NCBI GenBank assembly: GCA_002238605.1
Contig: MPMR01000008.1
Span: 62,001 to 126,000, forward strand
From: BD2-11 clade cluster bacterium bin43
Lineage (GTDB): Bacteria > Gemmatimonadota > Gemmatimonadetes > Longimicrobiales > Gaopeijiaceae
DNA: 64,000 bases
Direction of reading: 5' to 3'
Translations under genes and position numbers: made by a program
The notes under the pieces: generated by a model
What the model saw: the letters and a program-made list of their open reading frames with translations, nothing else
Databases searched by the model: none
What the model was told of the DNA's origin: nothing
In this document: positions 1 through 64,000 of the stretch, in pieces
Layout of the letters: every line of letters starts with the position of its first letter
Numbering within the stretch: position 1 is the stretch's first letter

Positions 1-2
1 CG

Positions 3-68
3 ACCCGCCCGTCCTTCTACGATGTCGACCTCGATGCCGACACCGGAAGGGTGATCGGCCTTTTCTGA
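3..68 (+). CDS. C-terminal fragment of an unidentified protein
   Basis: An open frame runs in from the left edge and ends at a TGA at 66-68. The last 21 residues end ...DADTGRVIGLF. A tail with an Asp-rich stretch followed by an aromatic terminal residue would suit a secreted or periplasmic protein, but this is too short to assign. It lies 56 bases before the porin start on the same strand, so the two could be co-transcribed. Confidence 0.35.
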   Translation, partial: TRPSFYDVDLDADTGRVIGLF

Positions 69-124
69 TACGGGGCACCGGAGATGCCGCAGGACCGGTT
101 CCGCACAACATCGAGGAGACCACG

Positions 125-1279
125 ATGACGATGCACACAGCGAGAAGCGCCGGCGTCGAGACGGCTGCGCGCGGCAGCGTTCAGCGGGACCGGCGGCAGG
201 CGAAGAGGACCGGGCGGTCGCGGTCGTGCGGGACGGCGCCCGTCGCCGTCCTTCTGGTGGCCATCGGTCTTCTCGCCACCTCCCTTGAAGCCCAGAATCC
301 GCCGTTCAGGTCCTATGGCGGTTCCAGCGTTTCGTTTGATGCGCGGGTGCACGCGCAGTACGAGGCGCCGAGCGCCGAGGGCGCCGTCTCGTCGTTCTCC
401 ATGCGGCGCGCCTGGATCACCCTGGACGGACGCTACAACGACTTCGTCGGCGGCCGCCTCCAGTTCGAAGCCCTCCGCGGGGGGACGGTGCTGGACGCAT
501 GGCTCACGCTGAACTTCTCGGAAGCCTTCGTCCTCAACATGGGTCAGTTCAAGCGCGGAATCTCCTACTTCTGGCTGGTTCCGAACTCCGACCTGCCCCT
601 CATCGAACGCGACGCCAGGGTGTCGGGCGTCGATGACTGCCCGGGAATCGGCGGGGTCTGTTCTTTCGGCAACCTGGCGTTCCGGCTCGGCCTGAACGGG
701 TACGAGCCCGGGTTGCTGATGTCGGGCCGCCTCGGCAGCCGCGCGAGCTATCGCGTGACGCTCACCAACGGGGAGGGCATCGACAACCGGGATGTGAACA
801 ACTGGAAGTCGACCACCACCCAGCTGTCCTTCGACCTCACCGACGCCAGCCGTTTCGCAGCCTACGCCTCATTCGACGAGACCCATTTCGACCACGGGTC
901 GGCCTGGACCCCGGCGTACGGTCTGGAGTTCGAGGCAGGCACGTGGCGCGATGGAGGCCACCTGCTGCTGGGGGCCATCCGGGGGCGGAACTGGAAGGTG
1001 GGCCAGGATACCCCGTTCACGGCGCTTCAGGCGATGGGGCTCTGGTATGCTCAGCTGCCGGAGACCGCCCGATTCGAAGCCATCGAGCCCCTGCTGCGCC
1101 TGAGTTGGGCCACCACCGCGGATGCCGATGGCGAGGACTTTTCGGGCCTCACGATCACCCCGGGATTCATGCTGTACGCGTTCGGAAAGAACGGGATATC
1201 CACCAACCTGGACATCTACCGTTCATCGCGCGACCGCACCGAGTTGTCGCTCAAGGTCCAGGCGTTCACGTACTTCTAG
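125..1279 (+). CDS. Outer-membrane porin, phosphate-selective porin O/P-like
   Basis: The 384-residue product is a predicted outer-membrane beta-barrel. It has an Arg-rich n-region of about 37 residues, a hydrophobic core (APVAVLLVAIGLLATSLEAQ) with a likely cleavage after EAQ, and then alternating amphipathic strands. It ends in a terminal Phe (FTYF), the usual C-terminal barrel signal. Strand patterns such as SFSMRRAWITLDGRYNDF and LNMGQFKRGISYF resemble OprO/OprP-type porins. The ATG at 125 follows AGGAG seven bases upstream, and no later start would keep the signal peptide. The n-region is unusually long. Substrate specificity cannot be read from the sequence. The gene appears monocistronic and faces the minus-strand STAS gene. 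Confidence 0.72.
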   Translation: MTMHTARSAGVETAARGSVQRDRRQAKRTGRSRSCGTAPVAVLLVAIGLLATSLEAQNPPFRSYGGSSVSFDARVHAQYEAPSAEGAVSSFSMRRAWITLDGRYNDFVGGRLQFEALRGGTVLDAWLTLNFSEAFVLNMGQFKRGISYFWLVPNSDLPLIERDARVSGVDDCPGIGGVCSFGNLAFRLGLNGYEPGLLMSGRLGSRASYRVTLTNGEGIDNRDVNNWKSTTTQLSFDLTDASRFAAYASFDETHFDHGSAWTPAYGLEFEAGTWRDGGHLLLGAIRGRNWKVGQDTPFTALQAMGLWYAQLPETARFEAIEPLLRLSWATTADADGEDFSGLTITPGFMLYAFGKNGISTNLDIYRSSRDRTELSLKVQAFTYF

Positions 1280-1441
1280 CCGGCACCGAAATCGAGAGAA
1301 CCGGGTGCCCGGCAACCGCCGCCGGAGCGAAGGAAAAGCGCGCGGGCTACGCGCCTGGATGGGGAAAGGGACCGGCCAGCAGGAAGCGCGTCGCGCCAGC
1401 AGGGACCGGTGGCTGCGTCGAGCCCCGGCTCCCGTAATCCT

Positions 1442-1774
1442 TCAGAAGCTCTCGATCGCCTGCTCGACGGTGTCGCGGACCGTCATGATTCGCGTAAACC
1501 CGCTGACCTCAAGAACCTCCCGGACGTGGTCCTGCACCTGGCACAGCGCGACTCCCCCACCCTGGGCACGGGTCTTCTTGAAGGCGAGAAGGAGAATGCG
1601 CAGGCCGGCGCTGCTGATGTACGACAGCTCGCCGCAATCCACGACCAGACGGCTGGAACCGCCCTCCATGGCCTTGCTCAACTCCTGTTCGAAGGAGGTC
1701 GCGTTTACCGAATCAACGCGGCCGCTTACGGCCGCGATCACGGCGTCCCCGGACTGACTGGCTGTGACTTTCAC
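1442..1774 (-). CDS. STAS-domain anti-sigma factor antagonist (anti-anti-sigma)
   Basis: A single STAS domain of about 110 residues, the size of SpoIIAA/RsbV. The segment LVVDCGELSYISSAGLRILL carries the conserved SSAG site whose Ser is phosphorylated by RsbW-type kinases in this family. The GTG at 1774 is preferred because AGGGGAT lies just upstream; an open frame continues further 5' but overlaps the kinase gene without domain similarity. It is 22 bases downstream of the RsbW-like kinase gene, so the two form an operon. In partner switching, unphosphorylated STAS protein sequesters the kinase and releases a sigma factor. No sigma factor gene is nearby, so the target is unknown. Confidence 0.88.
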   Translation of the reverse strand: MKVTASQSGDAVIAAVSGRVDSVNATSFEQELSKAMEGGSSRLVVDCGELSYISSAGLRILLLAFKKTRAQGGGVALCQVQDHVREVLEVSGFTRIMTVRDTVEQAIESF

Positions 1775-1796
1775 CGATTTGGATCCCCTGTCGCGC

Positions 1797-2216
1797 CTAC
1801 AGCGGCTGTGTGAGGGTAAGACAATTTCGATTTTTCTCGCGTCGATAGGATATGTCGTGAACGAGGTTCTTGGCAAGGTGGATTCCGAGCCCACCGATCG
1901 GTCGCTCGTCCACGGGCAGCGTGAAATCCGGGAGCGGTGCGTCGGCAAGCGGATTGAAGGAGCTGCCGTTGTCTTCGATGCGGATTACCAGGAGGTCGTC
2001 CCCCAACCCGAAGTCGACGCGGACCCTCGGTTCCCCGCGTATTCCTTCGAAGCCGTATGAGATGACGTTGGTGAGGATTTCGTCCAGAGCCAGACAGAAC
2101 CTCTGCACCACGACGTCGCTTACGCCGTTGGCCGTGGCAAAGCGCTCAAAAACCTCCACGACCCTGCGAGGCTCGTGCTGGTCCGTCCCCACATCAATCC
2201 CGAGCGTGACATCCAT
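1797..2216 (-). CDS. RsbW/SpoIIAB-like serine kinase (HATPase_c anti-sigma factor)
   Basis: The 139-residue protein is one HATPase_c domain of the anti-sigma serine kinase type. Visible motifs are the N box LALDEILTNVISYGF, the G1 box IRIEDNGSSFNP and the G2 box IGGLGIHLAKNLV. It lacks a histidine phospho-acceptor domain, so by family it should phosphorylate the STAS protein encoded just downstream rather than itself. ATG at 2216 follows GGAACG. It is transcribed divergently from the receiver-PP2C phosphatase gene, which encodes the enzyme class that would reverse its phosphorylation. Confidence 0.88.
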   Translation of the reverse strand: MDVTLGIDVGTDQHEPRRVVEVFERFATANGVSDVVVQRFCLALDEILTNVISYGFEGIRGEPRVRVDFGLGDDLLVIRIEDNGSSFNPLADAPLPDFTLPVDERPIGGLGIHLAKNLVHDISYRREKNRNCLTLTQPL

Positions 2217-2569
2217 GTGTCGTTCCGCCGCTGTGTCGCCAACGACTACGCCATTCTCCTCTGTTCCACGCCTGCATCAATGCCGACTGATTCCGCTTGC
2301 TGACGCCCCCGGATTTGCCGGCCTAACAACCTATCACGGAAGGCTCGGTTGCGCATCCCTCGACGGTCCGGGACCGCCATGACCCGGAAGCGAAGCGAAA
2401 CAGAACCGGACCTCCGGCAATCCCGGGACGCAGGCAAGCAACGTTCGTTGTTGCCAACGGGCTCGCAACGAGTAGTTTTGGGCGACGCCAACGCCCGATC
2501 AGACTCCCGCGCCGGACCGACGCCGGCCCAGCGGAAGGAATCGGGATCCCTGCCCTCCCGGGAGGACGT
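2217..2569. promoter_or_regulatory. Divergent control region with an imperfect inverted repeat
   Basis: This 353-base gap separates the rsbW-like gene (minus) from the receiver-PP2C gene (plus) and must hold both promoters. No convincing gene is present; an open frame at 2349-2573 looks like low-complexity out-of-frame translation. The clearest structure is an imperfect inverted repeat at 2433-2455 (GGCAAGCAACG, tt, CGTTGTTGCC, one base bulged), about 115 bases before the plus-strand start. It could be an operator. I cannot place -10/-35 elements with confidence. Confidence 0.35.
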
Positions 2570-3721
2570 ATGAAGAAGATTCTTGTGGTGGACGACGAGC
2601 CGGATCTCGAGCTTCTGCTCAGGCAGAAGTTCCGGCGCAAGGTGCGCCGGCGCGAGATCGAGCTCGTGTTCGCCAGCAATGGTGTCGAAGCGCTGGACAA
2701 GCTGAACCAGCAGGAAGACATCGACATGGTGCTGTCGGACATCAACATGCCGGAGATGGACGGGCTGACGCTTCTCAGCCAGATCAACTCCCTGGACCTG
2801 GACCTGCGCGCGGTGATTGTCACGGCGTACGGCGACATGGAGAACATCCGCACCGCCATGAACCGCGGCGCGTTCGACTTTCTCACCAAGCCGATCAACT
2901 TCGACGATCTCGAGACCACGATCGACAAGACGATCCGGCACCTGCAGGTGATGCGTGACGCCCTGCGGTCTCGCGACGAGCTTGTCGCCCTGCGCCAGGA
3001 GCTCGGGGTGGCGGCGCAGATGCAGGACTCGATTCTGCCCAAGGTCTTCCCGGAGCATCCCCGGTACGGCCTGTACGCATGGATGACCCCGGCCAAGGAA
3101 GTGGGCGGTGACTTCTACGACTTCTTCCCGGTAGAGGACGGCGGGTTTGCCGTGGTGGTCGCGGACGTCTCCGGCAAGGGGGTGCCGGCCGCGCTGTTCA
3201 TGATGGTGAGTCGGACCCTGGTGAAGGGATCCGCCCTTGGCGAACGTGAGCCTGTAAAGTGTATAACCGAGGTCAACCAGCTACTCTACGAACAGAACAA
3301 GGAATCGATGTTCGTAACCATGTTCTACGCGGTGCTCGATCCGACATCGGGGCTTCTGCAATACGTGAACGGAGGCCACAACCTCCCCTGTCTGGTCAAG
3401 CCGTCGGGCGAGGTGACCTGGCTGCCGGGGGACAGCGGCATCGTCCTCGGCGTGATCGACGAGTTTCCCTATCAGCAACACTCGATGCAACTGGAGGAGG
3501 GCGACGTCGTCTTCTTCTACACGGACGGCGTGACCGAAGCGATGGACGAGGCTGGAAACCAGTTCGGGGACGACACGCTGCTGGACGTCCTGAGGAACGC
3601 GGCCGGCACCAACCCCGAGGACATGACGCGCCGGGTGGTCGATGCCGTGCACGAGCACGCGGGCGGCGCGCCCCAATCCGACGACCTGACCTGCCTGGCG
3701 CTCCGATACGGAGGGGACTGA
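2570..3721 (+). CDS. Response regulator with PP2C-type serine phosphatase output (RsbU-like)
   Basis: 383 residues in two parts. Residues 1-120 form a receiver domain with the acidic pocket ILVVDDEPD, the phospho-acceptor Asp57 in VLSDINMPEMDG, and the conserved Lys in FLTKPINF. After a helical linker (about 125-155, containing QMQDSILPK), residues 160-380 form a SpoIIE/RsbU phosphatase with the metal-binding motifs GGDFYDFF, VADVSGKG, GGHN, FYTDGVTEA and SDDLTCLAL. The inferred role is dephosphorylation of the STAS protein when the receiver is phosphorylated by the kinase encoded two genes downstream. GGAGG precedes ATG 2570. The stop overlaps the next ATG (TGATG). Confidence 0.93.
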   Translation: MKKILVVDDEPDLELLLRQKFRRKVRRREIELVFASNGVEALDKLNQQEDIDMVLSDINMPEMDGLTLLSQINSLDLDLRAVIVTAYGDMENIRTAMNRGAFDFLTKPINFDDLETTIDKTIRHLQVMRDALRSRDELVALRQELGVAAQMQDSILPKVFPEHPRYGLYAWMTPAKEVGGDFYDFFPVEDGGFAVVVADVSGKGVPAALFMMVSRTLVKGSALGEREPVKCITEVNQLLYEQNKESMFVTMFYAVLDPTSGLLQYVNGGHNLPCLVKPSGEVTWLPGDSGIVLGVIDEFPYQQHSMQLEEGDVVFFYTDGVTEAMDEAGNQFGDDTLLDVLRNAAGTNPEDMTRRVVDAVHEHAGGAPQSDDLTCLALRYGGD

Positions 3722-4938
3722 TGGGACGCGGGACAGGGTTCCGGGGAGGGGAACCGGCGACCCATGCCCGGGAGCCTCGCTACGCCGCGTTCGGAGCATT
3801 CCTGGCCATCGCGGTCTGCCTCCTCCCGGCCTCGCCGCTGCCAGCTCAATCCGAAGCGGAGGGCGTCTTTCCGGACTCGATCGTGTTCGGACAGTCGGCC
3901 GCCTTCACGGGCCCCACGAGCGAACTCGGATCGAACATGAGGCTCGGGATACTCGCCGCGTTCGAGGAAGCCAACCGGCAGGGCGGGGTTCGGGGCCGGA
4001 TGTTGCGGCTTCATTCGCGTGACGACGGATACGAGCCCGAAGCCGCTTCCGACAACACGCACGCGCTCATCGCCGAGGGAGTGTTCGGACTGGTGGGCGC
4101 GGTCGGGACTCCCACCTCCACCGCGGCGGAACCGGTCGCGACCGCCGGGGGCGTACCCTACATCGGGCCGTTCACGGGAGCGGAATTCCTGCGGGAGCGG
4201 CACGACTTCGTGGTCAACCTGCGCGCGTCCTATTTCCAGGAAACCGAGGAGATGGTCGAGCGCCTCACGACGGACCTGGGCTATACGCGCTTTGCGGTCC
4301 TGTACCAGGACGACAATTACGGCAACGCCGGGCTGACCGGCGTGCGCCGTGCGCTGGGAAGACGCGACATGGTGCTGGTCGCCGAGGGCGCATACGTCCG
4401 CAACACCACCGCCGTGAAACGGGCTTTGCTCGACATCCGGGAGGGCAACCCCCAGGCGGTGATCATCATCGGCGCCTATCAGCCCGCGGCCACGTTCATC
4501 AGGTGGGCGCGCCGCATCGGCGTGAACGCCATCTTCGTGAACATCTCGTTCGTGGGCAGCAACGCGCTGCTGAACGAGCTGGGGACGGCGGGCGAGGGTG
4601 TCGTGGTCACGCAGGTGGTCCCCTTCCCCCAGGACACCTCCGTTCCCGTCGTGGCCCGCTACCACGAGGCCCTGGAAGTGGTGGACCCGGATGCGAGCCC
4701 CGGCTTCGTCTCGCTCGAAGGCTACCTGGCGGGACTCCTGATCGTCGAGGGACTGGACAGGACCGGCCCCGAACCGACCCGGGAGAGCTTCCTCCAGACG
4801 TTGCGCGAGGCAGGGCCCCTCGATCTGGGCGGTTTCGAGGTCGAGTACGGCGTGCGCGACAACCAGGGATCCGACCGCGTGTTCCTGACCCGGATCCAGG
4901 CGGGCCGTTTCCGGGCCATGGAGCGGCTGTCGCGATGA
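3721..4938 (+). CDS. Periplasmic type I substrate-binding protein, LivJ/TorT-like sensor component
   Basis: The 405-residue protein has an N-terminal hydrophobic export signal (FGAFLAIAVCLLPASPLPAQ) followed by a type I periplasmic-binding fold. Family-typical segments are IVFGQSAAFTGPTSELG, GGVRGRMLRLHSRDDGYEP, GLVGAVGTPTSTAAEPVA, FAVLYQDDNYGNAGLTG and SLEGYLAGLLIVEGL. It starts on the stop codon of the receiver-PP2C gene and its own stop overlaps the histidine kinase start (ATGA), so the three are translationally coupled. No ABC permease or ATPase is adjacent. That context suggests it presents a ligand to the kinase, as TorT does to TorS, rather than feeding a transporter. The ligand is unknown; amino acids or amides would be family-typical. 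Confidence 0.85.
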   Translation: MGRGTGFRGGEPATHAREPRYAAFGAFLAIAVCLLPASPLPAQSEAEGVFPDSIVFGQSAAFTGPTSELGSNMRLGILAAFEEANRQGGVRGRMLRLHSRDDGYEPEAASDNTHALIAEGVFGLVGAVGTPTSTAAEPVATAGGVPYIGPFTGAEFLRERHDFVVNLRASYFQETEEMVERLTTDLGYTRFAVLYQDDNYGNAGLTGVRRALGRRDMVLVAEGAYVRNTTAVKRALLDIREGNPQAVIIIGAYQPAATFIRWARRIGVNAIFVNISFVGSNALLNELGTAGEGVVVTQVVPFPQDTSVPVVARYHEALEVVDPDASPGFVSLEGYLAGLLIVEGLDRTGPEPTRESFLQTLREAGPLDLGGFEVEYGVRDNQGSDRVFLTRIQAGRFRAMERLSR

Positions 4939-7181
4939 CTCCCCCTGTGCAGGAGGGTCTGGACACCAGAATCCATTCCACCTTCGAGTGGGTTCTGGCC
5001 AAGCTGCCCTCCAGATGGGGCGACAAGATTCGCGCAGCCACGGGGAACCGCTTCGGGATCGCGAGCCAGATCTGGGTGGGGCTGGGTGGGGGCGTGACCC
5101 TGACTCTGGTGGCGAGCCTGCTGGCCCTGGGTCTCATGACGATCGTCAACGCGAGCCAGCGGGAAGTCACCGGCACCTACATGCCGGGGATGATCGCCGC
5201 CTTCGACGTGGCTCGCAGCAGCTCGGAACTGGTGCGTGCTTCGCCCAGGCTGATCGCGGCCGATACGCCGGAGGACCTGGAGCTGGTCGACCTCGATGTG
5301 GCGCGGGAAGAGGAATTCCTGCGCACCCGCATCGGGGAAATGACGGGTGCCGGACTGGAGGGCGAACAGCAGGACTCGGTCGTCCGGCTCGCCTCGACCC
5401 TTGTCGAGAGCATCGACCTCATCCGCGAATCGGTGGCCCGGCGGATGAATTATCGGGCCCAGGTGAGCGAGCTGGAACGCGAGGTGTTGGAGGTTACGCT
5501 GGGAACCGAACTCCTCCTGGTCATCGAGATCGACGATCAGGAGTTTTTCATGGAGACGGGCTTGCGGGAGCTCACCGACCAGCCTGCGCCGATTTCCGCC
5601 AGAAACGCGCCCGCCGAGCTGGACCAGTACAGAGGGCTGCTCAACTATCAGGCGACCCAGAACGAGGTTTCCGTCCTCATCCAGCGTGCGCTCACGCAGG
5701 ACGACCCGGGCCTGCTGCAGACGAACCGCGAGAGAGTGACGGCGGCGATGGGCGACCTCGAGGATGCCCTCGACGACCTGCAACCCGCGACGACCGAACT
5801 GTTCAGGCCTTCCTTCCAGGCCCTGGGCGACCTTTATTCGGCCGCGGACGGGATCTTTACGATTCGCACACTCGAGCTGGCCGAGTTGGCCGAGTCCGAG
5901 GAGTATCTGGCCCTTAACGAAGCGATCACCAACGACCTGCTCGCGCTCGTTCAGCCGCTCGTGGAGAACGCGGAGATCTCCACCCAGGAGGCGGCAGACC
6001 GGTCGGCCACCCTGCTGCAGATCGGCTGGTGGACGATTCTCGCGGTAAACGTCCTCGCCGTGCTGGCGGCCGTCTTCGGGGGCTGGAAATTCTTCGGTGA
6101 GCGGCTGCTGGTCCGCCTGCGCCACCTCTCCGACGTGATGCGCCGCATGTCCAGGGGCGAACTGGAAGCGAAGCTCGAGATCGCCGGCAACGACGAGGTC
6201 ACCGACATGGCGGGCGCGCTCGAGGTCTTCCGGCAGCACGCCATCGAGGTTCAGCGTCTGAACCTGGTGGAAGCGCTCGCCACCGAGGTCCAGGACAAGA
6301 ACGCCGAGCTCGAGAGCACGCTGGACGAGCTTCGGCGCACGCAGGAACAGGTCATCACCCAGGAGAAGCTGGCGTCGCTGGGGGCCCTGACGGCGGGCGT
6401 GGCGCACGAAATCCGCAACCCCCTCAACTTCGTCAACAACTTCGCCGCGCTTTCCGTCGAGTTGATCGACGAGTTGCGGGAAGAACTCGGGCTCGAAGAC
6501 GAGAGCAGCAGCAACGGCGATGGCGCGGGGCCGCTCACCGCGGCGGGGGATGAAGAGCTGACCGAAATCGTGGATGAGATCCTGGGCGATCTCCAGCTCA
6601 ACATCTCCAAGGTCAAGGAGCACGGCGACCGCGCGAACCGGATCGTCGACGGCATGCTGGCCCACTCCCGTGACGAGGCCGGTCAGATCGAGTCCATCGA
6701 CATCAATCTGCTGGTGGAGGAATACACCAAGCTCGCCTACCACGGGATGCGCGGCACGGACGCCACCTTCAACGTGACCATCACCCGGGAACTGGACCCG
6801 GATGCGGGCCGTGTCGACGGCATCGCCCGCGACCTCAGCCGGGTCATCCTGAACATCGTCACCAACGCCTGCCAGGCCACTCAGATGCGCGGCAAGGCGG
6901 AAGGCCGCGGGTACTCCCCCACCCTCCTGGTGTCCACCGAAGGGCAGGGCAACGCCGTGCGGATCAGGATTCGAGACAACGGCACCGGCATGCCCGAGAG
7001 CGTCGTCCGCAAGATCTTCGACCCCTTCTTCACCACCAAGTCGGGGACTCAGGGCACCGGGCTGGGGCTGTCGATCTCACACGAGATCGTGCGCGAACAC
7101 GAAGGGCAGCTTGCCGTGGACACGAAAGATGGCGAGTACACGGAGTTCAGCATCGTCCTGCCGCGGGCGAAGGCAAAATAG
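4935..7181 (+). CDS. Membrane sensor histidine kinase with TorS-like helical periplasmic domain
   Basis: 748 residues. TM1 lies at about 45-71 (IWVGLGGGVTLTLVASLLAL). A long helix-rich extracytoplasmic region at about 72-362 lacks Cys and reads as a helical bundle. TM2 lies at about 363-387, HAMP at 388-440, then a coiled coil and DHp with His491 in GVAHEIRNPLNF. HATPase motifs are NIVTNACQAT, IRDNGTGMPE, FDPFFTTK and GTGLGLSISHEIV. The DHp helices carry an acidic Ser/Gly-rich insert near residues 525-550. A large helical sensor paired with a periplasmic binding protein matches the TorS/TorT architecture. The start is ATG 4935 inside the ATGA overlap. The likely partner is the receiver-PP2C protein. 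There is no receiver on this kinase. Confidence 0.9.
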   Translation: MTPPVQEGLDTRIHSTFEWVLAKLPSRWGDKIRAATGNRFGIASQIWVGLGGGVTLTLVASLLALGLMTIVNASQREVTGTYMPGMIAAFDVARSSSELVRASPRLIAADTPEDLELVDLDVAREEEFLRTRIGEMTGAGLEGEQQDSVVRLASTLVESIDLIRESVARRMNYRAQVSELEREVLEVTLGTELLLVIEIDDQEFFMETGLRELTDQPAPISARNAPAELDQYRGLLNYQATQNEVSVLIQRALTQDDPGLLQTNRERVTAAMGDLEDALDDLQPATTELFRPSFQALGDLYSAADGIFTIRTLELAELAESEEYLALNEAITNDLLALVQPLVENAEISTQEAADRSATLLQIGWWTILAVNVLAVLAAVFGGWKFFGERLLVRLRHLSDVMRRMSRGELEAKLEIAGNDEVTDMAGALEVFRQHAIEVQRLNLVEALATEVQDKNAELESTLDELRRTQEQVITQEKLASLGALTAGVAHEIRNPLNFVNNFAALSVELIDELREELGLEDESSSNGDGAGPLTAAGDEELTEIVDEILGDLQLNISKVKEHGDRANRIVDGMLAHSRDEAGQIESIDINLLVEEYTKLAYHGMRGTDATFNVTITRELDPDAGRVDGIARDLSRVILNIVTNACQATQMRGKAEGRGYSPTLLVSTEGQGNAVRIRIRDNGTGMPESVVRKIFDPFFTTKSGTQGTGLGLSISHEIVREHEGQLAVDTKDGEYTEFSIVLPRAKAK

Positions 7182-7228
7182 GGTCTCGCCCGCGGAGCGC
7201 CGGTCGCCAGGCCTGGGCCAGGGTCAGG

Positions 7229-8782
7229 CTAGTTCTCCGCATCGACCCGGCCTCCCACCGCGGATTGATCGAGCGGGCTCCGGTACTGGATGGCCTCCGC
7301 CACGTGCGGTGCACCGACGCGCTCGCTTTCGCTCAGGTCGGCGATGGTGCGGGCCACGCGCAGGATCCGGTGATAGCCGCGCGCCGAGAGGCCCAGCGCG
7401 CGCACGGCCGTGCGCAACAGCCGGCGGCCTTCCGGCCCCGGCATGCACCAGCGTCGCATCCCCTCCGGTCCGAGCCGGCTGTTGTACGGAGCGGTTCCGT
7501 TCCGGCTTTCCCGCTGCTGCTGCCGGCCTCGGGCGCTCGCGACCCGGGCACGCACCTCGCGGCTCGACGTCCCCGTTTCCCGCACCTCGAGTTCGCCGAC
7601 CGGCACGGCCGGCATGTGCACATGGAGGTCGACGCGATCCAGCAACGGCCCCGAAACCCGATTCCGGTAGCGGCGCATCGTGGGCTCGCCGCAGGAGCAC
7701 CGCCCCGAACCGTCACCGTGGAACCCGCACGGACACGGATTCATCGAGGCGACCAGGGTGAAGCGGCAGGGATACGTGACCGCCTGACTGGCGCGTGAGA
7801 TCGTAACCGTTCCGTCTTCAAGTGGTTGGCGCAGGGCTTCGAGGACGTGCCGGCGGAACTCCGGGAGTTCGTCGAGAAAGAGGACCCCCTGGTGCGCGAG
7901 GCTTACCTCGCCGGGTCGCGGCACGCGGCCGCCGCCGACCAGCCCCGCGTCGCTGATGGTGTGGTGGGGGGAGCGGAAAGGGCGGCGCGTGAGAAGCGCC
8001 TCGCCGGAGGGCAGCCGTCCGGCTACGGAGTGAACCTTGGTCGCCTCCACCGCCTCTCGCAGGCCAAGCGGCGGCAGAATCCCGGACAGCCGCCGTGCGA
8101 GCATGGTCTTTCCGGCTCCGGGCGGGCCGCTCAGCAGCACATTGTGCCCTCCCGCGGCCGCCACCAGCAGGGCGCGCTTCGCATGCGCCTGGCCCCGGAC
8201 ATCGGCCAGATCCGGCGCGTCCGCCGCCCCACCCCCCAGAAGAGCCAGGCCGTCCACTCTGGCCGGGGCGATGGGACCTTCCCCGGTCAGATGCCGGATC
8301 ACCTCCGGCAGACAGGACGCCCCGATCACCTCGACCGCCCCCGCCACCGCCGCCTCGCGCGCGTTTACGTCGGGAACCACGAGACCCTCCAGCCCGTGGC
8401 AGCCGTGTGCGATCGAGAGCGCTCCCCGCACCGGGCGCAATTCGCCATCGAGTCCCAGCTCGCCCACAAACCCGTGACCGTCGACTTCCTCGGCCTGGAG
8501 GTGCCCGGCCACGACCAGAGCCGCGATCGCAATGGGAAGGTCGAAGGCGCTGCCGGTCTTGGGCACGTCGGCCGGCGCCAGGTTGATCGTGAGACGGCGG
8601 TGCGGGATCGGAAACCCGGCACTCGCGAGCGCGGCCGTCACCCGTTCGCGGCCTTCCCGCACCGCCCCCGCCGGCAGGCCGACGATCGAGAACGCCGGCA
8701 GGCCGGACGACAGGGTCGCCTCGACGCTGACCGGAAAGCTGTCGACCCCGTTCAGGGCGGCCGATCGGACCTGAGTGAACAT
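7229..8782 (-). CDS. comM: ComM/YifB-family Mg-chelatase-like AAA+ ATPase
   Basis: The 517-residue length is typical of YifB/ComM. The N-terminal Lon-protease-like domain ([42 protein letters not shown]) precedes an AAA+ Mg-chelatase core with Walker [16 protein letters not shown] and Walker B-like LFLDELPEF. The C-terminal part has [15 protein letters not shown], which may bind metal, and the helical lid [16 protein letters not shown]. ComM acts as a branch-migration helicase during natural transformation in proteobacteria; the role here is inferred. It is probably monocistronic, with an AT-rich inverted repeat about 140 bases upstream. Confidence 0.93.
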
Positions 8783-8922
8783 CGCCCCCCGCAGCCTGCC
8801 TCACGTGGTCCCGGACGGCGGGGACCGTCCCCGCGCCGGAGAAAGGTGGCGACGTTGCGGGGGCGTCCCCATGGCACGATGGGAACACCTGCTCGGATGC
8901 CGGGCCGGGAAGCTATAAGTGA

Positions 8923-8951
8923 CATATACTGTCGTCTACTGACGATATATG
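8923..8951. promoter_or_regulatory. AT-rich imperfect inverted repeat upstream of comM
   Basis: An AT-rich island sits in otherwise GC-rich DNA. CATATACTGTCG and TGACGATATATG form an imperfect inverted repeat (9 of 12 positions) around TCTAC. It lies about 140 bases upstream of the comM start and downstream of the outer-membrane barrel gene. It may be a regulator-binding site and/or the minus-strand comM promoter, which would give a long leader. The rest of the 8783-9003 gap shows nothing else. Confidence 0.4.
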
Positions 8952-9003
8952 ACAACTTCACATCGGACGGGCAGGACGATCGCCGGCTGCCGGCGGCCGG
9001 GAC

Positions 9004-9741
9004 TTAGTAGGGATCCCGGTTCTGGAGACCGAACGAGACCCCGAGGCGGAAAGAAAGGAAGTTGGTGTCGCCCCGCCGCGGGAACATGTCGATGCCCCCG
9101 CCGGGGAGATCCTCGATGTCGACCTCGGTCAGATACCGGGCCACCCCGTTGCGATGGTAGAACGCCGCCAGATCCAGGTCCACAAAGACCTCTCGACGTG
9201 CCAGCCTTACCAGGATTCCGCCACCCCCGCGCCAGGCCAGCGAGGAATCCTTGAAGTTGGTGGTCTCGCCGAAGCCGTCCTCGTCGTGCTCATCCACTCC
9301 CTTCACGTACGAGTGCGTGTAGAAGTGGGCAAGTCCGACATTACCGGCCAGATACGGCCTCACCGGTCCGCCCGGCAGGACCCACTCGGGGCCGAGGTTG
9401 AAGAGCAGAATGTCGTTCGCCGTCACCACGTCCAGCTGGATCCGGCACCCCACCGTAACGCTGAAACAGGCGGGCTGGGTATTGGATCCGTAGCGGATGA
9501 AGCCGAAGTCGGCGCGCAGGCCGAATCCCGACGCCCCCGACGGGCTGTAGCGCACGTTGAGCGCCAGGCCAGGCGCCGTGCCCACGGACTCGGCAAAATG
9601 TCCCCGGGGTTCGCTGACGATTCCGCCGATGCCCAGGAACCATTGCGGGACGAGTTCCTCGGGTGCCTCCTGCGCGTGCGCATTCGCCGCGAGGGCCGTG
9701 ATCGCCGCCAACTGCACCAGAACCCTGCACACGCCGCGCAT
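9004..9741 (-). CDS. Small outer-membrane beta-barrel protein of unknown function
   Basis: The 245-residue product has a signal peptide ([18 protein letters not shown]) followed by alternating beta-strand segments such as [31 protein letters not shown] and [14 protein letters not shown]. The penultimate strand [10 protein letters not shown] fits an 8-stranded OmpX/OmpW/opacity-type barrel. A CDECG-like acidic loop near [10 protein letters not shown] could bind cations, but this is speculative. ATG 9741 follows GGGAGGT five bases upstream and is preferred over an ATG 36 bases earlier. No operon partner is evident. It could also be described as a PorT-like or OmpA-transmembrane-like barrel. Confidence 0.62.
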
Positions 9742-9876
9742 GTGCCACCTCCCGCGTACCGGGGACCCGCGCCTCACCGGTGATGGTCCCGGCAGGCACC
9801 GGAGAAACAGACTGCATACATCGTGCCATGCGCCGGGCAGATCGCGCGCTTCGGGCCGGCGGCGGTTCCCGCGCCG

Positions 9877-11262
9877 CTAGACCTCCTTGGTCTCGCGCAC
9901 CAGGTCCACCATCGAGCCCTTGGCATCCCCGAAGAACATCATCGTGCGGTCGAGATAGAACAGGGGGTTGTCGATCCCCGCGAAACCCGGACTGAGGCTC
10001 CTCTTCATGACGATGACGCTGCGGGCCTCGTCCACGTCCAGGATGGGCATTCCTGCGATGACGGAATCCGGATTGCGGGCATCGGGGTTGACCACGTCAT
10101 TGGCTCCCACGATAAGCGCCACGTCCGTCGTCCGGAATTCGTCGTTGATCTCGTCGAGGTCGAAGAGCTGCGTGTAGGGCACGTCGGCTTCGGCCAAAAG
10201 CACGTTCATGTGGCCCGGCATGCGTCCCGCCACCGGATGGATGGCGAACTTGACCTCCACGCCGCGCTCCTGGAGCAGGTCGGAGAGCTTGCGAATGTCG
10301 TGCTGCGCCTGGGCGACCGCGAGCCCGTAGCCCGGGACCACGATCACGGACTGCGCGTAGGCGAGCACCATGGCCGCCTGTTCGGCATCCACGTCCCGCA
10401 CGGTCTTGCCCTCGCCGGCGGTGACCTGGGCGCCCGTGGAATCGGCCGCGCCGAACGCGCCGAAGACGACGTTGGCCAGCGACCGGTTCATCGCCTTGCA
10501 CATGAGACTGGTGAGGATCAGGCCGGCGGCGCCCACCAGCGCTCCGGAAATGATCAGGATCATGTTGCCGAGCACGAACCCGGCCGCCGAAGCCGCAAGC
10601 CCCGAGTACGAGTTGAGGAGCGAGATGACCACCGGCATGTCGGCGCCGCCGATCGGCGTGACCAGCAGGACCCCCAGCACGAGGGCGAGCCCGGTGAGAA
10701 CCAGATACATCGTAACCGTGGCCTCGCCCGTTACCTGCATCGCGGCGATGACCAGAATCGCGGCGAAGAGCGCGGCATTCAGGGTTCTGGAGAAGGGGAA
10801 CGTGAGCGGCGCCCCGGAAATGAAGCGCTGCAGCTTGCCGAAGGCGATGAAGCTGCCCGACAGCGTCACGGTCCCGATCAAGGTCGACAGGAGGATGGTG
10901 ATCCCCGCCTCCAGGCCGAGGTCGCCTCCGCCCAGGCGGAAGAACTCGGCTGCCGCCACCACTCCGGAGGCACCGCCCCCGAGGCCGTTGAAGATCCCGA
11001 CCATCTGCGGCATGTCGGTCATCTTGACGGTGCGCGCGGCGAATGCGCCGATGACCGATCCCAGGATGACACCGAGGCCGATGAGCTGCCAGCTCAGGAT
11101 TTCCTGCTCGAGCAGGGTCGCCACGATGGCGATCAGCATGGCGAGCGCGGCCATGCGGTTGCCTTGCCGGGCAGTGGCGGGCGAGCCAAGGCGCTTGAGC
11201 CCGAACACGAAGAGCGTGGCCGAGAGAAGATAGACGAGTTGCATCAGGGTATCGGGATTCAC
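9877..11262 (-). CDS. pntB: NAD(P) transhydrogenase subunit beta
   Basis: 461 residues, typical of PntB. The N-terminal half has about eight to nine membrane helices, beginning LMQLVYLLSATLFVFGLKRL and including GIFNGLGGGASGVVAAAEF. The C-terminal domain III binds NADP(H), with VIVVPGYGLAVAQAQHDI, VKFAIHPVAGRMPGHMNVLLAEA and NDVVNPDARNPDS. With PntAA and PntAB it forms the proton-translocating transhydrogenase, which uses the proton gradient to make NADPH from NADH. It is the last gene of the pnt operon. Confidence 0.97.
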   Translation of the reverse strand: MNPDTLMQLVYLLSATLFVFGLKRLGSPATARQGNRMAALAMLIAIVATLLEQEILSWQLIGLGVILGSVIGAFAARTVKMTDMPQMVGIFNGLGGGASGVVAAAEFFRLGGGDLGLEAGITILLSTLIGTVTLSGSFIAFGKLQRFISGAPLTFPFSRTLNAALFAAILVIAAMQVTGEATVTMYLVLTGLALVLGVLLVTPIGGADMPVVISLLNSYSGLAASAAGFVLGNMILIISGALVGAAGLILTSLMCKAMNRSLANVVFGAFGAADSTGAQVTAGEGKTVRDVDAEQAAMVLAYAQSVIVVPGYGLAVAQAQHDIRKLSDLLQERGVEVKFAIHPVAGRMPGHMNVLLAEADVPYTQLFDLDEINDEFRTTDVALIVGANDVVNPDARNPDSVIAGMPILDVDEARSVIVMKRSLSPGFAGIDNPLFYLDRTMMFFGDAKGSMVDLVRETKEV

Positions 11263-11335
11263 CGTGACTCCTCAGTAATCCGGGTATTCATGCGGGATGG
11301 TGGAAAACTATGCCGGCACGAGCCTCGGGCCGGCG

Positions 11336-11623
11336 CTACTTCTTCCGACCCGGCTTGAACATCTCCAGCATGCGGTCGGTGACCATGAAACCGCCCACGA
11401 CGTTGATCATGGCCATGACGATCGCCGCGACGCCGAGTACGGCCGCAGTGGTGTCGTCGGCACGGGCCGCGACCACCAGGGCGCCGACGACGGCGATTCC
11501 GGAGATCGCGTTGGCTCCCGACATGAGTGGCGTGTGCAGCGTCGGCGGCACCTTGGTAATGACTTCGAATCCGACCATTACGGCCAGAACGAACACATAG
11601 AGACCGATCATCAACTCACCCAT
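11336..11623 (-). CDS. pntAB: NAD(P) transhydrogenase subunit alpha, membrane part (alpha2)
   Basis: 95 residues with three hydrophobic helices (LMIGLYVFVLAVMVGFEV, ANAISGIAVVGALVVAA, AVLGVAAIVMAMINVVGGF) and the conserved PPTLHTPLMSGANAISGI segment. It is the small split form of the PntA membrane domain found where PntA is divided into two polypeptides. ATG 11623 follows GCGGAGAA; the longer open frame upstream runs through the repeat-bearing spacer and is not credible. It lies between pntAA and pntB in one operon. Confidence 0.93.
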   Translation of the reverse strand: MGELMIGLYVFVLAVMVGFEVITKVPPTLHTPLMSGANAISGIAVVGALVVAARADDTTAAVLGVAAIVMAMINVVGGFMVTDRMLEMFKPGRKK

Positions 11624-11658
11624 GGGTTCTCCGCTGGGTTGGGGTTGCCGGGGGGCCG

Positions 11659-11713
11659 GCACATGGCCGCTGCTGCGGCCGGACGGGCACATGGCCGCGC
11701 TGCGGCCGGACGG
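11659..11713. repeat. Tandem hairpin repeat in the pntAA-pntAB spacer
   Basis: Two adjacent near-identical copies (11659-11686, 28 bases; 11687-11713, 27 bases). Each holds a perfect 6-bp GGCCGC/GCGGCC stem: one with a 4-base loop at 11665-11680, the other with a 3-base loop at 11693-11707. They sit in the 151-base spacer between pntAA and pntAB, inside an operon. No T-run follows, so they look more like mRNA-stabilising or attenuating hairpins than a terminator. Confidence 0.7.
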
Positions 11714-11774
11714 GGCAAGCGGTTCGCCGGAATCCGGGGCACGGGAGACCGGCTGGCTGCGGACGTGGTCGCGG

Positions 11775-12923
11775 TCAACTCGACAGACGCTCGCGGGTGC
11801 GGGCGTGCACGACCTCGCCATCGTGGGTCACGCACGAGCCGGAGACGACCTCGTCGTCAAAGTCGAGCTTGAGTTCCCCGTCCTCGACGATGTCCTGGAG
11901 GAAGGAGGTCACGTTGCGCGCGTACATCTGGCTGGCGTGGGTGGGCAGCTCGCTGGGGAGGTTCTCCGGGGCGACGATGATCACCCCGTCGCGGACCACC
12001 ACCTTGCCGTACTCGCTCAGCTCGCAGTTTCCACCCGATTCGCCCGCAAGATCGATGATTACCGATCCGGGACGCATGGTCGCCGCCATGGCCGCCGTGA
12101 TCAGCACCGGCGCCCGCGCGCCGGGGATGTTGGCGGTGGTGATGACCGCGTCGGTGTCGGGCAGCCGCCCTCCGATGAGCTCGAGCTCCTGCTGATGCTT
12201 CTCCTCCGACAGTGCCCGCGCGTAGCCGCCCTCGTCCTCGGCGGACTCGTCCAGCTCGGCCTCCAGGAACTTGGCGCCCAGGCTCTGGACCTGCTCCTTG
12301 ACCGCGGGACGAATGTCGAAGGCTTCGACCACGGCGCCAAGACGGCGAGCGGTCGCGATCGCCTGGAGTCCGGCCACGCCGGCGCCGAGAATCAGGACCT
12401 TGCCGGGCGGTATGGTTCCCGCCGCGGTCATGAACATGGGCAGGAACTTGCCCAGGTGGGTCGCCGCGAGCAGCGAGGCGCGATACCCGGCCACGGTGGC
12501 CTGGGAGGAGAGCGCATCCATCTTCTGGGCTCGCGTGATGCGAGGCACCTGGTCCATGGCCAGCGTCGTTACGCGGGCGTCCGCCAGTCGGCGTACGAGC
12601 TCCAGGTTCGCTACCGGGGAAACGAACGAGATCAGCACGATGCCTTCGGGCAGGGCGGCGATTTCGTCGGCGCTTCCGTTGGCGCCGGTGGAGGGCGGAT
12701 TGATCTTCACGACCACGTCGCTGCCCTCCAGCGCCTGTGCGGCGCTTTCGCACACCGACGCGCCCACCTCGCGGAAGGCATCGTCGAGGAAGGAGGCCTC
12801 CTCCCCCGCACCGGTCTCCACCGCGACCTCGACGCCCATCTTCGCCAGGGCGCCGACTTCGGCGGGAACCAGCGCCACCCGGCGCTCTCCCGCGCGGCTC
12901 TCACGCAATACGCAGACCTTCAT
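11775..12923 (-). CDS. pntAA: NAD(P) transhydrogenase subunit alpha, NAD-binding part (alpha1)
   Basis: 382 residues of soluble domain I, related to alanine dehydrogenase. MKVCVLRESRAGERRVALVP is the conserved N-terminus. The Rossmann motif is VLILGAGVAGLQAIATARRLGA, followed by VEAFDIRPAVKEQVQSLGA. The loop RMDQVPR-type segment appears as LAMDQVPRITRAQKMDALSS. ATG 12923 follows GGAGAGGCGG and is the natural start; the frame continues upstream without similarity. It is the first gene of pntAA-pntAB-pntB, preceded by a possible promoter near 13009-13036. Confidence 0.96.
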   Translation of the reverse strand: MKVCVLRESRAGERRVALVPAEVGALAKMGVEVAVETGAGEEASFLDDAFREVGASVCESAAQALEGSDVVVKINPPSTGANGSADEIAALPEGIVLISFVSPVANLELVRRLADARVTTLAMDQVPRITRAQKMDALSSQATVAGYRASLLAATHLGKFLPMFMTAAGTIPPGKVLILGAGVAGLQAIATARRLGAVVEAFDIRPAVKEQVQSLGAKFLEAELDESAEDEGGYARALSEEKHQQELELIGGRLPDTDAVITTANIPGARAPVLITAAMAATMRPGSVIIDLAGESGGNCELSEYGKVVVRDGVIIVAPENLPSELPTHASQMYARNVTSFLQDIVEDGELKLDFDDEVVSGSCVTHDGEVVHARTRERLSS

Positions 12924-13008
12924 CCGCCTCTCCGCTGGAATGTCAGGATGTGCTCTCGGGGGCCCGGAGGCCGGTCCAGACGGCTTGCCCGGGAAAAAAC
13001 CCCCCATT

Positions 13009-13036
13009 AGATAACGAGCCCGCGACATGGCCGCAA
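13009..13036 (-). promoter_or_regulatory. Possible sigma-70-type promoter of the pnt operon
   Basis: Read on the minus strand, TTGCGG (13031-13036), a 16-base spacer and TTATCT (13009-13014) give a fair promoter match about 85 bases before pntAA. Just downstream is an unusual A6/C6 homopolymer pair (12994-13005, GGGGGGTTTTTT on the transcribed sense). A 7-bp inverted repeat GCCCGCG/CGCGGGC overlaps the upstream side. This is a consensus match only. Confidence 0.35.
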
Positions 13037-13055
13037 CGGCGCGCGGGCGGCGCGT

Positions 13056-14522
13056 CTAGCCCAATCGCGCCGCCTCCAGTTCGAGCCTTCGCCACGCGCG
13101 TTCCACATGTTCGTGCCGGGTACGCAGGTTGCCCACGGACAGACGGAGGACGTAGCGCCCCTCCAGGACCGTATGCGACAGGAACACTTCCCCGGAGGCG
13201 TTGACCGCGTCGAGGATGCGTTCGTTGGCCAGGTCGGTCCGGTCGGGTCCCAGCCCCGGATCCCGGTAGCGAAAGACGACCAGCCCCAGCAACGTCGAAG
13301 CCATCAGTTGCCACCGGTCCGAGGACTGTACCCACCCGGCGAATCGGCGCGCGAGGCGACAATGTTCGCGAAGCCGTTCCGCAAGCCCCCGGCCGCCGAA
13401 GTAGCGCAGCACGAACCAGAGTTTGAGGGCGCGGAAGCTGCGGCCGAGCGCCACGCCATAGTTCATCAGGTCACGCGCCTCATCCGCTTCGCGGGTGCGC
13501 AGGTATGGCGGGACCAGGGAAAACGCGTCGGCGAGAGCCTCGGGACGCCGGCAATAGAGGAGCGCGCAGTCCATCGGCGTGAAGAGCCATTTGTGCGCAT
13601 TGAGCACGATGGAGTCGGCGCGCTCCCACCCGGCCAGCAGCGGGCGCAGCTCCCGAACGATGCCGGCCACGCCCGCGTAGGCGGCGTCGACGTGCATCCA
13701 GATCCCGTGCTCCCGGCAAATGTCGGCGATCTCCGGCAGCGGATCGATGCTCGCGATGGACGTTGTGCCGGCGACGGCCACCACCGCCACCGGACGCACC
13801 CCGGCGGCCAGGTCTTCCTCGATCGCGGCGCGCAGGGCTTTCGGCTTCATCCGGTAGCTGCCGTCGGCGGGAAGGTGGCGCACGCCCCGTCGGCCCAGAC
13901 CGAGAGTGACGACGGCCTTGTCGATGGAGGAGTGGACGTGCTCCGAGGCGTAGATCCTGCCCGCCGGCAGTGAATGAAGCCCGTCCTCGCCTGCTTCCGG
14001 AAACGCCCGGGCGCGGGCGGCCGCGAGAGCGTACAGGGTGTTGTGCGAAGCCGTGTCGTTGATGAATCCGGCGAAGTCCCCGGGAAGGCCGAGGAGCTGC
14101 CTGAGCCAGTCCGCCGTCACGCCTTCCACCTCGGTTGCGGCGGGAGACGTCTTCCAGATCATGGCGTTCGCGTTGACTGCCGTGGCCAGCAGGTCGCCGA
14201 GAATGGCCGGAGAGGAGGCCGTGTTGGCGAAGTAGGCCAGGAAGCCCGGATGATTCCAGTGCGTGAGGCCCGGAACCACCTGTTCCTCGAAGTCGCGCAG
14301 GATTTGCTCGAAGGCCTCGCCCTCCCAGGGTGGCGACGGTGCCAGGGAGGCGCGCACTTCGCCCGGGCGCACCTGGGCCAGAACCGGATATCGTCCGTCC
14401 GATCCGAGATACTCCGAGATCCATTCGAGGATGTGCCGGCCGTGGACCAGGAATTCCTCGGGAGGCATGTCTCCCGGACCCGAAACAGGCGGGACCGGGG
14501 GGCCGGCGTCGGATGGTCGCAT
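13056..14522 (-). CDS. PLP-dependent group II decarboxylase, aromatic-L-amino-acid decarboxylase-like
   Basis: 488 residues, the usual length of the DDC/TDC family. Family segments are HWNHPGFLAYFANTASSPAI, INDTASHNTLYALAAAR, MHVDAAYAG (cofactor-binding Asp) and the Schiff-base lysine motif NAHKWLFTPMDCA. A C-terminal small domain with LRLSVGNLRT follows. Family members decarboxylate tryptophan, tyrosine, phenylalanine or Dopa; the substrate cannot be chosen from sequence alone. The gene starts five bases after the RsbRD-N-like gene and is probably co-transcribed with it. ATG 14522 or the ATG 54 bases in could be the start. Confidence 0.9.
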   Translation of the reverse strand: MRPSDAGPPVPPVSGPGDMPPEEFLVHGRHILEWISEYLGSDGRYPVLAQVRPGEVRASLAPSPPWEGEAFEQILRDFEEQVVPGLTHWNHPGFLAYFANTASSPAILGDLLATAVNANAMIWKTSPAATEVEGVTADWLRQLLGLPGDFAGFINDTASHNTLYALAAARARAFPEAGEDGLHSLPAGRIYASEHVHSSIDKAVVTLGLGRRGVRHLPADGSYRMKPKALRAAIEEDLAAGVRPVAVVAVAGTTSIASIDPLPEIADICREHGIWMHVDAAYAGVAGIVRELRPLLAGWERADSIVLNAHKWLFTPMDCALLYCRRPEALADAFSLVPPYLRTREADEARDLMNYGVALGRSFRALKLWFVLRYFGGRGLAERLREHCRLARRFAGWVQSSDRWQLMASTLLGLVVFRYRDPGLGPDRTDLANERILDAVNASGEVFLSHTVLEGRYVLRLSVGNLRTRHEHVERAWRRLELEAARLG

Positions 14523-14527
14523 GAGTT

Positions 14528-15064
14528 TCAGCCGCGGTCGCTTCCCACGATGTCGCGGAATTCGCTCCGGATGGCGTGGAGCCGCTCCGCGACCCGGGTG
14601 AGCAGTTCCTCGGTCACCGATTCCGGAACCCCCGGACCGGCCACCAGCGCGGAAACCAGGCTGTCGGTGTAGCCGATGGACGCATGCGTGACGCCCTGGT
14701 CCACAAGCCGGTTCAGGCGCAGCACTTCGCGCATCCCCGGCACGACGTCCGGCGGCATGAGCGGCTCAGCGTAGAGGACGCGGATGAGCGACACCCGAAG
14801 AACCTGAAACTCCTCGATGACCTCACCCGCCACCAACCCGCGCTCGGCCGCGAGTTGGCCGTACAGGTTCGCCGCTTCCTGCCATACGGGCCGCACGCGG
14901 CGCCGGTACGGCCCCAGGATTTCGGGCAGGATTCCGACGAAGGTCTCGTAGAAGTCTCCGAGTAGCTCGACCAGCTGTCGCGGCCGCCGTTCGAGCCGCT
15001 TGGTGACCTCGGAAAGCCAGCGGGCGACGATCTTTTCGCTCCTGGCCACCACCCAGGCCTGCAT
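14528..15064 (-). CDS. Stand-alone RsbRD N-terminal-like sensor domain protein
   Basis: About 178 all-helical residues resembling the RsbRD_N domain (the N-terminal module of RsbR-type stressosome proteins). Segments include KIVARWLSEVTKRLERRPRQ, LGDFYETFVGILPEILGPY and EEFQVLRVSLIRVLY. Unlike RsbRD, it has no STAS domain after it. The start is uncertain: ATG 15064 is the first standard start and has a weak ribosome site, while similarity could begin slightly earlier, where no ATG, GTG or TTG is available. It lies downstream of the giant histidine kinase and just ahead of the decarboxylase. Domain assignment is by pattern recognition. Confidence 0.6.
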   Translation of the reverse strand: MQAWVVARSEKIVARWLSEVTKRLERRPRQLVELLGDFYETFVGILPEILGPYRRRVRPVWQEAANLYGQLAAERGLVAGEVIEEFQVLRVSLIRVLYAEPLMPPDVVPGMREVLRLNRLVDQGVTHASIGYTDSLVSALVAGPGVPESVTEELLTRVAERLHAIRSEFRDIVGSDRG

Positions 15065-15228
15065 TTCGCCGGGATCCAGCTGCGCGAGTGGGGGTCCGGT
15101 CCCCAGGGATTGCTCGGGGGAGCGGAATATGTCGGTGGCGGAATCTCGGATGGGGATGATGTGTCGGGGATCGGGGTGATGTGCGGGCGGTGGTCGCGAA
15201 CCCGGCCGACTCCGGGCCGGTCCGCACT

Positions 15229-18200
15229 TTAATCTTGCGGGTTGGGCACGGCCCGTCCAGTGCCGGCGGCGGAGACCAGCGTGCCCGGAGCCGGCTCCCA
15301 GGCCACGAAGCGAATGGACATCGTCGTGCCGACCCCGGGGGTGCTTTCCGCCCATACCCGGCCGCCCCACGAACGCACCAGCCGCTGCACGATCGCGAGG
15401 CCGAGACCCGTGCCGGTGGAGCTGGTGGAAAACCTCGGTTCGAAAATGCGCCCCAACAACTCCGGTTCGATGCCGCGGCCGTCGTCGCTCACCTGAAGGC
15501 ACACGCTGCGGTCACCGGCAGAGGCTCCGATGTGGACGCGGCCGCTGGGCTTGACGGCTTCTCTCGCGTTCTCGAGCAGGTTGATCAGGACCTCCTTGAA
15601 CTCGGATTCCCGGGCACGGACCGGGACAAGGCCGGGAGGGAAATCGGTGTGGATGACGATCCCCTGCTCGTTGCTCTGGTAGAGCGCGAGGATCTCCTCC
15701 ACGGCCGCGTCCAGGCGCACGCCTTCCAGGGGGAGCTCGCTCGCCTTCCTCGGAGAGCCGTACCGCGAGAAGCTGCGGGCGATCTCGGCGAGCCGATCGA
15801 TCTCGCTAAGGATCGACTCCACATTGCGTTCCAGGATCGCCGAGAAGTCGCGCCGCCGGTCCTGCCAGGCTCGACGGACATGCTCGATGCTGAGCTTGAT
15901 CGGCGTCAGCGGATTCTTGACTTCGTGGGCCACCTGGCGCGCCATCTGCCCCCACGCCACGATGCGCTCGCTGCGCAACTCGTCGGTCACGTCCTCCAGG
16001 CTGAGCACGACGCCTCGCGAGGGTCCGTCGCGCGTAATGCGCCGTGCCCGCACCCGCACCCTGCGCGAAGAGTCCCGGGAACCGGGGGCGGTGGAGACAA
16101 GTCCGGGGCCGGACAACTCGAATTCGTGGTCGGCCCCCTCGCCCCCGTCGCGATAGAAGCGCTCCACCCAGCGCGACAGATCGCGCGCAAGCCCCGGGGT
16201 GGCCGGCAGCGGCTCTCCGGGCCCCACCGAGGCTCCCAGCAGCGCCTGGGCCTGCGGGTTGACCAGGGTGACCGCCCCGGCCTGGTCCAGCGCGATCACC
16301 CCGGTTGCCGCTTCGTCGACGATGGCCTGCGTGCGCTGGGTGGTGCGCACCAGGGCGCTGCGGGCCCGATGCAGCCTCTGTACCATTCGGTTGAACGCCA
16401 GGAACACGGTGCCGAATTCATCGGTCCGCGTCTCCGGCAACCGCACCTCGAGGTTCCCCTCCCCCACTCGCTCCGACGCCAGGCGGAGGGTGCGGATCGG
16501 GTTGGCCAGCCGGCGGCCCACCAGGAGTGCGAGACCCAGCGAGAGCGCGATCCCGGTGACGACCGCGAACGCCAGCAGAAGGATCAGATCGTTCTGTTGG
16601 AAAGCCGTCGCGCCGGCATCAAGCGGGGCCGCCGAGGCCAGCACCTGTCCGGTCTGAAGTCGTCGATATGCCAGGGCGTATTCGCCACCCCAGCGGCGCG
16701 CGGTCGCGTGCACAAGCACCGCCTCGCCATCCGCAAGCGAACGATGAACCTGAGCGGGCAGCCACGAGTACTGCACACCCAGCTCGAGGAACGCAGGCCG
16801 GGAACTCCGGATCAGCTCTCCGTCCTGATAGAGAAGGAGGACCGTGCCGGTACTGGTCGGCAGCAGTCCGACCTGGCCCTGTACCGCGAGAAAACTCTCG
16901 GCGGCGTCCGCCACTGCGCGGTCGGCCAGCGCCTCGGCCGTTCGAACCACGGCCCTGTCGAGCGTGCGAGAGGCGATGGCGGCGAACGCGAAGGCGGGGA
17001 TGAGGAAGAACAGGAACAGGGCGAAGGTGACCTGCACCCGAAAGCTGCGTCCGGCCCCGGGTCCCAGGCGAATCGGCGGGCGCAGGCGCCCGCGGCTGCT
17101 CCACCAGCCGATGCTCCACAGACCGGCCACGATCAGCAGATCGAGCAGCAGGACGAGCACGGTTCCCGCCACCAGCACCGCCGTGCCGGGGAGTTCCACC
17201 TCGTAGTGGGCGTTATACCACCCCTCGGGGAACAGGATGGTCTGTTCGCCACGCCATCCCTCCGAAGTTCGCTCCCACAGCGGGGCCCCTTCCGCCGGAA
17301 CCGGGTCGTCCGCGTTGAGCGGCATGAGCGTCACGGTTCCGGCGTCCGCCTGCTCGCTCCCGAACGGCACGTCCGGTGAGAGAGCCGTGCCGAACCCTCG
17401 CCGCGGGGGGACCGCAACCGTGATGATCGATCGGTCCGGCAGCACCGCCAGGCCCAGGTAGTGCACGTCTTCCGACTGGAGCTGCAGGACGGTGGCGCCC
17501 AGCGCGGCTTCGTCCAGATAGTCGTCCACGATCGAGGGTCGGGGACCGGAGACGCCCATGCGCAGCGCGTCGCTGGGCAGCCCACCGGGGGTCCAGCGGT
17601 CTATCCAGACGGCGACGCCCTCCTGCGCGAGACCGCTCGCCCGCCAAGTGCCGTACAGAAGCCCGGTTCCGCGGGCTCCGCTCTGGTGGAGTGAATCGGT
17701 TTTCTCGGACAAACCCTCGAGCAGAAACTGCAGATAGGGATCCACCTGGTTTCCGAGGGTGGAAAGGCGCTCCTCGGCAACCTCCAGCTGCGACGCGACG
17801 CGCCCGCCCCAGGTGAACGGCAGGGCTGCGCTCGCGGCAAGCACGATGGCGGCCGCCGCCGAGGTGACCGAGCCACGCCAGGTCGTGGCGGGCTGAAGGC
17901 CCAGTCCGATCAAGGCTACCGGGAGCGCCCACAGAGCACCCGCCCACGCGGGGGTGGGTGGTGAACCAAGGGACACGACGTTCACCAGCAGCCCAAGCAC
18001 CAGCGCCAGGAGCAGGCCGGCTGCGACAAGGAATGGTCGCGCCGACGCCGGCGATGGCCGGGTGGCGAGTCGAAGCGCCAGAGCGGCCACGATGACCAGC
18101 ACGGAAGTCAGGGCGCACTGGTATAACACCCAGTAGTCCGCGCTTCCCCCCAGCTGCGATGTCGTTGGCGCCAGCGAGAACCAGTGGACCACCGCGGCGA

Positions 18201-19455
18201 AACAGATTCCGGCCAGGGCCGCGGCGGCCAGGGGGGCGCTGCGCCCGCGGGCGCTCCGGGGCAGCAGTCCCGCGATGAACGCCCCCGCCAGCCCGAGTGC
18301 CAGCACGCGCCCGAGCGTTCCCTCCGTCGTTCCGGGAAGGAGGAAGCCGGCCGGCGAGAACAGACCGGAAACACCCAGCAGATCTCCGAATGGAAGCACT
18401 GTCGCCAGCAGGGCCAGGGTCGCGGCGGCCAGGATCGCGTGATGTGGCGTGCCCCGCAGGCCGATGAGCAGCAGCAACCAGGCCGTCACCGCGAGACCGG
18501 CGACCACGCGGCTCCATGCCCTCCGAACCGACTCGAAGGCTTCTCCCTGCGTCAGCTCCTCGGAGGAGATGGAAAAAAGCGTCCTTCCCTGCCAGTTGAA
18601 GTCGCGAATGGCAGGACCGGTCGCCTGTTCGGAGTGCGTTATTCGGATCGCCCTTCCCACATCGGACTGGAAGCGGGTGGCAAACGCGGACTCCTCATCG
18701 GGGACGTCCGGAGGCATGTCGCTCTGCAGCAGCGCGGCGGCCACCACGGTCGCGCCGCTCGCGCCGATGCGTTCGGTAAAATACAGGTACGTGTACACGG
18801 GGCCTTGCCCGTAGACGTACCGGTCCCAGCCCGAACGGGCGTCGAGGGGCACAACCCCCTGGTGGTTGCCCGCCCAGGCCAGGAGGTCGGTTCGCGCGTC
18901 GAATACGGCCACCGCCTGTACATCGGCTTCGCGGCGCACTTCTTCCAGGAACGTCCAGTATCCGGCGGTCTCTCCATCGAATTCCCGGGAGGCGACGCGA
19001 GCGACCGCTCCTGTCCCGCGATCGATCAAGGCCTCGAAGCGCTCGTCCAGGGCCGCTTCCAGCCGGGCCTCTCTTCCGCTGCGGAAACGGTCCCAGTCGC
19101 CCGCGACCTGGCCGAACCGCGCAGAGCCGAGAAGCCCGCTCGCCATCCCCGCCAGAAGGGCGAGGGCGGCGGCGAGCACCCAGCGATGGCGGTCCGAACC
19201 GCGGGAGAGCGTGTGGAGCGCGCCGAGAGCACCCGCCAGAGCACTCGCCAGCAGCCAGGCGGGAGCGGACCAGCGCGTCCATACCGCCAGCGCCGCCACG
19301 CTGAGCCACAACACCACGGAAGCGGCGTGCTCGCGTGTGAGGCCGGATCGGGAAGCCCGCGCGAGCTCCGCGGTTCTGCGGATCGGTGACTTCCGGGAAT
19401 CGGCTCGCAGGATCCGTCCCTTTGCTGGGGTGTAGTGCGATGTCGTTTCGATCAC
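15229..19455 (-). CDS. Giant NtrY-like multi-pass sensor histidine kinase
   Basis: 1408 residues, far larger than usual NtrY (about 750). Three N-terminal helices (about 45-120), an extracytoplasmic domain (about 125-300), a block of about eight helices (about 305-545) and a second extracytoplasmic domain (about 555-775) come first. Two more helices (about 780-870), a third extracytoplasmic domain and a final helix near 980 follow. Then come HAMP (ANPIRTLRLASERVGEGNL), PAS (AATGVIALDQAGAVTLVNPQ), DHp with His1177 in RQVAHEVKNPLTPIKLS, and HATPase (NLLENAREAV, DDGRGI, GTGLGLAIVQRLV). HEVKNPLTP is characteristic of NtrY. No response regulator is adjacent. The start is read as GTG 19455 with no clear ribosome site and overlaps the divergent gene's 5' end, so it is uncertain. 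Confidence 0.88.
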   Translation of the reverse strand: MIETTSHYTPAKGRILRADSRKSPIRRTAELARASRSGLTREHAASVVLWLSVAALAVWTRWSAPAWLLASALAGALGALHTLSRGSDRHRWVLAAALALLAGMASGLLGSARFGQVAGDWDRFRSGREARLEAALDERFEALIDRGTGAVARVASREFDGETAGYWTFLEEVRREADVQAVAVFDARTDLLAWAGNHQGVVPLDARSGWDRYVYGQGPVYTYLYFTERIGASGATVVAAALLQSDMPPDVPDEESAFATRFQSDVGRAIRITHSEQATGPAIRDFNWQGRTLFSISSEELTQGEAFESVRRAWSRVVAGLAVTAWLLLLIGLRGTPHHAILAAATLALLATVLPFGDLLGVSGLFSPAGFLLPGTTEGTLGRVLALGLAGAFIAGLLPRSARGRSAPLAAAALAGICFAAVVHWFSLAPTTSQLGGSADYWVLYQCALTSVLVIVAALALRLATRPSPASARPFLVAAGLLLALVLGLLVNVVSLGSPPTPAWAGALWALPVALIGLGLQPATTWRGSVTSAAAAIVLAASAALPFTWGGRVASQLEVAEERLSTLGNQVDPYLQFLLEGLSEKTDSLHQSGARGTGLLYGTWRASGLAQEGVAVWIDRWTPGGLPSDALRMGVSGPRPSIVDDYLDEAALGATVLQLQSEDVHYLGLAVLPDRSIITVAVPPRRGFGTALSPDVPFGSEQADAGTVTLMPLNADDPVPAEGAPLWERTSEGWRGEQTILFPEGWYNAHYEVELPGTAVLVAGTVLVLLLDLLIVAGLWSIGWWSSRGRLRPPIRLGPGAGRSFRVQVTFALFLFFLIPAFAFAAIASRTLDRAVVRTAEALADRAVADAAESFLAVQGQVGLLPTSTGTVLLLYQDGELIRSSRPAFLELGVQYSWLPAQVHRSLADGEAVLVHATARRWGGEYALAYRRLQTGQVLASAAPLDAGATAFQQNDLILLLAFAVVTGIALSLGLALLVGRRLANPIRTLRLASERVGEGNLEVRLPETRTDEFGTVFLAFNRMVQRLHRARSALVRTTQRTQAIVDEAATGVIALDQAGAVTLVNPQAQALLGASVGPGEPLPATPGLARDLSRWVERFYRDGGEGADHEFELSGPGLVSTAPGSRDSSRRVRVRARRITRDGPSRGVVLSLEDVTDELRSERIVAWGQMARQVAHEVKNPLTPIKLSIEHVRRAWQDRRRDFSAILERNVESILSEIDRLAEIARSFSRYGSPRKASELPLEGVRLDAAVEEILALYQSNEQGIVIHTDFPPGLVPVRARESEFKEVLINLLENAREAVKPSGRVHIGASAGDRSVCLQVSDDGRGIEPELLGRIFEPRFSTSSTGTGLGLAIVQRLVRSWGGRVWAESTPGVGTTMSIRFVAWEPAPGTLVSAAGTGRAVPNPQD

Positions 19456-20183
19456 TCGCGAACGAGGTTTCGCCCGTGCGGCGTATTCTCTTCCCTGTAC
19501 TTCTCTTCACCCTTGGCGGATCCCTTCCGGTGCACCGCGCTGGCGCCCAGGTGACCATCCTGGACCGGGGCGAATTCGAGGTTGCCGTCAACGGACAGGT
19601 CGTAGGACGCGAGACCTTCTCGATCCGTCAGGTGGGGACCGGGGACGAGACCCGCGTCATCGCCGCCGGACAGATTCGCACCATGCTGCCCGGCGGTCCG
19701 AGCACGATGGACATTCTGATGGAGCTGACGGGCGCCGGGTGGATGCCGTCCGCCTATCAGAACAAGGTCGGGGGCGAGGGAGCGCAACAGATCGGCTTCG
19801 AACTGCGCGGCACCCGGTTCGAGTCGCGCATTACATCCGATGCCGGGGAGCAGGTGAAGGAGTACCGGGCCCCGCCGGGCACCAGGATCCTCGAGCGAGG
19901 TGTCGCGCATCACTTTCACTTTCTGGCGCCCGGAACCGACCCCGGTCGCTCGCGGGTGCCGGTCATCGTTCCGCGCGACGGACTTCAGACGGAGGCGGAG
20001 TTGACCCTTGCCGGAACCGGGGAAGTGCGCATCGGTACGGAGACGATAACGGCACGACACTACCGGATACGTGCCGGAGCCATGCTCTGGGAGGCATGGC
20101 ATGACGCGGCGGGCAGGGTCCTGCGGGTTCTCGAGAACTCCACGGGATCGTCCGCCACCCGCGTCGCCCGCCCCGGGCCGTGA
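19440..20183 (+). CDS. Secreted protein of unknown function
   Basis: About 247 residues with an export signal (VRRILFPVLLFTLGGSLPVHRAGAQ) and a mature beta-rich region starting VTILDRGEFEVAVNGQVVGRETF. Phrases such as REFFSIRQVG-like strands, ELTGAGWMPSAYQNK and GTETITARHYRI recall periplasmic domains that measure or carry a hydrophobic ligand (DUF3108-like), but I do not recognise it firmly. ATG 19440 overlaps the 5' end of the divergent kinase gene by 16 bases; GTG 19476 would remove the overlap and still keep the signal peptide. The kinase may sense something linked to this protein, but the only evidence is proximity. Confidence 0.6.
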   Translation: MSFRSLANEVSPVRRILFPVLLFTLGGSLPVHRAGAQVTILDRGEFEVAVNGQVVGRETFSIRQVGTGDETRVIAAGQIRTMLPGGPSTMDILMELTGAGWMPSAYQNKVGGEGAQQIGFELRGTRFESRITSDAGEQVKEYRAPPGTRILERGVAHHFHFLAPGTDPGRSRVPVIVPRDGLQTEAELTLAGTGEVRIGTETITARHYRIRAGAMLWEAWHDAAGRVLRVLENSTGSSATRVARPGP

Positions 20184-20258
20184 GACATCCGTCCCCGTCC
20201 GGCCTCGCGGCATCGGTGGGTGTTCCGGCTCCTGCAACCATCGATGTCGACGATGAAA

Positions 20259-20274
20259 CCCCTCCGCGGAGGGG
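20259..20274. terminator. Perfect 16-base palindrome before the exporter operon
   Basis: CCCCTCCGCGGAGGGG is a perfect palindrome in the 151-base gap between the secreted-protein gene and the tolC-like gene. As RNA it would form a 6-bp GC hairpin with a 4-base loop. No T-run follows, so it may act as a rho-assisted terminator or as an operator for the exporter operon. Confidence 0.35.
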
Positions 20275-20334
20275 CACGTATGTCCCGCGGCCGCGTCAGG
20301 CCGAGGACCGACAGTCACCCAGGGGAGACCATCC

Positions 20335-21834
20335 GTGTTCAGAATGATCCCAGCCGCAGTGTGCGCCCTGACGCTTCTCATGTGTTCCGGGAAGTCCCTG
20401 CAGGCCCAGGAAGTGCCTTCCCGCCTCACACTCGACGAAGCGATCCGCATAGCCCGGCTCGACAACCCCTCGTTCCAGTCCGTTCGCAACGACTCGCGCG
20501 TCGCCGACTGGGCGGTTCGTTCCGCCTACGGCGACCTGCTGCCGTTCGCCAATCTGAGCTCGAGCCTTTCCTGGCAGGGAAGAGGTGAACAGCAGTTCGG
20601 CAGCCTTACGACGAGCCAGCTGGGGTTCGGCGACGAGCCTTCGTACTATTTCTCCAGCTACAACGCGGGGCTCAGCTACTCCATCGCCGCCGAGTCGCTG
20701 TTTCGGCCGGGGCGCGAAAAGGCGGCCCGCAACGCAACGGTCGCGCTCATCGACCAGGCCGAGGCCAACCTCGTCCGCGACGTGACCATTCGCTACCTCG
20801 ACGTCCTGCGCCAGCAGGAGGGACTGTTGCTCGCCCAGCAGGAACTGGAGCGCGCCCGCTTCAACCTGCGGCTGGCCGAGGGGCAGCTGGAGGTGGGAAC
20901 CGCGACCCCGCGCGACGTGCGCCAGGCGGAGGTCTCGGTCGGCCGCGCCGAGGTAACCCTGCTGCAGGCCGAATTCGCGGTGAGCAACGCGCGCATCGCG
21001 CTGCTGGTCGTGCTCGGAGCGGAGGTGCCGCAGGAATTCACCGTCGTGAGCGCGTTCGAGGTCCGCGAGCCGGTGTGGTCCGAGGAGGAGCTGGTGGCGA
21101 TGGCGCTCGAACGCAATCCAGGGCTCATCGCCGAGCGGGCCAACGAGGCCGTTGCCTCGAGCGACGTGAAGATGGCGCAATCCTCCTACTACCCGTCCCT
21201 GTCGCTCAGCGCGGGTCTGAGCGGGTTCACGCGCGAAGCGTCCAGCGTCGAATCGCTGATCAGCCAGTCCCGGGCCCGGGTCACGGGTCAACGCCAGCAG
21301 TGTCACCTGTTGAATGAGGTGTACGGGCGCCTGGTCGATCCTCTTCCCATGCAGGACTGCAACGCGTTCGTCTTTACGCCCGATCAGGCAGAGGCCATCG
21401 CCGCGCAGAACAGCGCGTTCCCATTCGACTTCACCCGCCAGCCGCCCAGGGCATCCCTGACGGTGAGCGTTCCCGTATTCCAGGGCTTCAGCCGGCAGCT
21501 GCAGGTCGAGAGCGCGCGTGCCGCGCGTGAAGACGCCCGCCATCGCCGCCGGGGCGCGGAACTGGATCTGCGGGCGCTGATCGCCTCCGGTCTGGCGGCT
21601 GTGCGGACGGCGCATGAGACCGAGCTCATCGAGCAGCGCAACCAGGCCGTGGCGGCCGAGCAGCTCCGCCTGGCCACCGAGCAGTATCGCGTCGGTTCCG
21701 CGAGCTTTCTGGACCTCGTCGAGGCGGAAACGGTCATGGCCCAGGCCGACCGCGAACGCGTCGCCGCCATATATTCCTACCATGATCTGCTCGCCGATCT
21801 CGAAGCACTGGTGGGCGCGAGGCTACGGCCTTGA
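20335..21834 (+). CDS. TolC-family outer-membrane channel protein
   Basis: 499 residues with a signal peptide (AAVCALTLLMCSGKSLQAQ) and two OEP repeats. The first begins LTLDEAIRIARLDNPSFQSV; the second follows LVAMALERNPGLIAERANEAV and ends with LRLATEQYRVGSASFLDLVEAE. Long coiled-coil stretches such as LDVLRQQEGLLLAQQELERA are typical of the periplasmic tunnel. GTG 20335 has AGGGGAG seven bases upstream. It is the first gene of an exporter operon with a periplasmic adaptor and two MacB-type permeases. Confidence 0.93.
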   Translation: MFRMIPAAVCALTLLMCSGKSLQAQEVPSRLTLDEAIRIARLDNPSFQSVRNDSRVADWAVRSAYGDLLPFANLSSSLSWQGRGEQQFGSLTTSQLGFGDEPSYYFSSYNAGLSYSIAAESLFRPGREKAARNATVALIDQAEANLVRDVTIRYLDVLRQQEGLLLAQQELERARFNLRLAEGQLEVGTATPRDVRQAEVSVGRAEVTLLQAEFAVSNARIALLVVLGAEVPQEFTVVSAFEVREPVWSEEELVAMALERNPGLIAERANEAVASSDVKMAQSSYYPSLSLSAGLSGFTREASSVESLISQSRARVTGQRQQCHLLNEVYGRLVDPLPMQDCNAFVFTPDQAEAIAAQNSAFPFDFTRQPPRASLTVSVPVFQGFSRQLQVESARAAREDARHRRRGAELDLRALIASGLAAVRTAHETELIEQRNQAVAAEQLRLATEQYRVGSASFLDLVEAETVMAQADRERVAAIYSYHDLLADLEALVGARLRP

Positions 21835-21912
21835 CGCCTGTCGGGATGCACGGGGAGGCGGGACGGCAGGTATGCCCAGGATCCTGGACAGCATTTCTGG
21901 AACAACATCCAA

Positions 21913-23235
21913 ATGACGCTTAGAGTAAAAATCGCCATCGGCGTGCTCGTGGTAACCGTCCTCGTGGTCGCCGGAGTGCTGACCACGCTGCAGTCCCGCA
22001 ACAACGGCACCCAGGTGCGCGTCGAGGAAGTAGGCCGGCGCGACCTCGAGGCCATCGTTACGGCCAGCGGCAACATCCGCGCGCGCCGCACCGTCGACAT
22101 CAGCTCCGATGTCTCCGGCCGCATCGTGGAACTCAACGTCGACGAAGGCGACGATGTCGAAGAAGGGCAAATACTTCTGCGCATCGACCAGACCCAGTTC
22201 CAGGCCGCCGTGGCCCAGTCGCGGGCGGCGCTCTCGCAGCGGGAGGCGCAGGCGGCCCAGCAGAACGCCAGCCTGATCCAGGCGACGCGCGAGTACGACC
22301 GCATGCAGGGGCTCTGGACGCGCGACTCGACGCTCGTCAGCCGGCAGCAGGTTGACGACGCCGCGACGCAGGTCGAAGTCTCGCAGGCGCTCTTCACCGC
22401 CGCGGAGCACGGCGTGGACCAGGCGAGCGCGACGCTCACCGAAGCGGAAGATCGCCTCTCCAAAACCACCATCCGGGCTCCCATCTCGGGCAAGGTCACC
22501 CGGCTCAACATCGAGCTCGGCGAGACCGCCATCGTGGGCACGATGAACAACCCGGGGAGCCTGCTGCTCACCGTCAGCGACCTGTCGGTGATCGAGGCGG
22601 TCATGCAGGTCGACGAAACCGACGTGCCTGACATCAGCGTCGGCGACAGCGCCGCCCTGGAGCTGGACGCGTTTCCGGACACGGAGTTCGCCGGGACCGT
22701 GACCGAGATCGGGAACTCCGCCATCCGCCCCCCGTCCAGCGCGGCGGGCACGGGCCAGACCCCCACCATCGACTTCGAGGTGGTGATCACGCTGGAGGAC
22801 CCGCCGGTCGAACTGCGTCCGGACCTCTCGACCACCGCCGACATCGTCACCGAAATCCGTGACCAGGCCCTGGCGATTCCGATCATCGCATTGACGATTC
22901 GGGATCGCTCGGGGCAGGAAGCGGACGCGAACGACTCGAACGGCGATGGGGAGCTCGGCGCCGGGGAAGCCGGAGACGGTGCGACGGAATCGTCTTCCGC
23001 GCGCGCGGAAGACGAGGGCGATGAGGAAGGTGTTTTCGTGGTACGCGACGGCGAGGCGCATTTCGTTCCCGTCTCCGTGGGGATCGCGGGAGAGGAGTAC
23101 TTCGAGGTGCTCTCCGGACTCTCCGAGGGCGACACGGTGGTGAGCGGCCCCTACCAGCGTATTCGCGAGCTCAACGATGGCGAGGAAGTGCGGACCGACA
23201 GCGCTTCGGTAGAGCCCGACGAGCCGGCCTCGTGA
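21913..23235 (+). CDS. HlyD/MacA-family periplasmic adaptor (membrane fusion protein)
   Basis: 440 residues. There is an N-terminal membrane anchor (VKIAIGVLVVTVLVVAGVL), then a lipoyl/barrel-sandwich half VTASGNIRARRTVDISSDVSG and an alpha-hairpin coiled coil (about 90-180). The returning lipoyl half is DRLSKTTIRAPISGKVTRLN, and a beta-barrel and membrane-proximal domain end GDTVVSGPYQRI. An acidic Asn/Asp/Glu-rich insertion near residues 336-372 interrupts the last domain and is unusual. It bridges inner-membrane permeases to the TolC-like channel. It is 78 bases downstream of the channel gene and 24 bases upstream of the first permease. Confidence 0.93.
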   Translation: MTLRVKIAIGVLVVTVLVVAGVLTTLQSRNNGTQVRVEEVGRRDLEAIVTASGNIRARRTVDISSDVSGRIVELNVDEGDDVEEGQILLRIDQTQFQAAVAQSRAALSQREAQAAQQNASLIQATREYDRMQGLWTRDSTLVSRQQVDDAATQVEVSQALFTAAEHGVDQASATLTEAEDRLSKTTIRAPISGKVTRLNIELGETAIVGTMNNPGSLLLTVSDLSVIEAVMQVDETDVPDISVGDSAALELDAFPDTEFAGTVTEIGNSAIRPPSSAAGTGQTPTIDFEVVITLEDPPVELRPDLSTTADIVTEIRDQALAIPIIALTIRDRSGQEADANDSNGDGELGAGEAGDGATESSSARAEDEGDEEGVFVVRDGEAHFVPVSVGIAGEEYFEVLSGLSEGDTVVSGPYQRIRELNDGEEVRTDSASVEPDEPAS

Positions 23236-23259
23236 TCCGCGGACAGGCCTGAGGCGGTC

Positions 23260-24501
23260 ATGCAACTCTGGGAAGGCGTACGGCTGGCGCTGGGCTACAT
23301 CCGCAGCGAGAAGCTGAAGAGCTTTTTCAGCCTCCTCGGCGTCATCGTCGGAATCATGTTCCTGATCGTGGTGGTCAGCATCGTCGAAGGAATCGACCGC
23401 TACATCCGGGAGGATTTCTCCTCGATGGTCTTCGGTGTGAACACCGTGACGCTCGAGCGGAGCAGACCCAACATCGTGGACGGCGACCCGGTCTCCCTGC
23501 GCCGCGCGGCCCGCCGCCCGCGCATCGAAATGGATGACGCGGACGCGATTCGCGAGCGGCTCGAGACGCCGGCCACGATCGCGGTCGAGTCCATCGCTCA
23601 GGGGGAAGTAGAAGGTCCGGGAGGACTCAAGGTCGAGAACGTGCTCCTCTTCGGAGCTTCCGAGGAGATCTTTACGATTCGTGCGTACGACATCGAGCGG
23701 GGCCGGCCGTTCTCCGCACAGGAAGCCGACCGCGGCGCAGCTGTCGTGGTTCTCGGCAAGAGCACGGCGGACCTGCTCTTCGAGGATGAGGAACCGGTCG
23801 GTGCGCAGGTGCGGATCCGGGATTTCCCCTTCCGCATCGTCGGAGTCATTGAGGAACAGGGTTCCATGTTGGGGCTGTCGCGTGACAACATGGTGCTTGC
23901 CCCGGCCCGTTCACCCATCCGGCGAATGGTGAATCCGCGAAATGTCGTCGACGGCGTCGTGATCCAGACCGCGAGCCCCGAACTGCTGCGGGAGGCTACC
24001 TCGGAGACCGAGGGAATCATGCGCGCGCGCCACGGCCTCCGGCCCGGCGAGGAGAATGACTTCAACCTCGAGACCGCGGAAGAAGCGCTCAGCTTCTGGG
24101 ACGACATCTCGCGCGTGCTCTTCGTGGCGCTACCTGGACTGGTCTCGATATCGCTGGTCGTGGGCGGCATCGTGATCATGAACATCATGCTGGTCTCGGT
24201 CATGGAACGGACCCGGGAAATCGGCGTGCGCAAGGCCATCGGTGCACGCCGGCGTGACATCGTGATCCAGGTGTTGATCGAGACGGCCACCCTGTCCGCG
24301 GTAGGCGCGCTGGTCGGCATCGGCATCGGAATCGCGCTCACCATGGTCGTTCGCGCCGTGTCGCCTCTGCCGGCGGCGGTGGCGCCCCATTGGATCGGGC
24401 TCGGTGTCGCGCTCGGGATAACGGTCGGGGTCGTGGCTGGCGTGTATCCGGCGGCGCGGGCCTCGAAGCTCAATCCGGTAGATGCACTGAGGTACGAGTG
24501 A
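23260..24501 (+). CDS. MacB-type ABC transporter permease (FtsX-like)
   Basis: 413 residues with the MacB topology. TM1 lies near residues 20-45 (FFSLLGVIVGIMFLIVVVSI). A large periplasmic MacB_PCD domain (about 50-280) contains GARVRIRDFPFRIVGVIEEQ-like strands. Three C-terminal helices include MVVMERTREIGVRKAIGARR-like text, read here as VMERTREIGVRKAIGARRRD. No nucleotide-binding domain is fused, so an ATPase must come from elsewhere. It overlaps the next permease by one base (TGATG), suggesting a heterodimeric permease. Confidence 0.92.
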   Translation: MQLWEGVRLALGYIRSEKLKSFFSLLGVIVGIMFLIVVVSIVEGIDRYIREDFSSMVFGVNTVTLERSRPNIVDGDPVSLRRAARRPRIEMDDADAIRERLETPATIAVESIAQGEVEGPGGLKVENVLLFGASEEIFTIRAYDIERGRPFSAQEADRGAAVVVLGKSTADLLFEDEEPVGAQVRIRDFPFRIVGVIEEQGSMLGLSRDNMVLAPARSPIRRMVNPRNVVDGVVIQTASPELLREATSETEGIMRARHGLRPGEENDFNLETAEEALSFWDDISRVLFVALPGLVSISLVVGGIVIMNIMLVSVMERTREIGVRKAIGARRRDIVIQVLIETATLSAVGALVGIGIGIALTMVVRAVSPLPAAVAPHWIGLGVALGITVGVVAGVYPAARASKLNPVDALRYE

Positions 24502-25772
24502 TGAGAGCGCAGCTGAATACCGTCAAAGAGGGCATCCGCATCGCGCTGGAGGCGATTCGCGCGACCAAGATTCGAGCCGGTCTGACCATCACCGGGGTGG
24601 CGATCGGGGTAGGCGTGGTCGTGACCATGGCCGCGATGATCACGGGGATCCGTTCGAGCATACTCTCGCCGTTCGAAGCCGGCGGAGCCGATAATTTCTA
24701 TCTCACCCCCTTCGACTTCACGGATGTCCGTCTGGTCGGCGACGGCAGCGGTCGCCCGCCCTGGTGGGATCGTCCGGAGCTGACCCACGAGGAGATCGAC
24801 CGGATCGAGCGTCTCCCGGCCGTCTCCGAGGCGATCGTCAACTTCGAGTTTTCACCGACGTTCTCGTTCGAGGGGCGTCGGGTGCGGGCGTTCCAGGGCA
24901 ACGGGATGTCCGCCGGTTGGACGGCCGCCCAACCGGGTGAGTTCATTGCGGGCCGCAACTTCGTGCCCACCGAGGTCGACCAGGGCCGCGCCGTGGTGGT
25001 GATTTCACCCGGGCTGGCCGAGGAACTCTTCGGCCAGCGCGATCCCATTGGCAGGAACGTTCGGGTGACGGCGGGAAGGCGGTCCGTCAGCCCCCTGTTC
25101 CGGGTAGTGGGGGTCTATCGGGCGGACGACAACATCTTCGCCGAAACCATCGATCACTGGGCGGTGTTCCCCTGGACCGCCGCTGAGAAGCGACTCAAGG
25201 CCAGGAATCGCTTCAACTTCCTCATGCTGACGATCGTGCCGCGAGAACTGTTCGGCCGGGAGCAGGCCAAGGATCAGGTCACCACGGTCCTGCGTTCCAT
25301 GCGGGGGCTCGGTCCGGCCGACGACAACAACTTTGCCCTCGTCGAGTCCCAGCAGATCGTCGAGTCGTTCAACCAGCTTACCGCTGCCTTCTTCCTGGTG
25401 ATGATCGCCCTTTCGTCGGTGGCGCTGTTGGTGGGAGGGATCGGCGTGATCGGGATCATGATGATCTCCGTGACCGAACGGACACGTGAGATCGGCATCC
25501 GCAAGGCGGTTGGCGCCACGCGAAACGAGATCCTCTGGCAGTTCCTGGTGGAGGCGTCGGTGCTGACCTTCCTGGGAGGGGCGCTCGGTCTGGCGCTGGG
25601 CGCGGGCCTCGCGGACTTCATCGAAGCCAGGACTCCGATTCCGGCGTCCATCCCCTTCTGGTCGATCATCGCCGCGCTCACCTCCGCCATCGTGACGGGG
25701 ATGCTGTTTGGCCTCTTCCCCGCCCTGCGGGGCGCACGCATGACGCCGGTCAGGGCGCTGCGCTTCGAATAG
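24501..25772 (+). CDS. MacB-type ABC transporter permease (FtsX-like), second subunit
   Basis: 423 residues, paralogous to the preceding gene. It has TM1 (ITGVAIGVGVVVTMAAMITG), a periplasmic MacB_PCD domain with RVVGVYRADDNIFAETIDHW, and a C-terminal FtsX domain with VTERTREIGIRKAVGATRNE. It ends with PALRGARMTPVRALRFE, the typical MacB tail. ATG 24501 overlaps the upstream stop; the longer upstream frame lies inside the first permease gene. It is the last gene of the exporter operon. No LolD/MacB ATPase follows; the next gene is on the opposite strand. Confidence 0.92.
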   Translation: MRAQLNTVKEGIRIALEAIRATKIRAGLTITGVAIGVGVVVTMAAMITGIRSSILSPFEAGGADNFYLTPFDFTDVRLVGDGSGRPPWWDRPELTHEEIDRIERLPAVSEAIVNFEFSPTFSFEGRRVRAFQGNGMSAGWTAAQPGEFIAGRNFVPTEVDQGRAVVVISPGLAEELFGQRDPIGRNVRVTAGRRSVSPLFRVVGVYRADDNIFAETIDHWAVFPWTAAEKRLKARNRFNFLMLTIVPRELFGREQAKDQVTTVLRSMRGLGPADDNNFALVESQQIVESFNQLTAAFFLVMIALSSVALLVGGIGVIGIMMISVTERTREIGIRKAVGATRNEILWQFLVEASVLTFLGGALGLALGAGLADFIEARTPIPASIPFWSIIAALTSAIVTGMLFGLFPALRGARMTPVRALRFE

Positions 25773-25862
25773 GAGGGCTTCGGGGCGGCAGCCGGGCCGC
25801 GGTTGCGCGCCCGACCAGGCCTTCCAGCTTCGCTTGACGGCGTTGGCCGGCCCGTCCGCGCA

Positions 25863-26234
25863 TCAGATGGCCGGCAACGCGCCGGATGCGGCTTGCCCGT
25901 CTCCGCCGAGGCAGCGCACGTCCACCACCAGCCGCCGCCAGCTCGGCACGCGATCGTTCCCGACGCGAAGGGCCGTCGCCCGGGTGCGTCCGCCCGCCCG
26001 CAGCCAGGGGCCCAGCCAGCCGCAGATCTCGGGAGGCAGGTAGCCCACGGGATCGCCCGCGGGCAGATGCACCCACACCACGGCCTGGCCGCCATCCGGC
26101 GGATCGGGGATGAGCACCAGCGCGTCGCCGGGGCTGAGGGCGTCGAGATGCCGGTCGCGGCCCGCGAAGACGGTCCCGTGGACGGTCGAGCGGAACCGCG
26201 CCGGCGGGCCCGCGGGAAGTCGTGCCTGGCTCAT
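25863..26234 (-). CDS. Small HIRAN-domain-like protein
   Basis: 123 residues. The central part reads like a HIRAN domain: FRSTVHGTVFAGRDRHLDAL, LSPGDALVLIPDPPDG, VWVHLPAGDPVGYLPPEICG and a closing strand RRLVVDVRCLGG. In other proteins HIRAN domains bind 3' DNA ends next to helicase or nuclease modules; here the domain stands alone. It is convergent with the permease gene and divergent from the cysteine desulfurase gene. The assignment rests on pattern alone. It could be an uncharacterised domain with similar strands. Confidence 0.55.
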   Translation of the reverse strand: MSQARLPAGPPARFRSTVHGTVFAGRDRHLDALSPGDALVLIPDPPDGGQAVVWVHLPAGDPVGYLPPEICGWLGPWLRAGGRTRATALRVGNDRVPSWRRLVVDVRCLGGDGQAASGALPAI

Positions 26235-26336
26235 CGGCGAGTCCCTGTTCGGATGCGCACCTTCAATCGAAACCCCGGGGCGGCTAAAGTTAGGCGCTGG
26301 AACTCATCCCGCCATCAGCAGCCGACACCGTCTCCG

Positions 26337-27509
26337 ATGGACCGCCCCGCCCTCTATTTCGACCACGCCGCCACAACGCCCCTGCGATCGGAGGCGCTGG
26401 ACGCCATGCGTCCCCACCTTTCCGGCGCCTTCGGCAATCCGTCGAGCGCGCACCGGTGGGGACGGCAGGCGCGCGCCGCCCTAGAGGGCGCACGGGCGGA
26501 ATGCGCGCGCTCTCTCGGGGCCGAGCCGGCGGAGATCGCCTTCGTGCGGGGCGGCACCGAGGCCGACAACATGGCCGTGCTGGGACGCGCCGCGGTCGCG
26601 GTGGCCGCGGGGGAACGGCCGCGCACGATCGCGACCAGAATTGAGCATTCCGCTGTACGGGAAGCGTGCGACGAGGTGGCCGCGCGCGGCGGGGAGAGCG
26701 TGCACGTCGACGTCGACCCGACGGGCGACCTCGAAGAGGCCGGGCTGGCGAACGCGCTGTCGCGAGGCGCGTGCGTGCTCTCGGTGATGTGGGTGAACAA
26801 CGAGGTCGGCACGGTGCTGCCGGTCGCGCGCGTTGCGGACCGGGCGCGGGCGGCGGGGGTGGTGGTGCACTCGGACGCGGTCCAGGCGGTGGGCAAGGTG
26901 CCGGTGAACTTCGGCCGGGCCGGACTCGACCTGGCTTCGATGAGCGCGCACAAGATCGGCGGACCCCGGGGGGTGGGGCTGCTCTACCGCCGCCGCGGCG
27001 TGAAGCTCGCCCCCCTTCTCTTCGGAGGCGGGCAGGAGCGGCGGCTGCGGCCCGGGACGGAGGACGTGGCGGGGGCGGTGGGTCTGGCGAAAGCGCTCAC
27101 CCTGGCGGTTGAGGAACAAACCGAGGAAGCGGAGCGGCTGGCAGTGGAGCGCGACCGCCTCCAGGCAGCCATCGTCGATGCGCTCCCCGGCACGCGCGTG
27201 TTCGGCGCGGAAGGCCAGCGAGCTCCTCACCTGCTCAACCTTGGGTTCCCCGGGCTGGACGCCGCGCCCCTGGTGATCGCTTTCGACCTGGCGGGAGTGG
27301 CCGTATCCGGCGGATCGGCCTGCGCGTCCGGGAGCACCACCACCAGCCCGGTGCTGCGCGCCCTCTATGGCGACGGGGCAGAGGGCCTGGCCTCCGTGCG
27401 CTTCAGCCTGGGTCGCACCACCACCTCCGCGGAGGTCAGCGAGGCCGCGTGCCGGACCATCGAGATCGTGAACCGCGCCCGCGCGCTCGCCGGCGCACGA
27501 GGAGGTTGA
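26337..27509 (+). CDS. Cysteine desulfurase (NifS/IscS family)
   Basis: 390-residue class V aminotransferase-fold PLP enzyme. Visible motifs are YFDHAATTPL, GGTEADNMAVLG, RIEHSAVREACD, the cofactor-lysine motif MSAHKIGGPRGVG, RPGTEDVAG and the catalytic-cysteine loop GGSACASG. It removes sulfur from cysteine as persulfide. The next gene, two bases downstream, is the tRNA thiolase mnmA, so this enzyme very likely supplies sulfur for 2-thiouridine. Other Fe-S roles cannot be excluded. ATG 26337 is the first start giving the conserved N-terminus. Confidence 0.95.
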   Translation: MDRPALYFDHAATTPLRSEALDAMRPHLSGAFGNPSSAHRWGRQARAALEGARAECARSLGAEPAEIAFVRGGTEADNMAVLGRAAVAVAAGERPRTIATRIEHSAVREACDEVAARGGESVHVDVDPTGDLEEAGLANALSRGACVLSVMWVNNEVGTVLPVARVADRARAAGVVVHSDAVQAVGKVPVNFGRAGLDLASMSAHKIGGPRGVGLLYRRRGVKLAPLLFGGGQERRLRPGTEDVAGAVGLAKALTLAVEEQTEEAERLAVERDRLQAAIVDALPGTRVFGAEGQRAPHLLNLGFPGLDAAPLVIAFDLAGVAVSGGSACASGSTTTSPVLRALYGDGAEGLASVRFSLGRTTTSAEVSEAACRTIEIVNRARALAGARGG

Positions 27510-27511
27510 GG

Positions 27512-28672
27512 ATGTCCGCCGAGCGGATCCTGGTGGCCATGTCCGGAGGGGTCGACTCCTCGGTGGCGGCCGCGCTGCTGGCCGAGCAGGGCCACCAGCT
27601 CATCGGCGCGACCATGAAGACCTTCTGCTACCAGGAGGAGCCGGGACCGTCGCGCACCTGCTGCGGGCTCGACGGCATCATGGACGCGCGCCGGGTCGCC
27701 GACGCGCTGGGCATCCCCCACTACGTCTTCGACGTGGAGGAGGAGTTCACCCGCGACGTCATCGACGATTTCGTCTCGGAGTACGCGCGCGGTCGCACAC
27801 CCAACCCCTGCGTCCGGTGCAATTCCAACACCAAGTTCCGGGATCTTCTGCGACGGGGGGCGCTGCTCGGGTGCGATGCCGTGGCTTCCGGGCACTACGT
27901 GCGGGCCGGGGTCGTGGACGGCGAGACGGCTCTCTTCCGGGGACGCGACCCGGCCAAGGACCAGTCCTACTTCCTGTGGGGCCTGCCCCGCGCGCTGTTG
28001 CCGCGCCTGAGGTTCCCGCTGGGCGAACTCACCAAGCTCGAGGTGCGCGCCCGCGCCCGCGAACTCCGCCTCGTCACCGCGGCCAAGCCCGAGTCGCAGG
28101 AGATCTGCTTCGTGCCCACCGGTGACTACCGCGACCTGCTGCGGCACCGGCTCGGCGAGCGCCACGACGCGCTCCGGCCCGGCAACCTGGTGGACACCCG
28201 TGGGCGGGTCGTGGGCCGCCACCAGGGCTACGCTTCCTTCACCGTGGGCCAGCGCCGCGGACTGGGCGGTGGCTTCGACCGCAGGGTGTACGTGGTCGAA
28301 ATCCGTCCGGGCACGCGGGAGGTGGTGGTGGGCGCGAGAGAGGCGCTGGAGTGCCGCGAGCTGCGGGTTGGCGAACTCAACTGGCTCACGGCCCGGCCAC
28401 CGTCTGACGGAACCGTCGTGCGCGCGCAGCTGCGCTACCGGGCCCCGGCGGTGCCCGGCCGCGTTCAGCACGCCGGCAACGGTCTCGAGCTCGAACTGGA
28501 GGAGCCCGTGCTCGCGGTCACGCCCGGGCAGTCGGCGGTCTTCTTCGACGGAACCGGCCGGATCCTCGGCGGGGGACGCATCGCCACCGCGGCCATGGCG
28601 GGCGGAACCGCGGATGGACTCGCGGAGGCCGCCGCCAGCCGCGCGCGGGCGGATCGGCCCGCTCTTCGTTAG
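27512..28672 (+). CDS. mnmA: tRNA-specific 2-thiouridylase MnmA
   Basis: 386 residues. The N-terminal PP-loop ATPase has MSGGVDSSVAAALL, and the two catalytic cysteines appear in NPCVRCNSNTKF and ESQEICFVPTGDY. The segments DAVASGHYVR, KDQSYFLWGL and HQGYASFTVGQRRGLG are family-typical. It thiolates U34 of Lys, Glu and Gln tRNAs using persulfide sulfur. It is directly coupled to the cysteine desulfurase gene (2-base gap, GGAGG before ATG). The C-terminus has an Ala/Arg-rich extension of about 25 residues beyond the usual end. Confidence 0.97.
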   Translation: MSAERILVAMSGGVDSSVAAALLAEQGHQLIGATMKTFCYQEEPGPSRTCCGLDGIMDARRVADALGIPHYVFDVEEEFTRDVIDDFVSEYARGRTPNPCVRCNSNTKFRDLLRRGALLGCDAVASGHYVRAGVVDGETALFRGRDPAKDQSYFLWGLPRALLPRLRFPLGELTKLEVRARARELRLVTAAKPESQEICFVPTGDYRDLLRHRLGERHDALRPGNLVDTRGRVVGRHQGYASFTVGQRRGLGGGFDRRVYVVEIRPGTREVVVGAREALECRELRVGELNWLTARPPSDGTVVRAQLRYRAPAVPGRVQHAGNGLELELEEPVLAVTPGQSAVFFDGTGRILGGGRIATAAMAGGTADGLAEAAASRARADRPALR

Positions 28673-28741
28673 CGGATCGGCTGGACGCGGGACGAACCCG
28701 CCCCCGAGTTCCCGGGGTCGGTCAGCAGGCACCCCCCCGCG

Positions 28742-28975
28742 TCAGTCCAGCGGTTGGGCCCCCTCCAGCAGCCGGAGCAGTTCGCCATCGTTCGCGCCGT
28801 TGACGAGAGCCTCCGCTCCGGCCTTCCCCGCCGGAATCTCCGCGACCCTCGCGCGCCTGGCGGGATCCGAACAGCAGCGGAAGACCACGCGCCCGGGGTG
28901 CGCGAGCCCGTGGCGGCCGGTGGTGGCGAAGGCTTCCCACCTGCGAAACGATCCGTCGCGAATCATGCGCTGCAT
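28742..28975 (-). CDS. Small protein of unknown function downstream of dnaJ
   Basis: 77 residues starting MQRMIRDGSFRRWEAFATTG. Mixed charge, three aromatic residues, a VVFRCCSDPARR segment with paired cysteines and a leucine-rich end (GELLRLLEGAQPLD) make it look like a real folded small protein. It begins 10 bases after the dnaJ stop, on the same strand, so it is probably the last gene of grpE-dnaJ. No family is recognised. Confidence 0.5.
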   Translation of the reverse strand: MQRMIRDGSFRRWEAFATTGRHGLAHPGRVVFRCCSDPARRARVAEIPAGKAGAEALVNGANDGELLRLLEGAQPLD

Positions 28976-28985
28976 CTGATGACGC

Positions 28986-30101
28986 TCAGTAGTTGAGGTC
29001 GGCGACTTCGGCGAACTGGCGGATGGCTTCCCGGGCGTCGTCCGAAAGGGCCTCCGGGACCTCGACCTGGATTTCGACGATCTGATCGCCTACGCGCGAC
29101 CCCTTCCGGATCCCGTGTCCACGCACGCGAAACCGCGCGCCCGGCTGCGTGCCGGCCGGGATCTTGAGCACGACCCTCTTGCCGTGCACGGTCTTGACCC
29201 GAATGCGGGTACCCATAGTGGCCTGCGCGATGTTCAGCGGCACCGTGACGTGGATGTCCCGCCCCTCCCGCCGGAAGAATCGATGCGGCTTCACCTTGAA
29301 GGTGATGATCAGGTCGCCCGGAGCCCCTCCCCTGGCGCCGCGCTCGCCCTGGCCGCTCAACCGCACCCGGGAGCCCGTGTCCACGCCCCGCGGCACGGCA
29401 ACCTCGATCTTGCGGTTCTGGCGCAGCGTTCCCGTCCCCTTGCAGGCGTCACACGGATCGGTGGGAATCCTGCCCCGCCCCAGACACGCCGGGCAGGGTC
29501 GCTTCACCGCGAATCCACCCTGTCCGAAGGAGACGGTGCCCGCTCCGGAGCACTCCTTGCAGCGCGTGGTGACGGTTCCCGGCCGGGCCCCGTTGCCGCC
29601 GCAGGTGGCGCACTCCTCGGTCATGGGCACGGTGATGGTGACACGCCCGCCCGTCACCGCCACCTCGAAGTCGATGTCCACCACGTACTCGACCTCGTTG
29701 CCCTTGCGCGGGCCGGTGGAGGTCTCCCGGGTGGCCTTTCGGCCTCCGCGGTCGAAAATGGAGCCGAAGAGGTCGCCGAGTCCGCCCAGATCGTCGAAGG
29801 AGAATCCCTGCCCGGTCCCCGCCGGCCCGGCGCCCGGGGATGCCGGCCCCCGCCGGTTGCCGCCCAGGCCAAAGGCGCCCAGACGCCGCATCTGGTCGTA
29901 CTGCTTGCGCTTGGCGGAGTCGGAGAGGACCGCGTAGGCCTCGCCTACCTCCTTGAACCGCTCGGACGCCGACGAATCGCCCTGGTTGGCGTCCGGATGG
30001 TATCGCTTCGCCAGCCGGCGATACGCCTTCTTGATCTCCTCGGGCGTCGCCTTCTCCGAGACGCCCAGGGCTTTGTAGTAGTCCTTCGTCGCCGGCGACA
30101 T
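28986..30101 (-). CDS. dnaJ: Chaperone DnaJ
   Basis: 371 residues in canonical order. The J domain ([20 protein letters not shown]) has the HPD motif in RYHPDANQ. A Gly-rich linker (about 80-125) follows, then four zinc motifs [24 protein letters not shown] and CDACKGTG, and the C-terminal substrate-binding domains with [10 protein letters not shown]. It stimulates DnaK ATPase and delivers clients. It follows grpE with a 14-base gap; dnaK is not in the window. Confidence 0.97.
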
Positions 30102-30115
30102 CGACCGCGGCCGCT

Positions 30116-30865
30116 CTAGTCGTGCTTGCGCACGCTGACGCGCGCGGGCCGCACCAGGTGGCCCTCCAGCAGGTATCCCCGCTGCAGCACCATGTCCACC
30201 GTGTCGTCTTCCTCCTCCGAGGAGGCGGGGGCCATCATGACGGCCTCCATGACGTTCGGATCGAAGTCTTCGCCGGCCGGATCGAGCACCTCGAGACCGG
30301 CATCCGCAAGCGCCCGCAGCAGCTTCCGTTCCACCAGGTCGACGCCCTCCACGATGTCCTGCACGGACGCGGTCTTCGGATCCAGCAGGGCGACCCGCTG
30401 AAGGTCGTCAACCGAATCCACCAGGCGCCGAACCAGATCCGCCTGGGCGCGCGCCCAGGTTTCCCGCTTCTCGGCACGAACTCTCTTGCGGTAGTTCTCG
30501 AATTCAGCCGCGAGACGCAGATGGCGGTCGTTGAGATGGTCGATCTCGCGTTCGAGATGCCCCCTGGACCGGCCGGACCCGTCCGGGGCGTCCGCCAGGG
30601 GTTCGTCCCCGTCCGGGGAGTTCGCCGCGGGTTCGTCTTCGCCCCGGGAGTCCGCCGCGGGTTCGGCGTCGGCCTGGGATGCCTTTCCGTCGGCTTCGTC
30701 CCGCAGACCGCTCTCCGCGGAACCGTCATCCCGGGAAGTCTCGGGTCCGGGGGCATCGGCCCGGGCGACATTCGGCGATGCGCTCGGCTCGAATTCATCC
30801 CGCAGGTGCTTGGAACCGGCTTCGGACGCCTGGTCAATGTGGTTGTCAGAAGTGTTCGGGCTCAT
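30116..30865 (-). CDS. grpE: Nucleotide exchange factor GrpE
   Basis: 249 residues. The C-terminal GrpE core begins near residue 105 with the long helix [18 protein letters not shown] and ends with [20 protein letters not shown] and [18 protein letters not shown]. The N-terminal 100 residues are acidic and low-complexity and contain a threefold 10-residue repeat. GrpE exchanges ADP on DnaK. ATG 30865 follows GAGAGAG. The longer open frame upstream enters the divergent control region and is not credible. It is co-transcribed with dnaJ. Confidence 0.95.
30581..30670. repeat. Three 30-bp tandem repeats inside grpE
   Basis: Three consecutive 30-base imperfect copies (30581-30610, 30611-30640, 30641-30670) keep the reading frame. 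They encode acidic decapeptides of the type [10 protein letters not shown] in the disordered N-terminal region of GrpE. Copy number could vary between strains without breaking the frame. Confidence 0.75.
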
Positions 30866-31008
30866 CTCTCTCGATTCGAGTTGAGGCGTCGATTGCGCTT
30901 CGGGTTCGCAAGGATACCCCGGTACCGAACGAGATGTCCAGTGGGCGGGTTTTGCGCCACCCCGGGGGACCGACCAGCGTTCCAGAGGGTAGATTCCGGC
31001 ATTCCCCC

Positions 31009-31041
31009 CGGACAGTGTCCGTTCGTCCGGGAGCACGAACG
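31009..31041. promoter_or_regulatory. Paired inverted repeats between grpE and dapB
   Basis: In the divergent 265-base gap, CGGACA-G-TGTCCG (31009-31021) is immediately followed by CGTTCGT, 8 bases, ACGAACG (31020-31026 and 31035-31041). Both are perfect in their arms. They are good operator candidates for the grpE-dnaJ heat-shock operon or for dapBAD. Neither resembles the CIRCE element, and no clear sigma-32 promoter was found. Confidence 0.4.
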
Positions 31042-31130
31042 TGAAGACGGCGGAGGGAGGGCGTGGCACGTCGCGCCGGCGCGGAATCGCAGGTCGGGCC
31101 GAACGAGGAGCGTGGAGATGCGGAGAGCCC

Positions 31131-31877
31131 GTGGCGGCGGGTGACCGGCGCGTTCAACCGGGTGCCGTGACCGACCCTGCCCTCCGCATCGTGATCCTCG
31201 GATCCGGTCGGATGGGCCGGTCGATCGACGCGCTTGCGCGGTCGCAGCGTTTCGACGTGCTGGCGCAGCTGGGGCGCCGTGATTTGGAATCGCGCCGGGC
31301 GGCGGCCCGGGACCGCCTCGCCGGCGCCGACGTGGCGCTCGAATTCACCGCGCCCGCGTCGGCGGCCTCCAACATTCGTTTGTGCGTGGAGGCGGGGTGT
31401 CCCGTCGTCTCGGGCACGACCGGATGGTCCGACCAGCTGCCCGCGGTCACCGCCCTGGTGAAGGAACGCGGAGGGGGTCTGCTGTGGGCCCCCAACTTCT
31501 CTTTCGGGGCGGTCGCCCTCCAGCTGCTGGCGCACCGAGCGGGCGCACTCTTCGCCGGCGTCGGCGGCTTCGACACGCACGTGGTGGAAACCCATCACGC
31601 CGGCAAGCTGGACGCCCCGTCCGGCACGGCCATCGCCATCGAAACATCGCTGGGAGAGGGGCTGGGGCGGAACTCGCCCGTGACATCGATCCGCACCGGG
31701 CACGTTCCCGGCACACACGAAATATCGATCGACGGTCCCCGCGAACGACTCGTCCTGCGCCACGAAGCCCGCGACCGCGGCGTGTTCGCGGAGGGCGCGC
31801 TGCGGGCGGCGGCGTGGCTGGTCGGTCGCAGGGGCGTCTACACCATGCGAGACCTTCTCGCGGGAGAGGCAGGGTGA
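31131..31877 (+). CDS. dapB: 4-Hydroxy-tetrahydrodipicolinate reductase
   Basis: About 248 residues. The NAD(P)-binding loop is IVILGSGRMGRSI (slightly shortened from the usual GxxGRMG), followed by GTTGW, a WAPNFSFGAVAL segment and the substrate signature VETHHAGKLDAPSGTA. It catalyses the second committed step of diaminopimelate/lysine synthesis. GTG 31131 is chosen because GGAG lies five bases upstream; GTG 31167, nearer to the conserved start, is the alternative. The stop overlaps dapA (GTGA). It is the first gene of dapB-dapA-dapD. Confidence 0.93.
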   Translation: MAAGDRRVQPGAVTDPALRIVILGSGRMGRSIDALARSQRFDVLAQLGRRDLESRRAAARDRLAGADVALEFTAPASAASNIRLCVEAGCPVVSGTTGWSDQLPAVTALVKERGGGLLWAPNFSFGAVALQLLAHRAGALFAGVGGFDTHVVETHHAGKLDAPSGTAIAIETSLGEGLGRNSPVTSIRTGHVPGTHEISIDGPRERLVLRHEARDRGVFAEGALRAAAWLVGRRGVYTMRDLLAGEAG

Positions 31878-32761
31878 AACACGAGATGCTCGGAGGATGC
31901 GGAACGGCGCTGGTGACGCCGTTCCGGGAATCGGGGGAGGTGGACGAGGCGGCGCTGCGGTCGCTGGTCGACTGGCAGATCGAACAGGGCGTCAACTTCC
32001 TGGTACCGGCGGGCTCCACCGGGGAAACGGCGACGCTGTCGGTCGAGGAGCATGAACGGGTGGTGGCGGTCACCGTCGAGCAGGCCGCCGGACGCGTCCC
32101 CGTCATGGGGGGAGCGGGATCGAACAATACGGCCGAGGCGATCGAGCTCTCGCTCAGGATCGCGTCGACGGGCGTCACCCACCTCATGCACGTCTCGCCC
32201 CCGTACAACCGCCCGCAGCAGCGCGGGCTGATCGAGCACTTCACCGCAGTCGCCGACGCGGCGCCCTGCCCGGTCGTGCTCTACAACGTCCCGGGGCGCA
32301 CGGGCAGCAACATCGCCGCCGCCACCACCCTGGCGCTGGCCGAACACCCCAACATCGTGGGGACCAAGGAAGCCGCGGGCAGCTGCAGCCAGGTCGCGGA
32401 GATCGCCCGCCACCGGCCGGCCGGATTCGCGCTGCTGTCGGGGGACGATTACATGACGGTCCCGTTCATGGCGCTCGGCGCCGACGGGGTGGTCTCGGTG
32501 GTCAGCAACGCCACCCCGCGCGCCATGTCCGAGCTGGCGGGCGCAATGGCGTGCGGCGATCTGCGGCGCGCGCGGTCCCTGCACTACCGCCTCGCCGACT
32601 GGATGCGGGTGGCGTTCGTGGAGTCGAACCCGGTTCCGGTCAAGGCGGCGCTGGGCATGATGGGCCGCATGCATCCCCGGGTCCGGCTGCCCCTCGCCCC
32701 GCTCGCCGAGGCCAATCGCGAGGCGGTCAGGGCGGCCGTGCGGGCCGCGGAGGGGACATGA
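31874..32761 (+). CDS. dapA: 4-Hydroxy-tetrahydrodipicolinate synthase
   Basis: 295-residue TIM-barrel aldolase of the DHDPS family. Motifs are GCGTALVTPF, GSTGETATLS, the tyrosine region HVSPPYNRPQQ, YNVPGRTGSNIA and the Schiff-base lysine in IVGTKEAAGS. It condenses pyruvate with aspartate semialdehyde. The GTG start overlaps the dapB stop and the end overlaps the dapD start (ATGA). An ATG 12 bases in is a possible alternative. Confidence 0.95.
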   Translation: MKHEMLGGCGTALVTPFRESGEVDEAALRSLVDWQIEQGVNFLVPAGSTGETATLSVEEHERVVAVTVEQAAGRVPVMGGAGSNNTAEAIELSLRIASTGVTHLMHVSPPYNRPQQRGLIEHFTAVADAAPCPVVLYNVPGRTGSNIAAATTLALAEHPNIVGTKEAAGSCSQVAEIARHRPAGFALLSGDDYMTVPFMALGADGVVSVVSNATPRAMSELAGAMACGDLRRARSLHYRLADWMRVAFVESNPVPVKAALGMMGRMHPRVRLPLAPLAEANREAVRAAVRAAEGT

Positions 32762-32820
32762 GCCCGATGCAGGAGCGCATGAGCCCATGGCAGGAGCGCA
32801 TGAGTCCATTGCAGGAGCGC
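32758..32820 (+). repeat. Three 21-bp tandem repeats at the dapD start
   Basis: Copies at 32758-32778, 32779-32799 and 32800-32820 each begin with an in-frame ATG and end with GCAGGAGCGC, so copies two and three are each preceded by an AGGAG ribosome site at workable spacing. The result is three possible translation starts for dapD. Confidence 0.85.
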
Positions 32821-33663
32821 ATCGACGCGCTCCATGGCTGGCCCGCCGGAGAGGCTCTTCCGGAGGCCGCCGGTGAGATCGTGGGCGAGTTGCTGGGCCG
32901 CCTGGAGGCGGGTTCGCTCCGCGCCGCGGTGAAGGACGACGATGGCTCATGGACGGCGGTACCCTGGGTGAAGCGGGGCATCCTGGTGGCGTTTCGCAGC
33001 GGGCGCATCACGCCGGTCGCGGCCCCTGGCGGCGGTCCGGTCGATCCGGAATCCCCATCCGCCTTCCTGGACAAGCACAACCTGCCCGTGCGCCGCTTCG
33101 CCGCTGGCGAGGGCGTCCGGGTGGTGCCCGGCGGCTCGGCCGTCCGCCGCGGGGCCTACGTCGGTCCGGGGGTGGTGTGCATGCCCCCCATGTACGTGAA
33201 CGTGGGCGCCTGGGTGGGAGCCGGCAGCATGATCGACTCGCACGCGCTCGTAGGCTCGTGCGCCCAGATCGGCGAACGCGTGCATCTGAGCGCGGCGGCC
33301 CAGATCGGCGGCGTCCTGGAGCCCGTGGGAGCCGCCCCGGTCGTGATCGAGGATGACGTGCTGGTGGGGGGCAACGCGGGCGTCTACGAGGGGACGGTGG
33401 TGCGTCGCGGCGCAGTCCTGGCCGCGGGGGTCGTCCTGACCCGGGGGACGCCGGTCTTCGACCTCGTGCGCGAGGAGGTGTATCGCGCCGGTCCCTCCCG
33501 GCCGCTCGAGATTCCCGAGGACGCCGTGGTCGTCCCCGGCGGGCGGGCGGTCACCCGGGAGTGGGGCCTCGCGCAGGGGCTGTCGCTCTATGCGCCGGTC
33601 ATCGTCAAGTACCGGGACGCCGGAACGGATCTGGCCACCGCCCTGGAGGACTGGCTGCGCTAG
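32758..33663 (+). CDS. dapD: Tetrahydrodipicolinate N-succinyltransferase
   Basis: 301 residues. The C-terminal left-handed beta-helix has hexapeptide repeats with MPPMYVNVGAWVGAGSMIDS, QIGERVHLSAAAQIGGVLEP and EDDVLVGGNAGVYEGTVV. The upstream part carries WTAVPWVKRGILVAFR and SAFLDKHNLPVRRF. It succinylates tetrahydrodipicolinate in the succinylase branch of lysine synthesis. The N-terminus is unusual: a 7-residue unit (MSPMQER, MSPWQER, MSPLQER) is present three times, each with its own ATG. ATG 32758 overlaps the dapA stop. Confidence 0.95.
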   Translation: MSPMQERMSPWQERMSPLQERIDALHGWPAGEALPEAAGEIVGELLGRLEAGSLRAAVKDDDGSWTAVPWVKRGILVAFRSGRITPVAAPGGGPVDPESPSAFLDKHNLPVRRFAAGEGVRVVPGGSAVRRGAYVGPGVVCMPPMYVNVGAWVGAGSMIDSHALVGSCAQIGERVHLSAAAQIGGVLEPVGAAPVVIEDDVLVGGNAGVYEGTVVRRGAVLAAGVVLTRGTPVFDLVREEVYRAGPSRPLEIPEDAVVVPGGRAVTREWGLAQGLSLYAPVIVKYRDAGTDLATALEDWLR

Positions 33664-33790
33664 CGCGCAGGCGAACTCCTCCCGGCAATTACGCGGCGTA
33701 GCATCCCGTTCCGGACCACATCGCTCTGCGGTGCGGACGGTGCCCGCGTGGCGCGCCATCTTCACGGCCCACCGCCGGCAGACGCTACCT

Positions 33791-33818
33791 GTAGTGGGGA
33801 TACCACTACCGGTAGTGG
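33791..33818. promoter_or_regulatory. Threefold GTAGTGG element with a perfect palindrome
   Basis: GTAGTGG occurs at 33791-33797, inverted at 33803-33809 and direct again at 33812-33818; the last two form the perfect palindrome CCACTACCGGTAGTGG. It lies between the convergent dapD and cinA ends. It could fold as a transcript-end hairpin for either strand, or be a protein-binding site. No T-run is present. Confidence 0.4.
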
Positions 33819-33850
33819 TTATCGCGGGAAGCGTCCGGACCGGCGGCGAC

Positions 33851-35128
33851 TCAGCGCCCCCGCAGCTTCCGGTACAGAAGCGCCAGCACCGCCTGGGCGC
33901 TGCGCTCGCGTACCGCGCCGCGCGCCCCCGGAAAGATGCTCCGGCGCGCCCGGGTGCGGCCGTCCAGGTGGACCGCGTACCAGACCGTGCCGACGGGCTT
34001 CTCCGCCGATCCCCCGCCCGGTCCCGCAACCCCGGTCACGGCCAGCCCGGCATCGGCGCCGAAGGCCCGCGCCACTCCCTCGGCCATGGCGCGCGCGACC
34101 TCTTCGGACACCGCCCCGTTTCGGGCCAACAGCTCGCCGGAGATCCCCAGATGAGCGCGCTTGGCTTCGTCCGCATAGGTGACCATCCCGCCCAGAAAAT
34201 ACTCCGAGGATCCCGCCAGCTCCGTGATGCGCCGCGACACCAGGCCTCCCGTGCAGCTTTCCGCCACTGCGAGCGTGCGCCCGGACGACGTCATTTCCGC
34301 CGCGATGCACTCGACGATGTCCCCGCTCTCGGCCGGGTAGCGGTACCTCCGCAGAATCGGCTCCACCAGCGCCTCAACCCGATCGAGCCCCCGGGCCGCG
34401 CGGGGATCGGCCGGAGTCGCGCGCGCGCTCAGCCGAACGTCGACTCCGGTGAGCCGCGGCAGGAAGGCGATGGACACCGGACCGACATCCTCGGGAAGCC
34501 CCGCGTCGATGCGCTCGGCGAGCGAGGATTCGGCGATGCCGGTGGTGTGGAAGACGCGGTGGACGAGGGCCAGGAGGCGGTCGCCCAGCCGCTCGCGCAG
34601 CAGCGGCGCTACGCCCTCGTCGAACAGCCCGCGCATCTCGGCGGGCACGCCGGGAAGGAGCACGACCATCCGTCGCTCCACGTCGAGCACCAGCCCCGGG
34701 GCGGTCCCGACCCGGTTGGGAAGAACCAGCGCGCCCTCGGGCACCCGGCACATGCGCTCGTTGCCCGCCGGAAGCGGGGTCCCGCGCCAGGTCGCCCATC
34801 GGGTCCTGAGGTCCTCGAGCAGAGCCTCGTCCAGGCGAAGGGGCCTGCGCAGCGCCTCGGCCACGACTTCCCGCGTGATATCGTCGCCGGTAGGACCCAG
34901 GCCCCCCGTGACCAGCACGACTTCCGCAACCTCCAGAGCGCGCGCGAGCGCCCCCCGGATATCCCGCGCACTGTCGCCGACAACGAACCTCGCCCGCACC
35001 GGGAGTCCCAGCCTCGCCGCCCGCCGGCCCATCCAGGCGCCGTTCGTGTCGACGGTGAAGCCGGCCAGGAGTTCGTCGCCCACCGCGACGATGGCGCAGC
35101 TGGCCGGAGGGGGCGCCGTGCGCGTCAG
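33851..35128 (-). CDS. cinA: CinA family protein, NMN deamidase and MoCF-like domain
   Basis: 425 residues. The N-terminal MoCF/COG1058 domain has AIVAVGDELLAGFTVDTNGA and LVTGGLGPTGDDITRE. The C-terminal PncC domain (from about residue 265) has LAVAESCTGGLVSRRIT, GGMVTYADEAKRAHLGI and VTGVAGPGGGSAEKPVGTV. In other bacteria the protein deamidates nicotinamide mononucleotide. No ATG, GTG or TTG allows a complete first strand. The best start is CTG 35128, preceded by GGGAG and overlapping the pgsA stop as CTGA, and this gives the normal family length. Starting at the GTG inside AVGDE would cut the fold. Confidence 0.88.
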   Translation of the reverse strand: MTRTAPPPASCAIVAVGDELLAGFTVDTNGAWMGRRAARLGLPVRARFVVGDSARDIRGALARALEVAEVVLVTGGLGPTGDDITREVVAEALRRPLRLDEALLEDLRTRWATWRGTPLPAGNERMCRVPEGALVLPNRVGTAPGLVLDVERRMVVLLPGVPAEMRGLFDEGVAPLLRERLGDRLLALVHRVFHTTGIAESSLAERIDAGLPEDVGPVSIAFLPRLTGVDVRLSARATPADPRAARGLDRVEALVEPILRRYRYPAESGDIVECIAAEMTSSGRTLAVAESCTGGLVSRRITELAGSSEYFLGGMVTYADEAKRAHLGISGELLARNGAVSEEVARAMAEGVARAFGADAGLAVTGVAGPGGGSAEKPVGTVWYAVHLDGRTRARRSIFPGARGAVRERSAQAVLALLYRKLRGR

Positions 35129-35766
35129 CGGGTGCTCCCGGCCAGGCCCCGATTGCGCCAGAAGTAGAACCCCATCGAATAGATGGTCAGCACCAGCGCA
35201 AGCAGCAGGGTCAGGCCGATGACTGCGCCGTGGAAGTGGACCCACGCATCCCAGATGGTCCCGCTCCAGCTTTCCTGCTCGGCGAAGCGGACCAGGGCGT
35301 ACCACAGGAGCACGGCTCCCATGAACACGTTCTGCAGGAGGGCCTTGTACTTGCCGGGACGGTCGGCGGCGATCACCACCCCCTGCCGCACGGCGAAGCC
35401 CCGCAGAAGGGTCACCATCAGCTCGCGCCCGAAGAGCACCACGAGCACCCAGAGGGGCAATTCGCCCCACCAGGGGATCTCGCCTCCTCCCTCCGGACGG
35501 TGGGAGACGATATAGATGGGCACGAGGGTGGACGCCATCAGCAGCTTGTCGGCGATGGGGTCCAGCAGCTTGCCCAGGTCGCTGATGAGGTTGTGCTTAC
35601 GCGCCAGGTAGCCGTCCCACACGTCGCTCAGGGCCGCCGCCAGAAAGAGCCCGAACGTGGCCGCGAGGACCGTGCCGTCGGACGACAGGGCCAGGAAGAA
35701 GATCGCGGGACAGACGGCGATCCGCGAAAGCGTAATGATGTTGGGAAGATTCCGTTGGCTCGCCAT
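35125..35766 (-). CDS. pgsA: CDP-diacylglycerol--glycerol-3-phosphate 3-phosphatidyltransferase
   Basis: 213 residues with about five membrane helices and the CDP-alcohol phosphotransferase signature SDVWDGYLARKHN...LGKLLDPIADK, containing all the conserved Asp residues. It makes phosphatidylglycerol phosphate, the first step to PG and cardiolipin. ATG 35766 lies nine bases after the mglA stop. It is coupled to cinA, as in many genomes. Confidence 0.93.
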   Translation of the reverse strand: MASQRNLPNIITLSRIAVCPAIFFLALSSDGTVLAATFGLFLAAALSDVWDGYLARKHNLISDLGKLLDPIADKLLMASTLVPIYIVSHRPEGGGEIPWWGELPLWVLVVLFGRELMVTLLRGFAVRQGVVIAADRPGKYKALLQNVFMGAVLLWYALVRFAEQESWSGTIWDAWVHFHGAVIGLTLLLALVLTIYSMGFYFWRNRGLAGSTR

Positions 35767-35775
35767 TGCCGGACC

Positions 35776-36354
35776 TCAGCGAAGCGACTTCACCACCAGC
35801 CTGCTCACTGTGGCAAGCGTCTCGAAGACGCCCTTGCCCTCCGTGGCGACGCTCTCGAAATCGGGCAAGCCGGCCGGGTTCAGGTGTGCGCGCAACTCGT
35901 TCACCGGAAGGATGTCGGGCAGGTCGCGCTTGTTGTACTGGATCACGAAGGGGAGACGGGAGGCATCGTACCCTGCCGCGTCCAGGGTATCGTAGAGACT
36001 CTGCATCGCCTCCGCGTTGGCTTCGTCGCGATCGATCTGTGAATCCGCGACGAAGACGACCCCGTCCACGCCCTTCAGGAGAAGCTGGCGCCTGCCTTCA
36101 AAATAGGCCTGGCCGGGCACCGTGTAGAGGTGGAAGCGGGTCCGGAGGCCTCCTACGACGCCCAGATCGAGGGCCAGGAAGTCGAACAGCAGGGTGCTGC
36201 CCCGCCTGGTGGCCAGGGAAATGAGCTTGCCCCGGTTTCGCGGATCGACGCGCCGGTGTACGTACTCGACATTGGTGGTCTTGCCTCCCAGCCCCGGCCC
36301 GTAGTAGAGGATCTTGCAGTGGATCTCCCGGCCGGCGTAGTTCGTCATCGGCAT
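35776..36354 (-). CDS. mglA: MglA-like small Ras-family GTPase
   Basis: 192 residues. The P-loop is GPGLGGKTTN, with RRGSTLLFDFLALDLG in the switch I region, HLYTVPGQAYFEGRRQLLLK in the switch II/Walker B region, and base recognition by QYNKRDLPD. The TVPGQ form and the missing canonical switch Gln region are typical of MglA. MglA sets cell polarity and gliding in Myxococcus; its role elsewhere is less clear. No MglB (roadblock) gene is adjacent. It starts four bases after a small membrane-protein gene that is probably co-expressed. ATG 36354 or 36348 are both possible. Confidence 0.93.
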   Translation of the reverse strand: MPMTNYAGREIHCKILYYGPGLGGKTTNVEYVHRRVDPRNRGKLISLATRRGSTLLFDFLALDLGVVGGLRTRFHLYTVPGQAYFEGRRQLLLKGVDGVVFVADSQIDRDEANAEAMQSLYDTLDAAGYDASRLPFVIQYNKRDLPDILPVNELRAHLNPAGLPDFESVATEGKGVFETLATVSRLVVKSLR

Positions 36355-36358
36355 GGGT

Positions 36359-36673
36359 TCACGCCATCTTCTCGCTCAGTCCGGTTTCCAGAACCGCCAG
36401 CTCGCCCTCCATCCGCGCCTCGATGGCCCGGGCCCGGTCGCGGAGCAGCTTGCGGGGCTCCCAGGCCATGTAGTCCCTCAGCAGGTTTACCGTGTTCACG
36501 GAGGCGCGCGCGCGCGCCATGTGCCCCAGAGCCGCCAGCCGGCGAAAGACCCGGGGGCTGAAGAGGTCCCTCTGGTGTCGGGTCATCTGGTCGTGCGCGA
36601 CCAGGACCGCGACGCCCGCGACCCCCACGACCAGCAGCGCCACCAGCCCCACCTTCTTCAGCTTCCTGTTCAT
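36359..36673 (-). CDS. Small single-pass membrane protein of unknown function
   Basis: 104 residues. A Lys-rich start (MNRKLKK) and one helix (VGLVALLVVGVAGVAVLVA) precede a soluble helical region with RVFRRLAALGHMARARASV and a likely coiled coil near RARAIEARMEGELAVLETGL. A cytoplasmic N-terminus with an external or periplasmic tail is the simplest topology, though the positive-inside rule gives a mixed result. It lies between recR and mglA with four bases to mglA, suggesting a functional link to the GTPase. Family not recognised. Confidence 0.7.
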   Translation of the reverse strand: MNRKLKKVGLVALLVVGVAGVAVLVAHDQMTRHQRDLFSPRVFRRLAALGHMARARASVNTVNLLRDYMAWEPRKLLRDRARAIEARMEGELAVLETGLSEKMA

Positions 36674-36709
36674 CTGTTGGCTCCCTCCCCCGGGCGCCGA
36701 TTCCGGTCG

Positions 36710-37303
36710 CTACATTTCACGGCGCATTTCCAGTGCCTGTGCGAGCGTCGTCCCATCCACGAATTCCAGGTCGCTGCCCACCGGAACGCCCGTGGCGAGA
36801 CGCGTCACTCTCAGGTCCATCGGCCTGAGCCGACGTTCGATATACACCGCCGTCGCCTCGCCTTCAACCCGCGGGTTGGTGGCGAGGATGATTTCGCGCA
36901 CCTCCCCTTCCGCCGAACGGATGCGCTCGAACAGCGCCCGCAGGTTCAACTCCTCGGGCCCGATCCCGTCCAGCGGGGACAGGCGACCGCCCAGCACGTG
37001 GTACACCCCCCCGTACCTTCCGGTGCGCTCCACCGCCCCGACATCGAAGCTCCCCTCGACCACGCAGATGGTGGAGGCGTCGCGGCGCGGATTGGAACAT
37101 ATCGCGCAGAGTTCCTCGTCGCCGAAGTTTCCGCACCTGGCACAGGGACGTACGCGCTCCGCCAGGATTTCGACGGCGGCGGCAAGTCTCCGGGATTCTT
37201 CCGGGCCCGTGCGCAGCAGGTGATGCACCAGGCGGAGCGCCGTCCTGGGACCGACCCCCGGGAGCCGGGAGAATTCGCCGGTGACCCGGTCGATCACCGA
37301 CAC
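36710..37303 (-). CDS. recR: Recombination protein RecR
   Basis: 197 residues. A helix-hairpin-helix (FSRLPGVGPRTALRLVHHLL), a four-Cys zinc finger (CARCGNFGDEELCAICSNP) and a Toprim domain with ICVVEGSFDVGAVERTG and ATNPRVEGEATAVY are present in order. It forms a DNA clamp that loads RecA at gaps with RecF/RecO. The start is GTG 37303 behind GGGAAG. dnaX-ybaB-recR is a widely conserved order and is seen here. Confidence 0.97.
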   Translation of the reverse strand: MSVIDRVTGEFSRLPGVGPRTALRLVHHLLRTGPEESRRLAAAVEILAERVRPCARCGNFGDEELCAICSNPRRDASTICVVEGSFDVGAVERTGRYGGVYHVLGGRLSPLDGIGPEELNLRALFERIRSAEGEVREIILATNPRVEGEATAVYIERRLRPMDLRVTRLATGVPVGSDLEFVDGTTLAQALEMRREM

Positions 37304-37372
37304 CGAGGCTTCCCGCGCAAGTCTGCCTGACGCCCGCCGCCCGCCCGGTCGTCCGCCAGCGGGGACAGGGTA

Positions 37373-37696
37373 CTAGAAGAGTTTGGGAAGCTGTCCCGGC
37401 ATCGGAAACCCGCCGGTCATCTTCTTCATCTCGCCCTCGTAGTGCTGGCGCGCCTTGTTCTGCGCCTCCGCCAGCGCGGCGAGAACCAGGTCCTCGAGCA
37501 TCTCGACATCGCCGGGATCCACCGCCGAAGGCTCGATCGTGATGCTCCGCACGGTACCCTTGCCGTCCACTACCGCGGTAACCATGCCTCCGCCGGAGGA
37601 CGCGCTCAGCTCGTGGCGGTCCAGGTTGTCCTGAAGCTCGGTAACCCGGCTCTGCATCTGCTGTCCCAACTGGATGAGCCGCTGCAGATCTTTCAT
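37373..37696 (-). CDS. ybaB: YbaB/EbfC nucleoid-associated protein
   Basis: 107 residues, typical length. The N-terminal helix LQRLIQLGQQMQSRVTELQD is followed by VTAVVDGKGTVRSITIEPSAVD and the C-terminal helix DLVLAALAEAQNKARQHYEG. It binds DNA as a dimer and coats or bends the nucleoid. It lies between dnaX and recR, its standard location. Confidence 0.95.
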   Translation of the reverse strand: MKDLQRLIQLGQQMQSRVTELQDNLDRHELSASSGGGMVTAVVDGKGTVRSITIEPSAVDPGDVEMLEDLVLAALAEAQNKARQHYEGEMKKMTGGFPMPGQLPKLF

Positions 37697-37730
37697 CGAG
37701 TGATTCTCAAGGCGAAGGTGTGTAGGCGCG

Positions 37731-39563
37731 CTAATCCACCAATTCGAGGTCGAATGCTTCTACCGCCCGTGCCAGGAGTGGTTCCCGCTCCACCAGCTCC
37801 TCGAGACGCTCCTGCCGTACCTGTTGCGGAGACACCGCGCGGGGTCCGGAAGGGCGCTCGTTCCGGCCTTCGCCGAAGTCGATCTCCGGCGCGTAGCCGA
37901 GCTGATCGGCCAGCGCCTTCCTGAGGGAAGGGACGGAGTTGGGCGGAAGGTCTTCGCGCGTCATGCCGTGAGGAAGGGCTACACGGAGTCCGCGCTCTCC
38001 CGCGTTCTCTACATGGGCGCCCCGAAGGACGGTGGTCAGGCCCCCGCGCAGCTTGCCCCGGCCCCTGGAAAGCAAGCGCGCGAACGCCGCAGCAGGATCC
38101 GCGTCGGCGGTGACGGAAGGCGTGACCGGCTCCGGGGCCGGCGAGGCGGCGACGGAGGAAGCGTGCCGGGGTTCGCCGGGCAGGGGCTCGGAGGCGGCGA
38201 GCTTTGGCCCGGTTCCGGCCGGTTGAGGCTCAGGTCCGGCCGGTTGAGGCCCGGAGGCGCGCCGGGAGGAGCCGGAGGCTGGTGGAGCGCTGGAACCACG
38301 GTGTGCGGAGGCTGTTGCGCGTGCCGCCGCTCGCGGCTTGCTTCCGGCCTTCGGGCGGAACCCGGATGCGGGTCGGGCCGGGGCCGGCTCCGGGTCCGCC
38401 GCAGGGCGTGCGGGCGCGCCCCCGAGCCCCTCGATCAGGTCCTCGATGCGGACGGTGCGATCCAGGTAGCTCAGGCGCAGCAGAAGGAGTTCAACCAGTA
38501 CGCGCGGCTGGCTCACCCGCTTCAGGCTTCCCTGGGACTCGAGATCGGCCGCCATCGCCAGCATGCGCACCAGATCGGCGGCTTCGAAGTCGCGTGCGCG
38601 TGCCTCCAGGGCGGCGCGGTACTCGCTTCCCGCATCGACGGATCCCTCGCCGTCCAGGCGGACCCGCAGGAGCAGGCGCAGGCTCTCCACCAGGCCGTGA
38701 TAGAACTCCACCAGGTCGTATCCCTCGTCCACGAGGGCTTCGACGAAGGCGAAGACGTCCCGGTGGCGGTGCCCGATGATGATGTCGAAGAGTTCGAGGA
38801 AGCGTTCCTCCTCGACCAGACCGAGCACCTCCCGCACCGACCGGGCCGCGACCTCGCCCCCGGTGAGCGCCAGAACCTGGTCGAGGAGGGACAAGGCGTC
38901 GCGCATCCCGCCATCGGCCTTGCGCGCGATGATGCGCAACGCTTCCGCGGAGGCCCGGGCCTGCTCGCTCTTGATCACCTGGTCGAGCCTGGCGACGATG
39001 TCGGCCACCCCGACGCGCCGGAAGTCGAACCGCTGGCAGCGCGAAAGGATGGGCGATGCGGACTGCTGGATGCGCTGGGGCTCGGTGGTGGCGAAGATGA
39101 ACATCACCCGCGGAGGCGGCTCCTCCAGGATCTTGAGCAGGGCGTTCCAGGCCTCGCGCGTGAGCATGTGCGCCTCGTCGACGATATACACCTTGAAGCG
39201 ATGCTCGTCGGAGGGCGCGTACATCGCCCGCTCGCGCAGGCTGCGGGCGTCGTCGACGCCCCGGTTGGAGGCCGCATCGATTTCGACGACATCCAGCGAT
39301 GTGCGGCCGCTCCAGATGAGCGAGCAGCTCTCGCACGTCCCGCAGGGTTCGCCCTCGCTGCCTCGCGCGGGGCAGTTGAGCGACATGGCCAGCACGCGCG
39401 CCAGTGTGGTCTTGCCGACGCCCCGTGGACCGCAGAAGAGATAGGCGTGGCCGGCGCGCCCCGAGCGTACCGCCCGCCGCAGCGTCTCGGAGACATGTTC
39501 CTGGGTCGCCACCTCGGCGAAGCGCCGGGGACGGTACTTGCGGGCTAGCGCGGTATGGGACAC
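37731..39563 (-). CDS. dnaX: DNA polymerase III subunit gamma/tau
   Basis: 610 residues. AAA+ clamp-loader module: LARKYRPRRFAEVATQEHV, Walker A FCGPRGVGKTTLARVLA, the zinc module CPARGSEGEPCGTCESC, Walker B YIVDEAHMLTREAWNALLK and sensor 1 IFATTEPQRIQQS. Domain III follows to about residue 365, then a Pro/Ala/Ser-rich linker (about 375-485) and a C-terminal tau-like domain. The linker region contains PEPQPAGTGPK-type Pro/Gln/Gly stretches. The start is read as GTG 39563. The SRP RNA gene ends about 30 bases upstream on the same strand. Confidence 0.96.
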   Translation of the reverse strand: MSHTALARKYRPRRFAEVATQEHVSETLRRAVRSGRAGHAYLFCGPRGVGKTTLARVLAMSLNCPARGSEGEPCGTCESCSLIWSGRTSLDVVEIDAASNRGVDDARSLRERAMYAPSDEHRFKVYIVDEAHMLTREAWNALLKILEEPPPRVMFIFATTEPQRIQQSASPILSRCQRFDFRRVGVADIVARLDQVIKSEQARASAEALRIIARKADGGMRDALSLLDQVLALTGGEVAARSVREVLGLVEEERFLELFDIIIGHRHRDVFAFVEALVDEGYDLVEFYHGLVESLRLLLRVRLDGEGSVDAGSEYRAALEARARDFEAADLVRMLAMAADLESQGSLKRVSQPRVLVELLLLRLSYLDRTVRIEDLIEGLGGAPARPAADPEPAPARPASGFRPKAGSKPRAAARATASAHRGSSAPPASGSSRRASGPQPAGPEPQPAGTGPKLAASEPLPGEPRHASSVAASPAPEPVTPSVTADADPAAAFARLLSRGRGKLRGGLTTVLRGAHVENAGERGLRVALPHGMTREDLPPNSVPSLRKALADQLGYAPEIDFGEGRNERPSGPRAVSPQQVRQERLEELVEREPLLARAVEAFDLELVD

Positions 39564-39591
39564 GCGGGTTCAGCGGCGGGAGAAATGAGAA

Positions 39592-39690
39592 TGCCCCAGG
39601 TGAGCCGCAGCCACGATCGCCGCACGTACCGCTGCTGCCTGCACGGCCCTGACGGGGTTCGGTGGGTCTTCGCTCTGCGGACCTGGGGCA
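39592..39690 (-). ncRNA. ffs: Signal recognition particle RNA (4.5S type)
   Basis: On the minus strand the ends pair perfectly over 10 bp (TGCCCCAGGT with ACCTGGGGCA). The core GAACCCCGTCAGGGCC...GGCAGCAGCGGTA matches the bacterial SRP domain IV consensus. The length is about 99 nt. It scaffolds Ffh for co-translational membrane targeting. The apical loop reads GUGCA instead of the usual GGAA/GNRA tetraloop. A promoter with correct spacing ends seven bases upstream. It lies just upstream of dnaX, a location seen in other bacteria. Confidence 0.88.
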
Positions 39691-39696
39691 CGCAGC

Positions 39697-39725
39697 AATC
39701 TGGATTCGGGGGTGCCGCGCGTCAA
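39697..39725 (-). promoter_or_regulatory. Promoter of the SRP RNA gene
   Basis: On the minus strand, TTGACG (39720-39725), 17 bases, then CAGATT (39697-39702). The predicted transcription start falls at the first base of the SRP RNA stem near 39690, which supports both calls. Confidence 0.6.
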
Positions 39726-39801
39726 GCGGAAGCAGGGTTGCGCACAGCCGTTGCCGAACCCTCTCCGGCACTCGGGCGGATGGATCGATCCCGAGCCGCG
39801 G

Positions 39802-40179
39802 CTACAGGCGCCACGCATCGGGGACATGCTCGATGCGCGGTGCTTCCGGCGGATCGCGCGTGGCGCCGAACCGGACCGCCACCGCGTCGAAGCGCAGCGA
39901 CAATCCCCGCAACCCCCCGCGGGCCCGCAACCACGCGCGGGCGACCTTGGCGATCTCGCCCTTCTTGCGTGCCGTGATGGCCTCGAGCGGGTGGCCGAAG
40001 CCATCTCCCCGCCGCGCCTTGACCTCCACGAAGGCCACCGTGCGCCCGCGTCCCACGATCAGGTCCACTTCGTTGCGGCCGGCGCGATAGTTGCGCTCGA
40101 GCACGGTCCAGCCCGCGTCCTCGAGATAGCGCGCCGCCATGGCTTCACCCTCGCGCCCCACCTGTCCGCCCGTCGTCAT
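39802..40179 (-). CDS. yraN: YraN/UPF0102 family endonuclease-like protein
   Basis: 125 residues, typical of UPF0102. GREGEAMAARYLEDAGWTVLERNYR, then EVDLIVGRGRTVAFVEVKAR, which gives the E...D...ExK restriction-endonuclease-like active-site pattern. The biochemical role is poorly defined in this family. It starts 55 bases after hutU on the same strand. Confidence 0.93.
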   Translation of the reverse strand: MTTGGQVGREGEAMAARYLEDAGWTVLERNYRAGRNEVDLIVGRGRTVAFVEVKARRGDGFGHPLEAITARKKGEIAKVARAWLRARGGLRGLSLRFDAVAVRFGATRDPPEAPRIEHVPDAWRL

Positions 40180-40234
40180 GAATCAATGTGCGGGCGAAGC
40201 ACGGGCGATGGAATGGGCCTGTGGGACCGCGCGG

Positions 40235-41899
40235 CTATTCAAGCATCGGGAGGCGGATTCCCTCGTGCCGGGCGGTCCGGAGGGCCACGGGATAGCCGGC
40301 GTCGGCGTGGCGCGCGACCCCGATGCCCGGATCGTTGGTGAGCACCCGTTCGATTCGTGCGCGCATCCCGGGCGTGCCGTCGGCGACCACGACCTGGCCC
40401 GCGTGCAGCGAGTAGCCGATGCCGACCCCGCCGCCGTGGTGGAAGGACACCCAGCTCGCCCCCGACGCGGTGTTCAGCAGCGCGTTCAGGATCGGCCAGT
40501 CGGCGATGGCGTCGCTGCCGTCGCGCATGGCTTCGGTTTCGCGGTTGGGGGAGGCGACGCTCCCGGTGTCCAGGTGGTCGCGGCCGATGACCACCGGTGC
40601 GCTTACCTCCCCGCTGGCCACCAGGTCGTTGATGGCGCAACCGAAACGCGCCCGCTCCCCCTGCCCGAGCCAGCAGATGCGCGCCGGAAGGCCCTGAAAC
40701 GCGACCTCCTCGCGGGCCAGCCGGATCCAGCGGCACAGATGCTCGTCGCCGGAGAACATCTCCAGCACCAGATCGTCGATGCGGTGGATGTCGGCCGGGT
40801 CGCCCGAAAGCGCGGCCCAGCGGAAAGGGCCCTTGCCCTCGCAGAACAGGTCGCGGATATAGGCGGGCACGAACCCGGGATAGGCGAAGGCGTTTTTCAG
40901 CCCGGCCTCCCGGGCGAACCCGCGCAGGTTGTTGCCGTAGTCGAACGCCACCGCCCCGGCCTCCTGCATCGCGACGATGGCCGCGCAGTGAGCGCGCATG
41001 GAGGAGAGCGAGCGCCGCTGGTACTCCTCCGGGTCGGCCTCGCGCAGGTGCGCGGCTTCCGCGAGGGAGAGGCCGGCCGGGACATATCCGCCCAGCGGGT
41101 CGTGCGCGGAAGTCTGGTCGGTGACCACATCCGGGGTGACCCCGCGCGCCACCAGTTCGGGAAGGACCTCGGCGCAGTTGCCGACCAGCCCGACCGAAAC
41201 CGCCCTGCCCGACCGCGCCGCGCCGCGCACCCACTCCAGAGCTTCGTCCAGATCGTGGGTCATGCGGTCGCAGTAGCGGGTCGCGATACGCCTCTCGATG
41301 CGCTCGGCGTCGACCTCGACGCACAGGATGGCCCCCTCGTTCATGGTGGCGGCGAGCGGCTGTGCTCCGCCCATGCCTCCCATCCCCCCGGTCAGCACCC
41401 AGTTGCCGCGCAGAGACGCCCCGAAGTGCTTGCGGGCGAGCGCGCCAAAGGTCTCGTAGGTGCCCTGCAGGATGCCCTGGGTGCCGATGTAGATCCACGA
41501 CCCCGCGGTCATCTGCCCGAACATGATAAGGCCGCGCCGCTCCAGTTCCCGGAAGTGCTCCCATGTCGCCCAGTTGCCGACCAGGTTGGCGTTCGCGATG
41601 AGGACGCGTGGCGCCTCGGCGTGGGTGCGGAAGACCCCCACGGGCTTTCCGGACTGGACGAGCAGGGTCTCGTCGTCGGCGAGGTCGCGAAGGGTGCTCA
41701 CGATGGCGTCGAAGGCGTCCCAGGAGCGCGCCGCCCTGCCCGTGCCGCCGTACACCACCAGGTCGTCGGGGGCCTCCGCGACCTCGGGATCGAGGTTGTT
41801 CATGAGCATGCGCAGAGCGGCCTCCTGGGTCCAGCCGCGGCACGAGATGCGCGTTCCCCTCGGGGCCCGCACGGCGCGGGTCTGCTGCGTACGGGTCAT
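40235..41899 (-). CDS. hutU: Urocanate hydratase
   Basis: 554 residues, standard length. [19 protein letters not shown], the NAD-binding [20 protein letters not shown] and the C-terminal [19 protein letters not shown] are diagnostic. The segment [16 protein letters not shown] lies near the active-site region. It converts urocanate to imidazolone propionate, the second step of histidine degradation, using NAD+ as an electrophile. The start overlaps the hutH stop (ATGA). hutI and hutG are not in the window. Confidence 0.97.
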
Positions 41900-43467
41900 G
41901 AGCCTCCTCCTGCGCCTCGGGTGATGCCGGCGATGGCGCCCGAGGCCACAAGGTCGGCGAGGGCCTCAAGGTCCGCGGTCAGCGACCGGTCGCCCGCGAG
42001 CGCCGCAACCCGGGAGCGGACGAGTGCGTGAACCTCTTCGACCGCGTCACTCGAACGCAGCGGACGCCGGTAGTCGATGCCCTGCGCCGCGCACAGGAGT
42101 TCGGCGGCCAGGATGCGTTCCAGGCAGGACACCGCCCGCCGCGCCTTGCGCGCGGCCGCGAGCCCCATGGCGACGTGGTCTTCCTGGCCGGCGCTGGTCG
42201 GCACCGAGTCGACGCTCGCCGGGTGGGCCAGGACGCGCATCTCCGAAAGCAGGTCGGCGACCACCACCTGCGCGACCATCAGGCCGCTCTCGAGCCCCGG
42301 GCGACGGGCAAGAAACGCGGGCAGCCCGAGCGACAGGTCGGGGTTGATGAGCCGCTCGACGCGGCGCTCGCACATGGACGCCACGTCCGCCACCGCGATC
42401 GCGAGCAGGTCGAGTGCCTGCGCCACGATCTGGGCATGGAAATTTCCTCCGGAGAGGACTTCGCGGGATTCGCCGGAACGCCCTTCCGCCACCGGGAACA
42501 CGAGGGGATTGTCGGTCGCGCTGTTCACCTCCACCTCGAGGATGCCGCGCGCATGGCCGAGTGCGGCGCGGGCCGCCCCGTGCACCTGCGGGATGCAGCG
42601 GAGCGAGTAGGCGTCCTGGACTCGCGGGTCTCCGACCCGGTGCGACTCCCGAATCTCGGATCCCGCAATGAGCGCGCGCAGACGGGCGGCGGACACCGCC
42701 TGCCCGGCGTGGGGGCGCGCGGCCTGGATCTCCGGCCGGAACGCCTCGGGCGTCCCCAGGAGAGCTTCCACCGACATCGCGCCGCTCGCCTCGGCCGTGT
42801 CCAGCGCCCGCTCCGCGGCCAGGAGCGCCAGAACCCCCAGTGCGGTGGTCGCCTGGGTTCCGTTGATGAGCGCGAGGCCCTCCTTCGGTCCCAGTTCGAT
42901 CGGCGCCAGGCCGACGTCGGCAAGGATTTCGTCCATGGCACGCTGCTCGCCGCCCATTTCGGCCTGCCCCGCACCCAGAAGGCTCAGGGCGACGTGCGCC
43001 AAGGGAGCCAGATCGCCGCTCGCACCGACCGACCCGAACTCCGGGATGACGGGGTGGACTCCGCGGTCGAGCATGTGCAGCAGGCGCTCCACGAGCCTGG
43101 TGCGGCACCCCGAATGCCCGCGGGCCAGAGCGTTGGCGCGCAACAGCATGATGGCGCGCACGCACTCGCGCGGGAGGGGCTCGCCGACGCCCGAGGCGTG
43201 GCTGCGAATGAGATTGTGCTGCAGGGCGCTCCGGTCCTCCGGGGCAATCACCACCTCGGCGAGACGCCCGAACCCGGTGGTCATGCCGTAAACCGGCTCC
43301 CCCGAGCCGATCAGCCGGTCGATCGTCGCCCGGGAGGCCCGCATGCGCCCGGCGGCGTCGTCGTCCAGAAAGAGGTGCAGCGTGCCGGGGGCCGCGCGCG
43401 CCACTTCCTCCACCGCCTCAAGCGTGAGCGAATGTCCGTCGATCGGGATCTCGGTCGGGGCGTCCAA
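41896..43467 (-). CDS. hutH: Histidine ammonia-lyase
   Basis: 523 residues. The MIO cofactor forms from Ala-Ser-Gly in [20 protein letters not shown]. Other signatures are [42 protein letters not shown] and [15 protein letters not shown]. It deaminates histidine to urocanate. The only credible start is TTG 43467, seven bases after the mgtE stop, with no obvious ribosome site; translation may be coupled to mgtE. hutU overlaps its end. Confidence 0.96.
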
Positions 43468-43474
43468 TAATCGG

Positions 43475-44830
43475 CTACATCAGGAGGGCGGTGGCGAGAC
43501 CCAGCAGGAGCATGAAGCCCAGGAAGTCGGTCGTCGTATGCAGAAAGACCGAGGATGCGACCGCCGGATCGAATCCCATGCGGTGAAGCAGCATCGGGAT
43601 GAAGGCCCCGCCGAATCCCGCCATCAGCATCGTGCCCCACATGGAGACCAGCACGACCAGCCCGAGACGCGGATCGCCTCCCGGCACGAGCAGGCTCGCG
43701 CCGGCCACGATGCCTCCGAGCACGGCCCCGTTAACGAGCCCCACCAGGACTTCCTTGCCCACCACCGCCCGGGGGTCGGCGCCCACATCGTCGCGCAACG
43801 CCAGCCGCCGGACCGTCACCGCCAGGGCCTGCGACCCCGCATTCCCGCCCATCCCCGCGATCACGGGCATGACGACCGCGAGGATTACGGCGCTCTCCAC
43901 CGTATCGGAGTAGAAATACACGACCAGAGCGGCCGCGGTCGCGGTCAGCAGGTTCAGCACCAGCCACGGAAGACGGGTCCGCACCGCCGCCACCCAGCTC
44001 GCCCCCAGCGACTCTTCGTCCGAGACCCCGCCGAAGCGCAGGATGTCTTCGGTCTGCTCGGCCTCCATGACATCGAGCACGTCGTCGAAGGTGATGCGGC
44101 CGACGAGCCTTCCCCGAGGCCCCACGACCGGCAGGGTGGGCAGGTTGTAGCGAGCCATGAGGCGCCCCACCTCCTCCTGGTCCTCGTCCGGGCGCACCGC
44201 CGCGACCACGGGCTCGACCAGCGACGATACCGGGTCGCCCGGTTCGGCCAGGATGAGGTCGTCGAGGGGGACGGTTCCCATCAGCCGCTCGCCGCCGTCC
44301 ACCACGTAGACGGTGTAGAAGTCCTCCACCTCCCTGCCCTGCCGGCGAACCTCCTCGATGGCCTGGCCGGCGGTGAGGGTCTCGCGCACCGAGACCAGCG
44401 CCGCGGTCATGATGCCGCCCGCGCTCTCCTCCGCGTAGGCGAGCAGTTCGCGGATCTCGCCGGCCTCTTCGACGGGCATCTCCGCCAGAATGCGGGCCCG
44501 CTCCTCGGGCTGCAGGTCGGCCACCAGGTCGGTGGCGTCGTCGTCGGCGAGCTCGCTCAGGAGCTTCGCGCCCCGGTGCGGGGTCATCGCCGCGAGCAGG
44601 TCCGCCGCGCGCTCGTCCTCCTCCATCTCGGCCAGGGTCTCGGAGGCCAGCTCGGCGGGGAGCGCGCGCAGGACCACCAGGCGGTCGGCGTCCGAGAGCG
44701 ACTCCAGGACGTCGGCCACATCCGAGGGATGAAGCTTCGCCAGGGTATGGTTCGCCTTCGCGATCTTCCCTTCGGCGATCGCGGCCAGCAGAACCTCCTT
44801 GCGGAGTGCGAGCGACTCTTGCGACGACAC
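43475..44830 (-). CDS. mgtE: Magnesium transporter MgtE
   Basis: 451 residues. The N-terminal superhelical Mg-sensing domain (LHPSDVADVLESLSDADRLVV) is followed by two CBS domains (about 140-265, e.g. TLPVVGPRGRLVGRITFDDV) and five membrane helices with VMPVIAGMGGNAGSQALAVTVR, the conserved ion-path signature. Cytosolic Mg2+ closes the channel through the N and CBS domains. GTG 44830 is preferred; it overlaps ybeY by about 18 bases' distance from that stop. It sits in a long operon between ybeY and hutH. Confidence 0.93.
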   Translation of the reverse strand: MSSQESLALRKEVLLAAIAEGKIAKANHTLAKLHPSDVADVLESLSDADRLVVLRALPAELASETLAEMEEDERAADLLAAMTPHRGAKLLSELADDDATDLVADLQPEERARILAEMPVEEAGEIRELLAYAEESAGGIMTAALVSVRETLTAGQAIEEVRRQGREVEDFYTVYVVDGGERLMGTVPLDDLILAEPGDPVSSLVEPVVAAVRPDEDQEEVGRLMARYNLPTLPVVGPRGRLVGRITFDDVLDVMEAEQTEDILRFGGVSDEESLGASWVAAVRTRLPWLVLNLLTATAAALVVYFYSDTVESAVILAVVMPVIAGMGGNAGSQALAVTVRRLALRDDVGADPRAVVGKEVLVGLVNGAVLGGIVAGASLLVPGGDPRLGLVVLVSMWGTMLMAGFGGAFIPMLLHRMGFDPAVASSVFLHTTTDFLGFMLLLGLATALLM

Positions 44831-44847
44831 GGTGTCCGGTCCGGAAA

Positions 44848-45345
44848 TCAGGGCGGGTTCGACGAGGCGCGAGAATTCTCGCGCGACCCGTCCCCGGCGG
44901 CAAGCACCCGCTCCACCAGCGCTTCCTGGCGGCGGAAGAAGTCGCTCGCGAAGCGATCCTCCTCGGGGTGGTCGTACCCCATCGCGTGAAGGGTCCCGTG
45001 GATCGCGAGCCGCACCAGCTCTTCGTGCGCGCACAGGCCGAGTTCGGCCGCCTGGCGCAGGGCCTGCGGGTATCCGATGTAGATGTCGGCCAGCAGGGGC
45101 TCGCCCGGACCGTGCAGGGCAAACGAGATCACGTCGGTGACCCGGTCGCGGTCGAGGTAGTCGCGGTTCAGGTCCCGGATGCGGTCGTCTCCGACGAGGG
45201 TGAGCGAGATCTCGCCGTGCTTCGTTCCCTCGTCCGCGAGCGTCGCGCGTACTGCCCGGGCAAGCCCCAGCCGGGTTTTCGCACATGCCCCCGCTTCGGC
45301 CGCGGCCGCGAAGTCGACATCGACCAGCACCTCGGGCCCGGTCAC
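44848..45345 (-). CDS. ybeY: Endoribonuclease YbeY
   Basis: 165 residues. The metal site HGTLHAMGYDHPEED matches the HGxLHLxGYDH signature, preceded by LTLVGDDRIRDLNRDYLDRD and VTDVISF. It matures 16S rRNA ends and acts in ribosome quality control. The start is GTG 45345 behind CGGGGAA; the longer frame runs into the acidic repeats of the HD-domain gene. The order phoH-pgpH-ybeY is widely conserved. Confidence 0.95.
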   Translation of the reverse strand: MTGPEVLVDVDFAAAAEAGACAKTRLGLARAVRATLADEGTKHGEISLTLVGDDRIRDLNRDYLDRDRVTDVISFALHGPGEPLLADIYIGYPQALRQAAELGLCAHEELVRLAIHGTLHAMGYDHPEEDRFASDFFRRQEALVERVLAAGDGSRENSRASSNPP

Positions 45346-45361
45346 GGTTCCCCGGGGGGAA

Positions 45362-47746
45362 TCAGGCGGTGGGGGAGGACGGGGCGGCCGGGTCCTCCGC
45401 GGCCACGGCCGGATCGTCATCGTCGCCGGCCAGCGCGGCTCCGTCGTCATTGTCGGCCGAGATGGCTCCGTCGTCATCGCCGGCCGAGACGGCTCGGTCC
45501 TCATCGTCGCCGGGCGTGGCGGGAGCGTCCACACCGCCACGGGGCGGTGCGGCGTCAGCGGCGGGATTGCTGATGTGCTCCGTTTCCGGGTAGTCGACGC
45601 GGCGGTGATACATCGCCTCCAGCACCGTCGCAAACTGCTCCTTCACGAGCGAGACATGAGCGAAGGTGAGCGGCGCCTCGTCCAGCTGGCCCTCGGCCAC
45701 GCGGCTGTCGACGATCGCGTCGATCATGGCCCGGATGCGCTCCGGGGTTGGATCGCGCAAGGTGCGCGACGCCGATTCCACGGGGTCCGCCAGGAGCAGC
45801 ACCGCGGTCTCCCTGGACTGCGGCTTCGGCCCGGCGTAGTGGAACTCGGTTGCGTCAACGTCCTCTCCCCCGGCCTGCTCCAGCGCCTTGCCGTAGAAGT
45901 AGCCGATGCGCTGGGTGCCGTGGTGTTCCGCGATGAAGGCGGAGATGGCTGGCGGCAGCTTTTCCTGGCGGGCGAGCCGGAGTCCCTCGACCACGTGGCG
46001 ACGCAGGATGGCTGCCGAGATGGACGGCTCCAGCCGGTCGTGCGGGTTGACGCCCCCGTGCTGATTCTCGATGAAATACTGCGGCTCGAGCACCTTGCCG
46101 ACGTCGTGGTAGTACGTGCCCACCCGGCACAGAAGGCCGTTGGCGCCAATGGCGGTGCCCGCCGCCTCCGCCAGGTTGGCCACGTTGATGGTGTGGGCGT
46201 AGGTCCCCGGGGCCTCCATCGACAGGCGCTTGAGCAGCGTGCGGTTGGGATCCGCGAACTCGAGCAGGGTCTGATCGGTGGTGACGCCCGTGAACCATTC
46301 GAAGGCGGGCACGAAAAGGAGCGCCAGGCCCGCGCTCACGATGGCGTTTCCGGTGGTCCAGCCGATGGAGGGGAGCACCCCCGCGGCGGGCTGCATCCGG
46401 CTGAGCCACAGAGAGAGCGTGACGCAGGCGTAGGATGCCGCGATGATCGCGATGAAGGTCCAGCTCTGCGAGCGCCGGCGCACCACGCCTACGCTGAGCG
46501 CCGCCGCCCCCCCGCCGACCATGGTGGTCACCATCACGCTCACGCCCTGGAACGGCGTCAGCGACGCGGTGACGGCCGCCAGCACCAGCGCAAGCATGAG
46601 CGCGAGGCGTCCGTCCCACACCACCGCCACCGAAAGCGTCACGAAGGCTATGGGGAGCAGCTCGGGCGGGAAGATGGCGACCCGGGAAATGACGATTGCG
46701 GAAGCGAAGTAGGTGGCCAGCAACAGGGCCAGGAGCAGCATCCAGCGGAAGTTGGTGTACACCTCGCCGCGATAGGCCCAAAGCACGATCCAGAGCATCC
46801 CGAGCAGCAGCACCTGAAGGAGGTATACCCCGAGGGACGGCAGGAACCCCGTGGCGCTGGCGCCGAGCAGCCCGAGGGTGCGCAGCTGTTGCTCGTAGGC
46901 GCGCAGGCGGACCAGGTCTTCCTCCGTGACCTGCTGGTTTGCGCGCAGGATGGCCTCGCCGGCAAGCACGTTGCCGCGCGTGGTGACGACGGACTGGCGG
47001 GCGGCCGTGCGTCCGGCCGCCGTGGCTTCCTGGTTGGGCAGGTAGCTGAACTCGCGGAAGCGGATGAGCAGCAGACGCAGGATTTCGGTCGCCTCCGGGG
47101 AAGCATCCGGGGGGAGCAGTTCCACGGAGCGGTTGTACAGGTCGGTGGCCGTAAGCAGCCCCGCGGCCGGGACGAACCGTTCGCCGCCCTCCTCGAGTAC
47201 CGTGATGCGGTCACCCAGGTAGTCCCGCGTCGTCGCGTCGACGACACCGCCGGGGATGAGCTCCCGCGCGGCGCGCAGCCCGGCCCGGTGAATGGCTTCG
47301 CGGACTGCCGGGTCGCGCAGCATCTCCACCAGCGCCGGCGTTGCGGCGATGTTCTCCGCCGCGAGTACCGAATCGAGCGCGGCCGGCTCCCGCCCCAGGA
47401 TCTCCTCGACCGTGGCGAAGAAGCGGTTGAGGGCGTCGGCGGTGGAATCCCCCGCCTCCGGGCGGTAGCGGTAGATCATCGGCACGGCGGCGACCGCGGC
47501 GGCCCGGTCGCGCTCCAGCTCGGTCGCGGACTTTGGAACCGCGAACTCGACCTCGGCGATCAGGTCGTCGGTCGCGACCACCCCGGCCTCGTAGCCGCTC
47601 ACGTCCGCGACGCGAGGGTTGGGCGGGAACCCGACGGCCACGATGAGGGCGAGTCCGAGGAGCATCGCGACGCGCACGCCGTGGTGCACGACCGCCTCCG
47701 GCCACAGGCGCTCGGGCGGGCTCGAAAGGACGCGCCAGAGCTTCAC
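45362..47746 (-). CDS. 7TM-HD domain phosphohydrolase, PgpH-like
   Basis: 794 residues. An N-terminal helix (VRVAMLLGLALIVAVGF), a 7TMR-HDED extracellular domain (about 40-290) and seven membrane helices (about 300-500) lead to a cytoplasmic HD domain. The HD domain has HTINVANLAEAAGTAIG, YYHDVGKVLEPQYFIENQ and FIAEHHGTQRIGYFY. Characterised relatives (PgpH, Listeria) hydrolyse cyclic di-AMP; the activity here is inferred. It ends in a low-complexity acidic tail of about 45 residues built of Gly-Asp-Asp-Asp-type repeats. It overlaps phoH by 4 bases. Confidence 0.93.
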   Translation of the reverse strand: MKLWRVLSSPPERLWPEAVVHHGVRVAMLLGLALIVAVGFPPNPRVADVSGYEAGVVATDDLIAEVEFAVPKSATELERDRAAAVAAVPMIYRYRPEAGDSTADALNRFFATVEEILGREPAALDSVLAAENIAATPALVEMLRDPAVREAIHRAGLRAARELIPGGVVDATTRDYLGDRITVLEEGGERFVPAAGLLTATDLYNRSVELLPPDASPEATEILRLLLIRFREFSYLPNQEATAAGRTAARQSVVTTRGNVLAGEAILRANQQVTEEDLVRLRAYEQQLRTLGLLGASATGFLPSLGVYLLQVLLLGMLWIVLWAYRGEVYTNFRWMLLLALLLATYFASAIVISRVAIFPPELLPIAFVTLSVAVVWDGRLALMLALVLAAVTASLTPFQGVSVMVTTMVGGGAAALSVGVVRRRSQSWTFIAIIAASYACVTLSLWLSRMQPAAGVLPSIGWTTGNAIVSAGLALLFVPAFEWFTGVTTDQTLLEFADPNRTLLKRLSMEAPGTYAHTINVANLAEAAGTAIGANGLLCRVGTYYHDVGKVLEPQYFIENQHGGVNPHDRLEPSISAAILRRHVVEGLRLARQEKLPPAISAFIAEHHGTQRIGYFYGKALEQAGGEDVDATEFHYAGPKPQSRETAVLLLADPVESASRTLRDPTPERIRAMIDAIVDSRVAEGQLDEAPLTFAHVSLVKEQFATVLEAMYHRRVDYPETEHISNPAADAAPPRGGVDAPATPGDDEDRAVSAGDDDGAISADNDDGAALAGDDDDPAVAAEDPAAPSSPTA
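45411..45528. repeat. Acidic-tail tandem repeats in the 7TM-HD gene
   Basis: About four imperfect copies with spacings of 30, 27 and 27 bases encode Asp-rich units (GDDDGAIS, DNDDGAAL, GDDDDPAV) at the C-terminus. All spacings are multiples of three, so copy changes keep the frame. Confidence 0.7.
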
Positions 47747-48720
47747 CCCGGCTCCCCTTCCGAGGGGTCACTCTCGTACGCGCGGATGATGTGCTTCACG
47801 AGGCGATGGCGGATGACGTCGACCGCGTCGAGATAGACGAGCGCGATACCCTTCACCTCGCGGAGGATGTCCTCCACCTGGAGCAGACCCGAATCGGCCC
47901 GGCTGGGGAGGTCGATCTGGGTCTTGTCGCCGGTGATCACCACCCGCGAGTTCAGGCCCAGCCGGGTCAGGAACATCTTCATCTGGGCCCGGGTGGCGTT
48001 CTGGGCTTCGTCCAGGATGACGAAGGCGTCCGAGAGGGTTCGGCCGCGCATGTAGGCGAGCGGGGCGATCTCGATGGTGCGATCGTCGAGGGCACGGCGC
48101 ACGCGCTCGGACGGCATCATGTCCTCCAGCGCGTCGTAGAGCGGCCGCAGGTAGGGGTCGACCTTCTCCTGCAGGTCGCCGGGGAGGAAGCCCAGGTTCT
48201 CTCCCGCCTCCACCGCCGGGCGGGCCAGCACGATGCGCCGGACCCGCTTGCGGTAGAGGGCCTCGACCGCCTTGGCCACGGCCAGGTAGGTCTTGCCGGT
48301 TCCGGCCGGACCGATCGAAATGACGATTTCAAAGCGGTCGATGGCCTCGACGTAGCGCCGCTGTCCCTCGGAGCGCGGGCTGATCACCCGGCGTGACCCG
48401 GGCAGCGCGATGCGGGACGGCTCACCGGCGTCGGCGGCCGCGGACGGCTTGCCGGTCGCGCGCTCCTCGGCGAAACGGGCGATGTCGGAAGGGTCGAACG
48501 AGACCCTCATGCGCGCCAGCTCAATCATGTGGCGCACCACGGGTACGGCCCTCTCCACACCCTCGAGCGCGCCCGAGAGCAGCAGCCGGTCACCGCGCAG
48601 GATCACCCGGATGCCGAAGAGACGGGCCAGTCCCTGCATGTTGGCATCGTTGACGCCGGCCAGCAGGAGCGGATCGGCTCCTTCCGTATCGAGGCGGTGC
48701 TCCACCATGGTCTGGGTCAT
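47743..48720 (-). CDS. phoH: PhoH-family ATPase
   Basis: 325 residues. The N-terminal KH-like region (MQGLARLFGIRVILRGDRLLL) is followed by the PhoH ATPase core: Walker A SIGPAGTGKTYLAVAKAVEA, RIVLARPAVEAGENLGFLPG, Walker B FVILDEAQNATRAQMKMFL and VVITGDKTQIDLP. PhoH proteins are ATPases linked to RNA metabolism. It overlaps both aspS and the 7TM-HD gene by 4 bases. Confidence 0.96.
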   Translation of the reverse strand: MTQTMVEHRLDTEGADPLLLAGVNDANMQGLARLFGIRVILRGDRLLLSGALEGVERAVPVVRHMIELARMRVSFDPSDIARFAEERATGKPSAAADAGEPSRIALPGSRRVISPRSEGQRRYVEAIDRFEIVISIGPAGTGKTYLAVAKAVEALYRKRVRRIVLARPAVEAGENLGFLPGDLQEKVDPYLRPLYDALEDMMPSERVRRALDDRTIEIAPLAYMRGRTLSDAFVILDEAQNATRAQMKMFLTRLGLNSRVVITGDKTQIDLPSRADSGLLQVEDILREVKGIALVYLDAVDVIRHRLVKHIIRAYESDPSEGEPG

Positions 48721-50489
48721 GCGAGCTTCAGCGCCTCCAGCTCCGCTCTTCCCGGACGTCCGGGCGCGGCCTCGAAGAGCGCCCGCGCCGCGGTCGTCTT
48801 CGGGAACGCGACCACGTCTCTCAGGCTTGCGGCTCCCACGAAATGCTGGACGATGCGGTCCATCCCCAGGGCGATGCCTCCGTGCGGCGGGGCGCCCGAG
48901 CGCAGCGCCTGGAGGAGGAAGCCGAAGCGCTCTGCGATCTGGCGGTCGCCCAGCCCAAGCACCCGAAGCACGCGCTCCTGCAATGCCGCGTCGTGGATGC
49001 GCAGGCTGCCGGACCCCAGCTCCGCACCGTTATACACCAGGTCGTAGGCGCGTGCCCCGCACGACAGCGGAGCCGACTCCAGGCGAGGCAGGTCGGCCTC
49101 CGCCGGCATCACGAAGGGATGGTGGTTGAAGGTGATCCCCGCTCCGCCGGGAAGCGGGTCGAACAGCGGGAAGTCGAGCACCCACGCCCACGCGTGTTCC
49201 CTGTCGTGGGGCATGGCGGCCACTTCCCTCGCCCGCAGCCGCGCCGCTGCGAGCGCCGGCGAGGTGACGGAGTCCGCACCGGCGGCGGCGAGCGCCAGGT
49301 CGCCGGGACGCATGCCCAGGGCGTCGTAGTGCCCCTCGGCAAGGAAGCGAGCCAGCGGGCCGGCGCCGCCGCCCTCCGTGCGCTTCACCCAGAGCAGTCC
49401 GGGCGCACCGGCCTTCCTCGCGGCGGACTCGATCTTCCCCACCTGCTTGCGGGAGAGCGACCCGCCTCCCCGGACGCGCAGTCCGCGCACGCGCCCACCC
49501 CCGTCCAGCGCCGCGCGCGTGATACGGAAGTCCACATCCGCGAAAGGCTCCGACCAGTCCTCGATCTCGAGCCCGAAGCGGAGGTCGGGACGGTCGCTTC
49601 CGTAGCACTCCAGGGCATCCCGGTACGGCAGGCGCTGGAAGGGCGCCGGGGTACCCAGCCCGGCCACCTCCGAAAGGCGGACCATGAGCCCTTCGATCCA
49701 CGCCAGGAGATCCTCCGGCGCGATGAACGAGGCCTCTACGTCGATCTGGGTGAACTCGGGCTGCCGATCGGTGCGCTGGTCCTCGTCGCGGAAACAGCGC
49801 GCGATCTGGAAGTAGCGGTCGAACCCCGCCGTCATGAGGACCTGCTTGTAGATCTGCGGGCTCTGCGGCAGGGCGTAGAACTCTCCCGGGTGCACCCGGC
49901 TGGGCACCAGGAAGTCGCGCGCTCCCTCCGGCATCGGCTTCGTCAGGATCGGGGTCTCGATCTCGAGGAAGCCCAGCCGGTCGAGGTAGTTGCGGGTCTC
50001 GAGCACCAGCCGGTGACGCAGCTTCAGTGCGGCCTGCATGGGTGTGCGCCGCAGGTCAAGATGCCGGTGCAGAAGCCTCAGCTCCTCCGCCGGAGGCTCC
50101 TCCCCCGGGTTCTGGTGCACCGGGATGGCAGGCGTGTCGGCGTCTCCGAGCAGCTCGAAGCTCGTGGCCTGCAGCTCCACCGCGCCCGTCGCCATATCGG
50201 GATTGCGGGCTTCCGGGGGCCGCCGCACGACTTCGCCGCGCACCGCGATCACGTCTTCGGCGCCCAGTTTCCCCGCGGCGGCAAACGATTCCGGCTCCGT
50301 CCAGTCGGGGCCGAAGGACACCTGCACGATCCCCGAGCGGTCACGCAGGTCGATGAACACCATGCCTCCCAGGTCGCGGCGCCGATGCACCCAGCCGGCG
50401 AGGTGGTGCGTGCGGCCCGCGTCCTGCTCGCGAAGGCTTCCCGCCATGCGCGACCGCCAGAAAGTACGCTCCAGCTTCGGATCAGTCAT
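48717..50489 (-). CDS. aspS: Aspartate--tRNA ligase
   Basis: 590 residues with the bacterial insertion (GAD) domain. OB-fold GWVHRRRDLGGMVFIDLRDR, class II motif 2 FRDEDQRTDRQPEFTQIDVE, flipping-loop and motif 3 GIALGMDRIVQHFVG are present. The segment LPQSPQIYKQVLMTAGFDRY is typical of AspRS. It is the first gene of a seven-gene minus-strand operon reaching hutU. ATG 50489 adds about 14 residues to the usual N-terminus; ATG 50447 is an alternative. Confidence 0.97.
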   Translation of the reverse strand: MTDPKLERTFWRSRMAGSLREQDAGRTHHLAGWVHRRRDLGGMVFIDLRDRSGIVQVSFGPDWTEPESFAAAGKLGAEDVIAVRGEVVRRPPEARNPDMATGAVELQATSFELLGDADTPAIPVHQNPGEEPPAEELRLLHRHLDLRRTPMQAALKLRHRLVLETRNYLDRLGFLEIETPILTKPMPEGARDFLVPSRVHPGEFYALPQSPQIYKQVLMTAGFDRYFQIARCFRDEDQRTDRQPEFTQIDVEASFIAPEDLLAWIEGLMVRLSEVAGLGTPAPFQRLPYRDALECYGSDRPDLRFGLEIEDWSEPFADVDFRITRAALDGGGRVRGLRVRGGGSLSRKQVGKIESAARKAGAPGLLWVKRTEGGGAGPLARFLAEGHYDALGMRPGDLALAAAGADSVTSPALAAARLRAREVAAMPHDREHAWAWVLDFPLFDPLPGGAGITFNHHPFVMPAEADLPRLESAPLSCGARAYDLVYNGAELGSGSLRIHDAALQERVLRVLGLGDRQIAERFGFLLQALRSGAPPHGGIALGMDRIVQHFVGAASLRDVVAFPKTTAARALFEAAPGRPGRAELEALKLA

Positions 50490-50571
50490 GTAAGCCTGGG
50501 ATGAGAGCGAGTAGAATCCGATGACTCGGACATGCGGGGAGTGCTCGTCGAGAATCTCGCGAGCGGGGACG

Positions 50572-50592
50572 GAGGGGAACAGAGAACCCCTC
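50572..50592. promoter_or_regulatory. Inverted repeat in the aspS-rlmN divergent region
   Basis: GAGGGG, nine bases, CCCCTC. It follows a second palindrome CGAGA-A-TCTCG near 50550. The 50490-50709 gap must hold divergent promoters for aspS and rlmN; no clear -10/-35 pair or tRNA is seen. Function unknown. Confidence 0.3.
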
Positions 50593-50709
50593 TCCTGCGA
50601 AATCGCGCTAAGTTAGTCGGCGTGCGCCCCCGGCTCAAGCAAAGCGACTTCGCCTGTTTCCCGGACGGTGCCTGAGAACGAGCGTGCGGTGACTCCCCCC
50701 GGGACGGCC

Positions 50710-51792
50710 ATGGTGCGAAAAGCGAACGGCGACGAGCGCCCCGACCTGCTTGGCCTGGTCCCGGCGGAATTGCGCGAAACCTTGCGTCGCCACTTCCGGG
50801 AACGCGGGCAACCGAAGTTCCGTACCGGCCAGGTCGAACGCTGGGTGTTCCGCAACGATGCGCGCGGCTTTGGCGAGATGAGCGACCTGCCCGCGCAGGA
50901 ACGCGATGCCCTGGCCGCGGCCTTTCGTCTGCAGGAGCCCGCCACCGCCAGCGTTTCGGTTTCGCGCGACGGCACCGTGAAGCACCTGTGGCGGCTGTGG
51001 GACGGCGAGCTGGTGGAATCCGTGCTGATCCCCACCCGCTCCCGCCTCACCCTGTGCATCTCGTCGCAGGCGGGCTGCCCCCTGGGGTGCACCTTCTGCG
51101 CGACCGGCTGGTCGGGCTTCCGGCGCCAGCTGACCGCGGCCGAGATCGTGGCGCAGTACCGCGCCTCCCGGCGGTGGGCGCGCGCACGGGACATGGGCGA
51201 GATTTCCAACATCGTGTACATGGGGATGGGCGAACCGCTCGCCAACCCGCACGCTGTCCTGCCCTCGCTCACCATCCTGAACGGCGGCTACGAGGTCGGT
51301 GCGCGCCGGATCACGGTGTCGACCGTGGGCGTGGTGCCCGGCATCCGCTCGCTGGCCGAGCGCCCGGAGCAGTTCGGGCTCGCTCTCTCGCTGCACGCCC
51401 CGGAGTCCGAATTGCGCCGCGAGCTGATCCCGCTGGAGAAGCGCTATCCGCTGCCCGAGGTGAAGGCCGCCCTGGAACGATTCCGGCGGGTGCGCGGCCG
51501 GCGCATCACGCTCGAATACACGATGATCCGGGGGGTGAACGACGCCCTCGCGCTCATCCCTGCCCTGGCCGGCTTCGCGCGCGACATCCACGCCTTTGTG
51601 AACCTGATCCCGTTCAATCCGATTCCCTACCAGCCCGAGTGGCGTCCGAGCGTGCCCGCCAGGGTGCAGGCGTTCCGCAGGAAGCTGGAGGAGAGCGGAG
51701 TCGCGGCTATGGTGCGCGAGCCCCGCGGGCGCGACATCGACGCGGCGTGCGGGCAGTTGCGGGCAAGCCGGCTGGCGGTGCTCACCGGGTAG
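50710..51792 (+). CDS. rlmN: 23S rRNA (adenine-2503-C2)-methyltransferase / tRNA m2A37 methyltransferase RlmN
   Basis: About 360 residues. Radical-SAM motif CPLGCTFCATGWSGF; accessory N-terminal part KFRTGQVERWVFRNDARGF; SNIVYMGMGEPLAN; TVSTVGVVPGI; and NLIPFNPIPY. The C-terminal methyl-carrying Cys region appears as REPRGRDIDAACGQLR. It methylates A2503 of 23S rRNA and some tRNAs. ATG 50710 is preferred, but GTG 50668 in the same frame is possible. It is convergent with lepB. Confidence 0.95.
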   Translation: MVRKANGDERPDLLGLVPAELRETLRRHFRERGQPKFRTGQVERWVFRNDARGFGEMSDLPAQERDALAAAFRLQEPATASVSVSRDGTVKHLWRLWDGELVESVLIPTRSRLTLCISSQAGCPLGCTFCATGWSGFRRQLTAAEIVAQYRASRRWARARDMGEISNIVYMGMGEPLANPHAVLPSLTILNGGYEVGARRITVSTVGVVPGIRSLAERPEQFGLALSLHAPESELRRELIPLEKRYPLPEVKAALERFRRVRGRRITLEYTMIRGVNDALALIPALAGFARDIHAFVNLIPFNPIPYQPEWRPSVPARVQAFRRKLEESGVAAMVREPRGRDIDAACGQLRASRLAVLTG

Positions 51793-51903
51793 AACGTCCG
51801 GGGTCCCGGAACGCGAGGCGAGGGCGCCGCCCGGTGACCCGACGGCAGCTGGCGATCCAGGGGCGGATGAGCCGCGCCGAACCCCCTCGCCCCTCTCTCC
51901 GCG

Positions 51904-52638
51904 TCAGCGGATGCGGTCCCCGATGCGGTCCCAGCGAATGCGGCGGATCCATGGGAAGGGCGTCATGGCGCCGCGTTCGTACGAGTAGTAGATGAACATG
52001 GCCCGGCCCTCGAGCCGCCAGCCCTCCAGCAGCCCCCAGTAGCGCGAATCCTGGCTCTCGTCGCGGTTGTCGCCCAGCATGAAGTAGTTGTCGCCCGGGA
52101 TGATGATGGGACCCCAGTTGTCACGGCTGGGGCGATACGAGTCCGCATCCTCTCCGGGCACCAGGAACGGCGTCTGCCAGGTCATGCGGATGTCCGAGTG
52201 GTCCCCGCTCGCCGGGTTGTACTGTGCGTAGGGCTCATTCGCGACCGACCCGTTGATGTAGAGGGTCTTGTCGCGCATCTCCAGCGTGTCGCCGGGCAGG
52301 CCGATCAGGCGCTTCACCAGCATCATGTTCTCCTCGTGCGGTGGATCGAACACGAGGATGTCGAAGCGCTTCGGGCTCGAGTAGCCCGGGATGCGAAGCG
52401 AGGTGCCCGGGATGGGCGAGCCGATCGCGGCCCGGTTCACCACCAGGAAGTCGCCCAGCAGGAGCGTGTCCATCATCGAACCGGAGATGATGACGAAGGT
52501 CTGCAGGACGAAGGAACGGATCAGGAAGAAGAGGCCACCCCAGATGAGGAGGATGCGCAGCCATTCGCCGAGCGTCCCTTCGGATTGGTTGGGCTTCGCC
52601 CGGGCTCGCCGGCTCGGCTTGCGCTTCTTTTTGCTCAT
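51904..52638 (-). CDS. lepB: Signal peptidase I
   Basis: 244 residues. A Lys/Arg-rich start, one helix (LRILLIWGGLFFLIRSFVL), the catalytic Ser in IISGSMMDTLLLGDF, the catalytic Lys in MMLVKRLIGLPGD and box E LGDNRDESQDSRYWG are present. It cleaves signal peptides at the periplasmic face. ATG 52638 follows GGGGAA and overlaps the lytR_C stop (ATGA). Met follows the catalytic Ser-Met pair, giving SGSMMDT in place of the usual SGSMxPT. Confidence 0.95.
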   Translation of the reverse strand: MSKKKRKPSRRARAKPNQSEGTLGEWLRILLIWGGLFFLIRSFVLQTFVIISGSMMDTLLLGDFLVVNRAAIGSPIPGTSLRIPGYSSPKRFDILVFDPPHEENMMLVKRLIGLPGDTLEMRDKTLYINGSVANEPYAQYNPASGDHSDIRMTWQTPFLVPGEDADSYRPSRDNWGPIIIPGDNYFMLGDNRDESQDSRYWGLLEGWRLEGRAMFIYYSYERGAMTPFPWIRRIRWDRIGDRIR

Positions 52639-53183
52639 TGCTGGTTCCCCGCCTGGTTCAGACCTTCCGCCCACTCCCTGAGACGCGAGAGGACACCGCG
52701 CCAGCCCGGCTCGGGCGCGGGTACCGTAATCGTGTCCTGCGCGGGTTCAGCCATGCGCGCCGCCACGACGGAGGGATCCCAGGTGCTCCCGAGCAGCACC
52801 GTGATGTCGACGTAGGCGGTCGAGTCCGGCTCGTCGTGGAAGGTGGGGATGGCCAGGGCATCCGCCACCATCGACGCGAGGTCGACGCGTCCCAGCCGGG
52901 CCAGCACGACGGAGCTGTCCCGGTCGAACGCATCGGCGTTGCCGAATTCGACCACGTCGAAGCCGGCATCGCGCAGAAGTTCGGTGGCCGTTCGCGCCAT
53001 CCCCGCGACCCCACCCCCGTTGAGTACCTCGACGCGCACCCGCTCGCGCGGGTTTGCGATCACGTCGGCGGTCACGGGGGTCGTCTCGGGAGGCTCCCAC
53101 CACTGAAGCGCGGCGGAGCCCGCCAGCACCGCCAGTCCGCCGAGCACGGCCACCAGCGCGAGCCCGCGGAGCAGCCTAGCCAT
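52635..53183 (-). CDS. Membrane-anchored LytR_C-domain protein
   Basis: 182 residues. An N-terminal membrane anchor (LLRGLALVAVLGGLAVLAGS) is followed by a LytR C-terminal-type domain: VRVEVLNGGGVAGMARTATELL, GFDVVEFGNAD, VLARLGRVDLASMVADAL and DITVLLGSTWD. It lacks the LCP phosphotransferase domain that carries this module in LytR-CpsA-Psr proteins, so a sugar- or wall-related binding role is only inferred. It overlaps yqeK (8 bases) and lepB (4 bases). Confidence 0.85.
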   Translation of the reverse strand: MARLLRGLALVAVLGGLAVLAGSAALQWWEPPETTPVTADVIANPRERVRVEVLNGGGVAGMARTATELLRDAGFDVVEFGNADAFDRDSSVVLARLGRVDLASMVADALAIPTFHDEPDSTAYVDITVLLGSTWDPSVVAARMAEPAQDTITVPAPEPGWRGVLSRLREWAEGLNQAGNQQ

Positions 53184-53790
53184 GAGCCCGCACCCTCAGC
53201 AGCTCCAGGAAGGCGTCGGTTTCGGGCCGGACGGAACCGCCGAGCCCCCGCAGGTGCCTGCTGCGCGCGCCCGCCACCTCGAGGGCGACCTCGTCCAGTT
53301 CGGCGGGCATGCGTCGCCGGAGCGACCTCCGCCACTCTGCCCGAACCGCGCGGCCGGGCTCGAGGAAGTCCGCCGTGTAGAGCGCCACGCCCGCGGTGTC
53401 CAGGGCGGGATGACCGAGGGTGTGGAAGGCCACCGCGCACAGCAGGCCATCGTCCCCGACGCCCTCGCGGGCGAGCCGGCCGGCGGCGGCGGGGCCGTGC
53501 AGCAGCTTCCCCGGGAGGTCGGCGAACTCATCGTCCACCATCGCCTGCAGCTCGGCGGGATCGCCGTCTCTCAGGACATCGTGGAGATGCCCCAGCGCCG
53601 CCCATCGCACGATTTCGTCTTCGCATTCTGCGCGTTCTATTGCCCATTCGCGCATAAGGTTCGAAACCCGGGTCATGTGCCGGCGCCGGGAGTCGCCCGC
53701 CCGCGCCCAGGAGGGGAGAAGCCCGTCGGCGGCGCGAACGACGAGAGGATGGTTCCGGGGAGCAGCCATACAGGTCAGTAGATTGCGCAT
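53176..53790 (-). CDS. yqeK: YqeK-like HD-domain phosphohydrolase
   Basis: 204 residues. HMTRVSNLMREWA, the HD dyad in ALGHLHDVLRDG, KLLHGPAAAGRLARE, AVAFHTLGHPALD and YTADFLEPGR follow the YqeK order. Relatives hydrolyse diadenosine tetraphosphate to ADP. In many bacteria yqeK follows nadD and precedes rsfS; here it heads yqeK-lytR_C-lepB. Start ATG 53790 or 53769. It is divergent from the NFACT gene with a very short spacer. Confidence 0.82.
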   Translation of the reverse strand: MRNLLTCMAAPRNHPLVVRAADGLLPSWARAGDSRRRHMTRVSNLMREWAIERAECEDEIVRWAALGHLHDVLRDGDPAELQAMVDDEFADLPGKLLHGPAAAGRLAREGVGDDGLLCAVAFHTLGHPALDTAGVALYTADFLEPGRAVRAEWRRSLRRRMPAELDEVALEVAGARSRHLRGLGGSVRPETDAFLELLRVRAHG

Positions 53791-53887
53791 GGGGCCGGAA
53801 GGAATCAACCCCGGCGAGCGCCTTCCGGACCCCGACCCTTCTCCGCCGAGGGCGCGTTCACTCCCGGTTGCCGATAGCTTTGCGGTC

Positions 53888-55552
53888 ATGCAATGGGACA
53901 GTCTGCTGGTGGCGGCCACCGCCCGTGCGCTCCGGCGGGAGTTGCGCGCAGGACGGACGCGCGCCGTCCATCTGGATCGCGGCGCGGGCCGGGTGGCGCT
54001 CTTTCTGCGGGGAAGGACGGTCGTGTTCGCTCTGCACCCGGCCTCCACGGGGCTCGCCGTCATGGACGAGGCGACGCCCCCGGCGGGCGCCGTTCCACTG
54101 GCGGGAATCGTGCGCGACGTCTCCGCGCCCGCGGACGAGCGCGCCATCCTGCTCGAAGTCACGCGTCTGCGGGGCCGGACGCGCCGCACACGGCTGGTGC
54201 TGGAGCTCTCGCCGGGCCGCTGGAACGCGATCCTCACCGAGGGCCCCGACGACCGCATCCGGAGCGTGCTCAGACGACGCCGCTCCGGCGCGCGCGAGCT
54301 GCTGCCGGGCGCCGTATACGAGCTGCCGCGCCCGTCGAAACGCCGCGGGGCCAGCCGTCCGATGTCGCTCTCTTCATGGCTCGAACTGTTCGAGGACGTG
54401 GAGCCCCCCCAACGGATGGCCACCCTGGTCCGCAACGTCGCCTACACTTCGCGCATGAACGCGCGTGTGTTTCTGGATGACGGAGACGAGGACGGCTGGA
54501 AGCGCTGGCGCGAATGGCGCGATCTCAAGGATCCGGACCCCCGGCTGCTGTCCTCGGACCAGGGGCTCCAGCCCTATCCCTATCCCCTTCCGGGGATGGA
54601 GGGCAGCGCGAGAGAGACACTCCTCGCCGCGCTGACGGACGGGTCGGAGGCGCTTGCCCACGCGAGCCTGGTGCCGTCCGAGGTGATGTCGGCCCTGGAG
54701 AAGCGCATCGGCTCCACCGAGGGCCGGATCGTGCGCCTGCAGGAACAACTCGCCCGGCTTGAGGACCCGGTCCGGATGCGGGGGATCGGAGACCTGCTCC
54801 TCGCGAGGATGAAGCTGATCCCGCGCGGGGCGGCCCGGGTGTCGCTCGAGCAATTCGAGGGCGGCACCATCCGCATCTCGCTCGACCCCACGCTGGCGCC
54901 GCATGAAAACGCGGCGCGCTACTACGCCCGCGCCGCGCGCGTGGAGCGGGCCGCCGCCACGCTCCCGGCCGAGATCGAGGAAGCAGGCACGCGGCTGGCC
55001 GCCTGGTACGCGCTTTCCGAGGAGGTGGCGGCCGGGTCGGTGGATGCCGGGGAACTGGAGCGGCGGCTGGGGCTGCCCGCTCCGGGGTCGAGATCGCGGC
55101 AGGCTCCCGCCCGCCTTCCCTACCACCGCTTTCGCAGTTCGGCGGGAACCGAGATCCGCGTGGGCCGCGGGGCGGCGAGCAACCACGAACTGACGTTCCA
55201 CCACTCGGACCCGGACGATGTCTGGCTGCATGCCCGCCACGCCTCCGGCGCGCACGTGATCCTGCGCTGGCGCGGCGAGGGCAGCCCCGCGCCCCGCGAC
55301 CTGGAGGAAGCCGCGGTCCTGGCCGCGGTCAACTCGAAGGCCCGCACCTCCGCCACCGTCCCGGTCGACTGGACCCGGCGCAAGTACGTGCGCAAGCCGA
55401 GGGGCGCGCGGCCCGGCACCGTCACCCTGGAGCGCGAGAAGACGGTGTTCGTGAGCCCGGATGCGGAGGTGGCGGAGCGGTTGAGGGTGGATCCGGACGG
55501 GGATGCGCTCGAGAAAACGCGGTCGCGAGGCCGGAAATCACGGAGAAAGTAA
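53888..55552 (+). CDS. NFACT family protein, RqcH/Rqc2-like
   Basis: 554 residues. NFACT-N (about 1-180) contains DRGAGRVALFLRGRTVVFAL; the PGAVYELPRPSKRR segment precedes helix-hairpin and coiled-coil parts (about 180-420). The C-terminal NFACT-R domain has YHRFRSSAGTEIRVGRGAAS and HHSDPDDVWLHARHASGAHV. Bacterial RqcH recruits tRNA-Ala to stalled 50S subunits and adds alanine tails. At the usual Asp-Arg tRNA-binding motif this protein reads ADERAILLEV, so the pair may be Glu-Arg; this needs alignment. The start is ATG 53888 with no strong ribosome site. Confidence 0.88.
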   Translation: MQWDSLLVAATARALRRELRAGRTRAVHLDRGAGRVALFLRGRTVVFALHPASTGLAVMDEATPPAGAVPLAGIVRDVSAPADERAILLEVTRLRGRTRRTRLVLELSPGRWNAILTEGPDDRIRSVLRRRRSGARELLPGAVYELPRPSKRRGASRPMSLSSWLELFEDVEPPQRMATLVRNVAYTSRMNARVFLDDGDEDGWKRWREWRDLKDPDPRLLSSDQGLQPYPYPLPGMEGSARETLLAALTDGSEALAHASLVPSEVMSALEKRIGSTEGRIVRLQEQLARLEDPVRMRGIGDLLLARMKLIPRGAARVSLEQFEGGTIRISLDPTLAPHENAARYYARAARVERAAATLPAEIEEAGTRLAAWYALSEEVAAGSVDAGELERRLGLPAPGSRSRQAPARLPYHRFRSSAGTEIRVGRGAASNHELTFHHSDPDDVWLHARHASGAHVILRWRGEGSPAPRDLEEAAVLAAVNSKARTSATVPVDWTRRKYVRKPRGARPGTVTLEREKTVFVSPDAEVAERLRVDPDGDALEKTRSRGRKSRRK

Positions 55553-55587
55553 TGTTCCCATTACATATTGTAGTGTTTGCATTACAT
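55549..55587. promoter_or_regulatory. CATTAC(AT) motif cluster after the NFACT gene
   Basis: GTAATG (55549-55554) and CATTAC (55559-55564) form an inverted repeat around TTCC, overlapping the NFACT stop. The longer CATTACAT (55559-55566) recurs at 55580-55587, exactly 21 bases on. This is an AT-rich spot in GC-rich DNA. It may be a transcript-end hairpin or an operator on one face of the helix. Confidence 0.4.
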
Positions 55588-55646
55588 CTGTGCGGCCAAG
55601 TGCCGAGCCTCGCAGTCCATGGATGAGGGCCTCCGGCCGCGCGACA

Positions 55647-55918
55647 CTAGCCCGGCGAGGGCCACTCGACCTCAAACCTTGCCATGTAGCGGACGTCAAG
55701 CTCGTCCTTGAGCACAGCCCAGATCGTGTCGCCCTTGAAGTACGGATCCATCGTCCCTGGGTAGGGGCGTGCGGCCCAGCTCTCGGGTGTATCGACGTGA
55801 CAGATCCATCGACCGTCCGCGTCGAAGACATCGAAACCGTCCGTCGGATTCCAGTACGACCCTCGCCGCATCCGCCTATCGAGAGCGTCATCAGAATCGC
55901 TACCAGCGCACGGCCCAC
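55647..55918 (-). pseudogene. Decayed secreted protein: lipoprotein signal and C-terminal domain in different frames
   Basis: Starting at GTG 55918, behind a strong AGGGAGGT site, the frame encodes a lipoprotein-type signal (GRALVAILMTLSIGGC, lipobox IGGC). The plausible mature sequence (SYWNPTDGFDVFDADGRWIC, continuing to DTIWAVLKDELDVRYMARFE) lies in another frame from 55871 to the TAG at 55647. One shift joins them. The C-terminal part resembles the last blade of secreted beta-propeller proteins, so this may be a deletion remnant. Alternatively it is a functional 74-residue gene starting at ATG 55871. Composition is less GC-rich than its neighbours. Confidence 0.5.
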
Positions 55919-56021
55919 GGTGCTACCTCCCTTCACAGAAGAGGGCTCTCAGCACGATGTGGAGGGGAAGACTGGCCTGTCAACTAAACATCTAGTAGAA
56001 GATACGATCCCTCGGGCGCTG

Positions 56022-56834
56022 CTAGAGTGACCGATCCGGACCGTCCCGCTCCATCGCCTCCCTGAGGGCGGCGACGAAGTCGCGCACCCCTTCCGCGCCC
56101 TCCCGCTCGCAGTGGTCGATGAGCGCGCTGCCGACCACCACCCCCTCCGCCGCGGCAGCCACGTCGGCCGCCTGTTCGGGGGTGGAGATTCCGAATCCCA
56201 CCGCGACCGGGATGCCTCCGACCCGCCCCTGCACCGCCCGGACCTCCCGCCCCAGCGCGCGGCGCAGCCGAGTGCGCGCGCCCGTGACCCCGGTGCGCGA
56301 GATGTAGTACAGGAACCCGGCGCCCGCCCGGGCGATGGCGGCGACCCTCTCGGGGGAAGTGGTCGGGGCGATCAGGCGGATCAGGTCGAGCCCGTGCGCC
56401 GAAAGCCGGCTCTCCAGCGCGGGATCCGCGCCCGCCGGGACGTCGGTCAGGAGCAGGCCCTGGGCGCCGGCCTCCACTGCCGCGCGGGCGAACTCCTCCA
56501 CGCCGTAGCGCAGGATGGGGTTGAGGTAGCTGAAGAGGACGACAGGCGTATCGTGCCCGGCGCGGAAGGCGCGCAGCACGTCCAGCGTGCCCTCGGTGGT
56601 CATCCCCCGCTCGAGGGCCTGGAACGACGAGCGCTGGATGGTGGGCCCGTCCGCCAGGGGGTCGCTGAACGGGATCCCCAGCTCGATGATGTCCGCACCT
56701 GCGCCCGCCATCCCCTGCAGCAGCTCCAGGGATTGCGGCGCATCCGGATAACCGCAGGTCAGGAACGGGATGAGCGCTGCCCGGTTGTCGGCCCGGCAAC
56801 GCGCGAAACACTGCGCGAAGGACGCGCCGCTCAT
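56022..56834 (-). CDS. trpA: Tryptophan synthase alpha chain
   Basis: 270-residue TIM barrel. Catalytic Glu in DIIELGIPFSDPLADGPT, catalytic Asp in GLLLTDVPAG, and the phosphate site VGFGISTPEQAA are present. It cleaves indole-3-glycerol phosphate and channels indole to TrpB. ATG 56834 follows GGGGAA and is preferred over ATG 56864. It is the last gene of trpC-trpF-trpB-trpA, 96 bases after trpB. Confidence 0.96.
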   Translation of the reverse strand: MSGASFAQCFARCRADNRAALIPFLTCGYPDAPQSLELLQGMAGAGADIIELGIPFSDPLADGPTIQRSSFQALERGMTTEGTLDVLRAFRAGHDTPVVLFSYLNPILRYGVEEFARAAVEAGAQGLLLTDVPAGADPALESRLSAHGLDLIRLIAPTTSPERVAAIARAGAGFLYYISRTGVTGARTRLRRALGREVRAVQGRVGGIPVAVGFGISTPEQAADVAAAAEGVVVGSALIDHCEREGAEGVRDFVAALREAMERDGPDRSL

Positions 56835-56930
56835 CGGTTCCCCGGCGATGAAGCCTTCGGGCACAACGCCCCCGGGCGATGGCCCGCTTCCCGGCCTGGC
56901 AGCTGCTCGACGCCCTCCGGCATTGGCCTG

Positions 56931-58133
56931 CTACTCATCGGTCTCGGCCCCCGACAGCCGCGCCACGTGCGCGACATCCTTGTCCCCGCGGCCGCTCAGA
57001 CACACCACGACCGGCCCGTGGCGGGCCAGCTCCGCCCCCGCTTCGAAGACGTGCGCCAGCGCGTGCGCGCTCTCGAGCGCCGGGATGAGGCCCTCCAGCC
57101 GGGAGAGCCGGTGGAAGGCGGCCAGCGCCTGATCATCCGTGACCGTCACGTATTCCGCACGGCCCTCGTCGAGGAGCCACGAGTGCTCCGGTCCCACGCC
57201 CGGGTAGTCGAGGCCGGCGGAAATGGAGTGAGCCGGGGCCACCTGCCCGTCCGCGTCCTGGAGCAGGTAGCTCAGCGACCCGTGCAGCACGCCCGGCCTG
57301 CCCGCGGCCAGGGGCGCCGAGTGCCGGCCGCTGTCCAGCCCCTCGCCTGCCGCCTCGACCCCGACCAGCCGCACATCCCCGAAGGGAACGAAGGCGTGGA
57401 AGATGCCCATGGCGTTGGACCCCCCGCCGACGCACGCCACCACCGAACCGGGGAGCCTGCCCTCGGCGGCCTCCAGCTGCGCCCGCGTCTCCTCCCCGAT
57501 GACGGCCTGGAAATCGCGCACCATGCGCGGGAACGGATCGGGCCCCACCACGGAACCGATGATGTAGTGGGTGTCGCGCACGTTGGTCACCCAGTCGCGG
57601 ATCGCCTCGTTGGTGGCGTCCTTGAGCGTGCACGAACCCGAATCCACCGGACGCACCTCGGCCCCCAGCAGCTCCATGCGATAGACGTTCAGCGCCTGGC
57701 GCTCGACATCCTCGGTCCCCATGTAGACCACGCACTCGAGGTCGAAGAGCGCGCACACGGTCGCGGTGGCCACCCCGTGCTGCCCGGCGCCGGTCTCGGC
57801 GATGATGCGGCGTTTGCCCATCCAGCGCGCCAGCAGCGCCTGCCCGAGGGTGTTGTTGATCTTGTGGGCGCCCGTGTGGTTGAGGTCCTCGCGCTTGAGG
57901 TAGACGGGTCCGGCGCCGATGGCCTCCTCGACGCGGGGGGCGCGGTAGAGGGGGGAGGGCCGGCCGGCGTAGTCCTCGAGCAGGACGCGCAGGTCCGCGG
58001 CGAAGCCCTGGTCGGCCGAGGCATCCCGGTAGGCCGCGGTGAGCTCGTCCAGCGCGGTGATGAGGGTCTCGGGGACGTAGCGGCCTCCGTACGGGCCGAA
58101 GCGGTCCCCGGCCGTGCGTGCACCCGGGGTCAC
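56931..58133 (-). CDS. trpB: Tryptophan synthase beta chain
   Basis: 400 residues. [13 protein letters not shown], the PLP lysine in [45 protein letters not shown] and the [18 protein letters not shown] loop are all present. It joins indole and serine to make tryptophan. The start is GTG 58133, which overlaps the trpF stop (GTGA) and is preceded by GGAGGT within the end of trpF. Confidence 0.97.
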
Positions 58134-58780
58134 GAGCCACCTCCGTTGGCGCGCGCGGCGCGCACGAAGCCGTGCACCTTCGCGGGATCCTTCACGCCCA
58201 CCCGCCGCTCCACTCCGGAGCTGGCGTCGACGACGTGCGGACGCAGGAGCGACACGGCCTCCGCCACGTTGCCGGGGTTGAGGCCCCCCGCGGCCACGAA
58301 GCGCTGCTCCGGGGCGAAGCGGTCGCGGATTCCGGCGAGGCTGCGCCATGGGAAGCGGGTACCCGTGCCGCCCGGCAGCTTCTCGTGCCAGCCATCGAAG
58401 AGGAGCCCGTCGGCGGCGTCTCCGTACCGGTCGAGCGCGCTCAGGGCGTCCGCCTCGTCGCGCACGGGCGCGGCTTTCCACACCGTCCAGGGGCCGCTCG
58501 CGCGCAGGCGGGAGACGGTGTCGGGATCCTCGCGGCCGTGCAGTTGCACCACGGAGGCCCCGGTCTCGCGCGCCGCCGCCACCGCTTCGGCGAGGGTCGG
58601 GTCCACCAGGAGGATCACCAGTGGCAGGTCGGCGGCTTCGGCCACCGCCTGAGCGGTCGGGATGTCAACGCTGCGCGAGAAGCCGGGGGTGAGCACGGTG
58701 CCCACGTAGGTCGCGCCTGCCTGGGCGGCGATGCGGCCGTCCGCCGGGCGGGTGATCCCGCAGATCTTCACCTCGGGCAC
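58130..58780 (-). CDS. trpF: Phosphoribosylanthranilate isomerase (possible C-terminal half of a TrpC-TrpF fusion)
   Basis: 216 residues. [13 protein letters not shown] carries the catalytic Cys, and [19 protein letters not shown] (catalytic Asp) and [14 protein letters not shown] follow. GTG 58780 is the only stand-alone start and has no ribosome site. Reading further upstream in this frame gives an unbroken Ala/Pro/Ser/Glu-rich linker of about 40 residues (ATPPSAQSEPPATAGVPEPP) back to a 12-base C run at which the trpC frame joins with a one-base shift. The native product may therefore be a bifunctional TrpC-TrpF protein. Confidence 0.93.
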
Positions 58781-59759
58781 CTGGGTGGGTCCGGTGGCGG
58801 GAGGTGGCGGTTCGGGGACGCCGGCGGTCGCGGGCGGTTCGGATTGGGCGGAGGGAGGCGTGGCCGGGCGGCCGACGGGGGGGGCGGGCCGGGCGGGGGC
58901 GGGGGGGGGGGGACGGGACGGGACGGGCAGCGGTCGCGGGCGGCGCGTCCCGCCCGGTGGCGGCGGCGGCGCGCGGTCCGCCCCGGACGCCGGTCAGGGC
59001 TGCCACGGCGTCGCCGGGGCGCGGACTGCGCAGGAGCGCCTCACCCATCAGGACGGCGTCCGCGCCCGCGGCACCCACGGTGGCCAGGTCCTCCCGGGTC
59101 GCCAGGCCGCTCTCCGAAACCACCACGACGTCCGGCGGAATGCGGCGAACCAGCTCCAGCGTGACGGCCACGCTCGAGCGGAAGGTGCTCAGATCGCGGT
59201 TGTTGATCCCCACCACGTCGGCGCCGGCCGCGAGCGCCCGCTCCAGCTCCGCGGCGTCGTGGACCTCCACCAGCGCGGCCATCCCGAGCTCGCGCGCCCC
59301 GCTCAGCAGCTCCCCGAGAAGCGGATCCTCGAGGATGCGCACGATGAGCAGGACCGCGTCCGCTCCCGCCGCGCGCGACTCGTCGAGCTGAACCGGGTCG
59401 ACCAGGAAATCCTTGCGCAGAGCGGGCCGCCGCACCCTCGCGCACACCCGGCTCAGATCGTCCAGGCCGCCTCCGAAGTACGTGCGATCCGTCAGCACGC
59501 TGATGGCCGATGCGCCCGAGCGCGCGTATTCCGCGGCCAGATCGGAGGGATCCAGATCCTCGCGAATGGATCCGGCCCCCGGGGAACGCCGCTTGACCTC
59601 CGCGATGACCGCCACTTCCCTCGACGGTTTTCTCAGGGCGGAGCGCAAGTCGCGGGGTGGAGGCGCCGAACGGGCGGCCCGCGCCAACTCCGCCCGCGCG
59701 GACCTCAGAACCCGGACTTCGCTGCGCTTGGTGCGGACGATGCGGTCGAGAATATTCAT
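58665..59759 (-). CDS. trpC: Indole-3-glycerol-phosphate synthase, read through an apparently frameshifted 3' end
   Basis: IGPS core residues 1-262: MNILDRIVRTKRSEVRVLRS, IAEVKRRSPGAGSIRED, ALRKDFLVDPVQLDESRAAG, VEVHDAAELERAL, GINNRDLSTF and VVSESGLATREDL. The barrel ends near GDAVAALTGVRG. As written, the frame then continues about 100 residues as Pro/Arg-rich text (RPIRTARDRRRPRTATSR) and overlaps trpF by 116 bases, which is not credible coding sequence. After the C12 tract at 58901-58912, skipping one base restores a frame continuous with trpF. ATG 59759 is the start. Confidence 0.93.
   Translation of the reverse strand: MNILDRIVRTKRSEVRVLRSARAELARAARSAPPPRDLRSALRKPSREVAVIAEVKRRSPGAGSIREDLDPSDLAAEYARSGASAISVLTDRTYFGGGLDDLSRVCARVRRPALRKDFLVDPVQLDESRAAGADAVLLIVRILEDPLLGELLSGARELGMAALVEVHDAAELERALAAGADVVGINNRDLSTFRSSVAVTLELVRRIPPDVVVVSESGLATREDLATVGAAGADAVLMGEALLRSPRPGDAVAALTGVRGGPRAAAATGRDAPPATAARPVPSPPPRPRPARPPRRPPGHASLRPIRTARDRRRPRTATSRHRTHPGARGEDLRDHPPGGRPHRRPGRRDLRGHRAHPRLLAQR
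58901..58912. repeat. 12-base G/C homopolymer at the trpC-trpF junction
   Basis: Twelve consecutive G on the plus strand (C12 in the coding sense), flanked by further G-rich runs at 58876-58899. It lies exactly where the trpC frame stops looking like protein. Such tracts slip during replication, transcription or sequencing. Loss of one base would give a 542-residue TrpC-TrpF fusion. Confidence 0.9.
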
Positions 59760-59822
59760 GCGCGCGGGAAGGGACGTCGGCCGCCGGGGACGGATGCGAT
59801 TCCGGTTCTTTCGGGGTGCATC

Positions 59823-59866
59823 TTGCGCTTCGGGATACCTTCGGGTAAGTTATTCGGGTCCTGTTC
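59823..59866 (+). promoter_or_regulatory. lexA promoter with two direct-repeat LexA-box candidates
   Basis: TTGCGC (59823-59828), 17 bases and TAAGTT (59846-59851) give a promoter about 45 bases before lexA. CTTC-N7-CTTC (59828-59842) lies in its spacer, and ATTC-N7-GTTC (59852-59866) sits just after the -10. Both have the architecture of the alphaproteobacterial LexA box GTTC-N7-GTTC, and they are exactly 24 bases apart. Autorepression of lexA is usual, so these are the best operator candidates. Confidence 0.5.
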
Positions 59867-59895
59867 GGTCATCACTTTCGCGGAGCGTGCATTCG

Positions 59896-60504
59896 ATGCC
59901 CCTGACCAAGCGACAGAAACAGATCCTGGACTTCATCGAAGGCTACCTGGACGAGTGGGGATACGCGCCCAACTTCGAGGAAATCGCGCATGCCTTCGGA
60001 TACGCTTCCCTGGCCACGGTCCACGAACACCTGAGCAATCTGGAGCGCAAGGGTTACATCCGGAAGGCCTACAACCAAAGTCGCTCCATCGAGATGGTGC
60101 ACCGGGAGACGGGTGCCGGCGTCTTCGCGCTGCCGCTGCTCGGAGCCGTTGCCGCGGGGATGCCCATCGAGGCCGTTCAGGACAACGAAACCCTGTCCGT
60201 TCCCCAGGACATGGTTCCGAGCGGCGCCGAGAGCTACGTCCTGCGGGTCGAGGGCGACTCGATGATCGACGAACAGATTCGCGACGGCGACTACATCGTG
60301 GTCAGCGCGCGACAGGTGGCCCATGAAGGGGAAACGGTGGTCGCCCTTGTCGGCGGCGATTCGGCCACCGTCAAGAAGTTCTATCGCGAGCGGGGCTCCC
60401 GGATCCGGCTGCAGCCGGCCAACGAAGCAATGGAGCCGATCATCGTCGACGCGGCCGATGTCCAGATCCAGGGGGTCGTGGTCGGCGTGATTCGGAAGTA
60501 TTGA
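59896..60504 (+). CDS. lexA: SOS repressor LexA
   Basis: 202 residues. The winged helix-turn-helix (NFEEIAHAFGYASLATVHEH, LSNLERKGYIRK) is followed by the peptidase domain: self-cleavage site GAVAAGMP (Ala-Gly bond), catalytic Ser in VEGDSMIDEQI and catalytic Lys in ATVKKFYRE. It represses DNA-damage genes and cleaves itself on RecA filaments. ATG 59896 gives the standard N-terminus PLTKRQKQILDFI. It is divergent from trpC. Confidence 0.97.
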   Translation: MPLTKRQKQILDFIEGYLDEWGYAPNFEEIAHAFGYASLATVHEHLSNLERKGYIRKAYNQSRSIEMVHRETGAGVFALPLLGAVAAGMPIEAVQDNETLSVPQDMVPSGAESYVLRVEGDSMIDEQIRDGDYIVVSARQVAHEGETVVALVGGDSATVKKFYRERGSRIRLQPANEAMEPIIVDAADVQIQGVVVGVIRKY

Positions 60505-60850
60505 GGCTTGATCCACGGATAATCGACCGAGACGGGCCGGCTCCTGGGGAGTCGGGCCGAAGTTCGGTCACCTGACCGGCCGCGGCCGGAGGGAGGCGAG
60601 AATGAGGATTCCGTTTGCGGTAGGCAGACTGAAGGGCGACTTCACGGAAGTGGTGCTGGTGGGCGAAAACTGCGGGCCGGACGGCGTACCATTCCTTCGC
60701 GGGGCACGGATGACGCGCACGCCCGCTCGATTCCGGCCCCGTCCCGCCGGAGCGCGAATCGGCCGGCTTGAGGATCGCGATGCCTGTCGTCGCTGACCGG
60801 GACGGACGACGTGGGCAGATCGGCGGGCGGGGTACTGAGGCGCGCGCGCC
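60505..60850. other. lexA-trpD intergenic region with an inverted repeat
   Basis: This 346-base gap lies between the convergent lexA and trpD ends. CGGTCA-CC-TGACCG (60565-60578) directly precedes the palindromic GGCCGCGGCC (60578-60587). A weaker hairpin, GGCCGGCTCC with GGGAGTCGGGCC, spans about 60535-60557 and could end lexA transcription. The gap also holds the small open frame listed separately. No RNA gene is recognised. Confidence 0.35.
60602..60796 (+). CDS. Possible small open reading frame
   Basis: 64 codons starting MRIPFAVGRLKGDFTEVVLV behind a strong GGAGGGAGG ribosome site. The first 35 residues look protein-like, while the rest is Arg/Pro/Ala-rich and resembles non-coding translation. 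No family is recognised. It may be a real short gene whose true end was shifted, or chance. Confidence 0.25.
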   Translation: MRIPFAVGRLKGDFTEVVLVGENCGPDGVPFLRGARMTRTPARFRPRPAGARIGRLEDRDACRR

Positions 60851-61897
60851 TCAGGTGCCGCGGGCGCGCGTGGCTTCGCGGAGTTCCGCAAGCTTGCTGG
60901 TCGCGAGCCCGCGGTCGATCGCTTCGGCCGCCATGGCAACCCCCTCCGAAAGGGAGTCCGCCAGACCCGCGACGTAGATGGTGGCGCCCGCGTTGACGAG
61001 GACGAACGAACGCGCCGAGTCCCGGCGGCGGCCTTCCAGCACATCCACGATCACGACCGCGTTTTCGCCGGGAGTTCCGCCGGCGAGACCCTCCAGGCTC
61101 TCCGGCTCCAGACCCAGGTCGGCCGGGGTTACGGGGTAGGTGGTTATCTCGCCGTCGCGAAGATCGGACACGGTGGTGGTCCCCACCGGGCTCAGTTCGT
61201 CCATTCCCGGCTCGCCGTGGACCACCAGGGCGCGGCGGTGGCCGAGTTCACGCAGCGCGGGCGCGATCAACTCCAGCCAGGAGGGGTCGGAAACGCCGAC
61301 CAGCTGGCGGGTTACCCCGGCCGGGTTGGTCAGCGGCCCGAGCAGGTTCATGATGGTCGGGACCGCCAGTTCCGCGCGCACCGGACCAACGTGGCGCATG
61401 GCGGGATGCAGAAGCGGCGCGAACATGAAGACGATTCCGGTTTCCGCCAGCACCCGGCTCATGTCGTCCGGTGTCAGCTCGATGCGGACCCCGAGCGCTT
61501 CCAGGACGTCGGCGCTCCCGCTCTGGGACGTGAAGGAGCGGTTGCCGTGCTTTGCGACCCGCACGCCGGCCGCCGCCGCGGTCAGAGCGGCCGCGGTGGA
61601 CACGTTGAAGGTGCGTACGCTGCCGCCCCCGGTGCCGCAGGTGTCGACCAGCTCGTGCGTCCGTTCCGACTTCACCGGACGCATTGCTCCGCGAAGCGCG
61701 CGCACGCCGCCGGCGATTTCGGACGGAACCAGCCCCTTGGTGCGGAGCGCGATCAGGAAGGCGGCCATCGCCACGGGGGTCGCTTCCCCGGACATGATGG
61801 TCGCGAACGCGCCTTCGGCCTCCGTCGCGGTCAGGCTCGCGCCTTCGGACACCCGGCCAATGAGGGGGGTGAGGTCCAGCTTCGTTTCGGAGGTCAT
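60851..61897 (-). CDS. trpD: Anthranilate phosphoribosyltransferase
   Basis: 348 residues. The N-terminal helical part has EGAFATIMSGEATPVAMAAF. The catalytic part has VDTCGTGGGSVRTFNVSTAA, VAKHGNRSFTSQSGSADVLE (phosphate and Mg sites) and FAPLLHPAMRHVGPVR. It joins anthranilate to PRPP. It is separated from the other trp genes by lexA and has its own upstream tandem promoter-like repeats. trpE and trpG are not in the window. Confidence 0.96.
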   Translation of the reverse strand: MTSETKLDLTPLIGRVSEGASLTATEAEGAFATIMSGEATPVAMAAFLIALRTKGLVPSEIAGGVRALRGAMRPVKSERTHELVDTCGTGGGSVRTFNVSTAAALTAAAAGVRVAKHGNRSFTSQSGSADVLEALGVRIELTPDDMSRVLAETGIVFMFAPLLHPAMRHVGPVRAELAVPTIMNLLGPLTNPAGVTRQLVGVSDPSWLELIAPALRELGHRRALVVHGEPGMDELSPVGTTTVSDLRDGEITTYPVTPADLGLEPESLEGLAGGTPGENAVVIVDVLEGRRRDSARSFVLVNAGATIYVAGLADSLSEGVAMAAEAIDRGLATSKLAELREATRARGT

Positions 61898-61940
61898 GGT
61901 CGTGTCCGGGTCGGCGGCGGCGCGGGAGAGGGCTCGGGCG

Positions 61941-61969
61941 ATGGTACCAAGCGGGCCGTACCCGGTCAA
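61941..61969 (-). promoter_or_regulatory. trpD promoter candidate P1 (proximal repeat copy)
   Basis: On the minus strand, TTGACC (61964-61969), exactly 17 bases, TACCAT (61941-61946). The predicted start is about 35-40 bases before the trpD ATG at 61897. Confidence 0.55.
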
Positions 61970-61977
61970 CGCGGGCG

Positions 61978-62006
61978 ATGGTACCAGGCGGGCCGTACGG
62001 GGTCAA
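61978..62006 (-). promoter_or_regulatory. trpD promoter candidate P2 (distal repeat copy)
   Basis: On the minus strand, TTGACC (62001-62006), exactly 17 bases, TACCAT (61978-61983). It is identical in -35 and -10 to P1, 37 bases further upstream, produced by the tandem duplication. Confidence 0.55.
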
Positions 62007-62150
62007 CGCGGCGATGGAAGTTTTGCGCCGTCCTCCCGTCGCACGGGACGGGCGAGGCCGGGCGGGGGAATCCCCGGGATGGCACCGGAGCCTGCAGAAT
62101 GGAGCCCGGATGTTGAGTTGCGCCTCCGGAAATCCTAGTTTCCCCGCGTC

Positions 62151-63110
62151 ATGGCCCGAGGACAACGCCGCTTCCGACTCACGCTGCACTACGACGGGAC
62201 CCATTTCTTCGGCTGGCAGAAGCAGCCGGAAGTGCGCACGGTGCAGGGTGAGCTGCAGGCCACCCTCGAGCGGCTTACCGGCGAGCACCGCGCGGTGACG
62301 GCGGCGGGCAGAACCGACCGGGGGGTGCACGCCACCGGCCAGGTGGTCGCCCTCGTCCTGCCGCGGCGCTGGTCCGCCGCCACCCTTCGGCGGGCGCTCA
62401 ACGCCAGGCTGCCCGGGGACATCTGGGTGGCGGACGCCCGGGCCGCTCCGCCCGCCTTCCACCCGCGCTACGACGCCACGGCGCGCGAGTACGGATACCG
62501 GCTGGGGTTCACCGCGGCGGCCCGCTCGCCCTTCCACCGGGCGTGGTGCTGGCCTCTCGCGCGCCTCGCCGGTGACACCGCCTCGACCACGGCGGACCTG
62601 GATGTCGAGGCCCTGCACGCGGCTGCCGCGCTCCTGCCGGGCGAGAAGTCCTTCGCCGCCTTCGCCCGCGCCGGCCAGGAACACCGGGGAGACCGCTGTA
62701 CCGTCACGGAGGCGCGCTGGGCCGCCTGGGAGCTCGGCATGGAGTTCACCATCGTCGCCGACCGGTTCTTGCACCACATGGTCCGCTACCTGGTGGGCAC
62801 CATGGTCGACATCGCCCGCGGCCGCCGGCCGCTCGACGACATGCGCGCGATGCTCGAGGGCAACCGGGACGGCCTCGTCACGTCGCCGCCCGCTCCCGCG
62901 ACGGGCCTCTTCCTGCGTCGAGTGAGCTATCCGGCGCAGACGGTCGCGCGCACTTCGGCGGTCTCCGACGCTGCCGCGACAGAAACAGACGACGCCGCGA
63001 CGCCGGCCGACGCCCGTCCGCGATCCCCGCGAAGCGTCCCGTTCGCCGACCTCGCCCTGTTAGATTCCGACACCGACCGCCCACCCGCAGGGAGCGCCAA
63101 CCACCCATGA
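62151..63110 (+). CDS. truA: tRNA pseudouridine(38-40) synthase TruA
   Basis: 319 residues. RLTLHYDGTHFFGWQKQPEVRT-type N-terminus (read in parts as LHYDGTHFFGWQKQ), catalytic Asp in TAAGRTDRGVHATGQ, ATAREYGYRL and the C-terminal HHMVRYLVGTMVDIARGR. It isomerises uridines in the anticodon arm. The C-terminal 45 residues are Ala/Thr/Asp-rich and extend past the usual end. Its stop overlaps the next gene (ATGA). Confidence 0.95.
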   Translation: MARGQRRFRLTLHYDGTHFFGWQKQPEVRTVQGELQATLERLTGEHRAVTAAGRTDRGVHATGQVVALVLPRRWSAATLRRALNARLPGDIWVADARAAPPAFHPRYDATAREYGYRLGFTAAARSPFHRAWCWPLARLAGDTASTTADLDVEALHAAAALLPGEKSFAAFARAGQEHRGDRCTVTEARWAAWELGMEFTIVADRFLHHMVRYLVGTMVDIARGRRPLDDMRAMLEGNRDGLVTSPPAPATGLFLRRVSYPAQTVARTSAVSDAAATETDDAATPADARPRSPRSVPFADLALLDSDTDRPPAGSANHP

Positions 63111-63763
63111 AGATCTTCCTCGACACCGCCGACCTGGGTGAGATCCGCCGCGCCGCCGCCGCCGGCCTCATCGATGGCGTAACCACCAACCCCTCCCTGC
63201 TGGCCAAGGTGGCCGGCGACCGCGACCCGATGGAGATCTTCCTCGAGATCTGCGAAGCCATCGACGGCCCGGTTAGCGCCGAGGTCGTCGGAGTGGACAA
63301 GGCGATCATGATCGACGAGGGCACCCGGCTGGCCGCCATCCACCCCAACATCGCGGTCAAGGTGCCCCTCACCGAGGACGGCCTGGTGGCGTGCCGCGAG
63401 CTCAGCTCGCGCGACATCCCGGTCAACGTCACCCTGTGTTTTTCCGCTCCTCAGGCGCTGCTCGCCGCCAAGGCGGGGGCCGCGTACATCTCGCCCTTCA
63501 TCGGACGGCTGGACGACATCTCCCACGACGGCATGGAGCTGATCCGCCAGATCCGCGTCATCTACGACAACTACGGCATGCAGACGGAGATCCTGGCCGC
63601 CTCCCTCAGGCATCCGCGCCACGTCGTGGAGTCGCTGGAGATGGGCGCGGACGTGGCCACCCTGCCGCCGGGCGTCCTGTACAAGCTGATCCGCCACCCG
63701 CTGACCGACCTCGGGCTGGCCGCTTTTCTGGCCGACTGGGAGAAACTGGGACGTGACCTCTAG
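63107..63763 (+). CDS. fsa: Transaldolase-like fructose-6-phosphate aldolase family protein
   Basis: 218 residues, the short (TalC/Fsa) form. MKIFLDTADLGEIRRA, GVTTNPSLLAK, the Schiff-base lysine in NIAVKVPLTEDGL, NVTLCFSAPQALLAAKAGA and SPFIGRLDDI are diagnostic. Members act either as transaldolase or as fructose-6-phosphate aldolase; sequence reading alone does not decide. It is coupled to truA upstream and overlaps purB downstream by 11 bases. Confidence 0.92.
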   Translation: MKIFLDTADLGEIRRAAAAGLIDGVTTNPSLLAKVAGDRDPMEIFLEICEAIDGPVSAEVVGVDKAIMIDEGTRLAAIHPNIAVKVPLTEDGLVACRELSSRDIPVNVTLCFSAPQALLAAKAGAAYISPFIGRLDDISHDGMELIRQIRVIYDNYGMQTEILAASLRHPRHVVESLEMGADVATLPPGVLYKLIRHPLTDLGLAAFLADWEKLGRDL

Positions 63764-64000
63764 CAGTCCGGGCCGCGCGGCCGCGGCCGGGGCATCCAGC
63801 ACGGGGAAGTCCGCCTCCGGCGGCTACGTGCATCCCCTTTCCGGACGCTACGCCTCGCGCCAGATGCAGCGCATCTTCTCGCAGGCGCGCAAGTTCACGA
63901 CCTGGCGCCGGCTCTGGATCGCGCTCGCCGAATCACAGCGCGAGCTGGGGCTGGACATCCCCGGGGAAGCGCTGCGCCAGATGCGGGCCGGGGCCGACGA
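63753..64000 (+). CDS. purB: Adenylosuccinate lyase, N-terminal part (runs off the window)
   Basis: The frame opens at GTG 63753 inside the end of the fsa gene and continues to the right edge (82 codons). After an Ala/Ser-rich leader of about 25 residues it reads VHPLSGRYASRQMQRIFSQA, followed by KFTTWRRLWIALAESQRELG, the typical PurB N-terminus. The enzyme acts twice in purine synthesis. The catalytic signature lies outside the window. Confidence 0.88.
   Translation, partial: MTSSSPGRAAAAGASSTGKSASGGYVHPLSGRYASRQMQRIFSQARKFTTWRRLWIALAESQRELGLDIPGEALRQMRAGAD

Follow-up and report, generated by a model that had tools for sequence, protein, structure and literature searches.

The window analysed here is a stretch of 64,000 nucleotides from BD2-11 clade cluster bacterium bin43 (Gemmatimonadota: Gaopeijiaceae; assembly GCA_002238605.1, contig MPMR01000008.1, positions 62,001 to 126,000 of the forward strand). 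Near its end lies trpD, the gene of anthranilate phosphoribosyltransferase, which is followed downstream on the same strand by trpC, trpF and trpB, with an inverted lexA between trpD and trpC. The gene order is the same in a relative of the same genus (G004), where an apparent trpA follows trpB, and trpE is located on a different contig from trpD. The statement of a preliminary description of this DNA that trpD has been separated from the rest of the pathway thus holds in part: an inverted lexA stands between trpD and trpC-F-B(-A), as in G004, and trpE is found elsewhere. The promoter-like sequence of the divergent gene truA ends only 9 bases before the ATG, which suggests a leaderless or nearly leaderless mRNA. 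The features of the locus are listed in Table 1.

Table 1. Features of the trpD upstream region and its surroundings (positions refer to the window).
Feature	Position	Strand	Details
trpD, anthranilate phosphoribosyltransferase	60851-61897	-	ATG at 61897; 348 aa; open reading frame; NCBIfam TIGR01245, 404.5 bits (cut-off 199)
Repeat copy 1 (trpD-proximal), ancestral promoter unit	61935-61971	-	-35 TTGACC 61964-61969; -10 TACCAT 61941-61946; predicted +1 A 61934
Repeat copy 2 (distal), derived duplicate	61972-62008	-	-35 TTGACC 62001-62006; -10 TACCAT 61978-61983; 3 spacer changes
CCATCGCCG, ancestral flank resembling the unit's end CCATCGCCCG	62009-62017	-	aligns with the flank of single-unit G004
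truA promoter-like sequence and short leader, divergent, outside the repeat	62113-62150	+	TTGAGT-17-TAGTTT; conserved where truA adjoins trpD

The repeat begins 37 bp upstream of trpD and consists of a 37-bp unit in direct tandem, the copies being identical at 34 of 37 positions (92%). The preliminary description had noticed this duplication, and it was recovered both by a repeat search and by Tandem Repeats Finder (period 37, 2.3 copies, 61935-62017). Each copy carries TTGACC-17-TACCAT on the minus strand, reading into trpD, and the spacing of 17 that had been given for both was confirmed. The duplication had also been said to create two identical promoters, which is correct for the hexamers and their spacing, with the cores 37 bp apart, and incorrect for the units as a whole, which differ at three positions, all within the 17-bp spacer. 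What had been taken for the trace of a third copy is the segment at 62009-62017, which aligns with the flank CCACAGCCG upstream of the only copy in G004; because that genome has a single unit, the segment represents ancestral flank.

Within the region from 56 to 64 kb, the two sites are the only sigma-70-like matches, compared with 0.5 expected in shuffled sequences. Over the whole window there are two matches to TTGAC-N18-TANNNT (0.13 expected), and TTGAC-N18-TACCAT is found in the 4.47-Mb genome at just these two sites, with no occurrence of the reversed control pattern. Dispersal of the repeat through the genome had been named as an observation that would speak against a promoter duplication; a 100-bp query across the repeat region matched only itself in the genome, which rules out a scattered repetitive element.

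The promoter was compared among 10 other genomes of the genus that contain trpD, all of them metagenome-assembled and each representing one species. Exactly one TTGACC-17-TACCAT was present in every one of them, located 72-76 bp upstream of the trpD ATG. Across the 11 genomes, all 12 hexamer columns were invariant versus 5 of the 17 spacer columns (Fisher p = 1.2e-4), and this invariance is not for lack of time, since the fourfold sites of trpD in the relatives diverge from the window's genome by 26-33%. The invariant block also takes in GG before the -10 and CGCC after it, and G003 and G007 retain the promoter although their upstream neighbour is not truA. Beyond the genus, TTGAC-17..19-TANNNT was found in 10 of 47 regions upstream of trpD, almost exclusively from members of the Gemmatimonadota, and the reversed control in none. 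The records of four loci (L078, L079, L080 and L084) are titled 'Gammaproteobacteria bacterium'; these are genomes of the present Gemmatimonadota genus and are probably mislabelled.

These data support the earlier view that the promoter of trpD lies within the repeat unit; each of the 10 relatives has conserved one copy of it. Both copies agree with the sigma-70 consensus at 9 of 12 positions and have the 17-bp spacing, and in the relatives the hexamers and the spacing are more conserved than the spacer sequence, as in promoters of the sigma-70 type. The 37-bp unit would accordingly correspond to the core promoter of trpD, with TTGACC as -35, a 17-bp spacer and TACCAT as -10. Judged from its position, transcription is likely to start at 61934, on the A of GAGC, some 37 bp ahead of the ATG. 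A literature search for transcription start sites and a promoter motif in Gemmatimonas yielded no paper; through the comparison of relatives, TTGACC-17-TACCAT is supported as a promoter in an uncultured genus of Gemmatimonadota. The motif was also considered as a signature of a trp regulon and was rejected as such, as it is absent upstream of trpE and trpC and elsewhere in the window's genome.

When the window's genome is aligned to G004, it has one additional stretch of precisely 37 bp, and the two sequences otherwise agree through promoter and leader. Copy 1 has the same 29-bp promoter sequence as the only copy in G004 and retains the conserved distance of 72 bp to the ATG. A second copy was seen only in the window's genome, all 10 relatives being single-copy, and the duplication is for that reason most simply read as a derived gain in the lineage of the window, with the single-copy state as ancestral. 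The trpD promoter is ancestral to the genus as a single 37-bp core and was later duplicated in tandem. The upstream flank CCATCGCC-G resembles the end of the unit, CCATCGCCCG, and the most likely mechanism is replication slippage between these short imperfect direct repeats; the arrangement R1-X-R2-X-R2, as read from the sequence, is what slippage between R1 and R2 would be expected to leave behind. Since other short tandem duplications and arrays are common in the window (Tandem Repeats Finder), no selection is needed to explain the event. The 30-bp duplication in Bordetella BP3410 (PMC8546581) is comparable in that it too is short, direct, confined to one lineage whose relatives have a single copy, and potentially reversible, but it lies in coding sequence and inactivates the protein, whereas the trpD repeat is intergenic and covers a promoter.

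With two intact cores in the same direction, the region has the layout of tandem promoters, and we consider it probable that the duplication yields two working trpD promoters, both of which would bind RNA polymerase. A study of tandem promoters in E. coli found occlusion at start-site distances of up to 35 bp and, at larger distances, an output between that of one and that of two promoters (PMC8830795). The predicted start sites of the trpD promoters are 37 bp apart, which would place them just past the limit of about 35 bp, so that an output between one and two promoters' worth is expected. By analogy, trpD transcription would be raised at most about twofold by the two copies. The native E. 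coli pairs that the study modelled resemble the trpD pair in that two promoters of the same direction are close enough for polymerase interference (37 bp here versus the 35-bp occlusion step), but they are not described as duplications of one sequence, whereas both trpD cores derive from one promoter. With engineered tandem core-tac promoters (MCPtacs; Li et al. 2012; PMC3293061), whose core measures 41 bp, expression rose step by step as copies were added, up to five. They share with the present case the direct tandem arrangement of core promoters before a gene and a nearly identical unit length, but are built from an engineered strong promoter and carried on a plasmid or the chromosome of E. 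coli, whereas the trpD pair is natural, has two copies with a weak consensus and belongs to a GC-rich genome.

The conserved GAGC found downstream of the native -10 region is missing from the distal copy, which also has a C, not a purine, at the position equivalent to +1, for which reason the native proximal copy is probably dominant. All three differences between the copies are in copy 2, and one of them replaces a spacer G that all other genomes share; together with the missing GAGC and the C at +1, this means that copy 2 may be weaker, silent or drifting. In its extreme form, this would be a neutral slippage duplication in which trpD is transcribed from copy 1 only and copy 2, an inactive passenger, drifts towards loss, a reading that also fits the restriction of the second copy to one genome and the several other short tandem arrays in the window, and that we regard as possible but rather unlikely. 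It has to be weighed against the intact hexamers and 17-bp spacing of copy 2, which count for little because three changes placed at random would leave both hexamers untouched in about 30% of cases (by arithmetic), and against the breakpoints, which spare both cores, an outcome of only about 9 among the 65 ways in which a 37-bp tandem duplication can overlap the promoter. Two functional promoters, the proximal one probably dominant, remain the preferred reading. That the repeat serves as an adaptive, reversible copy-number switch, by which slippage in populations would set the level of trpD independently of trpE and trpC-F-B-A, appears very improbable. The copy number, which the preliminary description supposed could tune trpD, was one in all of the 10 relatives, which are sister species represented by one genome each.

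The preliminary description had further suggested that the palindrome TGGTACCA, which overlaps the -10 in both copies, may be an operator doubled by the duplication; such an operator would be bound by a tryptophan-responsive repressor. GGTACC is indeed invariant in the genus, but the -10 together with its upstream flank suffices to explain this, and the outermost T of TGGTACCA is not constant, being replaced by C in G006 and by A in G002. The palindrome, which was to be looked for upstream of other trp genes, is absent there from both trpE and trpC across the genus. Of its 28 sites in the genome, the first 15 were examined (two of them the repeat copies) and proved to lie mostly in long open frames, the coding sites commonly reading TGG TAC CA (Trp-Tyr-His/Gln). 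The TrpR repressor family was found in none of the 11 genomes by a search that detects TrpR in E. coli. Neither the conserved, shared palindrome nor the cognate repressor of a TrpR-type operator was thus found, and the operator reading was rejected as very improbable. Control at the RNA level (attenuator, T-box) is not indicated by Rfam, which gave no match of note in 58000-63200.

An error of assembly is a highly improbable source of the repeat. Short tandem repeats can be mis-assembled, the relatives are metagenome-assembled and the window's genome (G000) is itself metagenome-derived and fragmented (65 contigs), but the locus is well inside a contig of 161 kb, and the three differences between the copies are not what would result from a mere collapse or expansion in assembly. 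Hardly credible is the reading of the TTG of TTGACC as the start codon of an N-terminally extended TrpD, with the conservation being that of coding sequence: an open frame joins TTG to ATG in 9 of the 11 genomes, but the 76-nt distance in G003 and G001 breaks it while the block is still kept, the would-be third codon positions in GGTACCATCGCC are invariant, and the TrpD family match begins after the ATG.

The change at trpD is a small and ordinary kind of mutation, a genuine derived duplication of a genuine promoter, and it probably does no more than alter the expression of trpD modestly. It offers a clean natural case of a core promoter that was duplicated whole, with single-copy relatives and visible slippage homology.

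Two further observations concern the genes downstream of trpD. A small open frame just downstream of lexA (60602-60796, plus strand; MRIPFAVGRLKGDFTEVVLVGE...) is conserved in 7 of the 8 relatives compared, with differences mostly at third codon positions (e.g. 4/2/15 versus G003); it has no Pfam match and probably encodes a small protein, of about 46-56 aa, that is missing from the annotation. The divergent region between lexA and trpC (about 59760-59880) contains several TTCGG (CCGAA) repeats that are conserved in the six genomes aligned and are possibly LexA operators for lexA and, incidentally, trpC.
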